A stretch of DNA of 64,000 nt. Origin: Natronomonas halophila (GTDB taxonomy: Archaea > Halobacteriota > Halobacteria > Halobacteriales > Haloarculaceae). The stretch spans positions 744,001 through 808,000 of the forward strand of contig NZ_CP058334.1 in assembly GCF_013391085.1 (NCBI RefSeq), written 5' to 3'. Of the stretch, positions 1-64,000 are shown one piece after another; positions within the stretch are counted from its first letter, which is position 1; every line of letters starts with the position of its first letter. Below the pieces are notes generated by a model. That model was given only the letters and a program-made list of their open reading frames with translations. It had not been told where the DNA came from and made no database searches. Made by a program: the position numbers and the translations under genes.

Positions 1-1
1 C

Positions 2-697
2 GCTGCCGTCGGCGCCGTCGCCTTCATCGTCCTGCCCGTCTCGGTGTCCTACGGCCTGCCCGCCTTCGCATTCGTGAGCGCGCTCGTCGCCGCCTTCGGC
101 GTCTACCTCATCGCCAGCGAGGACGGCCGCACGCCGGTCGCAACGCTCCTTTTGGCCGGTGTCGCCGTCCAGACGTTTCTCGGCGCGGTCATCTCGTATA
201 TGCTCCTGTATGCCGGCGACAGCCTCGAAACCGCGGTCTACTGGCTGATGGGCCACCTCCAGCACAGCACGTGGGGGCGGGTCCGCATCGCCGCACCCGT
301 CGTCGCCGTCCTGTTTCTCGTTTTGCTGGCCTACGCGCGGGACCTGAACGTCCTCCTGCTCGGCGAGGAGGACGCCCACACGCTCGGCATCAACGTCGAA
401 CGGACCAAGCGGATTCTGCTTGCGGGGTCGACGACGGTCACCGCCGCCGCCGTCGCCGTCTCCGGCGTCATCGGCTTCGTCGGCCTCATCGTTCCCCACA
501 TGATGCGGCTGCTGGTCGGCCCCGACCACCGCATCCTCATTCCGACGAGCGCGCTGGCAGGCGCGGTCTTCCTCGTCGTGACCGACACCATCGCCCGCAT
601 GGGCCCCGGCGAGATGCCGGTCGGCATCGTCACGGCGGCGCTGGGTGCGCCCTTCTTCCTGTATCTCCTCCGACAGCGGGAGGTGCATTCGCTGTGA
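2..697 (+). CDS. btuC: FecCD/BtuC-type ABC transporter permease (5' partial)
   Basis: Membrane permease of a vitamin B12 or siderophore importer. The reading frame is open to the left edge, so the true start lies outside the window. The visible 231 residues hold several hydrophobic segments and the family signature near residues 155-180 ([13 protein letters not shown], then [11 protein letters not shown]), which contacts the ATPase. The C-terminal [19 protein letters not shown] is also typical of FecCD. The stop overlaps the GTG start of the following ATPase gene, so the two are translationally coupled. B12 rather than iron is inferred from the haloarchaeal partner type and is not proven. Confidence 0.85.
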
Positions 698-1875
698 TTT
701 CCCTCGACGGTGTCGGCATCTCCTTCGGGGCGACCACGGTCCTCGACGGCGTCTCGCTGGAGGTCCCCGAGGGGCAGTTCCTCGCGCTGGTCGGCCCGAA
801 CGGCGCCGGCAAGACGACGCTGCTGCGGACGATAAACGGCCTGCTCACGCCGGACCGCGGCCGCGTCACCGTCGACGGCGAGGACGTAACGAACCTGTCG
901 ACCAAGGAGGTCGGTCGACGGGTCGCGACGGTGCCACAGGAAACCTCGGTCGCCTTCGAGTTCGACGTCGAGGACGTGGTGTCGATGGGCCGGACGCCGC
1001 ATCGCTCCCGCTTTACGCCGGCCGATACCGCCGACCGCGAGGCCGTCGAGGCAGCCCTAGAGCGAACCGATACGACCCGATTTGCCGACCGGTCGGTCGA
1101 CGACCTGAGCGGCGGCGAACGGCAGCGCGTCCTGCTTGCGCGGGCGCTAGCCCAGGAGACGCCCGTCCTCCTGCTTGACGAACCGACCGCTAGCCTCGAC
1201 ATCAACCATCAGGTCCGAACGCTCTCGCTGGCCCGTGAGTTGGTCGACGAAGGGAAGACAGTCGTCGCAGCCATCCACGACCTGGAGTTAGCAGCGCGGT
1301 TCTGTGACGCGATGGCCCTTTTAGCCGACGGGGAAATCGTCGCCGTCGGGCCGCCGGAGGAGGTTCTCAGCGCCGAACGCCTCGAAACCGCCTTCGGCGT
1401 CCGGACGGCGGTGGCGACGAACCCGGTGACCGGGACGCGGTCGGTGACGCCGCTGTCGGACGCCCCACCCGGTGACCGCCGGGTCCACGTCATCGGCGGC
1501 GGGGAACGGACCGCCCGCGTCGTCGGCCGCCTCGTCGATAGCGGCATCGACGTGACCGTCGGCATCCTCCCGGAGGGAGACGCTGCCGTGGCGACCGCAC
1601 GAAGCGTGGCAAGCGACGTGGTTACGGCGCCGCCGTTCGAATCGGTTCCGAAGGACCGGACGGATGCCACGAGAGACCTCGTGAGCGCGGCCGACGTGAC
1701 CGTCCTCGCGGCGCCCGTCGACGGCGCGAACGCGACGGTGGCGCGGGTTGCCGACCCGCTCGTCGCGCTTCCCGGGACCGACCCGCCGGAACACGCGCGG
1801 ATGGTCGACGAACGGGACCTGATGACGTCGGTTCGCGACCCGCCGAAATCCCGCTCGTCGCGGACACAGCAGTGA
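694..1875 (+). CDS. btuD: ABC transporter ATP-binding protein with C-terminal extension
   Basis: Energises the upstream permease. The start is GTG at 694, overlapping the permease stop. The 393-aa product has Walker [10 protein letters not shown] at residues 34-42, a Q-loop (VPQET), the ABC signature LSGGERQR, and Walker [10 protein letters not shown] followed by an H-loop (AAIHDLE). Ordinary B12/Fe ATPases are about 255 residues. Here a further ~130 residues begin with a Gly-rich [14 protein letters not shown] strand-turn-helix that looks Rossmann-like and may bind a nucleotide or cofactor. Haloarchaeal BtuD proteins are known to be long. The substrate is inferred. Confidence 0.85.
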
Positions 1876-1970
1876 GGTCCCCGTCGTGAGAGAACGGCGT
1901 AGCAATACCTTCCGGAGCACCAATAATGTTATGTGGTACCAGTGCACACACAAGGTCGGAGGGAGTTCGA

Positions 1971-2225
1971 ATGGCCACCAGCCCGGAATGGACCCATCCA
2001 GCCGACGAGCGCATCCTGCAATACCTCGATGAGAACCCGCCCGACTACGTACCCCTCATCGCGAATCGCCTGGGGATGCACCTCGGGTACGTCGAAACGC
2101 GGGTCGAGACGCTCGTCGAACACGGGCTCGTGGAGCCGGTGACTGGAGAGGAGATCTACGCTGTCACGTCTCGGGGAGAAGAGTACCTCGCTGACGATAC
2201 CGCCGCGATTGCCGCGGGCGACTAG
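1971..2225 (+). CDS. PhiH1-type winged-helix regulator
   Basis: 84-aa DNA-binding protein. Residues 8-70 form a winged helix (PADERILQYL, then IANRLGMHLGYVETRVETLVEHGLVEP), a pattern shared with haloarchaeal PhiH1-like repressors. The ATG at 1971 is preferred over upstream codons because a GGAGGGAG Shine-Dalgarno sequence lies just upstream. Its stop codon overlaps the stop of the convergent zinc-finger gene. The target is unknown. Confidence 0.75.
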   Translation: MATSPEWTHPADERILQYLDENPPDYVPLIANRLGMHLGYVETRVETLVEHGLVEPVTGEEIYAVTSRGEEYLADDTAAIAAGD

Positions 2226-2380
2226 TTCTGCCGAGTCGACCGGGCTTCCCGTACCTCGGCCCCGTCCCTGAGTTTATCCTCACAGTTCGGACACACACGG
2301 ACCGTCGACATATCCTGCGGAGCAAACACACGTACGTAATTTTCGGTGACGAAGCCATCGCAGTTGCGACAGTGTGGCAT
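2222..2380 (-). CDS. Zinc-finger microprotein, 52 aa
   Basis: Short gene found by translating the minus strand: it begins MPHCRNCDGF and ends REARSTRQN. Two knuckles, CRNC (residues 4-7) and CPNC (about 31-34), can form one zinc site. Proteins of this shape are widespread as small haloarchaeal zinc-finger proteins of unknown role. It converges on the PhiH1-like regulator and the two stop codons overlap. Clean codon usage and the paired CxxC motifs support it being real. Confidence 0.75.
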   Translation of the reverse strand: MPHCRNCDGFVTENYVRVFAPQDMSTVRVCPNCEDKLRDGAEVREARSTRQN

Positions 2381-2463
2381 GTGTTACACAGCAAACACCA
2401 AGTGACAAGTATCTTTCCCCTATATGCTGAAAAATACGGCGATGGATGCGGAATACGTCGGTC

Positions 2464-2967
2464 TCAGAACGTCAGTTCGTTACCACACTCCAGACAGGTG
2501 AACTCGAAGGAACCTTCCTCGGTCAGCGACATCCCGTGGCCCGTCTCCTCGCCGCACTCGCTGCAGTGGAGGACCGATTCGATGTCCTCCCAGTCGTGTT
2601 TCGAGTCGGGCGCGCCGAAGGCAAAGCCGACGACGGGGTCGTCGTTGTCCTCGTCGTTGAAGCCCTCCTGATACTGGCCCGGCGGGAAGCGGATGACTTC
2701 GCCAGCGCCGACGGTGACCTGTTCGGTGGCGTCGCTGCTCGGTTCGTCGGCCACGTCGAAGGTCGCTTCCCCCGACTGGACGTAGAAGAGTTCCTCCTGG
2801 TCGTGGTGGGTGTGAAGTCCGCCGGAGAAGGATTCGCCCGGCTCGAGTTCGAAATAGTTCATCGCAAAATGTTCGGTGCCCAGCGCGTCCGAAACCGGTC
2901 GGCGGACGCTGTGGACGCCGAGGGGGCTTCGTTCGATATCGACGTCGTCGATGGCGACTTTTCGCAT
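2464..2967 (-). CDS. Cupin-domain protein with C-terminal zinc ribbon
   Basis: 167 aa. The start at 2967 (MRKVAIDD) is chosen because the upstream extension is not haloarchaeal-like. Residues ~30-115 form a cupin barrel with the metal-binding pattern GLHTHHDQEELFYV, then GAGEVIRFPPGQYQEG. The C-terminus has CSECGEETG and CLECGNE, a zinc ribbon. The cupin may bind a small ligand or metal and the ribbon suggests nucleic-acid or protein contact. The reaction is unknown. Confidence 0.8.
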   Translation of the reverse strand: MRKVAIDDVDIERSPLGVHSVRRPVSDALGTEHFAMNYFELEPGESFSGGLHTHHDQEELFYVQSGEATFDVADEPSSDATEQVTVGAGEVIRFPPGQYQEGFNDEDNDDPVVGFAFGAPDSKHDWEDIESVLHCSECGEETGHGMSLTEEGSFEFTCLECGNELTF

Positions 2968-3085
2968 ACAGGCCCCACTCTCCGGGGGCGTATAAACTGT
3001 TTCCCGGTTCACGCCGGATGCGAAAATACCGTGGCACCCCAAACGATTACCATATTGGGCCCAGTAGACCGGATAGAAACGCCCC

Positions 3086-3781
3086 ATGCGATATTTCGAC
3101 CTCGTCTTGACCCCGGAACACAACGGGATTCACCCCGTCGACGCCCAGTTGGCCACTATCGAGGGGCTCGAACGGGATTCGCTGTTGCACATCGACGCGT
3201 TCGGGGACGGGACGGGCGTGCTGCTCTACCGACTCGTCGGCGACAAGGACGCCGTCGTCGGCGTCATCGAGGACCACGAGGACGTCATCAGTTACGACAT
3301 CCTCGACGTCGAAGCCGAGGACACCTTCCATCTGTATCTCCACGTCCACCCGGGCGAACCCGCGGGCACCCTGATGGCGCTGTGTTACGAGTTCGCGCTC
3401 ATCATCGACACGCCCATCGAGTTCACCGACCGCGGGGGCGTGCTCGTGACCATCGTCGGCACCCACGACATGCTCCGTGAGGCGCTGAAAGCCGTTCCCG
3501 ACCACATCAACATCTCCATCCAACAGGTCGGCCAGTACTCGCCGGGCACCCGCGACATGCTGTCGATGCTGACCGAACGGCAACGTGAGGTGTTCGAAAC
3601 CGCCGTCGAGATGGGCTATTACGACATCCCACGACAGGTCAATCAGGGCGAACTCGCCGACCGACTCGACTGTGCGCCATCGACCGTCGACGAGCACCTC
3701 CGGAAGGCCGAATCGAAGATGCTGTCGGCGCTGCTCCGGAACACCGGCGCCGAAACCGACGAACGACACGCCAGCAACTAG
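3086..3781 (+). CDS. Bat-type HTH-10 transcriptional regulator
   Basis: 231-aa member of the bacterio-opsin-activator family of haloarchaeal regulators. Residues 1-155 form the N-terminal Bat sensor-like region. Residues ~160-215 hold the HTH_10 DNA-binding domain, starting LTERQREVFETAVEMGYYD and continuing through GELADRLDCAPSTVDEHLRKAE. No PAS or GAF domain is visible. It is divergent from the cupin gene, with about 120 bp between starts. The regulon cannot be inferred. Confidence 0.85.
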   Translation: MRYFDLVLTPEHNGIHPVDAQLATIEGLERDSLLHIDAFGDGTGVLLYRLVGDKDAVVGVIEDHEDVISYDILDVEAEDTFHLYLHVHPGEPAGTLMALCYEFALIIDTPIEFTDRGGVLVTIVGTHDMLREALKAVPDHINISIQQVGQYSPGTRDMLSMLTERQREVFETAVEMGYYDIPRQVNQGELADRLDCAPSTVDEHLRKAESKMLSALLRNTGAETDERHASN

Positions 3782-3794
3782 AAAAGCGGACCGG

Positions 3795-4790
3795 CTATTC
3801 GCGACGAGCGACCAACAGCCCGGCAGTCAGCAGGCCGACCAGCGCCGCGATACCACCGAATCCGGGGCCCTCGCCGGGCGTCGGCGTCATGTCTGCGACG
3901 GATTGGCCGGTATTACCGCCGCCGTTCTGCTCGTTACTATCGCCACCGGGGGCTTCAGTCGTCTCCGTCTCCGACGACCCACCGCTGCCGTCGTTCCCAC
4001 CGGCAGCAGACGTCGCTGTCACCGTGGGCGTCGATGTCGCGGTTGTCGTCGGTGTCGCCGTCGGCGTGGACTCGCGCGTCTCCGTCGCCGTGGCCGTCGG
4101 CGTTGGGGTCGGCGTCGATTCCGACGTAGAACTGTCGCCCTCCGCGGACGGCGGCGGGCCGAGTTCCGCGCGGGCTTCCTCTTCGTTTTCGAAGTCGCCG
4201 ACCCAGAAGTAGTGGGAGGTGAGGTGGACTTCCTCGTAGTTGCCCGCGTAGGTCGTCCCGTTCACGAAGCCGGAGAACTGATACCAGCCGGCCTCGCCCG
4301 TGTTCTCGACACAATCGCCCAGCACGGCGACCGTCGCGTCGGGCGCATAGAGGTTGATGGTATCGCCGCCGAAGTCGTCGGGGCCGTAGAGGTCGAGGGT
4401 GATACGCCGCTCGTTGACGTTGTAGGTCTTCATGTGCTGCAACAGGCTCTCGTCGACCTGTGTGCCCGTGTTGTTGTTCCCGCGGTCGATGCCGAACACG
4501 CGGGCGTCGTCGGGGGCACACGCGCTGAAGTCCGCCTGCTCGCTTTCGAGCCAGTAGTAGTCGACGATTTCGAGCCCCCGGTCGGCCTCGAAGGCGTCGG
4601 CGCCCGCCGAACTCATCACGTACGTCGCTTGCGTCGCGCTCGGACTCCTGTCAGCGTTTTCCTGTGGATACACCGTGAAGTTCGCCGGCGACCCGTGGGA
4701 TGCAGCCCCCACCGATGCGAACCCCGCCACCAACGCCGCCGCGAAGACGAGGGCGACGAAAACCGATAACCGAAGATGAAGCCGTGTCAT
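3795..4790 (-). CDS. PGF-CTERM surface protein with Thr-rich stalk
   Basis: 331-aa exported protein. A Sec signal peptide covers residues 1-30 and a folded domain about 31-205. A Ser/Thr/Pro-rich stalk (TPTPTPTATATE, TPTATPTTTATS) follows at about 210-270. The C-terminal sorting signal begins PGFGGIAALVGLL at residue 309, with a hydrophobic segment and terminal ARRE. PGF-CTERM proteins are processed by archaeosortase A and lipid-anchored, and two archaeosortase genes lie 5-9 kb away. The stalk is a likely O-glycosylation region. The function of the folded domain is unknown. Confidence 0.85.
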   Translation of the reverse strand: MTRLHLRLSVFVALVFAAALVAGFASVGAASHGSPANFTVYPQENADRSPSATQATYVMSSAGADAFEADRGLEIVDYYWLESEQADFSACAPDDARVFGIDRGNNNTGTQVDESLLQHMKTYNVNERRITLDLYGPDDFGGDTINLYAPDATVAVLGDCVENTGEAGWYQFSGFVNGTTYAGNYEEVHLTSHYFWVGDFENEEEARAELGPPPSAEGDSSTSESTPTPTPTATATETRESTPTATPTTTATSTPTVTATSAAGGNDGSGGSSETETTEAPGGDSNEQNGGGNTGQSVADMTPTPGEGPGFGGIAALVGLLTAGLLVARRE

Positions 4791-4919
4791 GGTCTTTACT
4801 GTAGGCGCATCTTCGATTGTGGACGGATAACCGCTGTGACACCGTAAGCCAGTTTCTACCAGTTGTTACCATCAAGCGACAAAGAAGTACAACAGATGGC
4901 GAAGACAGGAGCGAAGGAA

Positions 4920-4941
4920 AGCCGGAGGAGGGATTTGGACC
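4920..4941 (-). repeat. Partial copy of the tRNA-Thr 3' end
   Basis: Bases 4920-4941 match 5012-5033, the discriminator, acceptor 3' strand, T-stem and half T-loop of tRNA-Thr, with 21 of 22 identical. They have the same orientation and are 92 bp away. Such 3'-end copies are typical of tRNA attachment sites left by integrases. The copy is also one arm of an imperfect inverted repeat with 4966-4990 that encloses a GGTCGG/CCGACC hairpin. No integrase gene lies nearby. Confidence 0.6.
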
Positions 4942-5011
4942 ACGGTCGGAGCGGAGCACCGACCTGATTCAAATCCTCCCTGCCTCCTCGTCTCACCGTG
5001 TTCAACAGAAG

Positions 5012-5084
5012 AGCCGGAGGAGGGATTTGAACCCTCGACCTAATCCTTACGAAGGATTCGCTCTGCCAGCTGAGCTACTCCGGC
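5012..5084 (-). tRNA. tRNA-Thr (anticodon CGT)
   Basis: The reverse complement folds into a 73-nt cloverleaf: acceptor GCCGGAG/CTCCGGC, a D-arm from GCTCAGCTGGCAGAGC, and the anticodon stem AATCC/GGATT around loop TTCGTAA. The T-arm has loop TTCAAAT. The anticodon CGT reads ACG, threonine. No intron and no encoded CCA are seen. The 3' part is duplicated at 4920. Confidence 0.95.
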
Positions 5085-5192
5085 ACTACATTCCAACGTG
5101 GGGGGATAATCGTCATAAGGGTTGCGAACTCCGGTCGCCGCGTGGCGAAATCGCGGGGAGGAAAGCCGACCGCCGTCCGAAGGCAGCCGCCC

Positions 5193-8051
5193 TCAAAGGC
5201 TGTCGTTCTGCTGGTACATCCGGGCACCAGCGATGGTAAGCACGAGCGCGAGGAGACCGACGAAGCCGAGCGCGGCCGTAATCGGCGAGTCGATTAGACC
5301 GGCACGTTCGCCGACCGGTTCGTCCTCTGTAGCAGTCGCCGTCTCGGTTTCGGTCTGTTCGGTCGAATCCTGCGCGTAGACCGCATACAGCGAGAAGCCG
5401 GGTACCTCGGATTCGTAGACGTATTCGCCGCCCTCACTACTGACGAGTTCGGGCTGGTGGACGTCCCAGCCGCCGTCGGTGTAGTGGCCGAGGCGGATGG
5501 ATTCGGGGCTGCCGCCGGCCGCTTCGAGTTGGGACTCGTCCAGCGTGAATTGGATGGTCGCCTGCTCGTCGGAGATGTTCTCCGGGACGGAGATCTCCAT
5601 CGCCATGAGCAGTTCACCGGGCGTCGCCGGGACGCCATCGGGGAGTTCGTCCATCTGCGCGATGGTCGCCTGTCCGCCAGCGCCCGCGACGAACGTGATG
5701 CTGTCGACGCTGACGTTCTCGAAGTCGACTTCGACGCCCTCCTGTCCGGGCGCAGTATCGGCTATCTGCTGGGCGTCGAACGCGACGGCGCCCGCGGGCG
5801 GTTCGACCTCGGACCCATTGGCCGGGTCCGTCGACGTCTCGTTCTGTGACGTGCCGTCGTCAGTCTCGGTGTTGTTTCCAGTGCTGGCATCATCACTACT
5901 GCCAGCACCAGACCCACCGCCGCCACCACCAGTACCGGCGCCGCCGCTGCCACCACTACCGCCGTTACCGGCACCGCCTTCATTGCCACTTCCGTCGCCG
6001 CTTCCGTCTTCACTGCCATCCTCACTACCGTCTTCGCTTCCGCCACCACTCTCATCGTCACTGCCGTCGCCGCTTCCATCACCGCTGCCATCCTCACTAC
6101 CGTCTTCGCTTCCGTTACCGTCGTTGCCACCGGGGATTTCCCCGACTGCCGCCACCGTCTCCGTCGACTGGATGACGGGCGCATCGCCCGCGTTCGTTTC
6201 GACGCTGAACGCTGCCGCGTCGCCGTCGGTGGCGCTGGTGGTATCGAACCGGATACCGTCTCCATCGGCGCTCTCGATGTGGATACTGTCACCGGCAGCG
6301 GTCGCCGAGGCGTTCTCGTCGACCGAAACCACGATGGCGTTCTCGGAGACCGACACCTCGGAGGCGTCCGACAGCGCACCGCTGACGGTCAGCGACTGTT
6401 TGGTGTCGAAGGCGATGCCGCCGTCACCCTCGAGACCGACCACGACGTCGCTTCCGGGTGCGATTTGGTGGCCTGTCGTGTCGTTGATACGGACGGCGAG
6501 CCCGTTGCTACCGGTCGTGCTGTTCACGCCGGAGTCCAGTTGAGTCGCGTCACCCTCGACGGTGATGTTCGGGGTTCCGACTGCCAATCCGTTGCTGGTC
6601 GTCACCTGTACCGGGTCGAAGGGTCCGTTGTCGACCGGCGTCGTGACGACATCGAGACCGCTCTCGAAGTCGGCCGCGTCCGCGTCGGTCGGCCCCTCGA
6701 AGCCCGACGTGTTGAACCGGACGTTCGAGAGGGTTACCACCTCGCTGTCGTTGATGTCCCTATCGACCGACACGAGAAGGTGGTTGGCCTCGATGGTCAC
6801 GGGCACCTCGGTGGCCGACAGGTCACCGTCGGATTCGATAGTTGCCGTGGTCTGGGCGGACGTATCGAAGGAGAGGGAATCGCGGTGCTGGGTCGGAATC
6901 GCGACGGTGAGGTTCTGGTCGGCGTCGTGAATCCCCGTCGTGAAGGAGTCCCGGCTGGAAATCTCGACGGTCGTCCCGTTCTCGGGAGCACCGTCGAGCC
7001 CGCGAGGGACTGCATAGTCGTCGGCAAATCGGGCGTCGACGCGGTCCGGCAGCAGTCCGTAGGTAGTGGTGTGGCCGTTGATTTCCCATGTAACCTCGCT
7101 CGCATTCGCGTCCGCGGGAACGTCGAAGGTCACCCCGTCAAGTTCGAGGATGGCAGTGTCGTTGCTGGAGCCGTCGAAGCGCGCCACCTTGACGCGGATT
7201 TCGGTCGCCGAGACGCCGTCGCTCGGGATGTACGCCTCGCCGCTGGGGGAACTGACGGTGATATCGCCGACGTTCCGGTCGTGGAAGTCGATAGGCTCCC
7301 CGTCGAGCGAGAGGGTCACTTCGAACTGGGAGGGCAGGTCGCCTTCGTCGCCGCGGAGCACGAGGTTCCGGGCTGGCTCGCTGGGCGTGCCCGTGGGCGC
7401 GCCGAACATCGTCTGGTTTTCCGCGCCCGCGGTGACCGCGGCGGAGAATCCACCGTTCTCGTCGGTCGCGGTCAGTTCGTGGTCGAACGGTTCGACGCGT
7501 AGTTCGTGGGTCGCGGTCTCGCCGTTGACGCTCCATCGGAGGGACCCGGTGTCGTCGCTACCGGGGTCGAACCGGAGGGTCCGGATTTCGACCGCGACGG
7601 GCGGCGAGGAGAGGACGGCGTCGCTGGTCACGTTGAACGCGACGCGGTCGGGGCCGACGTGGGTGACTTCGATGCCCTCGGTCCGGCTCGCGCGTTGCTC
7701 GTCGCCGTACTCTCCGATGACGACCAGTTCGATGTCCTCGGGACCCTGGTTGTCCGCGAACGCGATGTCACTGTCGGGAACTCGGAGTTCGCCCTGGAAC
7801 TCGGTCGGGAACGATTCGTTGGTCGCTTCGACCCGGAGGGTGTCGTCGTCGCTTTCGACACCGTCGGGGAGCTGGTCATCGAAACCGGCGATGAGCGTGG
7901 AGGCGTTTCCCCCACCCCCATCGCTCGCCGTCAGGCCGTGGTGCTCCGCTACCGCCGTTCCGGCGAAGGCGACGCCGCCCGCGAGAACGGACAGCGCCAC
8001 GAGGCCGGCGAGCAGGAGGGCGCGGAGTTCGTGAGTGTGTTCGTCGGTCAT
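5193..8051 (-). CDS. Large surface protein with PGF-pre-PGF domain and C-terminal membrane anchor
   Basis: 952 aa, starting MTDEHTHELRALLLAG with a Sec signal at residues 1-38. The N-terminal two thirds are acidic, beta-rich and repetitive. A Gly/Ser/Asp/Glu stalk covers about residues 637-724. A domain follows that ends in YVYESEVPGFSLYAVYA, the PGF-pre-PGF pattern. After a Thr/Glu spacer a transmembrane helix (SPITAALGFVGLLALVL) and short polar tail end the protein. There is no terminal PGF-CTERM motif before this helix, so a simple membrane anchor seems likelier than sortase processing. A cell-envelope role is inferred. Confidence 0.8.
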   Translation of the reverse strand: MTDEHTHELRALLLAGLVALSVLAGGVAFAGTAVAEHHGLTASDGGGGNASTLIAGFDDQLPDGVESDDDTLRVEATNESFPTEFQGELRVPDSDIAFADNQGPEDIELVVIGEYGDEQRASRTEGIEVTHVGPDRVAFNVTSDAVLSSPPVAVEIRTLRFDPGSDDTGSLRWSVNGETATHELRVEPFDHELTATDENGGFSAAVTAGAENQTMFGAPTGTPSEPARNLVLRGDEGDLPSQFEVTLSLDGEPIDFHDRNVGDITVSSPSGEAYIPSDGVSATEIRVKVARFDGSSNDTAILELDGVTFDVPADANASEVTWEINGHTTTYGLLPDRVDARFADDYAVPRGLDGAPENGTTVEISSRDSFTTGIHDADQNLTVAIPTQHRDSLSFDTSAQTTATIESDGDLSATEVPVTIEANHLLVSVDRDINDSEVVTLSNVRFNTSGFEGPTDADAADFESGLDVVTTPVDNGPFDPVQVTTSNGLAVGTPNITVEGDATQLDSGVNSTTGSNGLAVRINDTTGHQIAPGSDVVVGLEGDGGIAFDTKQSLTVSGALSDASEVSVSENAIVVSVDENASATAAGDSIHIESADGDGIRFDTTSATDGDAAAFSVETNAGDAPVIQSTETVAAVGEIPGGNDGNGSEDGSEDGSGDGSGDGSDDESGGGSEDGSEDGSEDGSGDGSGNEGGAGNGGSGGSGGAGTGGGGGGSGAGSSDDASTGNNTETDDGTSQNETSTDPANGSEVEPPAGAVAFDAQQIADTAPGQEGVEVDFENVSVDSITFVAGAGGQATIAQMDELPDGVPATPGELLMAMEISVPENISDEQATIQFTLDESQLEAAGGSPESIRLGHYTDGGWDVHQPELVSSEGGEYVYESEVPGFSLYAVYAQDSTEQTETETATATEDEPVGERAGLIDSPITAALGFVGLLALVLTIAGARMYQQNDSL

Positions 8052-8190
8052 GGTTCGGTTCGAGCCAGCCGATATGGCTCCGTCTTGGCTGGCACCACCC
8101 ACTATCAAACAAAAGGGGTTGTGACAAACGCGTCCAAACGACGGGCATAGCCGGGGGTTATTAACTACGTAAGAGAGGCCCGAACCCCCG

Positions 8191-9177
8191 CTATCGACGG
8201 AATCGGACGTCGAGACAGACGTTGAGTTCGTGGGGCGCGTACGAGCGCACCTCGTGTTTCGTCTGGACGGTCACCTCGTAGTCGGGGGCGGCCGCCTCCC
8301 GAATCGCGCGCTCGCCGGGGCCGAAGGGGTCCGACTCGTGTTGGATGTCGTAGTAGTGGAGGACGCAGTCGTCGCCCGCCAGTTCGACGGCCGTTTCGAG
8401 GAACTCGTCGGCGCTGTGGGGGAGGTTCATGACCAGTCGGTCCGCCCAGTCGTCGTAGCCCGATATCTCCCGGACGTCGCCGTGAATCGCCGTCACCCGC
8501 TCGGCGACGTTGTTCCGTTCGGCGTTCCGGCGCAGGTACTCGATTGCGGCCTCGTTGAGGTCGGTGCCGACACATTCGGCACCCTGCTTTGCGGCCGGGA
8601 TGACGAAGGGGCCGACACCGGCGAACATATCGAAGAACTGCTCGCCGTCCTCGACCTGTTTGACGACGCGTCGGCGTTCGGTGGCGAGTCGCGGCGAGAA
8701 GTACATCTCCGCGATGTCGACCTCGAACTCACAGCCGTACTCGCGGTGGACCGTCTCGGTGCTATCACCGACGAGCAGGTCCCAGTTGCGGATGCGGAGT
8801 TCGCCCTCGATGGGCGAGGCACGGTTAACGACCGTATCCAGCGGCAAATCGGAATCCGCGATGGCCTCGGCAATCCCCCGTGCCCGCTCGTCGTCGTCCT
8901 CGTCGATGATGGCGATGTCGCCCAGTCGCTCGTAGGAGGGTTCGAATCCGAGGATATCCGCGGGCAGCGTCTGCGTCTCGCGGCGGTCGACGTCGCGGTC
9001 GACGACATCGAACTCCGATACGAGTGCGTCGAGGTCCGCGGACTCGTCGAGAGGAATGTAGATATCGCCGTCGACGACCTCGATTTCGTAGGTTCCCGAG
9101 AGGGCGTCCAGTTCGGCGATGCGTTTGCGGGCGGCCTCGCCGCGTTCTCTGGGGACGCGCACGCACGGAACAGTCAT
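8191..9177 (-). CDS. trm5: tRNA (guanine37-N1)-methyltransferase Trm5
   Basis: 328 aa. It transfers methyl from S-adenosylmethionine to G37 of tRNA. The start MTVPCVRVPRERGE is the family N-terminus, and the longer upstream frame is discarded. Visible motifs are YFSPRL (motif X region), FDMFAGVGPFVIPAAK (SAM motif I), GTDLNEAAIEYLRRN (motif II) and MNLPHSADEF (the Trm5 NLP catalytic motif). It is divergent from dph5, with starts about 90 bp apart. Both genes act on the translation apparatus. Confidence 0.9.
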   Translation of the reverse strand: MTVPCVRVPRERGEAARKRIAELDALSGTYEIEVVDGDIYIPLDESADLDALVSEFDVVDRDVDRRETQTLPADILGFEPSYERLGDIAIIDEDDDERARGIAEAIADSDLPLDTVVNRASPIEGELRIRNWDLLVGDSTETVHREYGCEFEVDIAEMYFSPRLATERRRVVKQVEDGEQFFDMFAGVGPFVIPAAKQGAECVGTDLNEAAIEYLRRNAERNNVAERVTAIHGDVREISGYDDWADRLVMNLPHSADEFLETAVELAGDDCVLHYYDIQHESDPFGPGERAIREAAAPDYEVTVQTKHEVRSYAPHELNVCLDVRFRR

Positions 9178-9268
9178 TGGCCGTGTTCCGCCCGGCGCGG
9201 CGGTAAGGCTGACGATGCGGCGCGGTCGGGAGCGCGACGCTTTTGCCGCCACCGCACCCAGACCGTGT

Positions 9269-10069
9269 ATGCTCACTTTCGTTGGCCTCGGCCTCTACGA
9301 CGAACGCTCCATCACTATCGAGGGACGCGATGCCCTCCGGGACGCCGACCGCGTCTTCGCTGAGTTCTACACCAGCAAACTCGCCGGTGCAAGCGTCGAT
9401 GACGTCGAAGCCGCCCACGACGTCGATATCGAAGTTCGGGACCGCGCGGGCGTCGAACAGGACCCGGACCCCATCCTCGATGCTGCCGAAGACAGCGACG
9501 TCGTCTTCCTCACCGCCGGCGACACGATGATTTCGACCACGCACGTGGACCTGCGCCTGCGCGCCCACGACCGCGGCATCGACACGCGTGTTATCCACGG
9601 GACGACCGCCGAAGCAGCGGCGGCCTCGCTGACGGGCCTCCAGAACTACCGCTTCGGGAAGGCGACGACGCTCCCCTTCCCTTACGCCCACGGCGCCGAC
9701 GGCGTCCCCGGAAGCGTCCTCGATACCATCGCCGATAACCGCGACCGGGGCCTGCACACGCTCGTCTATCTCGATATCAAGGTCGGAACCGGGCCGAAGG
9801 GGCCGGACCCCGACCACGAGGAGTACATGACCGCGGATTACGCCGCCAACCTCCTTTCGGATGAACTCGATGCCGTCGGCGTCGTCGTCGCCCGCGCGGG
9901 GAGTCAGGACCCCGTCGTCGCGGCCGACAGCCTCGATGCCCTCGCCGAGGAATCCTTCGGCGGCCCGCTGCATCTGCTCGTTATCCCCGGCGACCTCCAC
10001 ATGCTCGAACACGACGCGCTATCGGAACTCGCGGGCGCACCCGAGACGGCGCTCCCGGACCCGGTCTGA
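9269..10069 (+). CDS. dph5: Diphthine synthase
   Basis: 266-aa SAM-dependent methyltransferase of diphthamide biosynthesis on elongation factor 2. The start MLTFVGLGLYDERSITIEG is the conserved N-terminus. FLTAGDTMISTTHVDLRL and VIHGTTAEAAAASLTGLQNY are characteristic of the tetrapyrrole-methylase fold. DIKVGTGPKGPDPDHEEYMT and LLVIPGDLHMLEHDAL are Dph5 signatures. It sits alone on the plus strand within the surface-protein region. Confidence 0.95.
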   Translation: MLTFVGLGLYDERSITIEGRDALRDADRVFAEFYTSKLAGASVDDVEAAHDVDIEVRDRAGVEQDPDPILDAAEDSDVVFLTAGDTMISTTHVDLRLRAHDRGIDTRVIHGTTAEAAAASLTGLQNYRFGKATTLPFPYAHGADGVPGSVLDTIADNRDRGLHTLVYLDIKVGTGPKGPDPDHEEYMTADYAANLLSDELDAVGVVVARAGSQDPVVAADSLDALAEESFGGPLHLLVIPGDLHMLEHDALSELAGAPETALPDPV

Positions 10070-10092
10070 ATCGCAGCGGCTTCGACCGAAAA

Positions 10093-11061
10093 TCAGTCGT
10101 CGTCCGCGCCGGCGGCCGCCGTCGCGTCATCGGCGTCGGGCAACAGCCCGAGTTCCGCCGCCGTATCGCGGTCCTCGCCGGTCACCATATACGCGATGTC
10201 GTCGATAATGACGAGCAGTTCGGGGAGTTCCCGGATGACGAACCACGCAATTCCGACCAGCGCAACCACCGATAGCGTCTGGCTGATGATGCCCTCCGCG
10301 ACGATGTGGGAGACCAGATAGGGGTCCGTCTCGCCGAACAGCGAGAGGAGATACGGCCCGTACCAGCCGTCGAACCACTGGTGGCCGAAGGCGAGGCCGA
10401 TGAACGTCGTTCGGATGATGTTGAGGACGTAGATGATCGGAATCGCGACCGCAAGCGCCCGGAACTTGCGGCGAAGCGGCGCCTTGACCGCGGCGATACA
10501 GCCGATGAAGATGGCCATGCTCCCGAGGGCGGTACAGGCCATCACGATGTTGTAGACGATGCCGGCGTGGTTCGGGTCCGGCGTCTCGAAAAAGAAGGCC
10601 GCCTCGAAACCGGCGTAGGCCGGTCGGCGCTCGGCGATGGGGCCGAGGTTCGGGTCGTAACCGAGCGCGTCCATCAGCAGGGCCGTCTGACTGGCGACGT
10701 GTTCGACGAGCAGTTGCCGGATGAACGGGAGCGTCTCGGCCGGCAAATAGACCAGCCCCATCACCGCAACTGCTCGACTCAGGACGAACAACGAGTCACG
10801 GCCGCTCGCAAGCAGGTAGCCCGCATAGAGACAGGCCGGGACGCCGACCAGCGCCAACAGCGCCTCGATGATGCTGTTGGAGACGAAGAAGAAATGCGGC
10901 GCCAAGAGAAGCCAAAAAACGGCGAAAAGCGCCCACGTCCCGCCGACGACGTAGCGTGACAGGTCCGGATAGCGTCGCTCGGCGAGGGCGCCACCGCCGA
11001 ACAGGGCCACGACGACCCACGCGAGCGGGTCCGTCACCGCCAGCACGTCGAACGGGAGCAT
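10093..11061 (-). CDS. artA: Archaeosortase A paralog 1 (ArtA1), third conserved Arg absent
   Basis: 322-aa polytopic membrane protein of the archaeosortase A family, which processes PGF-CTERM proteins. The catalytic Cys is C176 (NIVMACTALGSMAIF) and the first conserved Arg is R217 (LNIIRTTFIG). A third family residue is Arg in the sister protein (LADR, R260). In the aligned motif here it is VAEG, placing Gly at 257. The tail is rich in Asp and Ala. It lies 65 bp downstream of the Tat gene on the same strand, which suggests one transcript with artA2. It may be reduced in activity or have altered specificity. Confidence 0.85.
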   Translation of the reverse strand: MLPFDVLAVTDPLAWVVVALFGGGALAERRYPDLSRYVVGGTWALFAVFWLLLAPHFFFVSNSIIEALLALVGVPACLYAGYLLASGRDSLFVLSRAVAVMGLVYLPAETLPFIRQLLVEHVASQTALLMDALGYDPNLGPIAERRPAYAGFEAAFFFETPDPNHAGIVYNIVMACTALGSMAIFIGCIAAVKAPLRRKFRALAVAIPIIYVLNIIRTTFIGLAFGHQWFDGWYGPYLLSLFGETDPYLVSHIVAEGIISQTLSVVALVGIAWFVIRELPELLVIIDDIAYMVTGEDRDTAAELGLLPDADDATAAAGADDD

Positions 11062-11126
11062 CTATCCGAGCGAAGGAGTGGCCGCCTAAAGTCCTTGTCG
11101 GCCCGTGTGCTGACCGCACCGAACCG

Positions 11127-12143
11127 TCACCAGTAGACCGCGTCCGCCCGATGGTCCGCATCGTAGGCCTTGATTCCCTCGCCGCGCAGGCCGGTGATGT
11201 TGAGGTCATGGTACAGCGTCGAGTAGGTGTAATCGACGAACGTCATCGGCAATCGTAGCTCGCCGTCTTCCCGAATCGCCGTCAGGAGAGCGGTAAAGGC
11301 GTGTTTGTGTCGAGTGTCCCGAACGTAGCCGGCTGCCAGGGGAATCGTCTGGTTCCACGGCGCGATAGCCTGAAACCCCTCCATCGACCGATAGACGAGT
11401 TCCCAGCAGAACAGCCCCGTCGAATCGGCCTCCAGCAGCGACTCGAAATCGACGGGGTCCTCGAAGGCAGCCCGGAGGTCCGCCGCACCGAAGATGACGT
11501 TATCCTCGATCGATCCCGCAATATATCGCGGCACATCGTAATGGCCGTGCTCGCGAAAGCCCGCCATTAGCCCCTCGACCAGTGCCTGCGTCTCAGCGGG
11601 GTCCGTCCCGGTGAACGTCTCGACGATATCGGGGTCGACCGTCCGGTCGCGTCGCCGACGAACCGCAGCCACCATATCAGGCCGAGTTTCGGCGCCAGTC
11701 ACCCGCTCGAAGAACGCCGACGGTTGGCTGAACCCGAAGGTGTAGTTGCCGGCTTCGAAGTCCCGTGTGTCGACGAACAGTTCGGTCAGCCGACCGCCGA
11801 GCCCGTACCTCGAATCGAGGTCTTCGGCATCGCCTCGCGTCGCCGATTCGAAATCCAGCACGTACCGCTCGTCATCGGCGCGCAGTTCGACACCGTCATC
11901 GATCACACGGAGGCGAGCCGAACCGATATTCTCGCCGTAGACGGTCCGCATATTTGCCGAAACGGCGGCGGCGAGATCCTGTTTCTTGAGGTTCGTCCCC
12001 ATACCGAGTTCGCCGTAGCCCAGAATCGTGTTGTGGGCGGCTTTCGCCGCACCGACCGCGGTGAGCGCGCCACCCGCCCCCATGAGGAACTGCCGCCGTG
12101 AGATGTCCTCGAGGTCTTCCGGCAGCCGTGAGTCCTCGCTCAC
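11127..12143 (-). CDS. Tat-exported protein between two archaeosortases, transglutaminase-like Cys-His-Asp pattern
   Basis: 338 aa with GTG start overlapping the artA2 stop (GTGA), so translationally coupled. The twin-arginine signal ISRRQFLMGAGGALTAVG lies at residues 15-31. The mature part is not a family I can name. Residues 243-311 have a helix-start Cys (GLFCWELV, C246), a strand with His (AGYVRDTRHKHAF, H279/H281) and FVDYTYST with D304. Order and spacing resemble the Cys-His-Asp triad of transglutaminase-like enzymes. That reading is inference. The position suggests a partner of sortase-dependent surface proteins outside the membrane. Confidence 0.6.
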   Translation of the reverse strand: MSEDSRLPEDLEDISRRQFLMGAGGALTAVGAAKAAHNTILGYGELGMGTNLKKQDLAAAVSANMRTVYGENIGSARLRVIDDGVELRADDERYVLDFESATRGDAEDLDSRYGLGGRLTELFVDTRDFEAGNYTFGFSQPSAFFERVTGAETRPDMVAAVRRRRDRTVDPDIVETFTGTDPAETQALVEGLMAGFREHGHYDVPRYIAGSIEDNVIFGAADLRAAFEDPVDFESLLEADSTGLFCWELVYRSMEGFQAIAPWNQTIPLAAGYVRDTRHKHAFTALLTAIREDGELRLPMTFVDYTYSTLYHDLNITGLRGEGIKAYDADHRADAVYW

Positions 12144-13093
12144 GCCTCTCGGTCACCTCCGTCGGGTGCTGCTTCCGGACCCCGGAGCGACACCTCGTTG
12201 CCCGTCAGCAGGAAGAGCAGATCCTCCGCGATATCGAGGATTTCGGGCACCCAGCGGGCGACCAGCCACGCGATGCCGATGAGCGCGAACACCGCAAGCC
12301 CTTGGGAGAGCACCCGGTCAGCGAGGAAGAACGACACCAGCGCCGGGTCCTCCAACCCGAAGGCGAACATGATCGGGCCTTCCAGCCACGCCTGGTCGAA
12401 CCACTGGTAGCCGTTCGCCAGGGCGATGAAGGCGTTCCGTCCGATATTGAGTATCCAGATGATGGCGACCGCTACGACTGTCCCGATGGCTTTCCGGCGG
12501 ATCGGCGCCTTGACGGCCGCGATGAGGCCACCGAAAATCGCCATGCTCCCGATGCCCGTACACGCGAAGACGATACGCGACGCCCGGTCGGTCGCCGGGA
12601 AATAGAACGTATTCAAAAGCGACGTCTCCCCGGTGATGTCCTGGACGAGACGCACGCCCTCACCGTAACCAAGCGTATCGATGACCAGCATCGTCTGCCG
12701 GGCGACCGCTTCGATCAACACCCCACGCGCCAGCACCGACGTCTCGAAGGGCAGGTAGATGAGTCCCATGAAGGCGACCGCTCTGGACAGCACCAGCAGG
12801 GAGTCTCGGCCCTGATAGAGCAGCCAGCCGACGTACAGACAGCCCGGAACCGCGACGAGGACCAGCACCGACTGGACGATACTGCGGTGGACGAAGACGA
12901 AGTAGTGAATCAACAACAGCCAAAAGACCGCGAAGAGTCCCCACGCACCGACCGTCAGTCGACGGGCGATTTCACGGCGGTCCTGCCATTCGGCGAGGAC
13001 GCCAGCGAGAAACACCGCGACGACGACCCACGCAAGCACGTCGGTGATCGGAATGACCGACGTCTCCGCCATCGAAAGCGCAGGCAATCCCAT
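12140..13093 (-). CDS. artA: Archaeosortase A paralog 2 (ArtA2)
   Basis: 317-aa polytopic membrane transpeptidase-like enzyme for PGF-CTERM substrates. All three expected residues are present: C178 (IVFACTGIGSMAIF), R219 (LNIGRNAFIAL) and R260 (FFLADRVLSQ). A TATA element lies about 27 nt upstream of the ATG at 13093, which suits a leaderless mRNA. M8 (13072) aligns with the start of the paralog and is the alternative. It is first in a minus-strand run with the Tat protein and ArtA1. It is the better candidate for the housekeeping archaeosortase. Confidence 0.9.
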   Translation of the reverse strand: MGLPALSMAETSVIPITDVLAWVVVAVFLAGVLAEWQDRREIARRLTVGAWGLFAVFWLLLIHYFVFVHRSIVQSVLVLVAVPGCLYVGWLLYQGRDSLLVLSRAVAFMGLIYLPFETSVLARGVLIEAVARQTMLVIDTLGYGEGVRLVQDITGETSLLNTFYFPATDRASRIVFACTGIGSMAIFGGLIAAVKAPIRRKAIGTVVAVAIIWILNIGRNAFIALANGYQWFDQAWLEGPIMFAFGLEDPALVSFFLADRVLSQGLAVFALIGIAWLVARWVPEILDIAEDLLFLLTGNEVSLRGPEAAPDGGDREA

Positions 13094-13116
13094 TACCTGA
13101 AAATACGCGACGACGA

Positions 13117-13124
13117 GTATATGT
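13117..13124 (-). promoter_or_regulatory. TATA element for artA2
   Basis: ACATATAC on the minus strand, centred about 27 nt upstream of the ATG at 13093. That distance would place transcription start at the start codon, i.e. a leaderless mRNA. Confidence 0.45.
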
Positions 13125-13268
13125 CTTGTCGTCGTGGCCGCCCACGCGACACAACCGCCGGCGACGAAGCAGGAACTCCGTTGCTATCGACAGCCGCGTC
13201 GCTTCGTGTGTAGCGCGTCAAAAAATGAAGACCGCAATCGCAAGGACCGGAAACGGAGTTCCGGTTAG

Positions 13269-16193
13269 TTAGAACGCGTTGCGACGGGCAGCCAGGAGCG
13301 CGGCACCGAGCAGCGCGATCAGGGCGAGGCCGGCACCGAAGCCGGGCTGGTCCTGGGACGTGGTCTCAGTGGCGGTTCCGGGCTCAGGCGTCGCAGTACC
13401 CTCGGACGGCGTCGCCGTCGGCGTCGCCTCGGTCTCGACAGTCAGCGTCGTGCTGGCGCTGTCGTCAGCGGAGGCGACCTCGACGGTGACGTCACCGGAG
13501 AGGTCGGACGTGCTGATAGTCGACTCGACGGTCGTCGACTCGTTGACGTCCAGACTGACTTCCTGACTGTCGACTTCCGTGTCGTCGACAAGGATCGAGA
13601 CAGTCTGGTTGCCTGCGACGTCACCATTGTTGGTGACATTTGCGGACACGTCAACGTCCTCGCCGGCCTCGACGGATGTCGAGCTTAGCGAGAGGTCGGA
13701 GACCTGGAAGGACGCGCCAGAGACTTCACCAACGACACCAGGCGTCTCGGCGTCATCCTCGAAGGACTGACGACGGATACTGGCGGTGAAGTTCTGACCC
13801 GAGTTGACGCCCGAGAAGTCGAACGTGGCAACGAAGTTGCCCTCGGCGTCAACGGTTGCGTCTGCGGTCTCGAGGAACGGGCTTTCGCCGGTTGCACGGG
13901 CGCGGACGGTCAGTTCCGTACCGGGTGCGACGGTCGTTTCGCCGGTGATTTCGGCTTCCTCAGTCGGCGAAACGCGGACCTCGCCACCACGTGTATCGAA
14001 CGAGGCCTCGCGGTCAACGAGAGTGTAGCTGCCGTTGGCAGATTCTGCCTCGGCACCGCTACGGACGAATTTCTTTTCGTACGCCTCGGTGACCGTGAAG
14101 TTGGCCGTGAACTCGTCGTTGATTTCCGCGTTCTGCTCGTCGACGAATTCGTCGGAGTCGACGATGACGTACAGCGTGTCGTTTTCGAGATCGCTAACGA
14201 CACGCGTGTTGGACGTGGCCATCGAAGTCGCATCACCAGTGGCGGCACCGGGGAGAGTCAGATTGATGGGGTCCGCGTTGATGCCAGCATCTTCCTGTTC
14301 GATGAAGAGGCTGACGTTCCCAGCATTCTGATGGGCTGCCAGGTCACTGATGGTATCGTAGGACCCTTCGAACCCGGAGACTTCAATCTCGTGGACAACG
14401 GTGTCACCGTTGAAGTTCAGACTGGAGTCACGGTCGGGATCCTTGACCGCAATGGTGTCGTCCTCGGTGAGACTCCCTTCGTTAGCAGCTTCGTTGATAT
14501 CCTCAACTTCAGTGAGCTGGTTGAACGAAGCGTAGGGAGCGGTGTGGACAGTAACGCTGGTGTCCTCACGCTGCTGGAGGTTGACAACAGCAACGTTGTA
14601 TTCTTCGGGGGTGTCAGCGTCACCGCTGTGCTGCTCTGCGATTACGTCGTAGAGCGCGTCGCCCAGGACGTAATTGAGGTCAGCTCTACTCTGGCTGAAG
14701 TTCGCAACGCTGCCTTCATCAACGCTGTAGAGCTTGCTCTCGTTGGTGGTCCGACCGAGCCAGTACGTGTTGATGTTGAGTACGACCTCATCATCATCGT
14801 TCGGCTGGACTTCGAAGCTCGCGTTGTAGTTCACGTCCTCGCCGCCGAACGTGAGATTGTACCGATCGAGTTCTTCGGACGTCGCGGAGATGGTGACGAT
14901 GTCACCGCGGTGTTCGTTGATCTGCGTCTCCTCGAATTCGACAGTTGCGTCGGCCGCTTGGCCGACGGAGACCGTAGCGTTAGCGGTCGCGGTCGTGTCA
15001 GTCGCTTCGAGATCAAGTGTGAACTCGTCGCCTTCCTCGATGTCGTATTCTTCGAGGAATGTGGCGTTGAGCGCAACCTCGCTATCGATACCGGTAATCT
15101 CGATTGTGTCGTCACCCACCGGCGTGGGGCTTTCCGAACTGAAGACGTCCTCAAGCTGATCCTGCGTGAGGTTGTCCGACGAGATGTTGAGGTTGTAGTT
15201 GTTACGGTTGGAGTCAACTTCAAGATCGATGGAATCGCCGAGTTCGACCGTGTCGTCGGCGAATTCGGCGCTCATGTCCTGAAGTGCGAATTCGACTTCG
15301 GGGCTGGCACTGGTGTTGTGAGCCGTGTCGATCACAGCACCGGTGTTATCAGTTATTACAGCTTCGCGCTGTGAACTGTTAGCCGAGTTCGCAGCGGTAA
15401 TGACGTAGTTGCCCTCGAAGTTGTCCGTCGAGATCACACGAGTGCGGGTGCTACTATCGACGCTAAATTCCGTCTCAAGGTCGCCAACGGCAGCACTAAA
15501 GGTCGACGCAGTGTCGTCCCATTCTCGAATCTGGAAATTCGAGAGATCCTGACCCGTGGTGGAGCTAGCATCAAAGACGAGCTCCTGACCCTGCCAGCGG
15601 GTCGTACCGGAGTCCCAGGACGCATCGGCGTTAGCTTCGTTCGCGGCTTCGGTTTCACCACGCGTGAGCGTTAGCGTGCCAGTATCCTGCGCACCGCCGG
15701 ATTGCGGATTGAACTGGATGACACCATCGTAGGTGTTGCTGGAATCACTCGGGTTCTGCCAACCGGAGCTCTGGATCGTGAGGGTTACAGTTTCTCCATC
15801 AGCCGGGTCGAAGGAATTATTGAGGCTGACAAAGAGGCTGTCACCACCGTTGCTCCGTTCAACGGAACTGACAGAACTCGAACTCGCGCTTCCACCGGAG
15901 GTGGAGAGGCTAACGTCGGAGCTGCTAATGTCCGACTTAAACCCGTTGTCAAAGTTACTGTCGCTACTGAAGTCGATACTCATCGAATCGACACTAGGTT
16001 CTCCGCCTTGTTCTGTTATCGATGCATCTAACTGAGCGTCGTCACCGGCTGTATCCGGTGATGGGCTGAATTGCGCTGCATTAGCTGTAGCAGCAGCACT
16101 CCCTGCGAACGCCATGGTTCCTGCGAAGACCCACAGGACCATCAGCGCTGCAAGGAATACCGCGCGCAGCTTGCTATTATTATTGTCTGTCAT
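13269..16193 (-). CDS. S-layer-like major surface glycoprotein with PGF-CTERM
   Basis: 974 aa. It starts MTDNNNSKLRAVFLAALMVL, a Sec signal cleaved near residue 36. The long acidic, beta-rich ectodomain has many N-x-S/T sequons (e.g. NESTT, NQTVS) for N-glycosylation. A CARDB/BGTF-like repeat follows at about 850-920. A Thr/Pro/Glu stalk (TPTATPSEGTATPEPGTATE) leads to the sorting signal PGFGAGLALIALLGAALLA, with PGF at residues 950-952. Length and layout match haloarchaeal S-layer glycoproteins processed by ArtA. Codon use is visibly more AT-rich than in its neighbours, perhaps reflecting horizontal exchange or rapid evolution. Confidence 0.85.
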   Translation of the reverse strand: MTDNNNSKLRAVFLAALMVLWVFAGTMAFAGSAAATANAAQFSPSPDTAGDDAQLDASITEQGGEPSVDSMSIDFSSDSNFDNGFKSDISSSDVSLSTSGGSASSSSVSSVERSNGGDSLFVSLNNSFDPADGETVTLTIQSSGWQNPSDSSNTYDGVIQFNPQSGGAQDTGTLTLTRGETEAANEANADASWDSGTTRWQGQELVFDASSTTGQDLSNFQIREWDDTASTFSAAVGDLETEFSVDSSTRTRVISTDNFEGNYVITAANSANSSQREAVITDNTGAVIDTAHNTSASPEVEFALQDMSAEFADDTVELGDSIDLEVDSNRNNYNLNISSDNLTQDQLEDVFSSESPTPVGDDTIEITGIDSEVALNATFLEEYDIEEGDEFTLDLEATDTTATANATVSVGQAADATVEFEETQINEHRGDIVTISATSEELDRYNLTFGGEDVNYNASFEVQPNDDDEVVLNINTYWLGRTTNESKLYSVDEGSVANFSQSRADLNYVLGDALYDVIAEQHSGDADTPEEYNVAVVNLQQREDTSVTVHTAPYASFNQLTEVEDINEAANEGSLTEDDTIAVKDPDRDSSLNFNGDTVVHEIEVSGFEGSYDTISDLAAHQNAGNVSLFIEQEDAGINADPINLTLPGAATGDATSMATSNTRVVSDLENDTLYVIVDSDEFVDEQNAEINDEFTANFTVTEAYEKKFVRSGAEAESANGSYTLVDREASFDTRGGEVRVSPTEEAEITGETTVAPGTELTVRARATGESPFLETADATVDAEGNFVATFDFSGVNSGQNFTASIRRQSFEDDAETPGVVGEVSGASFQVSDLSLSSTSVEAGEDVDVSANVTNNGDVAGNQTVSILVDDTEVDSQEVSLDVNESTTVESTISTSDLSGDVTVEVASADDSASTTLTVETEATPTATPSEGTATPEPGTATETTSQDQPGFGAGLALIALLGAALLAARRNAF

Positions 16194-17036
16194 AGTTTGT
16201 CTTTAGTCTGCATCGGCGACCGTACGTCGTACACGGTGGGGCACTTCATTCCGCCCACATCGGTACTCAGTACTGTCACCATGGGTAGGGGTACGTCATG
16301 AACAACTATTGGACACTATAAATGCTTTGTGGGGGTGCACGGATGTTGACAACGTATGACGCGGCCATATTCCGGCTGTAGCGGCGATTTGGTACTCTGT
16401 ACCACACATGTCTGACACCCCGAACTAGTACTTAAATGCCAGAGATAGACGCCCCATATCTGGTCGCCGGCCGTAATCGACCAGCGACGTCTCAACCCAC
16501 CACAAATCTTCATAATCGGCTCAACGTCCGAAAGGTAGGCGTCTCCCGTGCTGAAAATCCAATTAGGAAAACGGAGACGAACAGTCCAAACTCGATACGA
16601 GAACGGAATCACATAGCGCTGTATTACGGGAATACAGCCGATTAGGTCGATGACAAATCCCTAAGTCACCATCTCATATATTACTGGGAATCAAAACCGC
16701 ACGAGGGCGGCCAATTATGAAGGATAAATCGTCCTACGAACAGAGGGGCGACAGTCAGGTTTTCGACCAGTCACGGATTCTTAACGCGTTCAAAACGCCG
16801 ATAGACGGGCTCTATAGGGAGTTCGAATTACAGAGGTGCTACGCGACTAGTTGCTTGTTCGGCCTACTCACAGTGGTAATCTTCCGGACCAGTAACTAGC
16901 TATGAAGAGTGAAAATTCAGTTCATAACCCTATTTTCGAAAGGTAGCGGGCTTGAATCTGATTATGAACATCCAACGTGCCCTCGAACAACCGACCGTGA
17001 TACGAACAAATCCGAACGAAGCTGTGAACGGCCCGC
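16194..17036. other. AT-rich 843-bp intergenic region upstream of the S-layer-like gene
   Basis: It holds the presumed long leader and promoter of the S-layer-like gene. A minus-strand TATA element (ATTTATAG, 16316-16323) lies about 120 bp before the ATG. Further right, a plus-strand TATA-like CATATATTAC near 16675 precedes a 60-codon frame at 16717-16899 (starting MKDKSSYEQRGD). That frame has no recognisable domain and may be a relic. The base composition is lower in GC than the chromosome average by eye. No tRNA or insertion sequence is seen. Confidence 0.5.
16316..16323 (-). promoter_or_regulatory. Putative TATA box of the S-layer-like gene
   Basis: ATTTATAG on the minus strand. Transcription would begin near 16292 and give a leader of about 100 nt, unusually long for haloarchaea but known for strongly expressed surface-protein genes. 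Confidence 0.35.
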
Positions 17037-17501
17037 CTACTCCAGCGACCCGAGTCCACGTTTCTTCATCGCTGGCCAGTAGACCCACCAGATGACTATC
17101 CATGTCGCCACGGCGCCCACCGGGAGTACGACGACACCGGAGCCGAACCCATAGGCGCGATACAGACCGACGGCCACCTGTGCGTGGGAGATACCGGTGA
17201 AGAAGAGCAGACCGCCGGTAAGCCGTGGGTCCTCACGATCCACCAGACCCGTCAGGGCTGACGCAAGCGCGCCCGCGTAGAGAAGAACGCCGGCCGGCCA
17301 CGCCTGAAGACGTCGGGGAAGGCCGGCAGTATAGACGAAGAGATACGAATAAAGGTCCGTGAGATGGAACGGGTTGGTGTTAACCAGGCCGAACGCGAAA
17401 ACGAACGAGGTCTCGCGGCCAGCGACGATAACTGTCCACGGCAGCAATCCGAGCAGACAGACCACAAGAATACGACGCGTCGATGAAACTTCGGGGCGCA
17501 C
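17037..17501 (-). CDS. Near-ArtA membrane protein (TIGR04206-like)
   Basis: 154 aa with four or five hydrophobic segments and a GTG start. The pattern (LPWTVIVAGRETSFVFAFGL, NTNPFHLTDLYSYLF) resembles the haloarchaeal family named for its position near archaeosortase A. Here it lies about 4 kb from artA2. Its start is one base past the stop of the DRG GTPase, so the two are probably cotranscribed. The function is unknown. Assistance to envelope assembly is a guess from context. Confidence 0.6.
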   Translation of the reverse strand: MRPEVSSTRRILVVCLLGLLPWTVIVAGRETSFVFAFGLVNTNPFHLTDLYSYLFVYTAGLPRRLQAWPAGVLLYAGALASALTGLVDREDPRLTGGLLFFTGISHAQVAVGLYRAYGFGSGVVVLPVGAVATWIVIWWVYWPAMKKRGLGSLE

Positions 17502-17502
17502 G

Positions 17503-18618
17503 TTATTTCCGGGCGACGATACGCAGGATGTCCTCGTCCTGCAGTTCGTGGTCGCGGCCGACCTGCTGTTCGTCGTGTTTGGCGCTCGGGCCGGTCACCC
17601 GGGCAAAGCGGAACCGTTCGTCGAAGCTCCCGCCGAGTTTGTCGATGGCGTCGTCGACGGTGTTGTCCTCCTCGGTGAGGATGAGCGGTTCGTCCTTGTC
17701 GACGCCGCGGCCGGGCTTGTCCATGTAGATGCGGATGAGCCCGAGCCGCTCCCAGATGCTTTCCTTCAGCGAGTCGAGACCTTTCTCCTTCTCGGCGCTG
17801 ATGAAGACGGCCTCCTCGGGGTCGATATCGTGCTCCCGGAGGTTTTCCTTGACCGTGTCGACGTAACTGGGCTCGATGAGGTCGACCTTGTTGACCGCGA
17901 CCATCGAGGGGAGGTACTCGCGGTTGTCCTGCAGGGCGTCGACCAACTGGTCGATGGTGAGGTCCTCGCGGATGGTGACGTCGGCATTGATGAACTCGTA
18001 CTCGCGGAGGACGCTCATGATGGTCTCGTCGTCAAGGCTCACCTGGTCGGAGGTGGTGAGGTTGATGCCGCCCTTGTGCTTTTTGCGGATGTTGACCTGC
18101 ACGGGCTCTTGGTCGAGGCGGACCTTGTTCTTGTAGAGTTCCTCCGAGAGGCGTTCGTACTGGTCGATTTCGAACGCCGAAAGGACGAACAACACGAGGT
18201 CGGCGGTCCGGACGACCGAGAGGACGGCTTGCCCGCCACCACGGTTCTCGGCGGCACCCTCGATGAGGCCGGGCACGTCGAGGAGTTGGATGTTCGCGCC
18301 CTGATAATCGAGCATGCCGGGGTTGACGTCCAGCGTCGTGAACTCGTAGGAGCCGACCTCGCTTTCGGCGTTCGTGAGGGCGTTGAGGAGCGTCGATTTG
18401 CCGACGGAGGGAAAGCCGACCAGCGCGACGGTGGCGTCGCCGTGTTTTTCGACGGCGTAGCCGCCGCTGCCGCCACCGGAGGACTGTCGCCGTTCCAGTT
18501 CCTCCTTCTTCTCGGAGAGTTTGGCCTTCAGACGGCCGATGTGCTGTTCGGTCGACTTGTTGTAGGGCGTATTGGCGATTTCCTCTTCGAGCTCCTCGAT
18601 CTCCTCTTCGAGCCCCAT
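17503..18618 (-). CDS. DRG/Obg-family GTPase with TGS domain
   Basis: 371-aa translation-associated GTPase. An N-terminal Lys/Glu coiled coil (residues 1-45) is followed by the G domain: G1 GFPSVGKST at 68-76, G3 DVPGLIEGAAENRGGG, and G4 NKVD. A C-terminal TGS domain (about 290-368) includes IRIYMDKPGRGVD. This is the standard archaeal DRG layout and length. It overlaps no neighbour and is followed at once by the near-ArtA gene. Confidence 0.93.
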   Translation of the reverse strand: MGLEEEIEELEEEIANTPYNKSTEQHIGRLKAKLSEKKEELERRQSSGGGSGGYAVEKHGDATVALVGFPSVGKSTLLNALTNAESEVGSYEFTTLDVNPGMLDYQGANIQLLDVPGLIEGAAENRGGGQAVLSVVRTADLVLFVLSAFEIDQYERLSEELYKNKVRLDQEPVQVNIRKKHKGGINLTTSDQVSLDDETIMSVLREYEFINADVTIREDLTIDQLVDALQDNREYLPSMVAVNKVDLIEPSYVDTVKENLREHDIDPEEAVFISAEKEKGLDSLKESIWERLGLIRIYMDKPGRGVDKDEPLILTEEDNTVDDAIDKLGGSFDERFRFARVTGPSAKHDEQQVGRDHELQDEDILRIVARK

Positions 18619-18722
18619 TGTATGGCCGAAGACACTGCCACCGAAAAAGCCGTTCGGTTGGGCGTCTCCGAAGCCCTCGCCGGGAACGGCGGGATTAACA
18701 GCGGCCGTCCCCGAATCGCGGT

Positions 18723-18887
18723 ATGGAGGACAAGAAGAAACTCGCCTACACGCTCGCCTGCGTCGGCCTCACGTTCGTCGGCGTCTTCCATTTCGTCTTC
18801 TCGACGCTGTTCGGCTACGGCCTGCGGGCGGTCAGCGGCCTCCTCATCGCCGCCGGCCTGTTCGGCCTCTTCGTGCTCAACGCATAG
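18723..18887 (+). CDS. Small two-helix membrane protein, 54 aa
   Basis: The frame starts MEDKKKLAYTLACVGL and ends FGLFVLNA. Two hydrophobic helices are joined by a short loop (STLFGYGLRA). It diverges from the DRG gene with about 100 bp between starts. Positively charged residues at the N-terminus suggest an N-in topology. No function is known. Continuous hydrophobic coding with typical haloarchaeal codons supports it. Confidence 0.6.
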   Translation: MEDKKKLAYTLACVGLTFVGVFHFVFSTLFGYGLRAVSGLLIAAGLFGLFVLNA

Positions 18888-20260
18888 GGGCTGTCAGGGG
18901 CCAACACATCACCCTTGGGAGGGGTTTCAACAGTGTGAACTACCCCACATTACTCACCCTCAGCGTGCGCCGTTCGCTCTTGGAGGATGGGGCTTCCTGT
19001 TTCAATGACGCGCTTTGCAGATACGTGCGTATCCACAGGGAACGCAGTCTCCACAGGCGTAGATTCGGAGTGAACCACACCTAGTTCTTCGAGGCCGCGG
19101 GAAAGAATATTCCACGCCGCGTTCGCGTCCCTGTCCGCCTTGAAACCGCACGAGGGACACGAGTGTTTACGAACCCACAGCGGCTTAGCCGTCTTGACAC
19201 CACAGGACGCACATTCCTTCGTCGTGTTCTTCGGGTCAACCGCTACGAGGTGTGTTCCCTCACGCTCGCATTTGTATTCCAGCATTCGAAGAAACATTCC
19301 CCACGCTGCGCCTGCTCGGTTCCGGGAGTTACCGGGCTGTTCGACCAATCTTTTTGCTTCCAAGTCTTCGACAGCCACCAAGTCGTACTTCGTGGCGTAG
19401 TAGTTCGAGAGTTTATGCAGGAAGTCTCGGCGCTTCCGCTTCAAGGCAGCGTGCCGTCGAGCCACGATCTTCCGCTGTTTCTCCCAATTTTTGGAATTGT
19501 GTTCTTTCCGTGAGAGGTTGCGTTTGGCGCGTTCGAGCCGGTCACGTTCTTCATTGAAATCGGGGGGTTCGATGGCGAATCCATCAGTGTCGTGGGCGTA
19601 CTTGAGAATCCCTACATCGATACCGACGACCGTCTCGGGAGTCTCCGGTTTCGCGGGGATGTCTTCGTCCACCTCGATACCGAATGTAGCGAACCATTCC
19701 CCTGTGGGTTCCCGTTTGACCGTGACTTGTTTGATGGTCGAGTTTTCGGGAATGTCGCGGTGGAGATGAATCGGGATCTCCCCAATTTTGCTCAACCACA
19801 ACACAGGCCGCCCACTCGTATTCTTGAGTTTGAAGCCGGACTGGTTGTAGGTGAGCGATCGATAGTCCCGAGGGCGTTTCCACTTAAGCATCCCCACGGC
19901 ACGTCCACTCTCTTTCTGGGCTTTTAGTGTAGAGAGGTTGTCGTAGACGCGCTTGACGACCATCTGCAACACTTTTGAATGGATATCTCCAAGGTCGTCC
20001 CACCACTTCTTGAGCTCTGGGAGTCGTCCCTGTACCTCGTAGCGTGCGGGAGTGTCTTCGGATTCATTGATCAGGTAGAGAACGTGATTGTACAGTTGCC
20101 TACAAGTATCGACATGGTATAGAAGCGTCTCTGCCAAGTTTTCTGTTGGGTTGAGTCGATACTTGTAGTTATACTGCATGGTTTACTTGTCCGATTCGGG
20201 CACTACTTCTTCGCCTTTGTTTTCAAACCTATGCATCAACAGTATGTTGACAATAAATGA
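18888..20260 (-). mobile_element. Solitary IS1341-type element carrying tnpB
   Basis: Approximate extent only. The right end lies between the small membrane gene stop (18887) and the tnpB stop, where GAAACCCCTCCCAAGGG and nearby complementary stretches could form the subterminal structure. The left end is within the ~80 bp upstream of tnpB. IS200/IS605 elements have no inverted repeats or target duplications, so exact ends cannot be set from one copy. Confidence 0.45.
18950..20179 (-). CDS. tnpB: TnpB (IS1341-type), RNA-guided nuclease of an IS200/IS605-family element
   Basis: 409 aa and apparently intact. The RuvC-like triad is D188 (VVGIDVG), E271 (VAVEDLE) and D351 (DRDANAA). A zinc finger C323xxC326...C341xxC344 sits before the last Asp. 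The N-terminal OrfB helix-turn-helix region begins MQYNYKYRLNPTENL. No tnpA is present, so this is a solitary element. TnpB proteins are guided by an omega RNA from the gene's 3' end and right end, here expected around 18890-19000. Its position in a clean intergenic gap indicates insertion without gene damage. Confidence 0.92.
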   Translation of the reverse strand: MQYNYKYRLNPTENLAETLLYHVDTCRQLYNHVLYLINESEDTPARYEVQGRLPELKKWWDDLGDIHSKVLQMVVKRVYDNLSTLKAQKESGRAVGMLKWKRPRDYRSLTYNQSGFKLKNTSGRPVLWLSKIGEIPIHLHRDIPENSTIKQVTVKREPTGEWFATFGIEVDEDIPAKPETPETVVGIDVGILKYAHDTDGFAIEPPDFNEERDRLERAKRNLSRKEHNSKNWEKQRKIVARRHAALKRKRRDFLHKLSNYYATKYDLVAVEDLEAKRLVEQPGNSRNRAGAAWGMFLRMLEYKCEREGTHLVAVDPKNTTKECASCGVKTAKPLWVRKHSCPSCGFKADRDANAAWNILSRGLEELGVVHSESTPVETAFPVDTHVSAKRVIETGSPILQERTAHAEGE

Positions 20261-20488
20261 ACATCAAGGTGGTGGACGGTGGACTGAACTTCGCAGGCCT
20301 TGAGAACCGTAAGGCGCTGTATCCCTTCCGCACTGCGCGGCTTGGGTGCTAAACACCCTGCGTTGTCATCCGAATATCTCCGATTCTCGTGATCACAGGA
20401 GAACTTCGTCCTCTCGAACGGTTCCCTGAGGGGAGGGAGTTAGCGCCTTTCAATAGTTTAATATCCGGATACAAGAAACGAACCGGTG
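20180..20488. other. 309-bp intergenic region between tnpB and a small conserved gene
   Basis: It includes the presumed left end of the tnpB element. A stretch with short palindromes follows (GGGTGCTAAACACCC near 20345). A TATA-like TTTAATA near 20456 lies about 30 bp before the plus-strand start at 20489. I see no RNA gene. Confidence 0.4.
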
Positions 20489-20689
20489 ATGGTCGACCCA
20501 TCTAGTCTCCGCGACAGCACCCAGATCGTTCTGCCGCTGGACGCGCTGGATGGGCTTCGCTGCGAACTCGAAGCGGAGTTTACGGTAACCGTCCACGAGG
20601 AAGGCGGGGTCGCCCGTATCATCGGCAGTCCCGTCGTCATCAAAGACGTCAACGACTTTCTCGTTCGGAACGGCGTCTCCCTGCCGTAG
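20489..20689 (+). CDS. Small conserved haloarchaeal protein (VNG_1110C-like)
   Basis: 66 aa, starting MVDPSSLRDSTQIVLP. A compact beta-alpha fold seems likely (FTVTVHEEGGVARIIGSPVV, then IKDVNDFLVRNGVSLP). The text resembles a short family found across haloarchaea. The ATG at 20489 follows a GTG at 20486, and a TATA-like TTTAATA about 30 bp upstream suits a near-leaderless mRNA from this ATG. No catalytic residues are recognisable. Confidence 0.6.
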   Translation: MVDPSSLRDSTQIVLPLDALDGLRCELEAEFTVTVHEEGGVARIIGSPVVIKDVNDFLVRNGVSLP

Positions 20690-20705
20690 TCCGTTCGGCA
20701 ACCAC

Positions 20706-21053
20706 TCAGTCTCCGGTTTCGTGTTCGAACACCTGCACCTCGACCGTCCGTCCCTCAGGGTCCGCCGCGAAGAACTGGTAAATCTCGTAGGTCTCGTTGT
20801 ATCGTGGTTCGTCGTCCGCGACGGTATGTAACTGGTCGTAGAGCAGGTCCACCCGCTCGCGGGAGTCGACGACGAACGTCAGGATACCGTCCGTCTCGGC
20901 TTCCTCCCGGTCACAGAAGCCGAACCGGAAGTCCCCGGCGGCGAGGATGGTACAATCGGACTGTTCGAGCCATACCTCGGCACCGACAGCCTCGGTGTAG
21001 AACTCGACTACCTCCTCGAGGCGCTCGGTCCGGAAGAAGACGATGCCGTCCAT
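20706..21053 (-). CDS. VOC-superfamily (glyoxalase/dioxygenase-like) protein
   Basis: 115 aa. The start MDGIVFFRTERLEEVVEFYTE gives the classic beta-alpha-beta VOC module. The second module ends PEGRTVEVQVFEHE, where the last Glu is a usual metal ligand. Only one VOC unit is present, so it probably works as a dimer. It diverges from the next gene with about 80 bp between starts. The substrate is unknown. Confidence 0.75.
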   Translation of the reverse strand: MDGIVFFRTERLEEVVEFYTEAVGAEVWLEQSDCTILAAGDFRFGFCDREEAETDGILTFVVDSRERVDLLYDQLHTVADDEPRYNETYEIYQFFAADPEGRTVEVQVFEHETGD

Positions 21054-21132
21054 GGCGGCCTCTCGGCCGGCGTGGGCAAAAAGCCGCCTCCGCAATCGAC
21101 AGTTGCTTGTCGTCCTCCGCCGACCACCGGAT

Positions 21133-21612
21133 ATGACCGTCGCTGCCGACACTCGCGAGGCCGTCCGGGAACGGCCGTTCCTCGAAACCGCCCTCCGGGC
21201 CGGCGTCGTCAACTACACCGCCGCCGCTCGCTTTCTCGACGTCGGCGAGCAGGAAGCCGTCGCCGCCGCGCTCCGACGCTACGCCGAGGAACTGGCGGAC
21301 TACGAGGAACCGAACCGCCGCGCCAGCGTTTCGATGAAATCCGGCGTCGGTGCCGTCGACGAGGAAGGCGAGTCCACATCCAGTGCACTGCTACAAATCG
21401 GCGAAATCGCCTTCACCGCTGACGGCGGGGACTACACCGCAGTCGTCGCCGAGGGCGACGTCGATGCGAACGCGCTCGCGGACGTGTTGGGTCGGCTTCG
21501 AACCGCCGACGTCGAGGTCGAAGCCGCCGGCGCTTCCGGGGGAACGCTGACGGTCGTCGTCGGCCGTCGTGCGGGCGCCAACGCCGTCCGAGCGGTCGAG
21601 GACGCCCTGTAA
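21133..21612 (+). CDS. Conserved haloarchaeal protein upstream of cysS
   Basis: 159 aa. Residues 1-55 look helical, with an HTH-like stretch (LRAGVVNYTAAARFLDVGEQ). The C-terminal half from about residue 85 (IGEIAFTADGGDYTAVVAEG) has an ACT-like strand-helix alternation. It precedes cysS by 39 bp on the same strand, so the two probably form a transcription unit. It could sense an amino acid or link to translation. This is inference from the neighbour only. Confidence 0.65.
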   Translation: MTVAADTREAVRERPFLETALRAGVVNYTAAARFLDVGEQEAVAAALRRYAEELADYEEPNRRASVSMKSGVGAVDEEGESTSSALLQIGEIAFTADGGDYTAVVAEGDVDANALADVLGRLRTADVEVEAAGASGGTLTVVVGRRAGANAVRAVEDAL

Positions 21613-21651
21613 GCGACGGATTGAAACCGTCCGCGGGCGAGCCTTCGACTA

Positions 21652-23145
21652 ATGACGCTCCGCGTGCTGAACACCCTCTCGGGCGAGCGTGAAGAGTTCG
21701 AGCCGGCCGACCCCGACGATGTCTTACTGTACTACTGTGGGTTGACCGTCTCCGATTACCCACATCTCGGGCACGCGCGCACGTGGACACACGTCGATGT
21801 AATTCACCGCTGGCTGGAGCACCTCGGCTACGGCGTCCGCCACGTCGAGAACATCACCGACGTCAACGAAAAAATCGTCGCCCGCATCGGCGAGCGAGTC
21901 GACGACGATACCCTCGGCGACAGCGAGAACGACGTCGCCCGCCACTTCATCGACCAACTGCTGACCGACATGCGGTCGCTCAACCTCAAGCGTGCGGAGG
22001 TCTATCCCCGCGTCTCCGAGCACGTCCCCGAAATCATCGACCTCATCGAGACGCTCATCGAGAAGGGCTACGCCTACGAGTCGGAGGGGTCAGTCTACTT
22101 CGACGTGACCGAGTTCCCCGACTACGGCAAACTCTCGAATCAGGAACTCGACGAGGTCGAAGCCCAAGGGCCGGACGAGGAACGCGCCGAAAAGCGCCAC
22201 CCTTCCGACTTCGCCCTCTGGAAGGCCGGCGGCGTCTCCGAGGAGGCAGTCCACGAACACCGCGACGACGAGGGCGAGTACGAGGCCGATACCCCCGAAG
22301 GGACGACGTGGGATTCCCCGTGGGGCGAGGGGCGGCCGGGCTGGCACATCGAGTGTTCGGCGATGTCGATGACCCACCTCGACGACACCATCGACATCCA
22401 CATGGGTGGCCGCGACTTGGTTTTCCCGCACCACGAGAACGAAATCGCCCAGAGCGAGGCCGCGACCGGCCAGGAGTTCGCCCGCTACTGGCTTCACGCG
22501 GACCTCTTCGAGATGGGCGAGGAGAAGATGTCCTCCAGTCTCGGGAACTTCATCCCCGTCGGCGAGGCCGTCGACCGCTTCGGGACGAACCCGCTGCGGA
22601 TGTTCTTCCTGTCGGCTTCGTATAACTCCACCCAGACCTACAGCGAGGAGGCCATCGAGGAGGCCCTGGAACGCTGGGACCGCCTCGAAAACGCCTACGA
22701 CCGCGCCGCCGAGGCCGTCGATTCCCCCGACGCCCACACGAAGGTCGAATCCGAACTCCGGGAGGTCGTTCCGCAAGTCCGCGCGGAGTTCACCGAAGCG
22801 ATGAACGACGACTTCAACACCCGCGAGGCCATCGCCGCGCTCTTCAACCTCGCGGCGGCGGTCCACACCCACCTCGACGAGACCGACGACCACGACTACC
22901 GCGGCCTGCGAGCGGCCGTCGAGGCCTTCGAGGCGTTCGGCGAGGACGTTCTCGGCTTCGACTTCTCGGGGACCGCCGAAGGCGAAGCCACCCTCGCCGA
23001 GGAACTGGTCGGACTCGTCCTCGACGTCCGCGAGGCCGAACGCGAGGCGGGCAACTACGAGCGGGCCGACGACCTCCGTGACGACCTCGAAGCCCTCGGC
23101 GTCGAGGTACAGGACACCGACGACGGGCCGACCTATCGACTGTAG
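21652..23145 (+). CDS. cysS: Cysteinyl-tRNA synthetase
   Basis: 497-aa class I synthetase that charges tRNA-Cys. C29 (LYYCGLTVSDYPHLGHARTW) is the first zinc ligand, followed by the HIGH-type motif HLGH at 38-41. GWHIECSAMSM gives the second zinc Cys and the LVFPHHENEIAQSEA region follows. EKMSSSLGNF is the KMSKS loop. The C-terminal anticodon-binding domain is complete. Length is normal and the ATG start matches the family. Confidence 0.96.
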   Translation: MTLRVLNTLSGEREEFEPADPDDVLLYYCGLTVSDYPHLGHARTWTHVDVIHRWLEHLGYGVRHVENITDVNEKIVARIGERVDDDTLGDSENDVARHFIDQLLTDMRSLNLKRAEVYPRVSEHVPEIIDLIETLIEKGYAYESEGSVYFDVTEFPDYGKLSNQELDEVEAQGPDEERAEKRHPSDFALWKAGGVSEEAVHEHRDDEGEYEADTPEGTTWDSPWGEGRPGWHIECSAMSMTHLDDTIDIHMGGRDLVFPHHENEIAQSEAATGQEFARYWLHADLFEMGEEKMSSSLGNFIPVGEAVDRFGTNPLRMFFLSASYNSTQTYSEEAIEEALERWDRLENAYDRAAEAVDSPDAHTKVESELREVVPQVRAEFTEAMNDDFNTREAIAALFNLAAAVHTHLDETDDHDYRGLRAAVEAFEAFGEDVLGFDFSGTAEGEATLAEELVGLVLDVREAEREAGNYERADDLRDDLEALGVEVQDTDDGPTYRL

Positions 23146-23252
23146 CGGTCTGTCTTTGGTTTCGACACTTCGACCGCGTTGAGGCCGCTCGCTTATAATA
23201 AACAGTAAACTTGTGGTAGAAATCCTAAACGTGGGGAGATGCATCACCGGAT

Positions 23253-25589
23253 ATGCCAGACGAACTATCACGTCGAGCAATCCTTCGGGCGGCCGGGGCG
23301 GCCGGCGTCGCTCCCGCACTCGTGAACCAGGCCAGCGCGAACCCCGTCGAGGACGCTATCGACGAACTCCGAAACCGTGACCCGGGCATCGAGAACGCCC
23401 TCGTGAAATCGACCGCCTGTGTCAAACCACAGGAAGACCCCGAACTCTACGGGCCGACCGATATCGATGCCCAATCGGGCAACCGGGGCCTGTCGGTCGC
23501 GCTCAACGACGAGGGCACGGTCACCGTCTGCAAGTGGCCCTCGCCGTCCTTCTACGACCATGTCAAATACCACACTACTTCCCGCGACGAACCTCGGTGG
23601 GGCGTCAACGCCAACGAGGGAATGTTCCTCGGCATCCATACGGGCGATGAAACGACGTGGCTCCGCGAGATGGACACGGAACAACGCTACGAGAAAGACC
23701 GCTCGGACAGCATCGAAACAGTCCACCGCGACGACGAACTCGGACTGACCGTCCGGGTGCGCTCAGTCGTCGCTTCGGACGCCGACACCTTCGTCCGCGG
23801 AGTCACGGTCGAACGGGCTGCCGACGGTCCCGAATCGGTCGGCCTCGTCGCCTTCGCGAACGTCAATCCCGTGACGACCAAGCACGTCGGCAACCCGACG
23901 CAGGACTGGTGTTTCGAGGAGACCAACGACGGCCTCGGCCGCTACGACGCCGACGCGGACGCCGTCTTCGTCGAGGGAGAGGGCGTCGATGATTCGACCG
24001 GTGAACGGACACAGGTCAACCTCGCGCTGGGCTTCGACGGCGACTCGGCAGGACATCAGGTCGGCGGCGACGCCCACGACCCGGCGGCCGCGCCCGCCGA
24101 CGCAGGTCCAACCCGTGACGCCTACGACGCTGCCAGCGAGGGCACGTTCCCCGGCAACGACCAGTACGTCGGTCAGGTCACCGCCAGCCTCCTAACGGAT
24201 CTCGACCTCTCCGATGGTGGGGCGACCGAGACGGTGACGCTCGCGGCCGGCGAAACCGCCAGCGAGGCCACCGAAGCCCTCCGAACGGAACAGGACCGGG
24301 CCATCGACTCGGTCATCGACGCCAAACGCGAGTGGTTCGCCGACTTCCTCGCCGACGCGCCGATGCCGAACACCGACGACCAGCGCGTCCGGACGGTCTG
24401 TAACCGCGCGCTTGTGACGCTCATCACGAACGCCGACCGCGAAACGGGCGCCATCGTCGCCTCCATCGCGACCCAGCCGCCCTACGGCGAGGACTGGCCC
24501 CGCGACGGCGCCTTCTTCAACCACGCACTGGACCTCATCGGCCTCCACGACGTCGTCGACACGCACAACCGCTGGTACGCCGGCCTCCAGCAGCGGGCCG
24601 GCGACCCCAATCTCCAGGACCCCAAGACGCCGCCCGGCAACTGGGCGATGAACTACTACGCCGACGGCGCCGTCGGCGGCCCCGTGCCGTGGGAAATCGA
24701 CCAGACCGGTTTCACGGTCTGGACGCTGTGGGACCACTACGAGGCCACCGGCGACCGCGAGTATCTCGAAGACGTCTATCCGGCTATTCAAGCAGCAGCG
24801 GACTTCTTCGTCGAATACCGTGACCCCGAAAACGGCCTGCAGGGACGTGCCCACGAGGACGACAATGCGGCCTACACCCAGACCATCGTCGGCGCCGCGC
24901 CGGTGTGGCTGGCGTTGGATTGTGCGGTGGCTGCGGCGAACGAACTCGACAACGCCGAGGACGCCGCCCGGTTTGCCGCCCGAAAGACCGAACTCGGCGC
25001 CGCCATCGACCGCGAACTCTATACTGACGGCGCCTACCGCAAGGACCCCGACGTCCCACGTCCGGGCGGCATCCCCGTTTCGCCGTTCCCCGGGATTTAC
25101 GCGCCCGTCGCCTGGCCCGTCTGTTTCAAGGACTTCGACAGCGACCGGATGCAGAGCCACCTCGACATCATGTGGGAGGGCGTCTCCGAGACGTTCGACC
25201 AGCCGAAACCAGACAGTGATGGCGCCTTCGGTGGCTACGAACTGAAATCGCTCGTCGTCCTCGCGAAGGCCTGGAAGGACGATGAAGAGAAACTCGCGCA
25301 AGTCCGTGAGGGCATCGATTGGGTCGCCCACGAACACGCCCGGCAGTCGGGTATCATCGGCGAGTTCTGGATGGTTGACGACAACGAGGTCGTCTCCATC
25401 AACGCCCAACCCCACACCTGGGAGCAGACCCTCTTTTATCTCGCCGCGCTGGAGGCGTACCCGCCCGCGGACATCGCGGCCCGCGCCGAGCAGTTCGCTG
25501 ACTGTGGCGGGGCTATCGAGGCACTCCGGAACCGTGACCGCGGAAAGGCCGACACGAACGGCAGAAACACCAACCGCTCAGCGGAGTAA
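23253..25589 (+). CDS. Tat-exported GH15 glucoamylase-like glycoside hydrolase
   Basis: 778 aa. A Tat signal (SRRAILRAAGAAGVAPALV) covers residues 6-24, so it is exported folded, as is common in haloarchaea. Residues ~60-340 form the N-terminal super-beta-sandwich. From about 360 the (alpha/alpha)6 barrel carries IATQPPYGEDWPRDGAFFNHAL, with the GH15 substrate-site W-P-R-D. Later elements are WEIDQTGFTVWTLWDHYE and the C-terminal HTWEQTLFYLAALEAYPPAD. It likely cleaves alpha-1,4-glucans to glucose. A convergent PadR-like regulator follows. Confidence 0.85.
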   Translation: MPDELSRRAILRAAGAAGVAPALVNQASANPVEDAIDELRNRDPGIENALVKSTACVKPQEDPELYGPTDIDAQSGNRGLSVALNDEGTVTVCKWPSPSFYDHVKYHTTSRDEPRWGVNANEGMFLGIHTGDETTWLREMDTEQRYEKDRSDSIETVHRDDELGLTVRVRSVVASDADTFVRGVTVERAADGPESVGLVAFANVNPVTTKHVGNPTQDWCFEETNDGLGRYDADADAVFVEGEGVDDSTGERTQVNLALGFDGDSAGHQVGGDAHDPAAAPADAGPTRDAYDAASEGTFPGNDQYVGQVTASLLTDLDLSDGGATETVTLAAGETASEATEALRTEQDRAIDSVIDAKREWFADFLADAPMPNTDDQRVRTVCNRALVTLITNADRETGAIVASIATQPPYGEDWPRDGAFFNHALDLIGLHDVVDTHNRWYAGLQQRAGDPNLQDPKTPPGNWAMNYYADGAVGGPVPWEIDQTGFTVWTLWDHYEATGDREYLEDVYPAIQAAADFFVEYRDPENGLQGRAHEDDNAAYTQTIVGAAPVWLALDCAVAAANELDNAEDAARFAARKTELGAAIDRELYTDGAYRKDPDVPRPGGIPVSPFPGIYAPVAWPVCFKDFDSDRMQSHLDIMWEGVSETFDQPKPDSDGAFGGYELKSLVVLAKAWKDDEEKLAQVREGIDWVAHEHARQSGIIGEFWMVDDNEVVSINAQPHTWEQTLFYLAALEAYPPADIAARAEQFADCGGAIEALRNRDRGKADTNGRNTNRSAE

Positions 25590-25612
25590 GTCGACCGAAA
25601 AGCGAGGAGTCG

Positions 25613-26098
25613 TTATTCGTCGTCGGCGTCGAACTCGTCGAGGGCTCGGTGGAACACCATACCGAGGGCGAGATGCTGGGTCATCGCCTCGCGGAGTTCG
25701 TCGCGAACGGCGTCGGCGTCGTCGATGGCGTACTCCTTGGTCTGGACCAGTTCGCGCATCTCGAGGAAGCCTTCCTCTTCGAGGTCGTGAAGCAGCGGGT
25801 AGACCGTCCCCGGACTCAGTTGTGCACCGAAGAAGCGGTTGAGGTCCTCCATGACGCCCTTGCCGTGGGTGTCGCCCTCGCGGAGGCCGACAAGCAGCAT
25901 GAGCAGTTCCGGTAGGGATTCCTTTACCAGTCCGTCGTCGATGGTCGGCGTTCCGTCATCGAAGAGGTCAGTGGACGCATCCTGAACGACGGTTTCGGTC
26001 CGAACCGCCGGGTCCGACGAGGAATCCGACTGGTTGATGCCGTTCAGTTCGCCTATCAGGCTCTGTAACGTCGCGTCGGAACCGCCCTGTGAGCTCAT
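25613..26098 (-). CDS. PadR-family transcriptional regulator
   Basis: 161 aa. The start at 26098 is chosen because AGGAGG lies 7 nt upstream and the TATA box at 26144-26154 excludes the longer frame from the transcript. After a disordered acidic N-terminus the PadR winged helix spans about residues 70-130 (LPELLMLLVGLREGDTHGKG, LSPGTVYPLLHDLEEEGFLE). A C-terminal helix for dimerisation follows. Neighbours are the convergent glucoamylase and, downstream of the promoter, a phosphoesterase. Confidence 0.85.
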   Translation of the reverse strand: MSSQGGSDATLQSLIGELNGINQSDSSSDPAVRTETVVQDASTDLFDDGTPTIDDGLVKESLPELLMLLVGLREGDTHGKGVMEDLNRFFGAQLSPGTVYPLLHDLEEEGFLEMRELVQTKEYAIDDADAVRDELREAMTQHLALGMVFHRALDEFDADDE

Positions 26099-26143
26099 TT
26101 GTCCGCCTCCTGCGAATCTTCCATACCTGCTGGTGGACGTCAT

Positions 26144-26164
26144 GGCATATAAATTACTGGTAAT
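26144..26164 (-). promoter_or_regulatory. PadR gene promoter with inverted repeat
   Basis: Minus-strand TATA (ATTTATATGCC, 26144-26154). The inverted repeat ATTAC-TG-GTAAT at 26153-26164 overlaps its upstream edge, where TFB contacts DNA. A regulator bound there would block initiation. Autoregulation by the PadR product is inferred. Confidence 0.45.
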
Positions 26165-26217
26165 GAACCACTAATAGTACGCGTGGAAGAAACCCTGAAC
26201 CGGCCACTACCGGGCGG

Positions 26218-28101
26218 TTAGTGCTGCTTACCGGCAACGGTGGCCGAAGCACACGCGACTATTATATCGTGGGTCTCGCCGGCGGGAACCGAGAAGGCTA
26301 CACGAACGTCCTGCCGGTCGCCATCGATGCGCTGCCAGCGCTTTTCGCCCCCATCGACGCGCACGCCGGGACAGGCGCCGAGCGGGACCGTCACCGCGCC
26401 TTCGAACTCGCGCGCGAGGTCGTTTTCGAGCCGAACGACCGTCCGCTCGGCGGACCGCTCGACGAACGACGCATCGAAACGATAGGACGGCATCGAGTAG
26501 AGTCCGAGGTCGGCGTTCGTCGCACTCCAGAGACCCGGTTCAAGCGCCCGCCCGCTCAGGAACCCGTCTGTCGCCGGATAGCCGAACGTTCGCGGGTCGA
26601 CGCGGCTCCCGTCCCGTGCGAGCGGGACGGTCCGCCAGCCCCAGTACTGGGTCGTTCCTGAGGCTGCGGTCGTCGCCTCGACGAACAGCGTCCCGTCGCC
26701 CTCCGCGAGGACGGCTTCGGCGTCGCCCTCAACCGGGTTGCCGTCGGGGTCGACGTATTCGAGGCCGGTCCCTGTCGTCGCAGCGATGTTGTCCGCCCCG
26801 TCGTTGCGGGCGATGCGGTCCCGGTGGGCGTGGCCGGAGACGTGCAGCGAGACGCCCACATCCCGGAGGAGCGTTCGTATCGCCTCGCGGTTCTTGCCGA
26901 GCCAGCCGCCACCGGACCCTTCGGCGCCGCGGCCGACCTGCTCTGCGGCCGGGATTCCATCGGTCGTCCGGGTCACCTCCCCGCCCTCGGTCTGTCGCCA
27001 CGAGGGGTTGTGATGCGAGAGCGTCAGGATGGTGCCGTCGTTTTCGGCCCGCCACGAGCGGAGGTCCTCGGCGACCCACGCGAACTGCTCGTTGCGGACC
27101 TGTCCGCCCCACGTCGAGGGCACTGCCGACGGCGCGATGCGGTCCAGCGCCGGCCAGTCGTAGGAATCCATCGAGAGGAGATGGAAATCGGGCCGAATAT
27201 CGACGCTGTAGTGCCACGGCGCGAAGTAGCGCCGCCAGAGTTTCTTGCCGTCGATGCCCGCGCCCGGCGAGATGTAGCCGTCGTGGTTGCCCAGCGTCAC
27301 GAACGTGGGGGCGTCAATCTGGTTCAGAACCCGGTAGGCATCCTCGTATTCCTGATAGTAGCCCGGCGACCCGAAAGCGAGGTCGCCGATGACGAGCACG
27401 ATATCGGGGTCGGAGGCGTTCACTTCGGCGTTGGCCCGCTGGAAGGCGCCCCAGCGGTCCTCCTCGGTGCCGGTCCCGAACGTCTCCCGATAGCGAAACA
27501 GGAACGGTTCGGGACCCCGCTCCTCAACCGATTCCCGTCCGCCATCCTGAAACGGCCGCGGGTCGCCCACATGGGGGTCGCCCATAATGGCGACATCCGG
27601 TTCGTCGGGGAACGATTCGTGGATGCTCACCGCCAGTGGTTGGCCGTCGACTTCGCCGTCGACGGTCACGCGGAGGTCGTACATCCCCTCGGTGAACCGC
27701 CGGTCGAGACTCGGAATCTCGAACTCGGCGACGGTGTATTCCTCGCCGGTTCGAACCCAGATATTGCTCGGTTTTCGGCCGTCGGACAGGGATTCCAACC
27801 GTAGGTCCGTCTCCGGTTTCGCGGTACCGAAGGAAGGAACAAGTGTCGCCGATACCGACTCGACGTCGGCATCGAGTTCGACCCGCAGTGTCTCGTTCGG
27901 TTCCTGAACCGCGGGGACGCCGACCAGCGGATAGCGGAGCGTGTCGATTCGCCGGCCGACTTCGCCGAAGACGCTGGGGGCGGTTCGGGCGGCGGCGTCG
28001 ACCGCGTCGCCGACGGGGGCGGCGGCACCCCCACCTATCGCGAGGGGAAGTAGTCCGGCACCGGCTCCACGAAGCACCGTTCGTCGGGTAGGACGGGACA
28101 C
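26218..28101 (-). CDS. Tat-exported calcineurin-like metallophosphoesterase
   Basis: 627 aa, GTG start. The Tat signal is TRRTVLRGAGAGLLPLAIGG. An N-terminal beta domain (about 45-160) precedes the phosphoesterase core, whose metal motifs are complete and in order: MGDPHVGD, VIGDLAFGS, LGNHDGY, LSHHNPSW and VSGHAHRDR. The C-terminal ~150 residues form another beta-rich domain. It probably hydrolyses extracellular phosphate esters or nucleotides. It shares the region left of its stop with the divergent PadR promoter. Confidence 0.85.
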   Translation of the reverse strand: MSRPTRRTVLRGAGAGLLPLAIGGGAAAPVGDAVDAAARTAPSVFGEVGRRIDTLRYPLVGVPAVQEPNETLRVELDADVESVSATLVPSFGTAKPETDLRLESLSDGRKPSNIWVRTGEEYTVAEFEIPSLDRRFTEGMYDLRVTVDGEVDGQPLAVSIHESFPDEPDVAIMGDPHVGDPRPFQDGGRESVEERGPEPFLFRYRETFGTGTEEDRWGAFQRANAEVNASDPDIVLVIGDLAFGSPGYYQEYEDAYRVLNQIDAPTFVTLGNHDGYISPGAGIDGKKLWRRYFAPWHYSVDIRPDFHLLSMDSYDWPALDRIAPSAVPSTWGGQVRNEQFAWVAEDLRSWRAENDGTILTLSHHNPSWRQTEGGEVTRTTDGIPAAEQVGRGAEGSGGGWLGKNREAIRTLLRDVGVSLHVSGHAHRDRIARNDGADNIAATTGTGLEYVDPDGNPVEGDAEAVLAEGDGTLFVEATTAASGTTQYWGWRTVPLARDGSRVDPRTFGYPATDGFLSGRALEPGLWSATNADLGLYSMPSYRFDASFVERSAERTVVRLENDLAREFEGAVTVPLGACPGVRVDGGEKRWQRIDGDRQDVRVAFSVPAGETHDIIVACASATVAGKQH

Positions 28102-28222
28102 GGATACCGACTCATCGAAACCGCCGTGCTAAATCTTGACGCGGGGTAATACCGGCATATTAAGTGAGAGGTGCCGAGCGATGGCCACGTAACTTATGGG
28201 CGCCCGATGGGTATGAATCGGC

Positions 28223-28858
28223 ATGAAACGTCGCGCGCTACTGGCAGGTATTCCGATGGCGCTGTTCGCTGGCTGTACGAGCCTCGTGGTCGACGGGGAA
28301 GCCGAGTTCGAGGCCCAGACGGCGACCGTCTCCGAATCGGCCCGCTCCGAGACCGACTACGAGGAGGTCGAAGTCACGGAGAACACCGTCGAGCGGGAAC
28401 TACCGGCTGGTCGAACGGTTCGCGTCGTCAACTCCCTCGCGGAATACTCCCGGACGGTCAATACCGGCCTGGGTGTCAGCGGCGAACTCGCCCGCTTTAC
28501 GGCAGTCGCCACCCCGGAAGTCGATATCGCCGGGCAGGCGATGAACCCCGTCGCTGACATGGATAACGACGAACTCGCCGAACGGGTCCAACAGCAGTAC
28601 GACAACGTTCGGAACATCGAAAGCGTCGGCGACCGAACCACGACGGTCGGCGATACCGAAACCACCGTCTCGAAATACGACGCGGAGGCCCAGACGAACG
28701 GCCAGAACGTCGATATCAACATCCATATCTGCCGTATCCAAAACGAGGGCGACTTCGTCATCTGTGCCGCGGTCCACCCGCGCGATATCGACGAGGAATC
28801 CCGCGTCGACACGCTTCTCGCGGGTATCCAGCATCCGACGAATTCCTCATCCGAGTAA
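28223..28858 (+). CDS. Putative lipoprotein (DUF6517-like)
   Basis: 211 aa. The signal MKRRALLAGIPMALFAGC ends in a lipobox with Cys18, so it is membrane-anchored by lipid. The mature domain (residues ~45-205) includes ARFTAVATPEVDIAGQAMNP and a region of alternating strands, and matches a haloarchaeal family of unknown function. Its last 12 bases overlap the 3' end of the convergent transporter gene. Confidence 0.75.
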   Translation: MKRRALLAGIPMALFAGCTSLVVDGEAEFEAQTATVSESARSETDYEEVEVTENTVERELPAGRTVRVVNSLAEYSRTVNTGLGVSGELARFTAVATPEVDIAGQAMNPVADMDNDELAERVQQQYDNVRNIESVGDRTTTVGDTETTVSKYDAEAQTNGQNVDINIHICRIQNEGDFVICAAVHPRDIDEESRVDTLLAGIQHPTNSSSE

Positions 28859-30070
28859 TATCGGCCCGATGAGCACCCCCATCAGGTGGACGCGCCGAGC
28901 GTGAAACCGGGCGGGGACCAGCCCGATTACCGCCGCTGCGATATAACACCCGATACCGACGGGACCCGCGAACAGATACCCGATAGCGCCGAGGCCGACC
29001 AGCACGGTGACCGATAGTCGCGTCGGGTCGATGCGACCGACCACCCGGAGGTACCGGTCACCGAGGGTCACCACGAGACAGAACCCGACTACCGCAGCGA
29101 GAGCCACCGCGGCGAGCAGGTGCGGGACCGAAAGCGGCACGCTCGCCTCCTCGACGGCGACGAGCACGCCGGTTCGTGGCGCACCGAGTGCGACCAGCGC
29201 GAAGAGGGCGAAAATCGTGTTCGCAGTGTTGACCCCGGACGTCGTCACGACGAATCCCCGGGCGCCGTAGCGGCCCGGCACCGCGAGCAGGGACAGCGTC
29301 GCGGCAACGGCACTGGAGACGGCGGGCACGTAGCCGACGATAGCACCGGCGACGGTTCCGAGCCCCGACAAGCCAGTCATTCCGAGTTTCGAGACGGCGA
29401 CGGCAGGGTCGTCCTGCGGTGGGACTCCTTCGCCGCCGATGGCGTCGATGAGTACGGGCGCGCCGAACAGGCCAGCGAAAAGCGGTGCGAGCACGCCCCC
29501 GGCCGCAAGCGGGGCATCCGGTGAGAGGTCCAGCGTCGCAATCCCGAGCATCGCGCTCGTGACGAAGGCGAAGGCCCCGACGGCCATCGAGACGAAGTCC
29601 CGTTCGGTCAAGAGAAGGACGCCGACGAGGGCCAGCAGGACGACGGAGAGGTTCGCCCGCACCAGCGGCCACAACGAGACCATCGTCCGTGTGACCGGAA
29701 CCGCGAGCGGGACCGCAAGCAGAACGGCGATGCCACTACCCAGCGCCGACAGGCGGAGCGCCTCCCGCCCCCGCCCTTCGAGGACGAGTCGGTGGCCCGG
29801 AAGTGCCGCGACGGCCATCGCCGGGTCGGGGACGCCCAGCGCCAGCGTCGGCACGATTTCGAGGAACGTGTGGACCACGCCGGCCGACAACATCGCCATC
29901 CCCACCGACAGCGGCGGTCCCGGTACCGACGGCGCGATGCCGGCCAACAGCAGCGCCATATTGTTCGCGTGAAGCCCCGGAATCAGTCCGCTGGCCGTTC
30001 CCAGCGCGATACCTCCGGCGACGAACGCCAGCGCTGTCAGCGTGCTTCGGGGCGCGAGGGCCACCTCCAT
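28847..30070 (-). CDS. TctA-like (DUF112) membrane permease
   Basis: 407 aa with about ten transmembrane segments. SGLIPGLHANNMALLLAG and VHTFLEIVPTLALGVPDP are the TctA-type glycine/proline loops, and a second copy is GTVAGAIVGYVPAVSSAV. The usual TctA is ~500 residues and works with TctB and TctC. No partners are nearby, so a stand-alone carrier of organic acids is likely. It ends inside the convergent lipoprotein gene by 12 bp. Confidence 0.75.
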   Translation of the reverse strand: MEVALAPRSTLTALAFVAGGIALGTASGLIPGLHANNMALLLAGIAPSVPGPPLSVGMAMLSAGVVHTFLEIVPTLALGVPDPAMAVAALPGHRLVLEGRGREALRLSALGSGIAVLLAVPLAVPVTRTMVSLWPLVRANLSVVLLALVGVLLLTERDFVSMAVGAFAFVTSAMLGIATLDLSPDAPLAAGGVLAPLFAGLFGAPVLIDAIGGEGVPPQDDPAVAVSKLGMTGLSGLGTVAGAIVGYVPAVSSAVAATLSLLAVPGRYGARGFVVTTSGVNTANTIFALFALVALGAPRTGVLVAVEEASVPLSVPHLLAAVALAAVVGFCLVVTLGDRYLRVVGRIDPTRLSVTVLVGLGAIGYLFAGPVGIGCYIAAAVIGLVPARFHARRVHLMGVLIGPILLG

Positions 30071-30180
30071 CGCGAGTGGGTGGCCGCGTGTTCGTACTTA
30101 AATCCGCGCTCGGTCGGCGGCGCGAACGACGGCGCTGCGGCTATCCGGTCGATAAATAGAGAAGGTTGCTGTTGGCCAGT

Positions 30181-30525
30181 TTAGCCGAACAGTTCGCCGA
30201 GGCCCTCGCCGCCGTCCTCGTCGTCGCCGTCTTCCTCTTCGTCGGCTTCGGCTTCTTCTTCGGCTTCTTCCTCGGCCTCGTCGGCCTCGGCCTCTTCGTC
30301 GGCAGCACCGGAAGCAGCGCCGCCAGCAGCGGCGCCGCCCGCGGGTGCGGCCGCGGCCGTCTCGATGGCCTCTTCGACGTCAACGTCCTCCAGCGCGGCG
30401 ACGAGCGCCTTGACGCGGGATTCCTCGACGTCGACACCGGCCGCCTCAAGGACGCCCGTCAGCTTGTCTTCGTTGATCTCTTCGCCAGTCTCGTGCAGGA
30501 TAAGTGCTGCGTAAACGTATTCCAT
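30181..30525 (-). CDS. rpl12: 50S ribosomal protein L12 (P1)
   Basis: 114 aa. Forms the ribosomal stalk that recruits translational GTPases. The N-terminal dimerisation domain is [20 protein letters not shown], then an Ala/Gly hinge. A very acidic Glu/Asp tail ends GLGELFG, the factor-binding tip. Last of the L1-L10-L12 group on the minus strand, 6 bp after rplP0. Confidence 0.97.
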
Positions 30526-30531
30526 GATGTA

Positions 30532-31593
30532 TCACCCGAACATGTCGCCGAGAGCGTCGCCGCCGTCTTCTTCCTCGTCGTCGGCGCCTTCCTCGGCTTC
30601 CGCTGCTTCTTCGTCGCTCGATTCTGCTTCTGCGTCCTCGTCCTCCTCGTCGGACGCCTCGGATTCGGCTTCCGCCTCTGCTGCGGGCGCCTCGACGCCG
30701 CGGAGCTCCTCGGGGAGCGCCTCCTCGTCGTCGATTTGCGCGGCCAGCGCGCGAACCTGCGCGTCAGCCGTCGAGACGAGGTCGTCCGCGAGGTCCGGGC
30801 TCTCGACGGACGCCGAGAGACCGACGGACTTGGCCTCGCCCGCTGCCTTCGCCAGCAGCGAGGGGACCGTCCGTGAAGTCGGGTACTCGGAGTTGACCGC
30901 GAGGTTCCGGGCTGCGGCCGCGGCGGACTCGATGTCCGCGCGGTACTCCTCGACGTCGATGGCGAGTTCCTCGGGCGCGAACAGCACGCCGTCGGAGAAC
31001 ACGCCACGCAGGTCGAGGCCGACCTCTTTCGGCTCGATGCCGAGTTCGCTGAGGACGTTCGCGAGGTCCTGGGAGACCTCCTCGCCAGCGTCCAGAACCT
31101 TCGAGTCCTCCATCACCTGGATGGAGCCCTCTTCGATGCGAGCGTTCGCACCGACGGCCTGGAGGTCGCCGACGAACGGACCCGGGTCGACGCCCGTGTC
31201 ACCCTCGGGGATGACGATGTCGTTGGGCGCGACCTCACCGGCGCCGATAGGCGCGGGGGTCTTGGATTCCTCGAGCTGCTGGTAGAGCCCGAAGGGGTTG
31301 TCGTTCGTGCCGATGAGTCCGACCTGTCCGGAAACGTGTTCGGTCAGGTCTTCGAGGCCGTCGTCGACCTCTTCGAGGGCACGAACCACGAGCGTGTTCC
31401 GCGAGACGCGCAGGGCTGCGGTACCGTGCAGGCCACGGCGCATGTCCTGCAGTTGGCGGCTCGGGATGCCGGCGATGTCGACGACGCCGACCGAATCGTA
31501 TCGCTCGACGAACTCGATGAGGTCGTCGACTTCCTCACGCTTCCACTGCGGAATCGTTTCGGTTTTGCGTTCGGATTCGGCTTCGGCGCTCAT
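30532..31593 (-). CDS. rplP0: 50S ribosomal protein L10 (P0)
   Basis: 353 aa. The stalk base that holds L12 dimers and contacts 23S rRNA and L11. The N-terminal RNA-binding domain includes [21 protein letters not shown] long C-terminal extension has the L12-binding helices and an acidic tail ending ALGDMFG, shared with L12. Its ATG overlaps the L1 stop by 4 bp, so the two are translationally coupled. Confidence 0.97.
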
Positions 31594-32228
31594 GCGGGCA
31601 CCTCCACGGCCGGCCCCATCGTCGTCTTCACGTAGACGGCGTCGATGTTCTGCGGCCCCTTCTCGAGGTCCGTGAACAGCCGACGCAGAATGACGTCGAT
31701 GTTGTCGGAAATGTTCTCGGCGTCCATGTCCTCGGCACCGACGCGCGTGTGGAACGTACGTCGGTCACGGGAACGGACCTGAACGGTGTTCTTCATGCGG
31801 TTGACCGTCTCGACGACGTCGTCGTCGGGGTCCAGCGGGGTCGGCATCTTCCCTCGGGGACCGAGCACGGTACCGAGGTAGCGACCGATGTCCTGCATCA
31901 TGTTCTCTTCCGCGATGAAGAAGTCCGTCTCTTCAGCGAGGTCTTTCGCCGCGTCATCGTCGTCGCCGAGGTCTTCAAGGTCGTCGCTGTCAAGCACGTC
32001 GTCAGCAACGTCCTCGGCCTGGAGGGCCGTTTCACCTTCGGCGAACACGACGATACGCGTGTCCTGGCCCGTACCCGCAGGTAGGACGATACTCTCGTCT
32101 ACACGGTTGTTGGGGTCGTCTAGGTCTATGTCGCGCAGGTTAATCGCGAGGTCGACCGTTTCACGGAAATTCCGCTCAGGGGCCTCCTCGAGTGCGCGAT
32201 TTACTGCGTCCTCTATCGAATTTGCCAT
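31590..32228 (-). CDS. rpl1: 50S ribosomal protein L1
   Basis: 212 aa. Binds the L1 stalk of 23S rRNA and in archaea also represses its own mRNA. The family text includes [39 protein letters not shown] and [13 protein letters not shown] at the end. A structured leader with two hairpins precedes it. It starts the L1-L10-L12 unit. Length is normal. Confidence 0.97.
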
Positions 32229-32237
32229 CGTTCACCT

Positions 32238-32288
32238 CCGTAGTTGCAGCCACAAGGGCTACTACGGTGTGAAACAGGCTGCGCCTGT
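32238..32288 (-). promoter_or_regulatory. Structured leader of rpl1 mRNA, probable L1 autoregulatory site
   Basis: Two hairpins on the minus strand. 32274-32288 pairs ACAGGC with GCCTGT around a 3-nt loop. 32238-32267 pairs CCGTAGT with ACTACGG, with an inner AGCC/GGCT. The ribosome-binding GGAGGTG touches the base of the second. L1 autorepression through a leader that mimics its rRNA site is established in halobacteria. Assignment of this hairpin is by position and shape. Confidence 0.65.
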
Positions 32289-32312
32289 CTCGTGCGAAAC
32301 GACGGGGATGAC

Positions 32313-32320
32313 GCACTTAA
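32313..32320 (-). promoter_or_regulatory. TATA-like element for rpl1
   Basis: TTAAGTGC on the minus strand. Initiation 25-30 nt downstream would fall at about 32290, exactly where the first leader hairpin begins. Confidence 0.4.
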
Positions 32321-32352
32321 GGCCGTCGAACCAGCGGTGTCCGAACCGGGTT

Positions 32353-32805
32353 TCACCGCGCGTCGCCGTCGATAAATCGGTCTTCGAGGTCCGACGGCGG
32401 CACCAGACATCGGTCCCGCTGGCCGAACCAGTCGTAGCGGTTGGCCGCCACGAACTCGTAAACCCGGTCGCGAATCGAGCGCGGAACGGCGACGAAGGGA
32501 TAGAGGAGCGAATACGGGAACCCGAGCCGCTTCAGCATCCGAAGCGCGGCGGTCGACTTCGTATAGTAATCCTCGCCCTCGATGAGCACGAACGTCTCGA
32601 AGCGTTCGGTCGGCAAGCCATGCCGTTCCAGCAACTGCTGGCCGGCCTCGGACTGCAGCGCCGCGAACCGGAAGCGTGCCTCGGGGTCCCGCTCGATGAC
32701 CCACTGAACGAAGCCGTTACAGAGGTTGCAAACGCCGTCGAACAGCAGTATCGGCTTGTCAGTTGGGATTGCGACGCCGCTGTCGACTGGCTCGCCGTTT
32801 GCCAC
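32353..32805 (-). CDS. DCC-family (DUF393) thiol-disulfide-like protein
   Basis: 150 aa with GTG start. The family opening ILLFDGVCNLCNGFVQWVIE contains the DxxCxxC motif that names it. FRFAALQSEAGQQLL and RDRCLVPP follow. The fold is thioredoxin-like, so a redox role is likely, but the partner is unknown. It sits between rpl11 and rpl1, normally adjacent or near in haloarchaea, with its own short gaps on both sides. Confidence 0.85.
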   Translation of the reverse strand: MANGEPVDSGVAIPTDKPILLFDGVCNLCNGFVQWVIERDPEARFRFAALQSEAGQQLLERHGLPTERFETFVLIEGEDYYTKSTAALRMLKRLGFPYSLLYPFVAVPRSIRDRVYEFVAANRYDWFGQRDRCLVPPSDLEDRFIDGDAR

Positions 32806-32868
32806 ACACGATGCTACGCCTGCGAGGAGTAAAAAGAACGCGAGAAACGCACCGAAAATCGAACCGGT

Positions 32869-33360
32869 TTACGCTGCCGCTTCAGCCTCGGCGAAGGTGT
32901 CGTCGTACTCGCCGTCTTCGAGCCGCTGCTTGTAGGTACGGGCGTCCTCGCCTTCGATGGTGACACCGAGGGAGACACACGTACCGGCGACCTCTTTGGA
33001 GGCGCCGCGGGCGTCGTAGGCGAGCAGGTCCGGGAGCTTCTGCTCGGCGATTTTCTTGAGCTGTTCGACGGACATGTCGGCGACGAAGTCCTCCTGAGGT
33101 TCGCCCGAACCCGTCTCGAAGCCGAGTTCGTCCTTGATGAGGGCGGCCGTCGGCGGGACACCGACCTCGATTTCGAAGGAGCCGTCGTCCTCGTATTCGA
33201 CGGTCACGGGGACTTCGGTGCCGTCGAAGGCTTCCGTCTGCTCGTTGATTTCGTTGACAACCGCCTGCACGTCCACGGGCGTCGGGCCGAGTTCGGGGCC
33301 GAGCGGCGGCCCGGGGTCGGCCTGCCCGCCGGGGACGAGCACTTCGATAGTTCCAGCCAT
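32869..33360 (-). CDS. rpl11: 50S ribosomal protein L11
   Basis: 163 aa. Part of the GTPase-associated centre, together with L10. It starts MAGTIEVLVPGGQADPGPPL; the three upstream codons are discarded. The Pro-rich N-terminal domain (GPELGPTPVDVQAVVNEINE) and the RNA-binding C-terminal half (LLAYDARGASKEVAGTCVSL) are complete. First ribosomal gene of this minus-strand run. Confidence 0.96.
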   Translation of the reverse strand: MAGTIEVLVPGGQADPGPPLGPELGPTPVDVQAVVNEINEQTEAFDGTEVPVTVEYEDDGSFEIEVGVPPTAALIKDELGFETGSGEPQEDFVADMSVEQLKKIAEQKLPDLLAYDARGASKEVAGTCVSLGVTIEGEDARTYKQRLEDGEYDDTFAEAEAAA

Positions 33361-33508
33361 ACACGACACGAGTGTCGCCGCGGTTTTAAGGGTTGTCGAT
33401 TCCGTTCGCCGTGCGACTGCGGGGCATAGCGCCCGAAACCCCGCGAGAATCCAGCAAGCGACAGCGGGTCCCGAAGGTCATAAGCCCGCAGTTGCCCACA
33501 GTAGAGGT

Positions 33509-34402
33509 ATGCAGGCGCTCGTCATCGTCGCCCACGGGTCGCATCTGAACCCGGACGCGAGTACCCCGACCTACGAGCACGCCGACACCATCCGCGAGGC
33601 CGGCGTCTTCGACGAGGTCGAAACCGCGTTCTGGAAGGAGGAACCGTCGTTCCGCGAGGTCCTGCGAACCCTCGAGAGCGACGAAGTGTACGTCGTCCCG
33701 CTGTTCATCTCGGAGGGATACTTCACCGAGGAGGTCATCCCCCGGGAACTCCGCCTCGACGACTGGGACGTCGAGGAATGGGATTCGGACGGTACGAGCG
33801 CCACCCACGCGACGCTGGAAGCCGACGACGTCGCAAAGACGGTCCACTACTGCGGGCCGGTCGGTACCCACGACGCGATGACCGACGTCATCGTCCGCCG
33901 CGCGGAGACGGTTACCGGCGACCCCGACGTAGGGGACGGCTTCGGCCTCGCCGTCGTCGGCCACGGCACCGAGCGCAACGAGAACTCCGCGAAGGCCATC
34001 GAGTACCACGCCGAACGCGTCGCCGAACGGGACCGCTTCGACGAGGTGAAGGCGCTGTTCATGGACGAGGACCCCGAAATCGACGACGTGACCGACTTCT
34101 TCGAGGCCGAGGACGTCATCATCGTCCCGCTGTTCGTCGCCGACGGCTACCACACACAGGAGGACATCCCCGAGGACATGGGCCTGACCGACGACTACCG
34201 GAAAGGCTGGGACACGCCCGCGGAGGTCGACGGCCACCGCATCTGGTATGCGGGCGCCGTCGGCACCGAGGCGCTGATGGCCGACGTCGTCCTCGAACGG
34301 GCGGCGGATGCCGGCGCCGATGTCGGCAACGCCATCGAGGAGATTCGTCGCCGCACGCGCGTTGCGGGAACCGAAGATGCCAGCGCGAGCGCGGGGGACT
34401 GA
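33509..34402 (+). CDS. cbiX: Two-domain CbiX sirohydrochlorin cobaltochelatase
   Basis: 297 aa. It inserts cobalt (or another metal) into a tetrapyrrole for B12 synthesis. Two homologous halves are visible. The first is MQALVIVAHGSHLNPDA with VVPLFISEGYFTEEVIP. The second is LAVVGHGTERNENSAKAIEY with IVPLFVADGYHTQEDIP. Each carries the HG(S/T) metal-site His and a downstream Gly-Tyr-(F/H) motif. Its stop is one base before the start of the DR2241-type partner. Confidence 0.88.
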   Translation: MQALVIVAHGSHLNPDASTPTYEHADTIREAGVFDEVETAFWKEEPSFREVLRTLESDEVYVVPLFISEGYFTEEVIPRELRLDDWDVEEWDSDGTSATHATLEADDVAKTVHYCGPVGTHDAMTDVIVRRAETVTGDPDVGDGFGLAVVGHGTERNENSAKAIEYHAERVAERDRFDEVKALFMDEDPEIDDVTDFFEAEDVIIVPLFVADGYHTQEDIPEDMGLTDDYRKGWDTPAEVDGHRIWYAGAVGTEALMADVVLERAADAGADVGNAIEEIRRRTRVAGTEDASASAGD

Positions 34403-34403
34403 C

Positions 34404-35489
34404 GTGAACGACACACAACTCACCGCGCTCGTCGAGGCGACCGACGAGGGCATCGACTACGACGGACTCTCCGTCGCCCGCGACGGCGACACCTACACCT
34501 TCGAGACCCCCGGCACCTCCCACGAGGGCCTCGACGAGGACGGCCTCCACGAGGTGGCTACCGAGAACCCGTGGTTCGTCTCGAACTGGTACTTCTGGAC
34601 GCAGGCGGATCGCCCCGACCCCGAAGAGGCGTTCCTCCGGTGGCTGGAGGGCGCCGACGAGACGCCCGTTCCGGAGCGCTACGAGGCGATGGCCGACGGC
34701 GGCCTCACCGAATCGTGGGGGCAACTCCACATCGACATCTCGCTTGGACAGGACGGCCAGCGCGTCTACACCCTCCGAAACGAGGAAGACAGCGACGCCG
34801 ACGTTGAGGCCCTGGAAGTCCACACCGACCCGCTGGACGCTCGCGAACTCGTCAAACACGACGACCGCGGGCGCTACCGGCCGCTGAAAACGGCGCCGAC
34901 GCTCCCGACCGGATGGGCGTTCGTCGACCTGGACGGCCGGGCGCTCGGTCGCGCCGTCGACGTCATCTATCCGGTCACCATCGCCAACTGGCATCTCGAA
35001 CGGCAGGGCGACCTCGACGTCTCCCACTGGGTGCCGACCATGGAACGGCAGACCGGCATCTACGGCGTCATCCAGACGTGGGACCGCGGCGAGGGCCACG
35101 AGCACGTCAACTGGGTTGCCGAGGCCTGTTGTGACGACTCTCAATGCCTGAAGCGCCGCGAGTGGGAGTACGACGAGGAGACGGACCTCGACGTCGACGG
35201 CGGCGACGGCGAGTTCCCGTGTCGGGAGCCCTGTTCGATGGTCGTCGCGGCCGCACGCCAGTGGACCAAGCTCGAAGCCGAGGAGCCGAAAACCTACGAG
35301 TTCGAACTCACGCCGAGCGAAAAGGAGCAAATCGAGGCCATCATCGACACCGTCGCCGAGGGCGAGGCCGACGAGGTCCGAGAGGCCGACGTCTACGACG
35401 ACGCCAACCGCTACCGGACGCGCTTTTTGCGGGCGAAACGGTTCGACGAGGAAGGAAACCTCTGTGGCGTCCCGACCGACGACGAGTAA
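34404..35489 (+). CDS. DR2241-type Fe-S protein paired with CbiX
   Basis: 361 aa, GTG start one base after the cbiX stop. The central part holds GWAFVDLDGRALGRAVDVIY and IANWHLERQGDLDVSHWVPT. The C-terminal half has CCDDSQCLKRREWEY and FPCREPCSMVVAAARQW, four or more Cys that suit a 4Fe-4S cluster. In Deinococcus DR2241 is fused to CbiX. The adjacent arrangement here supports a joint role in cobalamin or other tetrapyrrole metallation. Confidence 0.7.
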   Translation: MNDTQLTALVEATDEGIDYDGLSVARDGDTYTFETPGTSHEGLDEDGLHEVATENPWFVSNWYFWTQADRPDPEEAFLRWLEGADETPVPERYEAMADGGLTESWGQLHIDISLGQDGQRVYTLRNEEDSDADVEALEVHTDPLDARELVKHDDRGRYRPLKTAPTLPTGWAFVDLDGRALGRAVDVIYPVTIANWHLERQGDLDVSHWVPTMERQTGIYGVIQTWDRGEGHEHVNWVAEACCDDSQCLKRREWEYDEETDLDVDGGDGEFPCREPCSMVVAAARQWTKLEAEEPKTYEFELTPSEKEQIEAIIDTVAEGEADEVREADVYDDANRYRTRFLRAKRFDEEGNLCGVPTDDE

Positions 35490-36059
35490 TCAGCCCAGCA
35501 GGAAATTCGCGGCGACGGCACAGCAGACGCCCGCCAAGATCGCGAAGGCACCGAGGATGAAGTTGATGCCGTCGGCGGCGAACAGCGCGCCGATAGCGAG
35601 GAGAAGTGCAACGGCGCCAAGGACGCCGACGGGCAGGGCGCGCATCGCCGGCGAGACGCCCGTTTCTTCGGTTTGCTGCGGTTTCGAAAGGTCGGGATCG
35701 ACTTCGACCGGCTCCTTTTCGGGGGTGCGGTCGAACCGGACGTCGGTGTAGTGGGTCTCCCGTCCGTGGCCGGTGACGACTTTCAGTTTGCCGCGGACGA
35801 TATCCGAGGGCCACTCCGTCGGGTCGCGGGCCTTGACCTCGATGTGGCGCGTCTCGTCGGATTCGAGGTAGTGGTTCGTGGCCTCGATGCGCGCTATTTC
35901 CGAGAGACGGTCGTCGAGATGGACGTGAACGTGGGCCGGCTCGCCGTGGTTCGTCAACGCGATGGCGAAGGGGCCGTTCGCCTCGAAGGTGGTCTGCGCT
36001 TCGAGCGTATGCAGCCCCGTCCGGTTGACATCGACGCCGAGCGTTTCGGTCACGGCCAA
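35490..36059 (-). CDS. Haloarchaeal membrane-anchored beta-domain protein
   Basis: 189 aa. An N-terminal beta-sandwich-like region (residues 1-115, e.g. FAIALTNHGEPAHVHVHLDD) precedes two hydrophobic helices at the C-terminus (ALPVGVLGAVALLLAIGALF and NFILGAFAILAGVCCAVAAN). There is no signal peptide, so the soluble domain is probably held at the inner face. A conserved haloarchaeal family (DUF7524-like) of unknown function. Its stop directly abuts the DR2241 gene stop. Confidence 0.65.
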   Translation of the reverse strand: MAVTETLGVDVNRTGLHTLEAQTTFEANGPFAIALTNHGEPAHVHVHLDDRLSEIARIEATNHYLESDETRHIEVKARDPTEWPSDIVRGKLKVVTGHGRETHYTDVRFDRTPEKEPVEVDPDLSKPQQTEETGVSPAMRALPVGVLGAVALLLAIGALFAADGINFILGAFAILAGVCCAVAANFLLG

Positions 36060-36134
36060 CGACTCGCGGGGTGGCCTAAAAAAGGCTGCTGCTAGACGGG
36101 CTTGCGGCGGGTATCGGAGGTAGCCCCGTCGACG

Positions 36135-36329
36135 TCAGGCTGCCGCTTCCTCGCGCATGTCCGGCGGCAGGAGGTTCGGGATGCCGTCCTCGATGGGGTA
36201 TTCCTCGCCGCAGTCGGTACAGACCAGCCGCCCCTCCAGAATCTCGTCGTCGTCCTCGCGGATGACCTCCAGTTCGAGGTCGCTTTTGTCGAGCGGACAG
36301 CACAGGATATCCATGAGCGACTCCTTCAT
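36135..36329 (-). CDS. Trm112-like zinc protein
   Basis: 64 aa, start MKESLMDILCCPLDKSDLEL. CCPLD and LVCTDCGEEYPIEDGIPNLL give the Trm112 zinc-binding core. Trm112 activates several class I methyltransferases that modify tRNA, rRNA and release factor. No methyltransferase gene is adjacent. The shorter start is preferred by family alignment. Confidence 0.85.
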   Translation of the reverse strand: MKESLMDILCCPLDKSDLELEVIREDDDEILEGRLVCTDCGEEYPIEDGIPNLLPPDMREEAAA

Positions 36330-36416
36330 GTAGCAGTCTCCGGCGGGCCGGGCCAAAAGTATGGCGGGTCACGCCGCTTCGGGGGAGTTTTGCCGACCGG
36401 CGACGAAGGCGGGGGT

Positions 36417-36833
36417 GTGACCGGCGGTACCTACACCCTGCTCGTCGAGGTGCCCGAAGCGACGACCATCAGCGTCGGCGCCCTCGGCGACCAGCAGTTT
36501 CCCGCAGGCTGGTACGCATACACCGGCAGCGCGCTCGGAACGGGCGGCTTCGGCCGCGTGGACCGCCACTACGAACTCGCCGCTGGCGACCGGGAGACCC
36601 GCCACTGGCATATCGACTACCTGCTGGGCCATCCCGAGAGCCGGATTCGCGGCGACGTGCGAACGCCCGATTCGGACATCGAGTGTGCCGTCGCCAGCGG
36701 GCTCCCTGAAGGGCCAGTCGACGGCTTCGGCGCCTCCGATTGCGATTGTGAAAGCCACCTCGCCTACGCCGAGACGGGCGCCGAACTGCAAACGGCCGTC
36801 GCCGACGCGCACCGACAGGCCCGGTCGGAGTAA
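36417..36833 (+). CDS. DUF123 GIY-YIG-like nuclease domain protein
   Basis: 138 aa, GTG start VTGGTYTLLVEVPEATT. The sequence GWYAYTGSALGTGGFGRVDRH is the GIY-YIG-like signature of this family, followed by RHWHIDYLLGH. C-terminal DCDCESHLAYAE contributes Cys that could hold a metal. Related domains are fused to endonuclease III in some archaea. It probably cuts or recognises DNA, but the target is unknown. Confidence 0.8.
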   Translation: MTGGTYTLLVEVPEATTISVGALGDQQFPAGWYAYTGSALGTGGFGRVDRHYELAAGDRETRHWHIDYLLGHPESRIRGDVRTPDSDIECAVASGLPEGPVDGFGASDCDCESHLAYAETGAELQTAVADAHRQARSE

Positions 36834-36860
36834 GCGACACGCTCACGTCTCAAGCCGAAA

Positions 36861-37754
36861 TCAGGCGCGCGCAGTCGACGTGATATAAATGCCGAACAGC
36901 ACGACGGCACCGCCGGCGACGGTCGGCAGGCCCGGGACTTCCGCGAGTAACAGCACACCGAGCAGCGTCGCACCGACGGGTTCGCCCAGAAGGGAGACGC
37001 TGACGACAGATGATTCGACGTGTTCGAGCGCCCAGTTGATGACCGTGTGGCCGAAAATCCCCGGCCCGACGGCCATCCCGAGGAAGATGAGCCACTCGCG
37101 GGTCGGATAGCCCGTCAACTGGAGGTCCTGCACCAGCGCGACGACGAACAGCGTGAGCGCGCACGCGGAGTAGACCACCATGACGTAGGGGACGAGGGCG
37201 ATCCGCTGCCGGAGCGACCGCCCGACGAGGACGTAGATAGCTGCCATGAACGCGCCGAGGACGGCCAAAGCGTTGCCGAACAGCGGGCGGGTTCCGGCGA
37301 CGGCCGCCCCGGAAACGAACTCGCTTGCCGACATCGCCACGATACCGACGATGGCGATGGCGATGCCGACGGCCTTCCGGGCGCCGATACGCTCGCTCAA
37401 AAGCAGCGCGGCGCCCAGCGCGACGAAGACGGGCTGGGACTGGACCAGCGTGACGCTGGCGGCGACGCTGGTCCATTCGAGGCTCTCGAAGTACGCCGAG
37501 AAGTGGACCGCAAGCGCCGCACCTGTCAGTCCCGCAATCAGCAGGTCGCGCAATCCGAAGGCGTCGAACTCCCCCCGGTATCGAGTGAAGACCAGCGGCG
37601 CGATGAGTAGCGTCGTCAACAGCACCCGATAGAACGCCAAGACGACGGCGTCGGCCGCGCTCCAGCGGGCGAGAATCGCGCTCGTCGAGACGGCGACGAT
37701 GGCGACCGCCAGCGCGGCAAGCGGCGGCGTCCGGGCTTCGAGACGGGCCAGCAC
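36861..37754 (-). CDS. EamA/DMT-family transporter
   Basis: About 297 aa with ten transmembrane helices in two EamA halves. The first starts AALAVAIVAVSTSAILARWS and the second GNALAVLGAFMAAIYVLVGR, ending EPVGATLLGVLLLAEVPG. The GTG at 37754 is chosen over a TTG at 37781. Likely exports a metabolite or amino acid. It is divergent from a second EamA gene, with about 100 bp between starts that could hold a shared control region. Confidence 0.8.
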   Translation of the reverse strand: MLARLEARTPPLAALAVAIVAVSTSAILARWSAADAVVLAFYRVLLTTLLIAPLVFTRYRGEFDAFGLRDLLIAGLTGAALAVHFSAYFESLEWTSVAASVTLVQSQPVFVALGAALLLSERIGARKAVGIAIAIVGIVAMSASEFVSGAAVAGTRPLFGNALAVLGAFMAAIYVLVGRSLRQRIALVPYVMVVYSACALTLFVVALVQDLQLTGYPTREWLIFLGMAVGPGIFGHTVINWALEHVESSVVSVSLLGEPVGATLLGVLLLAEVPGLPTVAGGAVVLFGIYITSTARA

Positions 37755-37852
37755 ACACGGACGAAACAGGGGCGGTGACAAGTCGGTTCCGCAACCGGCC
37801 GCGCCCGCGGGCGATTCACAATCGCTTTCCCCGCCCGGGCGGTGCCTCCCAC

Positions 37853-38713
37853 ATGAATGATGCCCGCGTCGGCGCGCTGTTCGTGCTCTGTTCAGCCGTG
37901 GGCTTCGGTACGCTCGGCATCTTCGGCACCGTCGCCGGCGACATCGGCCTCTCGATTCCGACGGTCCTCTTCTTCCGCTTTTTGCTGGCGACGGTGCTGG
38001 TGTGGGCTCTCCTCGGCGTTCGCGGCCGCCTGAAACTCCTCCGGGGGCGCGACCTGCTCGCGGGCGTCGCTCTCGGTGCCTTCGGCTACGCCGCCATGTC
38101 CGGGCTCTACTTCCTCGGCCTCGAATTCATGACCGCCGGTATGGTCGGAATCATCCTCTATACCTACCCCGTCTTCGTCCTCGTGCTCGCGGCGGCCTTC
38201 CTGAACGAACCCGTCGGCCGCCGAAGCATCGCGGCGCTGGCGGTCACCCTCTCGGGCATCGCCCTCATCACCGGCGCGGACCCCGCGGCCGCTGACCTCC
38301 GCGGCGTCGGCATCGTTCTGCTGGCGGCACTGGTCTACGCCAGTTACATCACCGCCAGCCGAACCACACTGGAGGACGTGGCCGCGCCGATTCTGACCGC
38401 CCACGTCATGCCCGCCGCTGCGATTACGTTCCTCGTTATCGGCCTCGGCACCGACTCGCTTGCGATACCCTCCGGTACCGTCGCGTGGGGAACCATCCTC
38501 GCTATCGCCGTCTTCGCCACTGCCGTCCCGATTTTCACCTTCTTCGCCGGCCTCTCGCGTATCGGCGCCGGCCCGGCAGCGATTCTCAGCACCGTCGAGC
38601 CCGTCATCACCGTCGCGCTGGGCGCGCTCTTCCTCGCCGAACCCGTTTCTGCTGTCGTGGTCGGCGGTGGGTCACTCGTGCTACTCGGCGTCCTGCTCGT
38701 ACCGCGACGGTAG
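37853..38713 (+). CDS. EamA/DMT-family transporter
   Basis: 286 aa, ten transmembrane helices. Half 1 is GALFVLCSAVGFGTLGIFGT and half 2 VGIVLLAALVYASYITASRT. It ends STVEPVITVALGALFLAEPV, the canonical DMT motif. The ATG at 37853 is the first in a hydrophobic context. It is not a recent duplicate of the neighbour: sequence similarity is limited to family motifs. Confidence 0.85.
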   Translation: MNDARVGALFVLCSAVGFGTLGIFGTVAGDIGLSIPTVLFFRFLLATVLVWALLGVRGRLKLLRGRDLLAGVALGAFGYAAMSGLYFLGLEFMTAGMVGIILYTYPVFVLVLAAAFLNEPVGRRSIAALAVTLSGIALITGADPAAADLRGVGIVLLAALVYASYITASRTTLEDVAAPILTAHVMPAAAITFLVIGLGTDSLAIPSGTVAWGTILAIAVFATAVPIFTFFAGLSRIGAGPAAILSTVEPVITVALGALFLAEPVSAVVVGGGSLVLLGVLLVPRR

Positions 38714-38792
38714 GCGGGACTCGAGTCTCCGGCTAAAGCCACCGCCCGTAGACGGCACCAACTTATAACGGGGTGCCGGCGAACCCGAAGGC

Positions 38793-39686
38793 ATGCTCGA
38801 CGACACGGTCTGTATCGTCTGCGGTGGCGGCGGCGGCATCGGCGAGGAAACGGCAGCGGCGTTAGCCGACGAAGGCGCGAGGGTCGTCGTCAACGACCTC
38901 GGGGTCGACGTCTCCGGCGAAGGCTCCGACGAACAACCAGCCCAAGAGACGGTCGATAGAATCGAGCAGGCCGGCGGCGAGGCGATGGCTCACTTCGGCG
39001 ACGTGACCGACCTCGACTATACGGAACGACTCATCGCCGACACCGTCGACGAATACGGCGCCGTCCACGCGGTGGTCAACTTCGCGGGCATCCTCCGTGA
39101 CGGCATGCTGTTCAAGATGGACGAAGACCAGTGGGACAGCGTCATCGACGTCCACCTCAAGGGCCATTTTTCCCCGCTCCGCAACGCCGCCGCTCACTGG
39201 CGAAAGCGCTACAAGGAGTCGGACGGCTTCGAGCGTGAGCGCTCGTTCATCTGTGTCTCCAGCGGCGTCTCGGTCGGCAACATCGGACAGGCCAACTACT
39301 CGGCGGCGAAGGCGGGCATCCTCGGATTGATGCGAACCGCCGCCCTCGAACTCGACCAGTACGACGTCCGCGTCAACGCCATGTGGCCAACGGCACTGAC
39401 CCGGATGACCGAGGACCTGCCCGGCATGGCCGGCGTCGACGAGGGGGATATGGGCCCGCAGCACACGACGGGTGTACCCGTCTTCCTCGCCAGCGGCGAG
39501 GCCGAAGGAATCACCGGTTGTACCCTCGCCGTCGCGGGCGACAGCGTCTCCATCGTTTCGGACCCCGAACGCGAGCGGAGTCTCTCGACGGATTCGGAAG
39601 AGGGCTGGTCCGGAGACGAACTCGCCGACCGATGGGAAGAACTCACCGACGGTTACGAGACGCGGCGGTTGAACAGCGGCTATTAA
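38793..39686 (+). CDS. Short-chain dehydrogenase/reductase
   Basis: 297-aa NAD(P)-dependent oxidoreductase. The cofactor loop is CGGGGGIGEETAAAL. NFAGILRDGMLFKM, VSSGVSVGNIGQANYSAAKA and the YxxxK catalytic pair are present. Sequence type and the C-terminal extension (about 40 residues) resemble the 3-hydroxyacyl/MFE-type SDRs that act on acyl-CoA. The substrate is not certain. Confidence 0.85.
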   Translation: MLDDTVCIVCGGGGGIGEETAAALADEGARVVVNDLGVDVSGEGSDEQPAQETVDRIEQAGGEAMAHFGDVTDLDYTERLIADTVDEYGAVHAVVNFAGILRDGMLFKMDEDQWDSVIDVHLKGHFSPLRNAAAHWRKRYKESDGFERERSFICVSSGVSVGNIGQANYSAAKAGILGLMRTAALELDQYDVRVNAMWPTALTRMTEDLPGMAGVDEGDMGPQHTTGVPVFLASGEAEGITGCTLAVAGDSVSIVSDPERERSLSTDSEEGWSGDELADRWEELTDGYETRRLNSGY

Positions 39687-39692
39687 AAGGCC

Positions 39693-39845
39693 TCAGGCCA
39701 GCAGGAACGGGATGCCGAAAATCACGAGGAGGCCGATGACGGCGACGACCGCGCCGATGGCGACATCGCGGCCCGAGTAGTCGCTCTGCGGTGCGGTGGT
39801 GCGTCCCTCTTCGGCCTCGTCTACGTGGTCGTCGTGGTCAGTCAT
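39693..39845 (-). CDS. Small single-helix membrane protein, 50 aa
   Basis: Starts MTDHDDHVDEAEEGRTTAPQ, an acidic polar head. One hydrophobic helix (AIGAVVAVIGLLVIFGIPFL) ends the protein at LLA. Similar short haloarchaeal proteins share the TTAPQ-helix pattern. It lies between the SDR gene (convergent, 7 bp) and the creatininase gene (divergent). The function is unknown. Confidence 0.65.
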   Translation of the reverse strand: MTDHDDHVDEAEEGRTTAPQSDYSGRDVAIGAVVAVIGLLVIFGIPFLLA

Positions 39846-39953
39846 ACGCGGTTCTGCGGCGGGCGGCTACTTTGTCCTATCGTTCCCGACTCGGCCGCCA
39901 AACAAGCGCAGCGTCGGGCGGGATTCTTTGTGGAGCCAGTCCATAGCGGAGAT

Positions 39954-40748
39954 ATGTATCTCGCAGACGCCGCCTGGCCCGAGGCCGGCGAGCAACTCGA
40001 CGACGAGTCGTTGGCAATCGTCCCCGTCGGTTCGACCGAACAGCACGGCCCGCATCTCCCGCTCGCGACCGACCACATCATCGCCCAGGGGCTGGCCCGC
40101 GAGGCCGCAAGCAGGGCGGACGTGGTCTGTACGCCCACCGTCAAAATCGGCGTGAGCCCCCACCACCAGCAGTTCCCGGGGACGCTGTCGGTCGACCCGC
40201 CGGCCTTTCGCGACTACATGGAATCGCTCGTCGAGAGCCTCGCCTATCAGGGCCTGAACCGCGTGGTCTTCGTCAACGCCCACGGCGGCAACGTCGACCA
40301 CCTCCGGGAGGTCGGCCGCCGCGTCCGCGAGGACCGGACCGCCTACGCCATCGAGTGGATGTGGGACGAGTCCATCCCCGATCTCGTCGACGACCTGTTC
40401 GACCACAACGGCCCCCACGGCGGCCCCAAGGAGACGGCGATGGTGATGCATCTGGCCGAACGCTTAGTCCACGAGGACCGACTGGCCGAAGCCCGCGACG
40501 GCGGCGTGCTGGATTTCGACCCGCACACGACCGGCCGCCAGTTCGGCGCCCGGACGTTCTACGACGCTATCGACAACAGCGACAACGGCGTCTTCGGCGA
40601 CCAGACCGACGCGACACCTGAAAAGGGCGAAGAACTGTTCGAGGCCGCGACCGAGCAACTCGTCCGACTCTGTGAGTGGCTCGACGACCAGCCCTTCGAG
40701 AGCCTGATGCCGAAAGACCGGGTCGACGTCGACAACCGAGACCGATAA
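39954..40748 (+). CDS. Creatininase-family amidohydrolase
   Basis: 264 aa. Metal ligands are visible in STEQHGPHLPLATDH, VNAHGGNVDHLREV and NGPHGGPKETAMV. The family includes creatinine amidohydrolase and the archaeal riboflavin/F420 formamide hydrolase ArfB. The sequence alone does not decide. The start MYLADAAWPEAGEQL is chosen for its family-like N-terminus. It converges on pdaD. Confidence 0.8.
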   Translation: MYLADAAWPEAGEQLDDESLAIVPVGSTEQHGPHLPLATDHIIAQGLAREAASRADVVCTPTVKIGVSPHHQQFPGTLSVDPPAFRDYMESLVESLAYQGLNRVVFVNAHGGNVDHLREVGRRVREDRTAYAIEWMWDESIPDLVDDLFDHNGPHGGPKETAMVMHLAERLVHEDRLAEARDGGVLDFDPHTTGRQFGARTFYDAIDNSDNGVFGDQTDATPEKGEELFEAATEQLVRLCEWLDDQPFESLMPKDRVDVDNRDR

Positions 40749-40751
40749 CCG

Positions 40752-41219
40752 CTACTCCAGCGACAGCGGCCGGTAGACGGCGGCGGTGACGACCGACGTG
40801 ACCTCCTCGGTCGTCGCCTCGACGATTTTGGTGCGTGGTTCGCCCGTCCAGTTCCACTCGCGAGTCTCGCGGGCGTCTTCGAGGTTCCGCAGCAACTCGT
40901 GTTCGCACTCCTCTCGCGTCCCGCAGGAATGCTCCATGAAGACGCCGCCTTCCTCAGCAGTCATCCAGCCGAGACCGGCGGCGATTTTCTCGCCAGGTTC
41001 GGTGCCCGTCTTTTCGGCCGTGACGACGGCGACGACCTCACCGACGCCCCAGCGCCCGGGTTCCAGTGCGCCGCGTTCGACGACGGACGCGCCCTCGGGG
41101 ATGACCGACGAGAGGGAAACGAGATTGTAGTTGTGGATGTTGGCTTCGCTGAGGGCCCGGTCGAACGACCCGAGGGAGGTCCGGCCCTCGCCGACGCCCC
41201 AGACGAGATCGATTTCCAT
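40752..41219 (-). CDS. pdaD: Pyruvoyl-dependent arginine decarboxylase
   Basis: 155 aa. Makes agmatine from arginine, feeding archaeal polyamine or agmatidine synthesis. It self-cleaves at Ser37-Ser38 in NLVSLSSVIPEGA, which creates the pyruvoyl group. GVFMEHSCGTREECEHEL and WNWTGEPRTKIVEA are conserved downstream. Length and context are normal for archaeal PdaD. Confidence 0.92.
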   Translation of the reverse strand: MEIDLVWGVGEGRTSLGSFDRALSEANIHNYNLVSLSSVIPEGASVVERGALEPGRWGVGEVVAVVTAEKTGTEPGEKIAAGLGWMTAEEGGVFMEHSCGTREECEHELLRNLEDARETREWNWTGEPRTKIVEATTEEVTSVVTAAVYRPLSLE

Positions 41220-41308
41220 CGTGGTGGCCTACCCGATTGCCGGATAAGTCACTTACGAGAGCGGCCTCGGAGGACGAAAGCGACGCCCTCGATGTGGGAG
41301 CGTCGCCG

Positions 41309-42193
41309 TCAGTTCTCGGGCGGTTCGTCGGCCGGTCGGACGGCCTCGCCGTCCTCCCAGACGTAGAAGCCCTCGCCCGATTTCTTGCCGAGGTTGCCGG
41401 CGCGGACCTTCTTACGGAGCGTCTGCGGTGGTCGGAAGCGTTCGCCCAACTCCTCGCGGAGATATTCGGCGATATCGAGGCGAACGTCCAGCCCGACGAG
41501 GTCGGTGAGTTTCAGCGGCCCCATCGGGTGGCTGTAGCCTTCCTCCATCGCGGTATCGATGTCCTCGACGCTGGCGACGCCGCTTTCGACCATCCGGATG
41601 GCTTCGAGGCCGAGCGCGACGCCGAGACGGGAGGACGCGAATCCGGCGCTGTCCCGAACGACGACGGCCTCCTTGTCGAGGCCCTCGACGTACTCGATGG
41701 CGGTATCCTCGACGGCCGCGCTCGTCTGTTCGGCGATGACGACCTCGACGAGGTCCATGATGTGCGGCGGATTGAAGAAGTGGAGGCCGACCGCTCGTTC
41801 GGGATGGTCCAGCGCGCTGGCGAGTTCGGTGACCGACAGCGAGGAGGTGTTCGACCCGATAATGGCGTCCTCGGGGGCGGCCGCCTCCACGTCGGTGAAG
41901 ACGTTCTTCTTGAGGTCCATGTCCTCGGGGACGGCCTCGACGACGAGGTCCGCATCCGAGACGGCATCCGCGAGGTCCGGGCCGGCCTCGATACGGTCCA
42001 AGGCGGCGTCCCGTTCCTCTTCGGTGACTTTGCCGCGCTCGACGCCGCCGCCGAGGTTCTCCGCGATGGACTCGATGCCAGATTCGATGCGGTCCTCGTC
42101 GACGTCGTTCAGTCGGACGTCGTGGCCGGCCATCGCCGAAACCTGCGCGATGCCGTGGCCCATACTACCAGCGCCGATGACGGTTATCTGCAT
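41309..42193 (-). CDS. 3-hydroxyacyl-CoA dehydrogenase
   Basis: 294 aa. It oxidises 3-hydroxyacyl-CoA in fatty-acid breakdown. The Rossmann start is MQITVIGAGSMGHGIAQVSA. LHFFNPPHIMDLVEVV carries the catalytic His and VVRDSAGFASSRLGVALGLE follows. The C-terminal dimer domain includes EGYSHPMGPLKLTDLVGLDV. Many haloarchaeal paralogs exist. The start at 42193 is set by the Rossmann motif. Confidence 0.9.
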   Translation of the reverse strand: MQITVIGAGSMGHGIAQVSAMAGHDVRLNDVDEDRIESGIESIAENLGGGVERGKVTEEERDAALDRIEAGPDLADAVSDADLVVEAVPEDMDLKKNVFTDVEAAAPEDAIIGSNTSSLSVTELASALDHPERAVGLHFFNPPHIMDLVEVVIAEQTSAAVEDTAIEYVEGLDKEAVVVRDSAGFASSRLGVALGLEAIRMVESGVASVEDIDTAMEEGYSHPMGPLKLTDLVGLDVRLDIAEYLREELGERFRPPQTLRKKVRAGNLGKKSGEGFYVWEDGEAVRPADEPPEN

Positions 42194-42249
42194 ACTAGAG
42201 TGGGCGGCCGCCATTACCGAGAAAGTTCGCTTCTCGGATGCGGTCTGAA

Positions 42250-42257
42250 AGTATATG
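42250..42257 (+). promoter_or_regulatory. TATA element of the alpha-hydroxy acid oxidase gene
   Basis: AGTATATG, centred about 28 nt before the ATG at 42282. That predicts a leaderless transcript and decides against the in-frame ATG at 42255. Confidence 0.4.
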
Positions 42258-42281
42258 CCACACCCGGACATGAGACGGCAC

Positions 42282-43475
42282 ATGAGCGAGTCCAACCGCG
42301 GGTCGGACCGACAGGTCGAGATATTCATGGAGGGGATGGCCGACATCACGCCGGACGTCCCCCCCTCCTTCGAGGAACTGGAGGAAGCCGCTCTCGAAGT
42401 GATGGACGAGAAGGCCTACGGCTACGTCGCGGGGGGTGCCGGCGGCGAGCGGACCATCAGCCACAACCGCGACGCGTTCTCGGAGTGGCGCCTGTGGCCC
42501 CGGATGCTCCGGGACTTCTCCGAGCGTGACCTCTCCGTCGAACTGTTCGGTACCGAGTTCTCGGTGCCCGTCCTGCTTGCGCCCATCGGCGTCCAGTCCA
42601 TCATCCACGAGGAGGGCGAACTCGGTACGGCACGGGCGGCATCGAACCTCGACGTTCCGCTCGTGGCCTCCTCGGCCGCCTCCCACACCATGGAGGACAT
42701 GGCCGACGAATTGGGCGATACCCCGGGCTGGTTCCAGCTTTACTGGTCCTCGAACGACGACGTCGCCAAGAGCTTCGTCCGCCGGGCCGAGGAGGCGGGC
42801 TACGAGGCGCTGGTCGTCACGCTGGATAACAACATCCTCGGATGGCGCGAACGCGACATCAGCGACGCCTACCTCCCCTTCCTCGACGGCGAGGGTGTGG
42901 CCAACTACTTCGCCGACGGAGCGTTCCGCGACCTGTGTGACGCGCCGCCCGAGGAAAACGAACTGCCCGCCATCCGCACATTCATCGATATCTTCGGCGA
43001 CGCCTCGCTCACCTTCGACGACCTCGAATGGCTCTGTGAGTTCGCCGATATCCCGGTCGTCGTCAAGGGCGTCCTCCACCCCCAGGACGCCGTCGAATGC
43101 GTCGACCGCGGCGCCGAGGGCGTCATCGTCTCGAACCACGGCGGCCGACAGGTCGACAACGCCGTGCCGGCCATCGACGCCCTGCCGCACGTCATCGAGG
43201 CGCTGGACGGCGAGGACGTGCCGGTCCTCTTCGATTCGGGTATCCGCCGCGGCGCCGACGCGCTCATCGCCTTGGCGCTCGGCGCCGACGCCGTCCAACT
43301 GGGGCGCCCCTACGCCTACGGCCTCGCTATCGACGGTCAGGACGGCGTCGAAGCCGTCGTCAAGAACTTCCTTGCCGACCTCGACCTCACGCTGGGCCTC
43401 ATCGGCTACGACGACGTGAGCGACGTCGACCGCGAGGCGGTCATCCGCGCGGCCGAGTTGCAGGACGGGCCGTAG
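42282..43475 (+). CDS. FMN-dependent alpha-hydroxy acid oxidase/dehydrogenase
   Basis: 397 aa, TIM-barrel flavoenzyme of the lactate/glycolate oxidase type. Visible motifs are YGYVAGGAGGERTISHN, LLAPIGVQSIIHEEGEL, VVVKGVLHPQDAVECVDRGA, VSNHGGRQVDNA (catalytic His), FDSGIRRGADALIALALGA and GRPYAYGLA. Similarity to lactate 2-monooxygenase-like proteins is strongest by eye. The physiological substrate is not certain. Confidence 0.85.
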   Translation: MSESNRGSDRQVEIFMEGMADITPDVPPSFEELEEAALEVMDEKAYGYVAGGAGGERTISHNRDAFSEWRLWPRMLRDFSERDLSVELFGTEFSVPVLLAPIGVQSIIHEEGELGTARAASNLDVPLVASSAASHTMEDMADELGDTPGWFQLYWSSNDDVAKSFVRRAEEAGYEALVVTLDNNILGWRERDISDAYLPFLDGEGVANYFADGAFRDLCDAPPEENELPAIRTFIDIFGDASLTFDDLEWLCEFADIPVVVKGVLHPQDAVECVDRGAEGVIVSNHGGRQVDNAVPAIDALPHVIEALDGEDVPVLFDSGIRRGADALIALALGADAVQLGRPYAYGLAIDGQDGVEAVVKNFLADLDLTLGLIGYDDVSDVDREAVIRAAELQDGP

Positions 43476-43894
43476 GTTCGCGCGCGCTCGCTGAGATTCT
43501 CATAGACGGTGGACAGTCGGCAGAACCTGTTATTCGATAGATAAGACGTGCCGAACAGATTCGTCTGCCGATGGACAGTTCCGTCCACGAGAGTGGCGGA
43601 AATAACCGTGTTAGGACCTCACACCCCGGGGAAACTACTAATACGAACCCGCTTACACGCTGAAATAACTCGGAGCGATTCCCAATGACCACTCGCACTC
43701 GCATGCTCGTGTATGCCGCCGCTGCCAAGCGGTGCGTCACGGCTGCGAACGGGTGGTCCCTCGCTCCGTCCGCATCCGTGATTCGCGCCGCATAACCCGG
43801 TTCGGCGGCGCGGCGGGCTTTCTCCTGCCGACTACGAGGGAAAGCCCGTGCTGCGGGTGCGGACCCGCTTTCTGCGCCGTCGATACTCGGGAGC

Positions 43895-43964
43895 CGAGGG
43901 TCTCGCTGCGCTCCGTCCCTCGCTACTGAGGTCGAGGGTCTCGCTGCGCTCCGACCCTCGCTAC
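43895..43964. repeat. Tandem pair of 32-bp hairpin units
   Basis: Units 43895-43926 and 43933-43964 are identical but for one base, with a 38-bp period. Each can fold as GAGGG...CCCTC around a CTCGCTGCGCTCC loop. Confidence 0.7.
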
Positions 43965-44007
43965 CCCTCGCGCGAATCGCAGAGAGACATCCATCCCCGT
44001 TAGCAGC

Positions 44008-44053
44008 AGGTCCCGCCATCGTGCGGGGCGGGTTCGACTCCCGCCGGGGACCT
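44008..44053 (+). other. tRNA-like hairpin 1 (acceptor plus T-arm)
   Basis: A T-arm GCGGG-TTCGACT-CCCGC (44028-44044) is enclosed by AGGTCCC/GGGACCT with one bulge. There are no D or anticodon arms, so it is not a functional tRNA. The ATG of the next gene follows at once. Confidence 0.4.
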
Positions 44054-44317
44054 ATGCTCGCACAGACCTACCGAGCACGGCTGTCGGTCCGCGTCCCCCG
44101 GGGCGCGGCCGGCGACGTAGAGGGCGGCGTCCGCGACCTGCTCGCGGACGTCGACGGTGTCGAACACGTCGACGTCGAGGATTTGGAGGGCGTCCGCCCG
44201 GACGCGCTCGACCTCTACGTCGACGCTCGCGCGACGGTCGGCTTCGCCGACGCGACCGACGCACCCGAAGCCCGGCTGCAGGACGGCTTCGGCGTCCTCG
44301 AAGCGACCGTCGAGTGA
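44054..44317 (+). CDS. Uncharacterised small acidic protein, 87 aa
   Basis: Starts MLAQTYRARLSVRVPRGAAG. An alternating strand-helix pattern (VEGGVRDLLADVDGVEHVDV, then LDLYVDARATVGFADATD) resembles a ferredoxin-like fold. Haloarchaeal composition and an intact frame support coding. I do not recognise the family. It is bracketed by two tRNA-like hairpins (44008-44053 and 44329-44376). Confidence 0.55.
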   Translation: MLAQTYRARLSVRVPRGAAGDVEGGVRDLLADVDGVEHVDVEDLEGVRPDALDLYVDARATVGFADATDAPEARLQDGFGVLEATVE

Positions 44318-44328
44318 TGCCGTCGGAC

Positions 44329-44376
44329 GGTTCCGGGCCAGTCGGGGCCCTGCGGGTTCGACCCCCGCCGGAACCC
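44329..44376 (+). other. tRNA-like hairpin 2 (acceptor, short arm, T-arm)
   Basis: GGTTCCG (44329-44335) pairs perfectly with CGGAACC (44369-44375). Inside are a 5-bp GGGCC/GGCCC arm and the T-arm GCGGG-TTCGACC-CCCGC (44352-44368). It looks like a tRNA lacking D and anticodon arms. Confidence 0.45.
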
Positions 44377-44399
44377 TGGGGCATCGCCCCGTGATTCGA

Positions 44400-44588
44400 A
44401 TGCGAACGGCACTTCGGCCCTCCATGCTGTACCGCTCCGACCGCCCCCGCGAACTGCCCGCGATGTCGGCCCTCCTAGCGCTCAACGCCGCCTGCGTCCT
44501 GCTGCTGTTGGCGGCGCTGTCGCCCTTCCTGGCCGTCTCGGGCCTGTTCGCCGGTGCGGTCTGTCTCGTCGCCGTCCGGAACTCCTGA
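44400..44588 (+). CDS. Small hydrophobic protein, about 62 aa
   Basis: Positive N-terminus (MRTALRPSMLYRSDRPRE), then one or two hydrophobic helices (LLALNAACVLLLLAALSPFL, VSGLFAGAVCLVAV). A shorter start at 44424 is possible. No family is recognised. It precedes the tfb promoter by about 240 bp. Confidence 0.45.
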   Translation: MRTALRPSMLYRSDRPRELPAMSALLALNAACVLLLLAALSPFLAVSGLFAGAVCLVAVRNS

Positions 44589-44823
44589 CCGGACGTCGCT
44601 TACTTACCTTTGGTCGTTCCGTAACTTGAAGCGCATCCTATCGGATGTCGGTCATGACCGTGCGTTCGGACCGCGCGCGAACTGACTTTCGACGTGAATT
44701 CGACCCAACCGCCCCCTCGCCCGCCCCGAATAGGAGCAGGAATTTCCGGAATCGTGTGATTCGGTGCCGTCCGACGGGAACGAGGTGGACGTTTTTGGGG
44801 CAACAAGCGAGTAGTGCAAAGAC

Positions 44824-44830
44824 TTTATAT
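44824..44830 (+). promoter_or_regulatory. TATA box of tfb
   Basis: TTTATAT about 30 bp upstream of the tfb ATG (44858) predicts a leader of only a few nucleotides. A second TATA-like CCATATAAG lies nearer the start. Confidence 0.5.
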
Positions 44831-44857
44831 GTGGAGTAGGCAAACCATATAAGCATA

Positions 44858-45814
44858 ATGCCAGGGCCCACCCGCCAGCGTGAGCGCACCAGCGAAGACG
44901 AGACAGAAAGCGAGGAAGAAACTGGCTGTCCGGAGTGCGAATCCGATTCACTCGTCAGGAGCGCCGATGGCGGGGGTGAGCTCGTCTGCGAGGACTGCGG
45001 GCTCGTTATCGAGGAGGAGAACATCGACCGCGGCCCGGAATGGCGTGCGTTCAACCACTCCGAGCGGCAATCGAAGTCCCGGGTCGGCGCGCCGACCACC
45101 CAGACGATGCACGACAAGGGGCTGACCACCCAGATCGACTGGAAGGACAAGGACGCCTACGGCCGCTCGATTTCTTCGGAGAAGCGTTCCCAGATGCACC
45201 GACTCCGCAAGTGGCAGGAACGCATCCGGACCAAGGACGCCGGCGAACGAAACCTGCAGTTCGCCCTCAGCGAAATCGACCGGATGTCCTCGGCGCTGGG
45301 CGTCCCTCGCTCGGTCCGCGAGGTCGCCTCGGTCATCTATCGGCGTGCGCTCGACGAGGACCTCATCCGTGGCCGCTCCATCGAGGGCGTCGCCACCGCC
45401 GCGCTGTATGCCGCCTGCCGACAGGAGGGCATCCCGCGCAGCCTCGACGAAGTCGCCGAAGTCGCCCGTGTCGAACAGAAGGAAATCGGCCGGACCTACC
45501 GCTACATCGCACAGGAACTCTCCCTCGGCCTCGAACCGGTCGACCCCGTCCAGTACGTCCCGCGCTTCTGCTCGGAACTCGGCCTCAGCGAGGAGGTCGA
45601 ACAGAAGACCCGCGAAATCATCGAAGTCACCGCCGAGAAGGGCATGCTCTCGGGCAAGTCCCCGACCGGCTACGCCGCCGCGGCCATCTACGCCGCCTCG
45701 CTGCTCTGCAACGAGAAGAAGACCCAGCGTGAGGTCGCCGAAGTCGCACAGGTGACCGAGGTCACCATCCGCAACCGCTATCAGGAGCAGATCGAAGCGC
45801 TCGGCATCCACTAA
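44858..45814 (+). CDS. tfb: Transcription initiation factor IIB (TFB)
   Basis: 318 aa. Bridges TBP-DNA and RNA polymerase. An N-terminal zinc ribbon uses C24, C27, C44 and C47 (CPECESD, CEDCGLV). The B-reader/linker follows ([20 protein letters not shown]). Two cyclin repeats start near 120 ([20 protein letters not shown]) and 215, the second ending [17 protein letters not shown]. Haloarchaea encode several TFBs; which one this is cannot be told. Full length. Confidence 0.95.
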
Positions 45815-45937
45815 TCGGTATTCGCTGATTCGTTTTCATCGGTACTTCGCCCGCTACCGGCAGGTACCGTCGGCAACGCTCCCCGCGTTTTCGCTCGTTC
45901 CCGTATGGTTAACACACCGTAGAGCGAATACCTCACC

Positions 45938-47524
45938 ATGACAGTTTCCGAGTCCACGACAGAGCCGGATATCGGCTCAACCGAACACGAGTCACTCGAA
46001 GGGCTCGAATCGTACGTTACCACCGCCGGTGGCGTCGACGAACGCTTCGATGTCGAGGCGCCGTTCGACGGCTCCATCATCGGCCGGTTGCCCGCCTGTG
46101 ACGCCGACGACATCGAACTCGCCTTCGAGCAGGCCGACCAGGGCCAGACCGCCTGGGCCGACTGGAGCGTCGAGGAACGCGCCGAGGTCATCATCGACTA
46201 TCACGACCTCGTCCTCGAACACGCCGAGGAACTGCTGGATATCGTCCAACTCGAAAGCGGGAAGGCCCGCCGCCACGCCTACGAGGAAATCCTCGACGTG
46301 GCGATTACGGCCCGCCACTACGCCTACCGTGCCGAGGACTACCTGAAAATCGAACAGCGCGATGCCGCGATTCCGGGCCTGACCGAAACGACGGTCCACC
46401 ACCACCCGAAGGGGACTATCGGCATCATCTCGCCGTGGAACTACCCCCTCTCGCTCGCGGTCTCGGACGCCCTCCCTGCCATTCTGGCCGGCAACAGCGT
46501 CGTCCTCAAACCCGCCGAACAGACCTCTTACACCGCACTGAAGGCCGTCGAACTGCTCCGGGAGGCCGGCGTCCCCCGCGACGTCTTCCAGGTCGTCACC
46601 GGCTTCGGTCCGACGCTCGGCGAACCGCTCGTGAAGAATTCGGATTACGTCTGCTTTACGGGCTCCGGCAAGACGGGCCGTATCGTCGCCAGTCAGGCGG
46701 GCGAACACCTCACCGACGTCTCGCTGGAGTTGGGCGGCAAGAACCCCGGTATCGTCTGTGAGGACGCCGACATCGACCGCGCGGTCGAAGGCCTCATCCG
46801 CGGCTGTTTCACCAACGCCGGCCAGCTGTGTATCTCGCTGGAACGACTCTACGTCCACGAGGACGTCTACGGGCAGTTCGTCGAGGCCTTCGTCAGCGCA
46901 ATCGAGGACCTGCATATCGGCACGGGCTACGGCCACGACGTCGACGTCGGCAGCCTCATCTCCGAAGACCAGTTCGACAAGGTCACCGAACACGTCGAGG
47001 AAGCCAAAGCCGAGGGCGCGACCGTACTCACCGGCGGCACCGCACGCCCCGACCTCGGCCCGTACTTCTACGAACCGACTGTCCTCACCGATGTCGACGA
47101 GTCGATGGCCCTCTGTACCGAGGAGACGTTCGGTCCCGTCGTCTCTATCTACAAGTGGAGCGACGAGGACGAGGTCATCGAGCGGGCCAACGACACCGAC
47201 TACGGCCTCAACGCCTCGGTCTGGACCGAAGACACCGAGCGCGGTAAACAGATTGCCAAACGAATCGAGGCCGGCACCGTCAACGTCAACGAAGCCTACG
47301 CCGCCGCGTGGGTCTCACTGGACGCCCCGATGGGCGGGATGAAGAACTCCGGTATCGGCCGTCGCCACGGTGACGAGGGCTTCATGAAGTATACGGAACC
47401 CCAGACCGTCGCCGTCCAGAAGCACCTCGGCATGACGAACCCGCCGGGCGTGCCGCATTGGCTCTACGCGAAAATCATGACGAAGGCGCTGAAAATTCAG
47501 CGCCACATCCCTGGCATGCGCTAG
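45938..47524 (+). CDS. NAD(P)-dependent aldehyde dehydrogenase
   Basis: 528 aa. Complete ALDH fold: GTIGIISPWNYPLSLAVSDA (cofactor site), FTGSGKTGRIVASQAGEHLT, LELGGKNPGIV with the general-base Glu, and FTNAGQLCISLERLYV with the catalytic Cys. ETFGPVVSIYKW follows. Resembles succinate-semialdehyde dehydrogenases but could act on other aldehydes. The N-terminus begins with ~25 variable acidic residues. Confidence 0.9.
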   Translation: MTVSESTTEPDIGSTEHESLEGLESYVTTAGGVDERFDVEAPFDGSIIGRLPACDADDIELAFEQADQGQTAWADWSVEERAEVIIDYHDLVLEHAEELLDIVQLESGKARRHAYEEILDVAITARHYAYRAEDYLKIEQRDAAIPGLTETTVHHHPKGTIGIISPWNYPLSLAVSDALPAILAGNSVVLKPAEQTSYTALKAVELLREAGVPRDVFQVVTGFGPTLGEPLVKNSDYVCFTGSGKTGRIVASQAGEHLTDVSLELGGKNPGIVCEDADIDRAVEGLIRGCFTNAGQLCISLERLYVHEDVYGQFVEAFVSAIEDLHIGTGYGHDVDVGSLISEDQFDKVTEHVEEAKAEGATVLTGGTARPDLGPYFYEPTVLTDVDESMALCTEETFGPVVSIYKWSDEDEVIERANDTDYGLNASVWTEDTERGKQIAKRIEAGTVNVNEAYAAAWVSLDAPMGGMKNSGIGRRHGDEGFMKYTEPQTVAVQKHLGMTNPPGVPHWLYAKIMTKALKIQRHIPGMR

Positions 47525-47567
47525 GACTTCGAAACGACTGCCAGCAGAAACCGACGGCCGAGCGATT

Positions 47568-48944
47568 CTAGGTCAGGTCTTCGACGACGATGGTCTGCTC
47601 GCGGCCAGGGCCGACGCCGACGGCGTAGACGGGCGTGTCCAGTTCCTCGGCGATGTAGTCCAGATATTCGCGAGCGTTCTCGGGGATGGCCTCGTATCCT
47701 TCTTCAGCGACGGCGTTCCAGTCGACGTCCTCCCAGCCCTCGAAGGACCGGAGGTTCGCCTCGCAGTCGCCCCACTTCTCGGTCGTCGGGGGCATCGTGA
47801 AGACTTCCTCGCCGTCGAGGGTGTACGAGTGGCCGACTTTCACTTCGTCGAGGCCGGCGAGCACGTCGATGTGGTTGATGGCGAGGCCGGTAAAGCCGTT
47901 CGCGCGGGCGGCGTGGCGGAGCATCGGGATATCGAGCCAGCCGACGCGGCGCGGGCGGCCGGTGACGGTGCCGTATTCGCCGCCCTCGTCGCGGATGTAC
48001 TCGGCGAGGTCGGCCTCGGAGGGTCGGCCGCCGTCGTCGGGCGTCTGGCCGTCGACGGAGCCGAGTTCGGTCGGAAGCGGGCCGGTACCGACACGGGAGA
48101 GGTAGGCCTTGACGATGCCGACGACTTCGCCGTCGCCGATAACGGTGGGACCGAGGCCAGTGCCGACGGTCGCGCCGCCAGCGGTGGGGTTCGAGGAGGT
48201 GACGTAGGGGTAGACGCCGTGGTCGATGTCGATGGAGGTGCCCTGTGCGCCCTCGAACATGAGTTCCTCGCCCGAATCGAGGCGGTCGGCGAGGAACTCA
48301 CCGCAGTTGACGGTCATGCCTTCGTTGGCGAGGCGGTCGCCGAAGTCGCGGTACTGCTCGAAGAGGGCCTCGATATCGAAGGCGTCGGCGTCGATGTCCT
48401 CGTGGTCCTCGATGGAGATGTCGTAGACCTCTTCGAGGAGCGCGCGCTTCTGGGGAACGACGTATTCGAGCCGGGAGCGGAGCGTCTCGGGGTCCAGCAG
48501 GTCGCCGATGCGGACGCCGCGGCGGCCGGCCTTGTCCTCGTAGGTCGGGCCGATGCCGCGGCCGGTCGTACCGGCGGCGAGGTCGTCGTCGGATTTGACG
48601 TCCTCTTCGAGGGTGTCGATAACGCGGTGGTAGGGAAGAATCGCGTGAGCGCGTTCGGCGACCCGGACGTCGGGGTCGAGGCCGCGGTCGCGGAGCGTGT
48701 CGATTTCCTCGAAGAGCGTGCGCGGGTTGACGACACAGCCGTTGCCGAGGACGCCAATTTTGCCTCGGACGGCGCCCGACGGAACGAGGGAGAGTTTGTA
48801 CTCGTCGCCTTCGTGGACGACGGTGTGGCCGGCGTTATCGCCGCCCTGATAGCGAACGACGACATCGGCGATATCGCCGTAGACGTCGACGATACCCCCT
48901 TTGCCCTCGTCGCCGAGCTGCGAACCGACGATGGTTACGGTCAT
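47568..48944 (-). CDS. purA: Adenylosuccinate synthetase
   Basis: 458 aa. GTP-dependent step from IMP towards AMP. The N-terminal P-loop is VGSQLGDEGKGGIVDVYGDI. VVRYQGGDNAGHTVV, GTTGRGIGPTYEDKAGRRGV and FEGAQGTSIDIDHGVYPYVT are all present. The C-terminal GTP-site text is GRPRRVGWLDIPMLRHAARA. Slightly longer than bacterial PurA through acidic insertions, as usual in haloarchaea. Confidence 0.96.
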   Translation of the reverse strand: MTVTIVGSQLGDEGKGGIVDVYGDIADVVVRYQGGDNAGHTVVHEGDEYKLSLVPSGAVRGKIGVLGNGCVVNPRTLFEEIDTLRDRGLDPDVRVAERAHAILPYHRVIDTLEEDVKSDDDLAAGTTGRGIGPTYEDKAGRRGVRIGDLLDPETLRSRLEYVVPQKRALLEEVYDISIEDHEDIDADAFDIEALFEQYRDFGDRLANEGMTVNCGEFLADRLDSGEELMFEGAQGTSIDIDHGVYPYVTSSNPTAGGATVGTGLGPTVIGDGEVVGIVKAYLSRVGTGPLPTELGSVDGQTPDDGGRPSEADLAEYIRDEGGEYGTVTGRPRRVGWLDIPMLRHAARANGFTGLAINHIDVLAGLDEVKVGHSYTLDGEEVFTMPPTTEKWGDCEANLRSFEGWEDVDWNAVAEEGYEAIPENAREYLDYIAEELDTPVYAVGVGPGREQTIVVEDLT

Positions 48945-49187
48945 CGGGACGACGTTTCGCCCAAGGTGGTAAACCGATTACGGTCTGGCCAGCCTCCCGC
49001 CGACGCTCCGCCGCGCGCGAGGGCGGATTCCGCCGCCTGCACCGCTCTGAACGCCTGCCATATGGGCCGGCGTCACAAGGCATATAAACAGCACTCTCGA
49101 ACTACGTTTCAATACCCCAGATGTGCCGGGGATGGGCCCAAACGGACAGCAACTTTTAAACCCTGCAAACACGAGTTAACAAATGCC

Positions 49188-49493
49188 ATGATAGATCGGC
49201 TTGAGAAGGAAGTAGACATGCTGGAGCGCCATCTGCAGGTGCTGCGGATGGTCATCGAGAACGAGCCTATCGGCATCGTCAAGATGTCCAACGAGACCGG
49301 CTACCCCCACCACAAGGTTCGCTACTCGCTGCGCGTTCTCGAAGAGGAGAACCTCATCGAACCCTCCAGCCAGGGCGCAATCACGACCGAGGATACCGTC
49401 GAATTCGTCTCGGAACTGGATACGAAGGTCGACGAAATCATCGAAAAGCTCGAAGGGATGAAGATCGACGAAGTCCCGGAAATCGAGAACTGA
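49188..49493 (+). CDS. Small winged-helix regulator
   Basis: 101 aa. An N-terminal coiled segment (MIDRLEKEVDMLERHLQVLR) leads into a winged helix (IVKMSNETGYPHHKVRYSLR, VLEEENLIEPSSQGAITTED) and a C-terminal helix for dimerisation. A TTTTAAA element near 49155 fits a leaderless ATG at 49188. Conserved in haloarchaea by pattern. The target is unknown. Confidence 0.75.
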   Translation: MIDRLEKEVDMLERHLQVLRMVIENEPIGIVKMSNETGYPHHKVRYSLRVLEEENLIEPSSQGAITTEDTVEFVSELDTKVDEIIEKLEGMKIDEVPEIEN

Positions 49494-49559
49494 ACGGCTT
49501 TTCTCTACGTTTCTCGCTTTGCTGGAAAGCGCGGGCTACCGCGCGATATCGCCTGTCGC

Positions 49560-51890
49560 CTACAACTCCGGCATCGTCATGTGGAACGACTCGTCGCGGG
49601 ACTCCACCAGACAGAGGTGGAAGCCCTTGTTGCGCGAGAGTTTCACGAAGTTGCGGTATTTCTCCCGGCTGAGGAGGCTCCCGCTCGTCGCCTCGCGGGC
49701 GGCCTCCAGCGCGTCCGGTTCGAAGTAACTCGACGTGACCGCGAAGGCGCCGGCAAATCGGTCGGCGTCCATCCCGATGTCGGATGCGTCGTCGATGAGC
49801 GGCTCCAGCGAATCGGCATGGGTGGGGTCGCGGCTCTCGTCCATGTTGGCGACGACGAGCGGGTCGCCCATCCGGTCGCGCGCGACGACGTCGAACTCGA
49901 TGTCCCGGCCTTCTTCGTCCTCGCCCACGGCAACCGTATCGTCGAAGCTTATGCGGTCGATTTCCGGCAGCGCGTCGTAGAGCGGCCGCATCACGCTCTC
50001 CGAACGCGTCGACTGAATCTCGAACAGGAGGGAAGTGAGCAACCACTCCGCGAAGGCATAGCGCGGCGACGACGTGAGGAACGCATCGAACGGTTCGCCG
50101 TCGACGGTTGCGCCTTCGTCTTCGAACTGGGTGTGGTACTCGATACGGAGATTCTCGTCCAGTTCGTCCGCGTCGACGTTGCCTGCGTGTGCGTCCTCCA
50201 GCGTCGGGCCACCGGGTCCCTCATCGCGGACGAAGAGGCTCGTCCCCGCGAGCGCGCGGTCCGGCGTCAGGCTGACGCCGCTTGCGCCTGCCCCCGCGCC
50301 GCCAGCCGATTCTTCGGCGGCTTCGAGCGTTTCGACCCGCTCCTGTAGTCGGTCGCGCTCTGCTCGCAAGGCGTCCAGTTCCGACCGCAGGGAATCCAGT
50401 TCCGCCTCGTATTCCTGCCGAACCTCCATGATGCGGTCCTGAACCTCGTCCTCCGGGACCGTCTCCTCAGCCGATTCGGCATCCGGGGGCGCAGCCGCTT
50501 GTTCGGACGCCGGTTCCGATTCCGGTTCGGGTTCCGGCTCCGGCTCGGAGGTTGCCTGTGTCCGTTGGGTCTCCGCCGCCGACGTCGCCGCAGCAGCACC
50601 TCCGGCGGCCGTTTCACCGTCGCTGGTCTGCCCGCGACCGGTGTTCTCCGGGTCGATGGAGGGGACCGACCGCGCGGTGATACCGTCCATGACCGACCCG
50701 GTCGGGTCCGACGTCGAATCGCTGGTCGGAGGCTGTGACTCCGTCGAGTTCCACGAGGAGCCCGACGGCTCCCGCCCGTCCGATTCGGTGTCCGCCGCTG
50801 GCGTCGTCGACTCCTCGGTGTCAGTCGCCGTCTCCGTAGCCTGTGTCGATACCGGCTCCGTTTCGGGTTCGGTTGCCGCCGCGGCATCCGACGGGTCGTC
50901 GGGTTGCGGCGTCGCGGCCGACCCCGGGGACGCGTCGTCGTCCTCGCTATCGGTCTCGGTGTCGGCTGTGGGCGACGTCTCTGCCTCCGAGTCGGCCGTC
51001 GGTTCTGCCGTCGGTGCCGGTTCGGCCGGCGATTCCGGCCCCGTTTCCGGTTCGACGGCGGGGTCGGATTCTGCCTCTCCTGTCGGTTCGGCTGCGGGTT
51101 CCGACTCCGACTCGGGTGCCGGCTCCGAGGCCGGCTCCGAATCCGCTTCGGGTTCCGAAACCGAAGCCGTAGTCTCCGATTGAGCCTCGGCATCGGACTC
51201 GGGGGCGGGTTCGCTTTCCGGTTCGGGACCAGAGTCAGCTACCGGCGTTGGTTCAGTCGTCGATTCCGGCTCCGACTCAGGTTCGGTGTCCGAGACCACG
51301 CCCGCAGCGGCCGTCCCGGCATCCGGTTCGGATGGCTCCGGAATCTCGACGTCGGGCAAGGAGACGGCAACGACGTCGTAGATGCCGATTTCACCCTCGG
51401 CTTTCTGCTGGGCCTCCTCGTCGGTAATCAGCCGCCCGCTGGCGCTGATGTAGCCGATGTAGTCCTCGTCGCCGTCCTCGTAGACGACGAAGTAATCGCC
51501 GCTGAGAACGTTCTCCGAGAGTTCGATATAGCCCGTGAACCCGCCGCCCGAAAGCGTCTCGTGGACTCTCGATATCGGCGTGTCGTCGCTGAAATACCGA
51601 CCCCGAACCTCGCCATCGAGAGCGAGCATCGCGGCCAGCGACGCCGTCGCCGGCGCCGACGCTTCGTGAAGTCGGCCGGCAGCGTCCTCGAAGACGTCGA
51701 TGCGTCCCTCCCGGGGATCTTCCTCGAAGTTCGAGACGACCGCCAGCGGTTCCCCCTCACGGAGGAATAACCGGCTGTCGCCGACCTCAACGGCGCCGCT
51801 GAACCGCCGCGACTGCAGGTCGCGGAGGCCGTCGAACCCGCCGTCGAAGGGCGAAACCTCCCACTCCTCAATTACGGTGTGGGCATCCAT
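49560..51890 (-). CDS. Large low-complexity protein with coiled coil and C-terminal nuclease-like domain
   Basis: 776 aa. Residues 1-170 form a globular domain (FSGAVEVGDSRLFLREGEPL, FTGYIELSENVLSGDYFVVY) seen in some signalling proteins. Residues ~180-480 are an extreme Glu/Ser/Pro/Thr linker. Residues ~490-535 form a coiled coil (YEAELDSLRSELDALRAERD). The C-terminal ~230 residues are folded and include RDIEFDVVARDRMGDPLVVA, reminiscent of a PD-(D/E)xK core, though the ExK part is not obvious. Haloarchaeal, function unknown (DUF7527-like). Confidence 0.65.
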   Translation of the reverse strand: MDAHTVIEEWEVSPFDGGFDGLRDLQSRRFSGAVEVGDSRLFLREGEPLAVVSNFEEDPREGRIDVFEDAAGRLHEASAPATASLAAMLALDGEVRGRYFSDDTPISRVHETLSGGGFTGYIELSENVLSGDYFVVYEDGDEDYIGYISASGRLITDEEAQQKAEGEIGIYDVVAVSLPDVEIPEPSEPDAGTAAAGVVSDTEPESEPESTTEPTPVADSGPEPESEPAPESDAEAQSETTASVSEPEADSEPASEPAPESESEPAAEPTGEAESDPAVEPETGPESPAEPAPTAEPTADSEAETSPTADTETDSEDDDASPGSAATPQPDDPSDAAAATEPETEPVSTQATETATDTEESTTPAADTESDGREPSGSSWNSTESQPPTSDSTSDPTGSVMDGITARSVPSIDPENTGRGQTSDGETAAGGAAAATSAAETQRTQATSEPEPEPEPESEPASEQAAAPPDAESAEETVPEDEVQDRIMEVRQEYEAELDSLRSELDALRAERDRLQERVETLEAAEESAGGAGAGASGVSLTPDRALAGTSLFVRDEGPGGPTLEDAHAGNVDADELDENLRIEYHTQFEDEGATVDGEPFDAFLTSSPRYAFAEWLLTSLLFEIQSTRSESVMRPLYDALPEIDRISFDDTVAVGEDEEGRDIEFDVVARDRMGDPLVVANMDESRDPTHADSLEPLIDDASDIGMDADRFAGAFAVTSSYFEPDALEAAREATSGSLLSREKYRNFVKLSRNKGFHLCLVESRDESFHMTMPEL

Positions 51891-51935
51891 ACACGCCGAA
51901 AGCCACAGGACGGGTATATAGGCTTCGCCCCAACC

Positions 51936-51990
51936 TTTTTTAGCGGGGGCATCGGCGGCGCGAAGCGCCGCCTCAACCCCCGCTAAAAAA
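51936..51990. repeat. Long perfect inverted repeat (hairpin of R3)
   Basis: TTTTTTAGCGGGGG (51936-51949) pairs with CCCCCGCTAAAAAA (51977-51990), 14 bp without mismatch. An inner 8-bp stem GGCGGCGC/GCGCCGCC closes on a GAA loop. It could extrude as a cruciform or terminate transcription. Confidence 0.75.
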
Positions 51991-52090
51991 CGTTGATGAA
52001 AAAAGGCCGGACGCTCACTCCGTTCGCGTCCGGGGAACCGCGCTCGCTTCGCTCGCGCGGATGCTACCTGACTATTGCTGTTTTATTCGT
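51936..52090 (+). repeat. R3, diverged relative of the stop-codon repeat
   Basis: Same order of elements as R2: T-rich arm, hairpins, A-rich arm, an A-run, a CTCGCTTCGCTCG hairpin, GGATGCTA and a TTTTAT tail. Only short words are identical to R2, so the relation is weaker. It lies tail-to-tail with R1. Confidence 0.4.
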
Positions 52091-52130
52091 CTGAATAATG
52101 ATGAGGGTAACCGCCACTGTTTCGAACTAT

Positions 52131-52338
52131 TGAATTCAAAGTCAAGAGTGCATCCGCCGAGGGGGCGTCCGGAGGTCGCCCCCGAGGCGGTTCCCGGCGC
52201 CGACCGCAGGGAGGCGCCGTAGCGACGAGCGACTACCGCGCCGCGAAGCGGCGCGACAGGAGCGAGTCGCGCATATTTTCACCATGTTTTTGCCCGACTG
52301 AGCGCGCCGCAGGCGCGCGAAGGAGGTGCAAAAAGTGG
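52131..52338 (-). repeat. R1, modular repeat directly after a stop codon
   Basis: Read on the minus strand. Box A CCACTTTTTGCAC (52338-52326) begins right after the TAA of the winged-helix gene. Box B, 34 nt (52294-52261), starts GGCAAAAACATGG. Box C, 22 nt (52171-52150), starts CGGACGCCCCCTCGG. Spacers of 31 and 89 nt are made of GC-rich palindromes. Boxes match R2 at 13/13, 33/34 and 21/22. Confidence 0.8.
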
Positions 52339-52686
52339 TTATTGATAGGCGAGATTCATCACCCAGTGCGAGAAGGCGTCGCTCTGGGGGTCGATTTCCT
52401 CGTCGCCGACGAACGGCGAGAGCATATCGCCGGCCATCAGGAGGGAGAAATCGAGGTCCTTCGGGTCGCGAACGGGGGTGATGTAGTAGGTGTTGTGACC
52501 CTCGTAGACGGTTTCCTCCCGGTCGACGAGGCCCATGTCGGCCAGTTTGTCGATGATGCGGCTCCCCTTCCGGGAATCGACGTCCAGTTCCTTCCAGAAA
52601 TCGCTCTGATGAATACCGCCGCTCTCGCGAATCAGTTCGAGGCCTTCGCGTTCGGTCTCCGAGAGGTCCTCCTCAGAAGCGCTCAT
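52339..52686 (-). CDS. Winged-helix regulator (MarR/Lrp-like)
   Basis: 115 aa. The winged helix spans about residues 10-75 (ETEREGLELIRESGGIHQSD, FWKELDVDSRKGSRIIDKLA, DMGLVDREETVYEG). The C-terminus carries a small dimerisation or ligand region (FSLLMAGDMLSPFVGDEE). The type is common among archaeal MarR/Lrp-like regulators. Repeat R1 starts immediately after its stop. Confidence 0.75.
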   Translation of the reverse strand: MSASEEDLSETEREGLELIRESGGIHQSDFWKELDVDSRKGSRIIDKLADMGLVDREETVYEGHNTYYITPVRDPKDLDFSLLMAGDMLSPFVGDEEIDPQSDAFSHWVMNLAYQ

Positions 52687-52712
52687 TGTGTATACGTGGG
52701 CCTGCGAGCCTT

Positions 52713-53459
52713 TTAAAGCCTCTCTTCGACAGCCTCGTAGGGAGTCTCGCAGGGCGGGCCGTCGGCAAAGGCGAAATGCTGCTCGTCGCCGAGGCGGACG
52801 AGCGACGACGAGCGGGTGCCAAAGCCGTCGCGGTGGACGCAGACGCCGTAGTCGTGGTCACCGAGATACTCGCTTGCGCGGGCGGTCCAGTCGGCGGCCG
52901 TCTCGCCGTCACGTGGCTGGAGGTCGGTCTGGAGGCGCTCGGCGTTGGCGGCCTGCTGCTTGCCGACGTCGGGGCGTGCCGAGGGGACGAACCACTCGTC
53001 GGCAGTGCCCACGTTGACGATGACATGAATGCCGGGGGCGAAGGACTCGGTAACGTAGCCGCCGCCGGTTTCGTCGCCACGGTTCGCGACGAACAGGCAG
53101 TCCTCGCTGTCGGCAAGCAAGAAATGGAAGGGCGCGTATTCGCGTTCGTCGAGTTCCGCCTCGACCCGGGCGAGGGCGTCGTCAGCGGTCGGTTCCGCGA
53201 GGGCGTCGTTTACCAGCAAGCCGCGGGAACGGTCGCCCTCGCCGGCCTCCCAGCGGTTAGTGACGGCCGCGAAGACGCCGTGTTCGTTGTAGCCGATCCA
53301 CGTCCCGCCGGCCCGCTCGTCGCGGGGTGCGAGCACGCGGGGCGGCCCCTCACGGACCGTCGGCGGCGTGGCTGGTCGGTCGAACGCCTCGTCGCGGTTC
53401 GCGGCGACACAGATCGGCGCATCATCGAAGACGCGCCATGCAACAGTGAGGGTGCACAC
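52713..53459 (-). CDS. NRDE/TANGO2-family protein
   Basis: 248 aa, GTG start MCTLTVAWRVFDDAPICVAA. The family signature NRDEAFDRPATPP follows, then GGTWIGYNEHGVFAAVTNRW, SRGLLVNDAL and YGVCVHRDGFGTRSSSLVRL. TANGO2 homologues are linked to heme and lipid homeostasis in eukaryotes. The archaeal role is unknown. An N-terminal nucleophile-like Cys2 is present. The downstream neighbour is the separate regulator gene. Confidence 0.85.
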   Translation of the reverse strand: MCTLTVAWRVFDDAPICVAANRDEAFDRPATPPTVREGPPRVLAPRDERAGGTWIGYNEHGVFAAVTNRWEAGEGDRSRGLLVNDALAEPTADDALARVEAELDEREYAPFHFLLADSEDCLFVANRGDETGGGYVTESFAPGIHVIVNVGTADEWFVPSARPDVGKQQAANAERLQTDLQPRDGETAADWTARASEYLGDHDYGVCVHRDGFGTRSSSLVRLGDEQHFAFADGPPCETPYEAVEERL

Positions 53460-53484
53460 GCCTCAGGCTAGGGCCGGCACCGGT

Positions 53485-54990
53485 TTAAATCTCGTCGGCA
53501 TGCCCGTCGGCTTCACGGAGTCGCGCCGTAACGGCCTCCCGGTCGACCGTGCCCGAGGCAGTGCGAGGCAACGCCTCGGCGAAGGCGATGGTTCGGGGGA
53601 GCTTGTAGCCCGCGAGTCGATCTCGGCAGTGGTCCCGAATTGCGTCGGCGGAGGTTTCGGCGCCGTCGACTGGGACGACCAGCGTGGCGACGCGCTCGCC
53701 CCACTCCTCGTCAGGGAGGCCAACGACCGCACAGTTCTCGATGGCTTCGTGGGCGCGAATCGCAGCAGCCACCTCGGACGGGTCGACGTTCTCCCCGCCG
53801 GTGATAATGGTGTCGTCAACCCGCGCGTGGACGTAGACCTGCCCCTCCTCGTCGCGATGGCCGAGGTCGCCCGTCCGGAGGCCGCCGTTAGTGAAGGCCT
53901 CGATAGTCGCCTCATCGTCCAGATAGCCGGGCGTGACCATCGGGCCGGTGACGACGAGTTCGCCCGTCTCGCCGGCCTCACAGATTGCGCCAGCCTCGTC
54001 GACGACGGTTAGCTCGGCGAACATAACGGGGTTGCCGACCGTCTCGGGGTTGCGCCGGGCCTGTTCGGGCGTCGCCGTCGCTATCTGGGAGGCGGCTTCG
54101 GTCATCCCGTAGGTCGGCGCGACCGGAACGTCCCGATTCTGGGCGCGCTCCAGCAGGTCCGGCGGGCAGGCGGCACCGCCCAGCAGGACGAACCGGAGGT
54201 CCGAAAGCGGGCCGGCGTCGACATCGGTATCGAGCAGTCGCTCCAGCATCGTCGGGACCAGCGAGACGGCGGTCGTGCCGGCCGCTTCCATCGCGGCCAG
54301 CGCCGCTCGGGGTTCGAAATCACGCTGAACGGATATCGTCGTCCCGTAGAGCGTCGACCGATAGACGGGCGCCAGTCCGCCCATGTGGTACATCGGCAGG
54401 CAGACGTGCCAGCAGTCGGTATCCCGGAGGCCGAGCCGGAACGCCGAGGCCGTCGCGCTCGCGAGGACGTTGCCCATCGTCAGGACGACGCCCTTCGGGT
54501 CGCCGGTCGTTCCCGAAGTGAACATGACGACGAGCGGATTGTCGAGTTCCCATTCGGGGAGGTCGAAGGGTTCCGGCTGGACGCTCGCCAGCGCCTCGGC
54601 GCTCCCTTCAGGCTCGTCGACCGACAGAACGTTTGCGTCGGTGGCCTCGGTGACGGCCGCCTCCGTGTCGGCCTCGCAGACGACGACTGTAGGATTCACG
54701 CGGTCGAAGCGAACCGACAGTTCGGCGGCCGACAGGCGGGCGTTGACCGGCACCAGCACGGCCCCGAGCCGCTGGGCCGCGTGGGCGAGTTCGACGAACT
54801 CCGCGCGGGTTTCGGCACAGACGACCAGCGCGTCGTCGACGCCGACGCCGCGTGCGGCGAGGCGGCCGGCGAGTACCTCGACCCGCTCGTCGAGGTCCGC
54901 GTACGTCTTGGCCCGGTCGACGTCGCCAGCGGCGGCTATCGCGGTTGCCGTCGGCGTCGCGCTCGCCCGGGTCGCCAGCCAGTCTCGCAT
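53485..54990 (-). CDS. menE: o-Succinylbenzoate-CoA ligase
   Basis: 501 aa. Activates o-succinylbenzoate with CoA for menaquinone synthesis. The AMP-binding signature MFTSGTTGDPKGVVLTMGN is clear. PTYGMTEAASQIATATPEQ, TGDLGHRDEEGQVYVHARVD and YKLPRTIAFAEALPRTASG (catalytic Lys region) are present. The start MRDWLATRAS follows menC by 16 bp, and co-location with menC and menA fixes its identity among acyl-CoA ligases. Confidence 0.88.
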   Translation of the reverse strand: MRDWLATRASATPTATAIAAAGDVDRAKTYADLDERVEVLAGRLAARGVGVDDALVVCAETRAEFVELAHAAQRLGAVLVPVNARLSAAELSVRFDRVNPTVVVCEADTEAAVTEATDANVLSVDEPEGSAEALASVQPEPFDLPEWELDNPLVVMFTSGTTGDPKGVVLTMGNVLASATASAFRLGLRDTDCWHVCLPMYHMGGLAPVYRSTLYGTTISVQRDFEPRAALAAMEAAGTTAVSLVPTMLERLLDTDVDAGPLSDLRFVLLGGAACPPDLLERAQNRDVPVAPTYGMTEAASQIATATPEQARRNPETVGNPVMFAELTVVDEAGAICEAGETGELVVTGPMVTPGYLDDEATIEAFTNGGLRTGDLGHRDEEGQVYVHARVDDTIITGGENVDPSEVAAAIRAHEAIENCAVVGLPDEEWGERVATLVVPVDGAETSADAIRDHCRDRLAGYKLPRTIAFAEALPRTASGTVDREAVTARLREADGHADEI

Positions 54991-55006
54991 CGTAGCGTAG
55001 CCTCTT

Positions 55007-56011
55007 TCACGAGGGGGGAATATTTCCTTTTCCTTGTGGAACGACGGCCGCCCCCGACCGTATCGGGGCGACGTTCTCCCGGATATCCTCGACGAGGAGG
55101 CTTCTCGTCGCCAATCCACAGGCACGAACCCGCGGGAGTGCAGCCGCGAGGTGGACCGCGGCAGCCCGGGCCACCGCGCCGTCGATGGTCGTCGTGACAA
55201 CGACATCGAGGCCCTCATCGAGAGCACGGCGAGCTACATCCGCAGCCCGGTCGATACCGCCCAGCGCCATCGGCTTACAGACCACGACGTCGGTGGCCCC
55301 CGCCTCCAGTACCGCATCGATACCGTGCTCGTGGAGTCCCTCGTCCAGGGCGATACCGACGGTACCACCGCTGAGAGCGGCATGGCCAGACAAATCGTCG
55401 GCTGGCAAGGGCTGTTCGACGAAGGCCACATCGAGGTCGGCGAAGGCCGACAGCGCACGCTCGGCGGTCTCGCGGTCCCACGCACCGTTGGCGTCGGCCC
55501 GGAGTTCGATATCCGGGCACCGCTGTCGGACGGCTTCGAGACGGTCGATATCCTCCGAGAGCGACCGCGAACCGACCTTGAGTTTCACTGCCGGATACCC
55601 TTCGGCGACGGCATCGGCGGCCGCCTCGGCAGTCGCCTTCGCGTCGTCGTCACCGACCGTCGCGTTGACCGGGACGCGTTCGATGCGGGAATCGGCGCCA
55701 AGGTAGCGATATAGCGGCACGTCAGCAGCGCGTGCGCGGGCATCGAGAGCGGCCAGCGAGACACCGTGTCGAGCGGCCGGTGTCCCATCGAGCCGGCCGC
55801 TATCGAGCGCGGCTTCCGGGTCCGCGACATCCCGGAGTGCGGCCTCGCAATCGTCGAGCGATTCCGTCCAGCCCGGAAGCGGCGTCGCCTCGCCGAGTCC
55901 CGGCGTGCCGTCGATATCGAGACGTACGAGGAAGCCCCGGCGCTCGTCGATAGTACCGGCGGCGGTCTCCAGCGGCGTCGACAGCGACAGGGAAAAGGGG
56001 TCGATTCTCAT
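55007..56011 (-). CDS. menC: o-Succinylbenzoate synthase
   Basis: 334 aa, enolase-superfamily enzyme. Converts SHCHC to o-succinylbenzoate. The barrel residues are YPAVKLKVGSRSLSEDIDRL (Lys), ELRADANGAWD (Asp), FVEQPLPADD (Glu), IALDEGLHEHG (Asp) and VVCKPMALGG (Lys), in the normal order. The start MRIDPFSLSL overlaps the menA stop by 4 bp, so coupled. menE follows. Confidence 0.88.
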   Translation of the reverse strand: MRIDPFSLSLSTPLETAAGTIDERRGFLVRLDIDGTPGLGEATPLPGWTESLDDCEAALRDVADPEAALDSGRLDGTPAARHGVSLAALDARARAADVPLYRYLGADSRIERVPVNATVGDDDAKATAEAAADAVAEGYPAVKLKVGSRSLSEDIDRLEAVRQRCPDIELRADANGAWDRETAERALSAFADLDVAFVEQPLPADDLSGHAALSGGTVGIALDEGLHEHGIDAVLEAGATDVVVCKPMALGGIDRAADVARRALDEGLDVVVTTTIDGAVARAAAVHLAAALPRVRACGLATRSLLVEDIRENVAPIRSGAAVVPQGKGNIPPS

Positions 56012-56958
56012 ACGAGCGTCGGGAAGGCGAACCCGATGGCAAAGAGCAGCGAGTGGGCAAAGAGGAGCTTCCCGGTCTGCTCCAAGGCGGGATTCAGCGC
56101 CGCACCCTCGGTGTGGGTCCAGACCGTGTGGCCGAGACGAGCGGCGAGCGGCGCGGTCAAAAGCGGCAGCAGGACGGCGGGCGTGTAACCGTCCGCCCAG
56201 AAGACGACCGGGACGACGTAGGCCATCCCGACCATTGCGGTCCACTCGATGCGACTGAGACGATAGCCGAGCATGACCGCCAGCGTCCGTTTGCCGGCGG
56301 CGGCGTCGGTCTCCTTATCTCGGATGTTGTTTACGACGAGGATGGCCGTCGAGAGGCCGGCCACGGGCAGCGCGGCGACGACGGCGGCGACGGGGAGCGT
56401 TTCAGGCGGGACCGAGAGCGGAAGCGGGTCGGCAACGTAGGTGACCGCCTGTACGTAATAGGTGCCAGCGACGGCGACGAGGCCGAAGAAGACGAAGACG
56501 AAGACGTCTCCGAGGCCGCGGTAGCCGTAGGGCAGCGGCCCGCCCGTGTAGGTGATACCGGCGACGACGCTGGCGAGGCCGATGACGACGATTGGGAGGC
56601 CGCCGATATAGACGAGATAGACCCCGATAACGATAGCGAGGCCGAAGGTCGCGTACATCGCCGCCTTGACGCGACCGGGGTCGATGATTCCGCCGGCCGT
56701 CACGCGGGTAAAGCCCTCCCGGTCCTCCGTGTCGGCGCCGCGGACGGCGTCGTAGTAGTCGTTGGCGAAGTTGGTCCCGATTTGCAGCAGGAGCGCGCCG
56801 ACGAGCGCGAAGACGGCGGGCAGCGGTGCGAAAACGCCTTCGTGAATCGCCAGGCCGGTCCCGACGATGACGGGCGCGGCGCCAGCCGGGAGCGTCTGGG
56901 GCCGTGCCGCCATCAGCCACGCCTTCACCGGAGAAACCGCCTCGGTCGTTTCGGTCAT
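56008..56958 (-). CDS. menA: 1,4-Dihydroxy-2-naphthoate prenyltransferase
   Basis: 316 aa, UbiA-family membrane enzyme with about nine helices. Attaches the isoprenoid tail to naphthoate. The two Asp-rich Mg sites are NFANDYYDAVRGADTEDREG and NNIRDKETDAAAGKRTLAVM. The start MTETTEAVSPVKAWLMAARP is chosen over an upstream ATG. First gene of the menA-menC-menE block. Confidence 0.92.
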   Translation of the reverse strand: MTETTEAVSPVKAWLMAARPQTLPAGAAPVIVGTGLAIHEGVFAPLPAVFALVGALLLQIGTNFANDYYDAVRGADTEDREGFTRVTAGGIIDPGRVKAAMYATFGLAIVIGVYLVYIGGLPIVVIGLASVVAGITYTGGPLPYGYRGLGDVFVFVFFGLVAVAGTYYVQAVTYVADPLPLSVPPETLPVAAVVAALPVAGLSTAILVVNNIRDKETDAAAGKRTLAVMLGYRLSRIEWTAMVGMAYVVPVVFWADGYTPAVLLPLLTAPLAARLGHTVWTHTEGAALNPALEQTGKLLFAHSLLFAIGFAFPTLV

Positions 56959-57229
56959 GGATACCTGATTGTCGATACTCGGGCCGGACGCAGTATAAGG
57001 CCCGGTGGTCCGCCCTGACGTTTCGTCCATCAGTCGGGAGACGTTTTCGTGGGACGTTCCGCAGTCGGATGTCGGCCGCCACTACTGCGATTCCTCGCAG
57101 GCGGACGAGGAAACGATGGAATACCTCGAAGGAGACGCTCTCGGCCGGGAAGTGCGGCCGCTGTCGGCGGTGGCGTCGAAAGGGAGGAATGGGATACGAG
57201 GGTGCCTACGGGAGGACGGGGACTGCGAC

Positions 57230-57925
57230 TTAGGCGGAAGTCGCTTCGTCGGCGGCGTCCTCGACCTGACTTGCGACGTCGTCGGCAGCGTCCTGAACCT
57301 GCTCGGAGACGTCCTCGACCTGTTCGGTCACGTCTTCGACCTGTTCGGAGACGCTTTCGGCCTGCTCCTCGAACTGCTCGGAGATGGTGTCGAGCTGGTC
57401 TTCGACCTGCTCCTGGAAGTCGTCGCCCTGCTCTTCGAGCTGTTCCTGAAGGTCCTCGATCTGCTCTTCGAGCTGTTCGAGGGCGTCGATAGTCTGGTCT
57501 TCGAGGTCCTCGTTGGCCTCGAGAAGCGCGTCGACCTGCTCGTCGAGCTGGTCGAGGAAGTCATCGAGGAACTCCTCGAGGGAGTCGTTGCCGTCACGGA
57601 GGTTCTCCTCGAGCGTGTCGAGGGCGTCCGTCTGGCTCTCTTCGAGCGTGTCGAGCTGCTCGTCGATGCTGTCGCGGAGGTCACCGAAAACGTCCTGTTC
57701 GGCGGGGACAGCAGATTCGACGGCGTCGAGGTAGCTGTCGACGGTCGTCCGCAGGAGGTCGTTGCCGCGGTCGGAGACGTCGCGGGCCGGGTCGATGGTG
57801 TCGAGGACCGTGGAGTTGACCTGCTTCTGGATTTCGACGCCGCGGGAGACGGCGTTGTGGGTCTGCTCGATGGTGTTACGCTGCAGTTCGAATACCGTTT
57901 CGACGGGGTTCGTGTTCTCGCTCAT
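57230..57925 (-). CDS. Acidic coiled-coil protein (phasin-like)
   Basis: 231 aa. The N-terminal ~75 residues (NPVETVFELQRNTIEQTHNA, VSRGVEIQKQVNSTVLDTID) look like the helical phasin motif of polyhydroxyalkanoate granule proteins. The remainder is a continuous heptad coiled coil rich in Glu and Gln (DALEQLEEQIEDLQEQLEEQ). A TATA box (AATTTATATGCC) ends ~25 bp upstream, so the leader is very short. It separates the two men blocks. The granule role is inferred. Confidence 0.6.
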   Translation of the reverse strand: MSENTNPVETVFELQRNTIEQTHNAVSRGVEIQKQVNSTVLDTIDPARDVSDRGNDLLRTTVDSYLDAVESAVPAEQDVFGDLRDSIDEQLDTLEESQTDALDTLEENLRDGNDSLEEFLDDFLDQLDEQVDALLEANEDLEDQTIDALEQLEEQIEDLQEQLEEQGDDFQEQVEDQLDTISEQFEEQAESVSEQVEDVTEQVEDVSEQVQDAADDVASQVEDAADEATSA

Positions 57926-58169
57926 CGTATTACCGATTAGTACCCCTTGGCATATAAATTTGACTCTAAAAACCACTCAGAACCATTGAGTTACATTGAG
58001 TGTCTCAGGAAAGTGGACCAATGGTTGGCGGGTGGAGGTCACCCGCCGGACAGCCCGACATGGTGTCGGCGCTGACAGGCGTCTCTACGGATTCCATCTC
58101 CGAAGGGGTACTGCCAGCAATTGCCGCCGGGTTTATGAGACAGATAGGAAGCAGACGGGCGTTCGCGCC

Positions 58170-59060
58170 TCAGTAATACCAATCGTACTTCTCGAAGTTC
58201 GGTTCGCGGTTCTCGTTGAACGCCTGCCGCCCCTCGCGGGCTTCATCAGTCATGTAGCCGAGACGCGTCGCCTCCCCCGCGAACACCTGCTGGCCGATGA
58301 GGCCGTCCGTATCCATGTTGAAGGCGTATTTGAGCATCCGGATCGCCATCGGCGACTTCGAGAGGATTTCGTCGGCCCACTCTAAGGCGACCTCCTCCAG
58401 TTCCTCGTGGGGGACCGCCTCGTTGGCCATCCCCATATCGACGGCCTCCTCGGCGGAGTAGGTCTTTCCGAGGAAGAACACCTCACGAGCCTTCTTCTGG
58501 CCGACCTGTTGGGCGAGATACGCCGACCCGAAGCCGGCGTCGAAGGAAGCGACGTCGGGGTCGGTCTGGAGGAACTTGGCGTTCTCCTCGGAGGCCAGCG
58601 TCATGTCACAGACGACGTGCAGCGAGTGACCACCGCCGACGGCCCACCCCGGCACGACGGCGATGACCGGCTTCGGAATGTGCCGAATCAGCCGCTGGAC
58701 TTCGAGGATGTGTAGTCTGGGGGCATCCTGCTGCTCAGCCTCGTTCTCATCGTCTTCATACTCGTAGCCCGCGTCCCCGCGAATCCGCTGGTCGCCGCCC
58801 GAACAAAACGCCCAGCCGTCGTCCTTCGGCGAGGGGCCGTTGCCCGTCAGGAGGACACAGCCGATGTCGGTCTGGCGCTTGGCGTGGTCCAGCGCCGTGT
58901 AGAGTTCGTCGACAGTCTCCGGGCGGAAGGCGTTCCGCACCTCCGGACGGTCGAAGGCGATTCGGACCGCGTTGACGTCCGTCCCGCGGTGGTAGGTGAT
59001 ATCCTCGAAATCGTCCGTAATCGGCTCCCAGCGGTCGGGGTCGAAGAGGTCTGAGACCAT
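58170..59060 (-). CDS. menB: 1,4-Dihydroxy-2-naphthoyl-CoA synthase
   Basis: 296-aa crotonase-fold enzyme. Cyclises o-succinylbenzoyl-CoA. VNAVRIAFDRPEVRNAFRPE, GWAFCSGGDQRIRG, VIAVVPGWAVGGGHSLHVVC, FDAGFGSAYLAQQVGQKKAR and the C-terminal FNENREPNFEKYDWYY are diagnostic of MenB. The Asp-rich insert near residue 100 is a halophilic variation. Last of the menF-menD-menB block. Confidence 0.94.
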   Translation of the reverse strand: MVSDLFDPDRWEPITDDFEDITYHRGTDVNAVRIAFDRPEVRNAFRPETVDELYTALDHAKRQTDIGCVLLTGNGPSPKDDGWAFCSGGDQRIRGDAGYEYEDDENEAEQQDAPRLHILEVQRLIRHIPKPVIAVVPGWAVGGGHSLHVVCDMTLASEENAKFLQTDPDVASFDAGFGSAYLAQQVGQKKAREVFFLGKTYSAEEAVDMGMANEAVPHEELEEVALEWADEILSKSPMAIRMLKYAFNMDTDGLIGQQVFAGEATRLGYMTDEAREGRQAFNENREPNFEKYDWYY

Positions 59061-59111
59061 ACCGGAACCGGGAGCGCCGACAGCAAAAACCCACCCGACT
59101 GCGGCCAGTCG

Positions 59112-60875
59112 TTAGGACAGTTCGGCGAGGACGCGCTCCTGGAGGGCCTGGCGTTCCTCGTGGCTCCGCTCGCTGTCGGTGACGACTTCGATGACCTGCG
59201 TACCCTCGCTGCCGACGGACTCGGTATACAGGTCGCGGAACCCCTCACGGTCCCTCGTGCGCGCGAACTCGATATCGTAGATGTCCGCGGACCCCTCGAA
59301 ATCCAGTCCGTGCGGCGTCCGGAACCACTCCTCGAAGGTGTCGTGGTCCTCGATTGGGAGCAGGCGGAAGATGCCGCCCCCATCGTTGTTGATACAGACA
59401 ATAGTTGCGTCGACGTCACAGCGCGAGACCGCCAGCAGGCCGTTCATGTCGTGGTAGTACGCGAGGTCTCCCAACACGGCTATCAGCGGGTCGTCAGTTC
59501 CGGACCCGGCACCAAGAGCGGTCGATACGATGCCGTCGATGCCCGACGCGCCGCGGTTTCCGAGGACGGTCAGATTCGCTTCACGCGGCCGGGCGAATCG
59601 GTCGAAATCCCGGACGGGCATCGAGTTCGAGACGAAAACCGTCGCCGGGTCCGGCGCCAGTTTTGCGATGTCAGCAAGCACAGCACCCTCCTCAGGTTCG
59701 TTCCCTTCGACCACACCCCAGTAGTCGGCTTCGGCCTCGCGGAAACGTTCGCTATAGGCGCCCGGTTCGCGGCCGACCGCACTCGCCAACTCCGTCGCCA
59801 GTCGCGTTTCGTCGGCCACCACGAGGTCCGTCGCCGTGAACGTCGCCTCGCGCCACCCGCCGGCCGGGTCGACGACGAACTGCCGGGCACCCGAGTCACG
59901 GAGGTACTGTCGCAGCGGTTTCGAGGTCGGTGAAGCGCCGAACCGGAGAACGACGTCCGGCGACTCCTCGATAGCGCCGATATACGAATCGTAGCCGCCG
60001 CAAATCGGCGTCTCGGCCATCCCCAGATGAGCGCCGAACCGCTGGCCCGAAAGCGGGTCCGCGAGTACCGGAAAGCCCGTCTCGCGTGCGAGGCCGAGCA
60101 GGGCATCGCGGGCCGGCGTCGGACGGTTGGCCGGTCCACAGACGATGAGTCCCGAGGTAGCGTCCTCGATTGCGTCGGCCATCGTTCGCCGGTCGGTCTT
60201 CGAGAGGCCAGCGCGGCCCTGCGTGACGTCGACGAACGGTCCGTCACGGCCCTCGATGGCGAGGGGATGCTCCGCGGCAAAATCGTCGGACACGGTCGCA
60301 TCGGGGACTGCCTCGGAGAGGTCCGCCGCGCGGGCGCCCGGTTCCAGCGGCTTTCGGAGCGGGACGTTCAGGTGGACCGGACCGGGTTCGGTGCCAGTCG
60401 CCGTTCCGACGGCCCGACAGAGCGTCGTCCGCAACGAGCGGAGTTTTCGGTCGGCAGCCTCGGGTTCGGGGAGCGTCCGATAGTCCCGAACCGCATCGCC
60501 GTAGATGTCGTGCTGGTCGATGGTCTGGTTGGCACCGCTGTCCTGCAGTTCGGGTGGCCGGTCGGCCGTCAACAGCAGCATCGGGACGCGGGCCTGATTG
60601 GCCTCGACGACGGCCGGATGGAAGTTTGCCAGCGCGGTTCCGGAGGTACAAATCAGGGGGACGGGGTCGCCGGTCCGTTTCGCTCGGCCAAGCGCAAAGA
60701 AGGCCGCCGACCGCTCGTCGAGCAGCGACAGCGCCTCGATATCGGGGTGTTCCGCGAAGGCGACCGTTAGCGGCGTCGACCGACTTCCGGGCGCAAGTAC
60801 GGCCGTCTCGATGCCCGCCTTCGCCAGTTCGCCCGCAATTATTTCGGCCCAGAGGCTGTTGACGTTCCGGGCCAT
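59112..60875 (-). CDS. menD: SEPHCHC synthase (MenD)
   Basis: 587-aa ThDP enzyme. Joins isochorismate and 2-oxoglutarate. MARNVNSLWAEIIAGELAKA, VLAPGSRSTPLTVAFAEHPD, LICTSGTALANFHPAVVEAN and LLTADRPPELQDSGANQTID are MenD-specific. The ThDP site is LGDLAYYHDMNGLLA, then CINNDGGGIFRLLP. Its ATG overlaps the menF stop as TAATG. The long upstream frame extension is not coding. Confidence 0.93.
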   Translation of the reverse strand: MARNVNSLWAEIIAGELAKAGIETAVLAPGSRSTPLTVAFAEHPDIEALSLLDERSAAFFALGRAKRTGDPVPLICTSGTALANFHPAVVEANQARVPMLLLTADRPPELQDSGANQTIDQHDIYGDAVRDYRTLPEPEAADRKLRSLRTTLCRAVGTATGTEPGPVHLNVPLRKPLEPGARAADLSEAVPDATVSDDFAAEHPLAIEGRDGPFVDVTQGRAGLSKTDRRTMADAIEDATSGLIVCGPANRPTPARDALLGLARETGFPVLADPLSGQRFGAHLGMAETPICGGYDSYIGAIEESPDVVLRFGASPTSKPLRQYLRDSGARQFVVDPAGGWREATFTATDLVVADETRLATELASAVGREPGAYSERFREAEADYWGVVEGNEPEEGAVLADIAKLAPDPATVFVSNSMPVRDFDRFARPREANLTVLGNRGASGIDGIVSTALGAGSGTDDPLIAVLGDLAYYHDMNGLLAVSRCDVDATIVCINNDGGGIFRLLPIEDHDTFEEWFRTPHGLDFEGSADIYDIEFARTRDREGFRDLYTESVGSEGTQVIEVVTDSERSHEERQALQERVLAELS

Positions 60876-62212
60876 TACTCCAGTTCGTCCAGAATCGGCC
60901 GATATTTCAACTGTACCTCGTCCCACTCGCGGTCCGGGTCCGAATCCGCGACGATGCCGACGCCCGCAAACAGTGTCGCCATGTCGCCGCGGGCAACCGC
61001 CGAACGAATGGCGACCGAAAACGAGCCGTAGCCTGCGGCGTCGAACCAGCCGACGGGGGCGGCATACCAGCCGCGCTCGAAGGGTTCGGTATCCCGAATC
61101 GTCCGCAGCGCCTCGTTCGGGGGGAGGCCGCCGACGGCGGGCGTCGGATGCAGCGCCTCCACCAGCGTCAGAACGTGTTCGTCGTCCGCCAGTTCGGCCG
61201 TAATCGGCGTCTCGATGTGCTGGACCGTCGCCAAGCGCCGGATGCGGCGCTGGCCGGTCTGGATGGCCGCGGCGTAGGGGTCCAACTGCTCGCGGATGGC
61301 GTCGGCGACCAGTTCGTGTTCGTGGACGTTCTTGTCGTCGGCCAGCAGTTCCTCGGCGAGCCACTCGTCTTCCTCGGGAGTGTCACCACGGCCAGTCGTC
61401 CCCGCGAGCGCGCCGGTCTCGACCGTCCGACCGCGGAGGCCGACCAACTGCTCGGGCGTCGCACCGAAGAAGCCGGCACTCCCGTCGTCGGGTTCGAAAA
61501 GGAATCGGAAACAATCCGGGTAGGTGTCGCCGAGTCGGGCCAGCACGTCCGGCAGCGAGAGCGGTCGTTCCAGCGACGCCTCCAGCGCCTGTGCGAGGAC
61601 GACCTTCCGGAGTTCGCCGGCCTCGATGCGGTCAGTCGCCGCGGTGACACTCTCGCGCCATTCGCCCTTCGAGGTGGTCCGCTCGCGGGCGCGAACCCCC
61701 GGCGGGTCGGTGCCCTCGCCGGCCGGTGGGAGCGAGGCGAGGTCCTCCTCGGCGGCCTCGAGTCGCTGCTCGACGGCGTCGGGGTCGGCATCGACCGCGT
61801 TGACGGTGAGCCACGCGCCGTCGTCGGTGTAGGTGAGTTGGATGCGCGGCAGGACGAACCCCGCGCCCGGGTAGCCCGCCCACGGGTCGTCGCCGGTGTG
61901 TTCGTCGTGAAACGCGAAGCCGCCGAAAAACCGAGGGCGGGCCGCGAGCGCGCCAGCGTGGACGTCCCCGACGGCGAACAGGTCAGCGGCCGATTCCCGG
62001 ACGGCCCGAAAACGGTCGGGGCCGTCGGCGGTTATCGTCGCCGCCGTTCCGCTGCCGACGACCGTCGCCTCGTCGGGCGCCGCCCAGAAGGTCCGGGGGG
62101 CGTCCGCCGCCGCAAGCGCCGCCTTCGGCTCTGGCGCCGCGGGCAGTCGCATCGACCGGCTGACGAGCCCCGCCGAGGACGGGGCGGCCTCCTCGCTCCG
62201 CAACGGTTCCAT
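60875..62212 (-). CDS. menF: Isochorismate synthase
   Basis: 445 aa, chorismate-binding enzyme that opens the menaquinone pathway. The C-terminal half holds RKVVLAQALEASLERPLSLP, FLFEPDDGSAGFFGATPEQL, EDEWLAEELLADDKNVHEHE, LVEALHPTPAVGGLPPNEAL and YAAPVGWFDAAGYGSFSVAI, all typical. The ATG at 62212 is preferred to GTG 62218. First gene of the menF-menD-menB block. Confidence 0.93.
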   Translation of the reverse strand: MEPLRSEEAAPSSAGLVSRSMRLPAAPEPKAALAAADAPRTFWAAPDEATVVGSGTAATITADGPDRFRAVRESAADLFAVGDVHAGALAARPRFFGGFAFHDEHTGDDPWAGYPGAGFVLPRIQLTYTDDGAWLTVNAVDADPDAVEQRLEAAEEDLASLPPAGEGTDPPGVRARERTTSKGEWRESVTAATDRIEAGELRKVVLAQALEASLERPLSLPDVLARLGDTYPDCFRFLFEPDDGSAGFFGATPEQLVGLRGRTVETGALAGTTGRGDTPEEDEWLAEELLADDKNVHEHELVADAIREQLDPYAAAIQTGQRRIRRLATVQHIETPITAELADDEHVLTLVEALHPTPAVGGLPPNEALRTIRDTEPFERGWYAAPVGWFDAAGYGSFSVAIRSAVARGDMATLFAGVGIVADSDPDREWDEVQLKYRPILDELE

Positions 62213-62279
62213 TACCACCGTCTTGGGACCCCACCGTTTTAGGTTACCCGTTCAGGGACGGCGCCATAGAAGAGCCGAC

Positions 62280-62558
62280 TTACAGTTTCGATTCCGCGTC
62301 GTCCGCGAGTTCCTGCATCCGCTTGCCGATACGGCCGGCATCCGAGAACTCGTCTTCGCTCATCACGTTCGCCAGGGCGTTTCCGAGGACGAACACCGCG
62401 TGTTTGTGTTCACTTTTGGACTTGTGAACGTCGTCCGGCGTCACGTCCAGACCTTCGTAGGCGTCGAAAATCGAGCTATCGACGCTGTCCATGTCCTGAA
62501 AGTGTTCCATAATCGACACCATCTTGGCGTGCAGCTCCAGAAGCTCGTCTTTGTGCAT
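62280..62558 (-). CDS. UPF0058-family protein
   Basis: 92 aa, start MHKDELLELHAKMVSIMEHF. Small all-helical archaeal family with HxxxH-like spacing (HVHKSKSEHKHAVFVLGNAL region). Structure predictions for the family are helical bundles. No function is established. Confidence 0.85.
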   Translation of the reverse strand: MHKDELLELHAKMVSIMEHFQDMDSVDSSIFDAYEGLDVTPDDVHKSKSEHKHAVFVLGNALANVMSEDEFSDAGRIGKRMQELADDAESKL

Positions 62559-62686
62559 ATTCGTGGGTACTGGAAGACGGCGTTTAACGCTTGCGCGGCA
62601 ACGCGGCACACACCAGCACGCGGATACCGAACTGTACGTACGAGTACAGCGCAGCCGCTAGACGGGCGACAAGCCGGAAAAACGGG

Positions 62687-62899
62687 TTAGAAGACGTACT
62701 CGTCGTCGTGGCCCATCATACCGTCTTCTTCGAGACCGGGGTCTTCGTCCTCCATCGGACCGCTCGTCTTGTAGGCTCGAAGACCGGTCGAGAGTAACTC
62801 TTCGATTGCTTCCTCCCGGTTTACGAATTCGCCCTTCTCTACGAGCTGGGCGATCTGCATCTCCAGATGCTCCGGGATAGTCAGGTGTACCTTCGGCAT
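62687..62899 (-). CDS. Ribbon-helix-helix (CopG-like) regulator
   Basis: 70 aa. The RHH core is MPKVHLTIPEHLEMQIAQLV, then KGEFVNREEAIEELLSTGLR. An acidic Met/Asp/Glu tail follows. Likely binds DNA as a dimer. It could be an antitoxin-like regulator, but no toxin gene is adjacent. Confidence 0.75.
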   Translation of the reverse strand: MPKVHLTIPEHLEMQIAQLVEKGEFVNREEAIEELLSTGLRAYKTSGPMEDEDPGLEEDGMMGHDDEYVF

Positions 62900-63076
62900 C
62901 GGAACGTTGGAAGCTTCGGGGATGGGGTATTTAACGTTGACGGGCTTTTTTTGCCGCGAGCAAATTCAACCCTCGGTGACCGAAAGTATCTTTTGTGAAC
63001 CGTTCACTCCCGTTGCCCGCGAGAGGTGCCAACCCCGAACGACAGGCCTACCTGTTTTCGACTCGAATCGCCGGCC

Positions 63077-63664
63077 ATGAAGGACGTTACGGACCTCCAC
63101 CGGGAGTTCGACGGCAAACGCCTCCCGCCCGGCCAGCGGGAAACCAGTCGCTTTCCCGTCCTCTCGAAGGGCGAGACGCCATCGGTGCCGACCGACTGGA
63201 CCTTCGACGTCTGGGGAGCCGTCGACGACGAACTCGCCCTCTCCTTCGCGGAGTTCAAAGACCTCCCCAGCGAAACACAGACGCAGGATTTCCACTGTGT
63301 AACCGGCTGGTCCCGCTTCGATTGTGAGTTCCGCGGCGTCACCTTCCCCACGCTCGCCGAGCACGCCGGGGTCACCGACGACGCCGTCCACGTCATGTTC
63401 CACGCCCACGACAGCTACACTACGAACCTCCCACTCGAAGACTGCATGCGCGAGGAGGTCCTCTTCACCTGGGAACTCGACGGCGAACCACTCCCCGCCG
63501 AACACGGCGGCCCCATGCGCGTCGTCACGCCACACAAATACGCCTACAAGGGCGCCAAGTGGGTCTCCGGCGTCGAGTTCCTCACCGAACCCGAACGCGG
63601 CTACTGGGAGAAGCGCGGGTATTCGAATACGGCGAATCCGTGGGAAGAACAGAGATACGCATAG
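63077..63664 (+). CDS. YuiH-like sulfite oxidase-family molybdopterin protein
   Basis: 195 aa. The molybdenum-ligand Cys lies in TQDFHCVTGWSRFDCEFRGV. YTTNLPLEDCMREEVLFTWE, LDGEPLPAEHGGPMRVVTPH and YAYKGAKWVSGVEFL match the stand-alone YuiH/MsrP-like branch, shorter than true sulfite oxidase because it lacks the dimer domain. No signal peptide. Repeat R2 begins immediately after its TAG. Confidence 0.85.
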   Translation: MKDVTDLHREFDGKRLPPGQRETSRFPVLSKGETPSVPTDWTFDVWGAVDDELALSFAEFKDLPSETQTQDFHCVTGWSRFDCEFRGVTFPTLAEHAGVTDDAVHVMFHAHDSYTTNLPLEDCMREEVLFTWELDGEPLPAEHGGPMRVVTPHKYAYKGAKWVSGVEFLTEPERGYWEKRGYSNTANPWEEQRYA

Positions 63665-63905
63665 CCACTTTTTGCACGCTCCGGCGGCCTGGCGCGCTAC
63701 GGCGCCAGACCCGCCTCCGCAGTCATCAGATTCCCGCGGGAATCTGATGGGCAATCAGACCGCTTCGCGGTCTGATGACGGCAAAAACATGGGGAAAATA
63801 TGCGCGACTCGCTTCGCTCGTCTTCCAACGCTCTCGTTCGCTGCGCTCACGAGACCTTCGGACGCCCCCTCGGAGGATGCTATCCCTATTGATTTTATAA
63901 TCAAG
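63665..63905 (+). repeat. R2, modular repeat directly after a stop codon
   Basis: Box A 63665-63677, box B 63780-63813, box C 63859-63880, almost identical to R1 but with spacers of 102 and 45 nt. The A-B spacer contains the perfect palindrome CAGATTCCCGCGGGAATCTG, a TCAGACCGC/GCGGTCTGA hairpin and a CTGGCGC/GCGCCAG hairpin. It ends in an AT-rich TTGATTTTATAATCAA inverted tail. Confidence 0.8.
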
Positions 63906-63957
63906 CTACGCCCGTCCGCCCCCACGCTTTTCGTCGCGCCGGACGCTGGTTCGCACA

Positions 63958-64000
63958 TGTCGAACGACGAGTCGGCCTCTATTGCCGTCGTCGGGTCCTA
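63958..64000 (+). CDS. Start of an unidentified gene (3' partial)
   Basis: The frame begins MSNDESASIAVVGS and is cut by the window end. The hydrophobic AVVGS would suit the first strand of a nucleotide-binding fold. Too short to assign. Confidence 0.5.

Follow-up and report, generated by a model that had tools for sequence, protein, structure and literature searches.

Natronomonas halophila carries two archaeosortase A (ArtA) genes of different lineages, artUp and artDown, with a gene for an exported protein, TGL, between them. The residue in front of the (P/A)GF motif of sorting signals follows the ArtA lineage, which is a new finding. We think it probable, with moderate confidence, that two ArtA systems coexist here, artUp and TGL acting on the Gln/S-layer branch and artDown on the Gly class. 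The comparisons suggest that each ArtA serves its own class of surface proteins, tagged by a different short sequence. The locus bears on ArtA substrate recognition beyond "PGF" and on the other proteins in archaeal S-layer lipid anchoring. TGL, a nameless exported family tied by position to artA and pssD, is a concrete candidate for an S-layer anchoring factor. Natural genomes with two ArtAs and two signal classes make the specificity of ArtA testable by a one-residue swap.

In the window, which is the whole stretch of 64,000 nucleotides analysed, artUp, TGL and artDown lie head to tail in this order on the minus strand (Table 1). The stop codon of artUp overlaps TGL by the 4 bp GTGA, the GTG start of TGL being inside the overlap, and 65 bp separate TGL from artDown. 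This layout is exactly as given in the preliminary description of the DNA. The 4-bp overlap is kept across Natronomonas (also in L063-L065, L067, and L068), and translational coupling from artUp to TGL through it is likely. The block AAGGACTTTAGG ahead of artDown, which by eye resembles blocks in L063, L064, L069, and L070, is suggestive only of a promoter element. Because this promoter-like block is placed about 30 bases upstream in several relatives, artDown may be expressed separately. ATATAC ahead of artUp is, likewise, only suggestive of a TATA element.

Table 1. Features of the artUp-TGL-artDown locus and of neighbouring surface protein genes, in positions of the window
Feature	Positions	Strand	Basis or remark
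artUp	12140..13093	-	archaeosortase A; TIGR04125 315.5 bits; tree; catalytic columns
TGL	11127..12143	-	Tat-signal protein, 338 aa; predicted transglutaminase-like fold
artDown	10093..11061	-	second archaeosortase A; TIGR04125 317.2 bits; own long branch
GTGA overlap, artUp stop / TGL start	12140..12143	-	sequence and ORFs; overlap also in relatives
Possible promoter element AAGGACTTTAGG	11084..11095	-	about 30 nt 5' of artDown ATG; similar block in relatives
Possible TATA element (ATATAC)	13117..13122	-	ahead of artUp; sequence inspection
S-layer-type surface glycoprotein	13269..16193	-	DQPGFG-type PGF-CTERM signal (13278-13361); presumed artUp substrate
PGF-CTERM protein	3795..4790	-	GEGPGFG-type signal (3798-3881); presumed artDown substrate

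Surface substrates had been proposed on both sides of the three genes. Upstream, the sequence agrees with this. The S-layer-type protein matches TIGR04126 (46.7 bits, cut-off 24.5), contains halo_sig_pep and a BGTF domain, and ends with a PGF motif, a hydrophobic stretch and a basic tail. It is S-layer-type by domains only, scoring 173 bits against the cut-off of 1100 bits for NF041335 (ArtA-dependent S-layer glycoprotein). Its signal is of the Gln class, as is the QPGFG ending of the S-layer protein encoded beside TGL in loci with the order S-layer-TGL-artA. Downstream, the proposal does not hold in the same way. The surface protein there (5193-8108, minus strand) has a PGF-pre-PGF domain and no PGF motif, and trm5 and the opposite-strand dph5 separate it from the trio. 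It was considered as a dedicated substrate of artDown and rejected, the C-terminal segments having no common motif. Homologues of this protein are seen downstream of the trio in the artDown-bearing loci L063, L064, L069, L070, and L096.

TGL is seen in 44 of 292 Halobacteria genomes and in 12 of 392 genomes of a phylum sample. All 12 belong to the same order, and none was found outside that order among the 392. As 248 of the 292 genomes are without TGL, it is no general requirement. The positions of TGL, artA, and pssD were compared across genomes. TGL adjoins artA in 15 of the 44 carriers (seven Natronomonas, G131, G156, G159, and five of family f9) and pssD in 14 further carriers (families f3 and f7, with as many as about 550 bases between the two genes). 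The other 15 have TGL beside neither artA nor pssD. The pssD beside TGL is of the type NF038088, "protein sorting system archaetidylserine decarboxylase". By a rough estimate, chance adjacency to one of two given genes would occur in about one genome per thousand. The gene order takes at least three arrangements, among them artA-TGL, TGL-artA, TGL-artA-artA, and pssD-TGL. The association of TGL with anchoring genes therefore arose more than once. The linkage to artA and pssD supports the placement of TGL in the anchoring pathway, as an accessory member. These facts agree with the earlier proposal that the central gene is a functional partner of ArtA. The opposite case, that the family is usually found far from ArtA, is true in that TGL is not adjacent to artA in 29 of the 44 carriers, but 14 of those 29 have it beside pssD, in the same pathway.

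The TGL genes of Natronomonas and f9 form one clade (support 99). Their adjacent artA genes also make up a single clade (support 99), which would fit a cassette of artA and TGL that has moved as a unit. Linkage of TGL with two ArtA copies is conserved only in part of Natronomonas and relatives; the other carriers have a single ArtA. TGL is also found alongside ArtA lineages other than the artUp type. The rule that an artUp-type ArtA is present if and only if TGL is present was rejected; G195, G201, and G229 have artUp-type ArtA and do without TGL, so TGL is not obligatory for the artUp branch.

Several neighbourhoods deserve mention by themselves. A gene for an HTTM-domain membrane protein follows TGL in Haladaptatus and is located between TGL and artA in Halorarius (L074, L078, and L084); this protein is possibly a further member of the pathway. 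In some Natrialbaceae (L077, L085, and L089), TGL comes after a Tat-signal gene with an HExxH-like motif, and artA and pssD are not nearby. The TGL copies in L087, L088, L096, and G216 look truncated, fused or interrupted, and are possibly assembly errors or pseudogenes. Genes artA, pssA, and pssD were reported to be unclustered in Haloferax and more than 70 haloarchaeal genomes (PMC7157517). In G286 (G286:C6:11351-12819), pssD adjoins artA, unlike their usual separation in the class.

Apart from the Tat signal, searches of Pfam, NCBIfam, and PDB sequences gave no family name for TGL, and no Pfam match was found among 30 members. The twin arginine is invariant in 30 of 30, a hydrophobic stretch is present, and matches to the TAT model are weak. 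Four residues are invariant in 48 TGL relatives: C246 (11406-11408), H279, H281 (11301-11303), and D304 (11232-11234). Cys, His, and Asp come in the order expected for a catalytic triad. The structure models of TGL have mean pLDDT of 88.5 (mature protein) and 79.9 (the other model). VIA-align was run on Foldseek candidates, and ranked TglA (Z 8.1; 131 residues, 3.5 Å), PeiP (7.2), TGase (6.9), PeiW (6.8), and LapG (6.5) for the mature model. Transglutaminase 3, arylamine N-acetyltransferases, and vasohibins also ranked high; nearly all of these belong to the transglutaminase-like superfamily, and a Z near 8 can reflect a shared arrangement only. Foldseek itself gave no significant structural match for either model, and hhalign of TGL against haloarchaeal Transglut_core proteins was negative (probability 0.6%).

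The region of TGL that resembles the transglutaminase-like fold is residues ~160-338, and the N-terminal part shows a weak match to FERM-like subdomains. TGL resembles TglA, PeiW/PeiP, LapG, and vasohibin in this predicted fold, and has the Cys-His-Asp order in common with them. Unlike them, it has a Tat signal, an extra N-terminal domain and linkage to archaeosortase genes; from Pfam Transglut_core it differs in that sequence similarity is not detectable. By predicted fold and conserved residues, TGL thus resembles the superfamily and is not a proven member. C246, H281, and D304 are a probable catalytic triad, and TGL is probably a thiol-based enzyme. Archaeosortase and transglutaminase were not found together in any of the papers searched.

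TGL would most likely work on the outer side of the membrane as a thiol acyltransferase or a protease, with the ArtA-processed proteins or their anchor as its target. As a protease, it might release or trim anchored surface proteins as LapG does, and its role would be in S-layer turnover rather than attachment. LapG stands close to the top of the structural ranking, as do two endoisopeptidases of archaeal viruses, PeiP and PeiW, and the accessory spread of TGL suits regulation. However, a position beside pssD, a gene of lipid synthesis, is explained no less well by attachment, and we regard this possibility as somewhat unlikely. TGL could instead catalyze acyl transfer in or after anchoring, either by aiding transfer of the cleaved protein to an amine lipid or by cross-linking S-layer subunits. 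This would suit the predicted fold, the linkage both to the cleaving enzyme and to the gene through which the presumed amine acceptor is made, and the prevalence of Gln in the signals of the linked S-layer proteins. On the other hand, most haloarchaea, Haloferax included, anchor without TGL. Besides, in many TGL carriers of other families the place of Gln is taken by Leu, Ile, Met, Ser, and Val. Gln thus cannot be a fixed acceptor, and we consider acyl transfer unlikely. A further possibility is that the exported TGL catalyzes nothing, is papain-like in fold only, and helps the S-layer protein or ArtA as an assembly factor or chaperone. Its unusual extra invariant residues (R206, Y207, N215, R278, H279, and W338), a conserved segment directly after the signal peptide and the lack of any detected sequence relation to known enzymes are in line with such a role. 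The residues in triad order are, however, invariant in 48 of 48 TGL sequences, which makes an inert TGL quite doubtful.

Both flanking genes match TIGR04125 well above its curated cut-off of 75 bits. They are the sole exosortase/archaeosortase matches in the 3.2-Mb genome, and are 48-49% identical to each other. ArtA is present in all 292 sampled Halobacteria, 280 of which have one match, so a single ArtA is indeed usual, as the preliminary description stated. More than one match is seen in 12 genomes. Four of them plainly have two intact copies (Natronomonas halophila, G252, G156, and G135), G159 has at least two ArtAs, and the other multi-match genomes contain diverged or partial extras. A tree built from 166 ArtA sequences places artUp with those of Halococcaceae and Halalkalicoccaceae (support 99). 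The artDown type consists of seven sequences on their own long branch (support 100). The long branch joins Haloferacaceae-like ArtA (support 88) and not the Haloarculaceae-type copies.

Cys173, Arg214, and Arg253 of Haloferax ArtA were named critical (PMC9263693). The Haloferax numbering could be followed through several ArtA sequences in the set, which place Cys, Arg, and Arg exactly at 173, 214, and 253. The equivalents in artUp are C178, R219, and R260. In artDown, C176 and R217 are kept, the position of Arg253 is G257, and H252 is located five residues upstream. The Cys173 and Arg214 equivalents are present in 166 of 166 sequences, including artUp and artDown. The Arg253 column is variable across the family: R 101, N 39, K 8, S 6, H 6, and G 5. 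The artDown copies contain G or S at this position, and the His five residues earlier is unique to them. Judged from sequences, the two ArtAs differ in lineage, in the third catalytic residue and apparently in substrate class, points that the preliminary description missed.

The residue before (P/A)GF was scored in 27 genomes, which were chosen and not random. Substrates were gathered by family search and retrieval of genome regions, and signals were collected by pattern. In the seven genomes with only Haloarculaceae-type ArtA, 40 of 41 signals have Gly at this site. In the nine with only artUp-type ArtA, 47 of 49 have another residue, mostly Gln. The four two-ArtA genomes contain a mixture, 34 Gly and 8 Gln. 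Within Natronomonas, Gly is seen in 2 of 29 signals where there is one ArtA versus 22 of 27 where there are two. Of the two exceptions, at least the one in G099, an arginine-rich sequence, looks like a spurious frame. Fisher p values for these contrasts are about 6e-22 and 1e-8; they are inflated by paralogues and related genomes, and are given as scale only because the signals are not independent. G014, the only sampled genome with Haloferacaceae-like ArtA, has T, I or S before PGF, not Gly, and this counts against the reading of two sortase-signal pairs. PGF-CTERM proteins number 17 and 13 in two two-ArtA Natronomonas, versus 4 to 7 in five one-ArtA Natronomonas. The Gly signals of the two-ArtA Natronomonas belong to six protein families unlinked by BLASTP, one of them with 12 members; the Gly class is therefore not one expanded family.

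In Haloferax, ArtA-dependent maturation requires PssD (PMC7157517). Following the Haloferax model, ArtA would cut the signal and attach the protein to an archaeal lipid with an amine group, which PssA and PssD supply. In the reading that we favour, artUp and the coupled exported TGL would serve proteins in which the PGF core is preceded by Gln or by some other side chain, and their main client would be the S-layer glycoprotein encoded next door. artDown would serve a separate, expanded set of surface proteins with the signal GxG(P/A)GFG, a pairing suggested by co-occurrence. The Natronomonas system has in common with the ArtA-PssA-PssD system of Haloferax volcanii the ArtA family, PGF-CTERM signals, an S-layer substrate, PssD, and the catalytic Cys and Arg. 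It differs in having two ArtA lineages, two signal classes and the added exported TGL. As in dedicated sortase-substrate pairs, where several exosortases or sortases with their own signals are present in one genome, each enzyme is apparently matched to a signal variant. Unlike in those pairs, the two enzymes here are members of a single family, ArtA, and it is mainly a single residue ahead of the PGF core that sets their signals apart. A bolder version, which we consider rather unlikely, is that archaeal lipid anchoring employs TGL as a second thiol enzyme, which works on the S-layer signal of the Gln class together with ArtA or following it (for instance, in transfer to archaetidylethanolamine or anchor remodelling), and that two orthogonal ArtA-signal pairs, evolved in haloarchaea, can work side by side in one cell.

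That artDown is a redundant or decaying copy, and the signal classes are lineage-specific protein families and not a matter of sortase specificity, could be read from the loss of the Arg253 equivalent and from the absence of artDown (lost or never gained) in several Natronomonas, but is quite unlikely given the Cys and Arg retained in all copies, the new His conserved in 6 of 6 copies with data, the maintenance of the branch in seven genomes, and the six families covered by the Gly class in the genomes holding it.

A paralogous PGF-CTERM family, to which the protein at 3795-4790 of the window belongs, is expanded in two-ArtA Natronomonas (also L128, which is G000:C1:1512500-1520000, and L137). 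Two genomes together yielded 12 members, five of which stand in a tandem array.

Follow-up and report, generated by a model that had tools for sequence, protein, structure and literature searches.

According to PMC7157517, ArtA and PssD act in one pathway, the lipid anchoring of the S-layer and other PGF-CTERM proteins of haloarchaea, and ArtA-dependent maturation in Haloferax volcanii involves PssA and PssD as well as ArtA itself. The same paper describes artA and pssD as normally unlinked in haloarchaea and the nature of the lipid attached to ArtA substrates as not fully settled (PMC7157517). The known players in the regulation and route of this surface-protein lipidation are ArtA, PssA and PssD. 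We analysed a window of 64,000 nucleotides from Natronomonas halophila (contig NZ_CP058334.1, positions 744,001 to 808,000; positions below are those of the window) containing a gene, named TGL here, whose neighbours in this and some other genomes are ArtA (TIGR04125) or PssD (NF038088). TGL differs from the enzymes of the H. volcanii pathway in that neither the ArtA nor the PssD model matches it. The TIGR04206 'near_ArtA' protein is likewise encoded near artA (17037-17501, minus strand, 137.6 bits), but its family is distinct from TGL. In structure, the closest described enzymes are TglA (9crn), TGase (4xz7), LapG (4fgq), PeiP (8z4f), PeiW (8jx4) and the arylamine N-acetyltransferases, with which TGL shares a predicted fold and the order Cys-His-Asp. 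TGL differs from these transglutaminase (TG)/papain-like enzymes in lacking detectable sequence similarity to them and in having its own N-terminal domain and its own invariant set of residues (Y202, D203, R206, N215, R224, H279 and H331).

The TGL gene and its neighborhood

TGL occupies positions 11127 to 12143 on the minus strand and encodes 338 amino acids from a GTG start at 12143, comprising an Arg-Arg signal, an N-terminal domain and a predicted transglutaminase-like C-terminal domain. The initial annotation described a Tat protein, and the N terminus backed this description. A twin arginine, R16-R17 (12093 to 12098), was present in all 29 rows of alignment A2 (described below) that reach these columns and was followed by a hydrophobic stretch; residues 16-40 formed a helix in an AlphaFold model, and the Pfam TAT_signal model gave 13.3 bits, under its cut-off. 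From this signal we infer that TGL is exported by the Tat route to the cell surface. The C-terminal Trp was kept in 32 of the 33 A2 rows with letters at that position. Searches of TGL with TIGR04126 and PF18204 detected no PGF-CTERM, and TGL was therefore ruled out as an archaeosortase substrate.

The sortases reported beside TGL proved to be two archaeosortase A paralogues flanking it, both on the minus strand. The upstream paralogue (12140 to 13093; TIGR04125, 315.5 bits against a cut-off of 75) overlaps TGL by 4 bp, and the downstream one (10093 to 11061; 317.2 bits) is 48.8% identical to it. The next gene upstream (13269 to 16193, minus strand) encodes a surface glycoprotein with a BGTF domain and a PGF-CTERM, which is a likely ArtA substrate. 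A large surface protein (5193-8108, minus strand) had a PGF-pre-PGF domain (TIGR04213) and no PGF-CTERM match in the model search. By eye, a 409-amino-acid open reading frame at 18950-20179 (minus strand) resembled a TnpB-type transposon protein.

Predicted fold and conserved residues

AlphaFold models were obtained for the whole protein (pLDDT 84.6, pTM 0.82) and for residues 159-338 alone (11127 to 11669; pLDDT 81.3, pTM 0.81), which form the putative catalytic domain. In the model, C246 (codon 11406 to 11408) opens helix 246-257, H281 (11301 to 11303) opens strand 281-287 and D304 (11232 to 11234) directly follows strand 295-303, in the order of transglutaminase-like folds. The annotation had located these residues correctly, with C246 in GLFCWELV, H279/H281 after AGYVRDTR and D304 in FVDYTYST. 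Foldseek searches of the PDB gave no match at an E value of ≤0.001 with the whole model or the domain alone, and the fold was called from a VIA-align re-scoring of Foldseek's candidates, for which the tool note cautions that top Z values of 7-8 are frequent in models without clear matches. For the whole model, the best Z was 8.0 (rmsd 3.4, 131 aligned) and the top matches were TglA, TGase, LapG, the amide synthase GdmF, vasohibins and arylamine N-acetyltransferases. The domain alone matched TglA with a Z of 8.8 (rmsd 3.6, 131 aligned), followed by PeiP (7.8), TGase (7.7), LapG (7.1), PeiW (7.0), transglutaminase 3 (6.5) and N-acetyltransferases (5.5-6.3). Almost all of the first 29 rows of this list, with Z values of 3.9-8.8, were TG/papain-like enzymes by title or known fold, and the next row had a Z of 2.8; one of the 29, a flagellar microtubule map chain, was unassignable from its title.

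Solved TG/papain-like enzymes thus ranked above unrelated folds, as the initial annotation had anticipated. Because the list is made up almost wholly of one superfamily, whose matches extend over the entire domain, and because this superfamily predicts which residues are invariant, we consider it very probable, on the basis of these models, that TGL has a transglutaminase-like fold. A different fold, in which the Cys, His and Asp pattern would be structural, would be in keeping with the absence of Foldseek matches at the above threshold and of sequence-profile matches and with the frequency of Z values near 8 in models lacking clear matches, but the agreement of the two models and the fall from a nearly uniform TG/papain-like list to a Z of 2.8 make it highly improbable.

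Sequence searches of Pfam, NCBIfam and the PDB with TGL returned Tat-signal or chance matches only, and none of 35 TGL members had PF01841 (Pfam Transglut_core) above the gathering score among its listed matches. HHalign comparison of TGL with 30 PF01841 stretches of relatives gave a probability of 0.2 and hence no sequence link, and NCBIfam has no model for the family. TGL is an unnamed transglutaminase-like family outside PF01841. We did not find it described in the open-licence literature, in which no paper joined archaeosortase or PGF-CTERM with transglutaminase.

C246, H279, H281 and D304 were already invariant in a first alignment (A1) of 22 sequences, consisting of the window and 21 of 28 relative loci (L001, L004, L022 and L025-L028, being the window itself, near-duplicate or partial, were left out). 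A scan of named genomes yielded 39 loci from haloarchaea or archaeal bins, none of them in Haloferax. The second alignment (A2) had 35 rows, the window and 34 rows from 33 of these loci, of which L057 gave two copies; L054, L056, L059, L061, L062 and L067 were left out as broken, cut or partial. A third (A3) consisted of the A2 rows minus L052. Conservation of C246, H281 and D304 in homologues had been set as the test on which the proposal would fall, and C246 and H281 were present in 35/35 A2 rows and D304 in 34/35, the exception being the second L057 copy, which has a Glu. The second His, H279 (11307 to 11309), was likewise invariant (35/35). All four residues were kept in the loci outside A2 that reach residues 246-304 (L054, L056, L061 and L062); the matched stretch of L059 stops short of this region, and L067 is without residues 111-287. 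Just 17 of the 338 positions were invariant in A2, also including Y202, D203, R206, N215, R224 and H331, in a protein with 1 Cys (C246), 7 His and 32 Asp, and the pattern is thus beyond a chance coincidence.

The order of the three residues matched that of transglutaminases, as the annotation had stated, but the spacing was similar rather than identical to that in PF01841 proteins. In TGL, the Cys-to-His spacing was 35 in 35/35 A2 rows and the His-to-Asp spacing was 22-26 in 33/35; the remaining two rows carry inserts and had spacings of 33 and 43. In the PF01841 proteins of relatives (30 stretches supplied, of which 27 fitted the motif), these spacings were 43 in 27/27 and 16 in 26/27, respectively. 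Taken with the model, C246, H281 and D304 are a plausible catalytic triad. It is a matter of speculation that the invariant arginines R162, R206 and R224 could bind phosphate.

Linkage of TGL to artA and pssD

Gene order was examined in a sample of 145 genomes of the window's order at ≥90% completeness, of which 145 had artA, 131 had a pssD match and 28 had TGL. Ten of the 28 TGL genes adjoined artA, 7 adjoined pssD and 11 touched neither gene; adjoining genes were separated by 23-254 bp, measured from one model match to the next. Genomes in which TGL adjoined artA or pssD had one pssD match each and one artA match, or two in the window's own genome. In four of the 11 genomes of the third group (G433, G464, G489 and G497), pssD was on the contig that carries TGL, at a distance of 23-66 kb. 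In a sample of 60 relatives, 24 of 26 TGL genes adjoined artA (21) or pssD (3), including eight relatives in which one artA was found, which TGL adjoins (G002, G003, G004, G005, G007, G017, G019 and G048). TGL was on the strand opposite to its artA neighbours in G018, was present as fragments only in G012 and G013 and was found together with no pssD match in G006 (82% complete).

For the named loci, 37 of the 39 had an uncut 5' side (L047 and L062 were cut there and fall outside the 37). artA was directly upstream in 12, artA was downstream in 8, pssD was directly upstream in 7 and neither was found in 10 (L039, L042, L043, L044, L051, L054, L055, L056, L064 and L066). An HTTM gene lay between TGL and the downstream artA in L050 and L061, as did the second TGL copy in L057. 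The upstream pssD genes resembled NF038088 ('protein sorting system archaetidylserine decarboxylase'); five of the seven were scored, L040, L041, L045 and L049 above the 240-bit cut-off and L060 below it at 219, and L046 and L065 were assigned through similarity to L040. TGL overlapped artA by 4 bases in the window and in L029, L030, L031, L033, L034 and L059 and overlapped pssD by 4 bases in L045, L046 and L060. The upstream surface-protein genes that were tested had a PGF-CTERM in 7/7 cases.

Linkage to artA or pssD therefore recurred in 17/28 genes of the order sample, 24/26 of the relatives and 27/37 of the named loci. Adjacency in 17/28 had a binomial probability by chance of ~3e-42, assuming 4 slots in ~3000 genes and with genomes that are not independent. 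TGL was found in 28/131 genomes with a pssD match and in 0/14 without one (Fisher p 0.042, uncorrected for kinship). Two housekeeping genes, dph5 and trm5, likewise persist close to artA, so that linkage to artA alone would be weak and may be synteny; more weight falls on the movement of TGL between the artA and pssD loci.

In a phylum sample of 392 genomes, TGL was detected in 12, all of them in the window's order, and a plasmid search for TGL gave no match. The named relatives closest to the window TGL in the tree were Natronomonas. By the starred branches, the pssD setting must have changed at least 3 times and the artA-upstream setting at least 2 times, the latter with one change added by L047, which was labelled 'other' despite its cut 5' side. 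These counts indicated that the linkage was gained or retained on more than one occasion. Since 117/145 artA-bearing genomes were without TGL, ArtA does not need TGL. Four copies looked decayed (L067 5308-6462, L054 5965-6989, L061 5893-6993 and G442 C1:417971-418908), with internal loss of residues 111-287 in L067, split frames or an in-frame stop. The second copy in L057 (8622-9617), with C246, H279 and H281 kept and the above-mentioned Glu at D304, was 29% identical to the window protein.

Proposed reaction and alternative explanations

The position of TGL beside artA in some genomes and beside pssD in others, two genes of one pathway, makes it a good candidate for a part in that pathway, and we think it probable that TGL belongs to the ArtA lipid-anchoring pathway as an accessory. 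TGL ties the artA and pssD loci together and is thus a defined, testable candidate for a regulatory step or for one still missing from the pathway. More narrowly, linkage to pssD in relatives, away from artA, points to lipid-anchoring chemistry rather than crosslinking. Transglutaminase-like enzymes load an acyl group on a cysteine, from which an amine or water accepts it. From the computed conservation, predicted fold and linkage, we infer that TGL would be catalytic and would act on the external side of the cell membrane, as part of the ArtA/archaetidylethanolamine-dependent anchoring of the S-layer glycoprotein and PGF-CTERM proteins. C246 would form a thioester with the acyl group of a protein amide before passing that group on. 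The acceptor that we favour is the amine of archaetidylethanolamine, in a second lipidating step or as an aid to ArtA, because this amine lipid is made by the product of the neighbouring gene; we prefer it by a modest margin to water, which would result in release. As a whole, the reading of TGL as a Tat-exported C246-H281-D304 thiol enzyme of acyl transfer in the ArtA/archaetidylethanolamine pathway is one toward which we lean slightly. Its specific reaction, acyl transfer to archaetidylethanolamine, is put forward tentatively, and a role as a second lipidating enzyme, an exported thiol acyltransferase joining surface proteins to archaetidylethanolamine alongside ArtA, is rather doubtful. If true, archaeal surface proteins would be anchored to lipid by a transglutaminase-type reaction.

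The structural matches also suggested a reaction in the opposite direction. LapG releases a surface adhesin, and LapG, PeiP/PeiW and the vasohibins, all proteolytic by PDB title or known function, are among the best matches, so that TGL might be a thiol hydrolase that releases S-layer proteins as the cell grows by cutting the ArtA-made protein-lipid amide or the protein close to this bond. The patchy spread of TGL (28/145) and its decayed copies would suit such an optional regulator. Coupling to pssD, the maker of the lipid amine, is less expected of a releasing enzyme, however, and transferases (TGase, N-acetyltransferases and GdmF) are also among the matches; we regard anchor release as rather unlikely. 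Still less probable is the idea in the initial annotation that TGL crosslinks or trims S-layer proteins, with ArtA merely a neighbour. S-layer glycoprotein genes lie just upstream in the window and in L035, L037, L038, L050, L052, L058 and L063, but the pssD-linked relatives were without a gene like the window's S-layer glycoprotein in the stretch around the locus at a 60-bit threshold. We know of no crosslinked product in haloarchaeal S-layers. The order of transfer, release and then crosslinking or trimming is a preference of ours among reactions that the present computations do not separate.

An unrelated function, the linkage being conserved gene order alone, would account for the 11/28 TGL genes that touch neither artA nor pssD and for the persistence of dph5 and trm5 beside artA. 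The family nevertheless moves between two loci and meets genes of the same pathway in both, often with 4-base overlaps, and the above binomial value, for genomes that are not independent, also argues against this explanation, to which we give little credence. A part for TGL in the anchoring pathway remains the preferred reading.

Three further genes were observed beside TGL in relatives. In Haladaptatus, a pyroglutamyl-peptidase-like gene is directly upstream, in the slot held elsewhere by pssD (L039 4978-5619, with a PF01470 match; L043 5194-5835 and L054 4957-5601, both by similarity). In three Natrialbaceae loci, the upstream gene encodes an unnamed protein in which inspection by eye showed an Arg-Arg signal and a HETLH motif (L042 4844-5938, L051 4937-5857 and L055 4944-5864), for which L042 and L051 gave no Pfam or NCBIfam match. 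An HTTM membrane protein is encoded downstream of TGL in L039 (7162-8532, in two frames), L043 (7042-8547), L050 (7043-8506), L057 (6405-8519) and L061 (6959-8515), as assigned by PF05090 in L043 and L050, by a match under the cut-off in L061 and by similarity in L039 and L057. As it occurs in both the artA and the Haladaptatus settings, the HTTM protein is a possible third partner of TGL.

Follow-up and report, generated by a model that had tools for sequence, protein, structure and literature searches.

Modular palindromic DNA elements at haloarchaeal gene ends as candidate bidirectional transcription terminators or insulators

What kind of element begins at the stop codon of a winged-helix gene in Natronomonas halophila and recurs, on the opposite strand, behind an unrelated gene? 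The first-pass annotation of the window (the whole stretch of 64,000 nucleotides that was analysed) described three boxes with palindromic spacers and suspected an undescribed family of 3′-UTR or mobile elements. Here, we describe the composition, the position and the turnover of the family, and consider what its members may do.

Elements in the window and size of the family

The first element, R1, lies at 52150-52338 on the minus strand. Its box A (CCACTTTTTGCAC, 52326-52338), which carries a T5 run and pairs with box B, directly follows the TAA codon (52339-52341) of the winged-helix gene (52339-52686, minus strand), as had been stated. Box A is followed by a 32-nt hairpin, P1 (52294-52325; type CTCCTTCG...CTCAGTCGG), box B (GCAAAAACATGGTGAAAATATGCG, 52270-52293), hairpin P2 (52223-52272), which overlaps the last GCG of box B, the linker CTAC (52219-52222), hairpin P3 (52196-52218) and the linker GGGAACC (52189-52195). 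Hairpin P4 and the terminal GGATGC (52150-52155) occupy 52150-52190. The extent first given for R1, 52131-52341, has to be corrected: positions 52131-52149 are flanking sequence.

The second element, R2 (63665-63880, plus strand), directly follows the TAG codon (63662-63664) of a sulfite-oxidase/MsrP-like gene (63026-63664, plus strand). Its box A (63665-63677) is identical to that of R1, and its P1 region contains a nested double hairpin, module X (approximately 63717-63779), which precedes box B (63781-63804). R1 and R2 differ at no position of box A, one of 33 positions of box B and one of 22 positions of box C; thus, they were correctly recognized as near-identical boxes on opposite strands behind unrelated genes, with palindromic spacers that are unlike in length and sequence. 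Box C (52150-52171 in R1, 63859-63880 in R2) is real in these two copies, but it is not a separate box of the family: it consists of the 3′ arm of P4 and a conserved GGATGC. An internal deletion, which probably extended into a nested double-hairpin module like that found in another copy (L099), has removed from R2 the 5′ arm of P4 together with hairpins P2 and P3. Both elements belong to subfamily 1.

A third element, R0 (51931-52067, plus strand), had been missed. It stands tail-to-tail with R1 and belongs to a sister group, subfamily 2, with the order CAACCTTTTTTAGC, P1, GCTAAAAAACGTTGATGAAAAA, P3, GGGGAACC, P4 and GGATGCT. R0 adjoins the promoter region of a gene at 49560-51890 (minus strand), and its P1 is also found upstream of the orthologue of this gene in another Natronomonas genome (G016).

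As the first-pass annotation had suggested, genomes were searched with the box pattern, and dozens of copies were found beyond R1 and R2. In the genome of N. halophila (G000; 3.21 Mb, one contig), box B with up to three mismatches occurs at 48 sites, and the reversed control pattern at none, which is far more than chance would give. Subfamily 2 (GCAAAAACNTYSATGAAAAA) adds approximately 42 sites, so that this genome holds about 90 copies of the family. Among 20 Natronomonas genomes, the number of box B copies ranges from 0 to approximately 49. A zero count for subfamily 1 does not mean that the family is absent, because subfamily 2 is present in 16 of the 20 genomes. The core GCAAAAACNTGGGGAAAA was found in 78 of 391 genomes of the class (21 of 86 genera), and the control matched in none of them. 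Relatives of the family exist in at least 78 of the 391 class genomes. In some other genomes, two or three copies stand in direct tandem approximately 140-160 nt apart (L266, L270 and L353).

The family is apparently undescribed, as had been supposed. A search of open-licence papers returned no description of an R1-type family, and plasmid records, phage records and IMG/VR contained no match to the element sequence. Rfam gave no gathering-level match in 12 loci; around R1, there were only sub-threshold chance matches.

Fixed linkers, exchangeable hairpins and position at gene ends

The elements are roughly 140-260 bp long. A full subfamily-1 copy has the order box A (CCACTTTTT(G/A)CAC), P1, box B (GCAAAAACNTGG(K)GAAAATATGCG), P2, CTAC, P3, GGGAACC or a close variant, P4 and GGATGC. 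The T5 run starts 4 nt into the element. Box A, with its T5 run, pairs with the first half of box B, which contains an A5 run and thus a T5 run on the other strand. The outer arms of the two boxes occur in nine distinct complementary combinations among the copies (for example, CCAC/GTGG, CGAA/TTCG, CGAC/GTCG and GAAC/GTTC). Therefore, the arms have undergone compensatory change.

Hairpins are exchanged wholesale while the linkers persist. In 158 parsed copies, 135 distinct P1 sequences were found. When arms were swapped between copies and folded, pairing was lost in P1 and P3; the effect was weaker in P2 and P4, the arms of which share motifs. Between close relatives, whole hairpins have been replaced and the boxes and remaining hairpins kept (L214/L225, L190/L143 and L131/L137). 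Furthermore, the module types are unlinked in G000: copies with the same P1 type share a P2 type at a frequency of 0.14, as compared with 0.16 on average.

Copies from several genera contain, within their hairpins, nested double-hairpin modules whose linkers are short and conserved: X in R2; Y in L121, L109, L136, L151, L184 and L268; Z in L297, L279 and L289; W in L099; and an insert of 62 nt in L192. These modules themselves resemble small mobile palindromes. In two copies (L087 and L106), the inner P2 hairpin was seen by eye to be reversed (GACTAACGC...GCGGCTGG) within an unchanged outer stem, which suggests hairpin inversion; a pattern scan for such inverted inner P2 hairpins picked up none, these two included.

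The distance to stop codons was tabulated, as had been proposed. Of the 49 copies with box A in G000, 42 have a reading frame that ends within 60 nt upstream, and the stop codon lies 0-6 nt before box A in 39 of the 42. In other genomes, an upstream frame was found for 92 of 105 copies, with the stop codon no more than 6 nt before box A in 84 of the 92. Thus, most copies start 0-6 nt past a stop codon. The stop codon is nevertheless not the true anchor: for about one in seven copies of G000, no frame ends in the 60 nt upstream, and tRNA-Ala(CGC) genes are followed by the element within approximately 3 nt in three genomes from two families (L154, L156 and L265). Because copies follow tRNA genes, the anchor is the end of a transcription unit. 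Many subfamily-2 copies have no upstream stop codon.

The neighbouring genes of the copies in G000 are in tandem in 20 cases and convergent in 18, which rules out placement at convergent genes only; the nearest upstream gene is on the opposite strand in 9 of about 49. In most copies, at least five T stand in a row on the non-template strand where the transcription unit has its 3′ end. In Haloferax volcanii, T5C is a terminator with an efficiency of 95% (PMC7237163). In the window, T5 within 20 nt of a stop codon was found for 2 of 56 open reading frames, namely those that precede R1 and R2. Box A is therefore not the ordinary terminator of every gene.

Conservation, turnover and an inversion

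The same gene end is occupied in at least two genomes in 24 orthologous groups, which include S19e, sucD (succinyl-CoA ligase), ETF, thermosome and glutamine synthetase. The copy at the thermosome end recurs in several genera; this gene was named from its GGM-rich C-terminus and not by a family search. At the S19e stop codon, subfamily 1 is present in G000, G004, G009 and G012, subfamily 2 in G002 and G016, and remnants in G003 and G011. Exchange between the two subfamilies was also seen at the ends of a PAPS-reductase-like gene and other genes.

Most orthologous gene ends, for example the R2 site, FttA and most S19e, are without an element, and Natronomonas species differ widely in copy number, with almost no copies in some and about 90 at most. 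R2 is present only in G000: the gene upstream of it was examined in 15 Natronomonas genomes in total, and in the other 14 the site is empty. At the R1 site of Natronomonas gomsonensis, the winged-helix orthologue is followed by a decayed remnant of box A (CCACTTTCTGCAC). An element stands at the 3′ end of the very gene that encodes the archaeal termination factor aCPSF1/FttA in G000 (L118) and in no other Natronomonas genome examined; a genome of another genus (G044, L281) apparently has one at the same gene end.

The neighbours of R1 and R2 are arranged differently in other Natronomonas genomes. The PfkB-like kinase gene that comes after R2 in G000 stands behind the winged-helix gene in N. 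gomsonensis and Natronomonas sp. CBA1123. Behind the sulfite-oxidase-like gene, G002, G003, G004, G007 and G016 have the orthologue of the gene located after R1 in G000. Because the downstream neighbours are swapped, an inversion of approximately 11.4 kb (52339-63664) relative to other Natronomonas has its breakpoints at the oppositely oriented R1 and R2. Most simply, this inversion arose by recombination between R1 and R2.

DNA-level structure and possible function

The stems contain few wobble pairs. Among single mismatches in P1, P3 and P4, we counted 19 G-T and 27 A-C, as compared with 3137 Watson-Crick pairs. In contrast, tRNA stems from the same loci contain 42 G-U, no A-C and 381 Watson-Crick pairs, a control in which ARAGORN favours G-U. 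Thus, G-U makes up less than 1% of the pairs in the element stems and 11% in the tRNA control. This low value has to be read with one caveat: if new palindromes often replace old ones, the count could fall while an RNA role would still be possible.

The loops and internal mismatches are polar with respect to the strand. On the gene strand, the ratio of TNC to GNA triloops is 68:0 in P2, 70:1 in P3 and 42:3 in P4 (180:4 in sum), and 48:13 in P1. The pairing register of the TTCG-like loops gives C(TNC)G triloops and leaves no room for C(UNCG)G, so UNCG RNA tetraloops were ruled out. Tandem TC/TC internal loops number 57 in P1, 70 in P2, 78 in P3 and 51 in P4 (256), and GA/GA is absent among the internal loops listed. 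Accordingly, the template strand carries C(GNA)G triloops and tandem GA/GA mismatches, both of which are unusually stable in DNA. DNA folding is more stable on the template strand for 86 of 96 P2, 75 of 83 P3 and 45 of 66 P4 hairpins; for P1, the template strand does not give the more stable DNA fold. Because the stems are nearly free of G-U and the loops and mismatches are strand-polar, these results suggest that the hairpins are structures of DNA rather than of RNA.

The promoter hairpins of the virion RNA polymerase of phage N4 share the template-strand triloop with a 5′ G, a 3′ A and a C-G closing pair (PMC4496689). In N4, extrusion of the hairpin from supercoiled DNA depends on these two loop bases and on the closing pair, and hairpins with such loops extrude at physiological supercoiling (PMC4496689). 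The N4 hairpins are single, they are promoters and their extrusion was shown experimentally, whereas the R1 family stands at gene ends and its extrusion is inferred.

Taking these observations together, we consider the chances about even that R1, R2 and R0 are haloarchaeal modular palindromic DNA elements that serve as bidirectional transcription terminators or insulators at the ends of transcription units, a function read from the sequence. RNA polymerase leaving a gene would terminate at the T run of box A, and polymerase arriving from the other side would terminate at the reverse-strand T runs of box B. The latter would suit copies that, like R0, adjoin the promoter of the following gene. 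More speculatively, supercoiling driven by transcription might cause the template-strand hairpins to extrude, and they would then form a roadblock or a torsional sink. The patterns observed show that hairpins are exchanged as cassettes between copies and that inverted copies, such as R1 and R2, turn round the chromosome segment between them, probably by recombination.

The position of T5, the occupancy of gene ends across genera, the replacement of one subfamily by the other, the covariation of boxes A and B, the DNA-level polarity, the unlinked modules and the inversion were all counted in favour of terminator function. Against it stand the variable copy number, the many empty orthologous ends, the opposite-strand upstream genes (9 of about 49), the subfamily-2 copies without an upstream stop codon and the P1 hairpins, which are not template-favoured. 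Moreover, since a bare T5 is enough for termination in Haloferax, the remaining 180 nt or so need another reason. The element shares the T5 on the non-template strand just past the coding region with archaeal T-tract terminators (intrinsic, U-tract/FttA-assisted). However, the ordinary T-tract terminators consist of a bare T run, sometimes with a preceding hairpin (PMC7237163), whereas here the T run opens a multi-hairpin element in about 90 copies.

A broader version of the proposal is offered with considerable doubt. In it, the family would represent a class of archaeal elements at gene ends that work through the secondary structure of their DNA. Template-strand hairpins in arrays, with GNA triloops as caps and sheared GA pairs for stiffness, would be extruded from supercoiled DNA past a T run, would end or insulate transcription in both directions, and would evolve by whole-hairpin swaps between conserved linkers.

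The main rival, which we regard as a serious possibility of less than even probability, is a selfish, non-autonomous palindromic repeat, comparable with REPs, PATEs, SMR-A or mitochondrial double-hairpin elements, that moves via single-stranded DNA with the help of a host or IS enzyme and prefers the ends of transcription units; terminator activity would then be incidental. The presence of R2 only in G000 and the strongly variable copy number point to gain and loss of copies, and decayed and deleted copies, modules X, Y, Z and W nested inside hairpins in several genera, and the one-strand polarity expected of a single-stranded substrate fit this explanation as well. In addition, Haloquadratum walsbyi has comparable transposase-free palindromic repeats (PMC3119063). 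However, neither a coding relative nor a target duplication was found, where for the latter there was no close empty site with alignable flanks to compare. A transposase of the Y1 type (IS200/IS605; RAYT) was rejected as the mobilizing enzyme since gene counts by PF01797 do not correlate with copy number across the genus (G009 has no gene and approximately 18 copies, G006 three genes and no copy). Between the sole Y1 gene of G000 and the closest of the listed copies lie more than 80 kb. Furthermore, parasite drift predicts neither occupancy conserved across species and genera nor subfamily replacement unless there is a strong hotspot. Thus, of the mobility first suspected, the gain and loss of copies and the exchange of hairpins are upheld; no transposase or target duplication supports it, and many sites are shared between species and genera.

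Known mobile and repeated elements resemble the family in part. REP/BIME sequences are likewise short extragenic palindromic repeats in dozens to hundreds of copies, and REP palindromes sometimes abut stop codons (PMC3733652). They have a conserved palindrome, whereas the R1 family has conserved linkers and hypervariable stems; its ends are CCACTTTTTGCAC and GGATGC, and no GTAG/CGTC tag was found there. Terminal inverted repeats of the MITE type were not found either: neither end is an inverted repeat of the other, and box A pairs with the internal box B. The PATEs of H. walsbyi resemble IS605 ends, and SMR-A of the same species is approximately 110 bp long, has highly similar copies and resides inside other mobile elements (PMC3119063). 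Both are, like the R1 family, haloarchaeal, transposase-free and palindrome-based, and SMR-A, like the nested modules of the R1 family, has palindromes as its insertion sites. In contrast to both, the R1 family has stems that differ in almost every copy and sites that are gene ends, and the main element shows neither the length of about 110 bp nor the near-identical copies and terminal inverted repeats of SMR-A. It is modules X, Y, Z and W that resemble SMR-A, a likeness at the level of description. The comparison with PATEs covered linked Y1 genes and plasmid and phage records, and gave no linked gene and no match. In the plasmid, phage and IMG/VR records searched, the boxes matched no insertion-sequence end. 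The same records yielded no viral, plasmid or phage carrier.

In the mitochondria of fungi and sponges, double-hairpin elements consist of two hairpins with a short linker and nest into one another. Modules X, Y, Z and W are like them, but belong to a different domain and genome and lie inside a larger ordered array with conserved linkers.

It is unlikely that the elements are sites of chromosome structure, such as a supercoil sink or a BIME-like site for gyrase or an SMC or nucleoid protein, which would owe their position at gene ends to transcription-driven supercoiling. The extrusion of N4 hairpins with similar loops (PMC4496689) and the copies at the ends of housekeeping genes are consistent with this idea, but it leaves the conserved T5/A5 bracket and the spacing of 0-6 nt unexplained, and with 20 of the 49 copies of G000 between tandem genes there is no special link to convergent ends.

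Least probable is a structured 3′-UTR RNA that is co-transcribed with the upstream gene and acts in stability, processing or regulation: the position past stop codons, the multi-hairpin architecture with conserved joining segments and the strong covariation would suit it, but G-U pairs are no commoner than A-C, RNA folding predictions favour the antisense strand in P2-P4, Rfam gave no gathering-level match in the 12 loci, and the T5 at the start of the element should end most transcripts ahead of the hairpins. The 3′-UTR part of the original suggestion is weakened accordingly.

The safest course is to file the R1 family among the extragenic palindromic repeats. To these it adds a form in which palindromes vary freely between conserved linkers and the loops and mismatches follow a strand-polar code that fits DNA hairpins. 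The family also accounts for at least one haloarchaeal inversion, the ends of which are marked by R1 and R2. If the terminator or insulator function proposed here is real, these elements would link chromosomal DNA structure to the ends of transcription in archaea.
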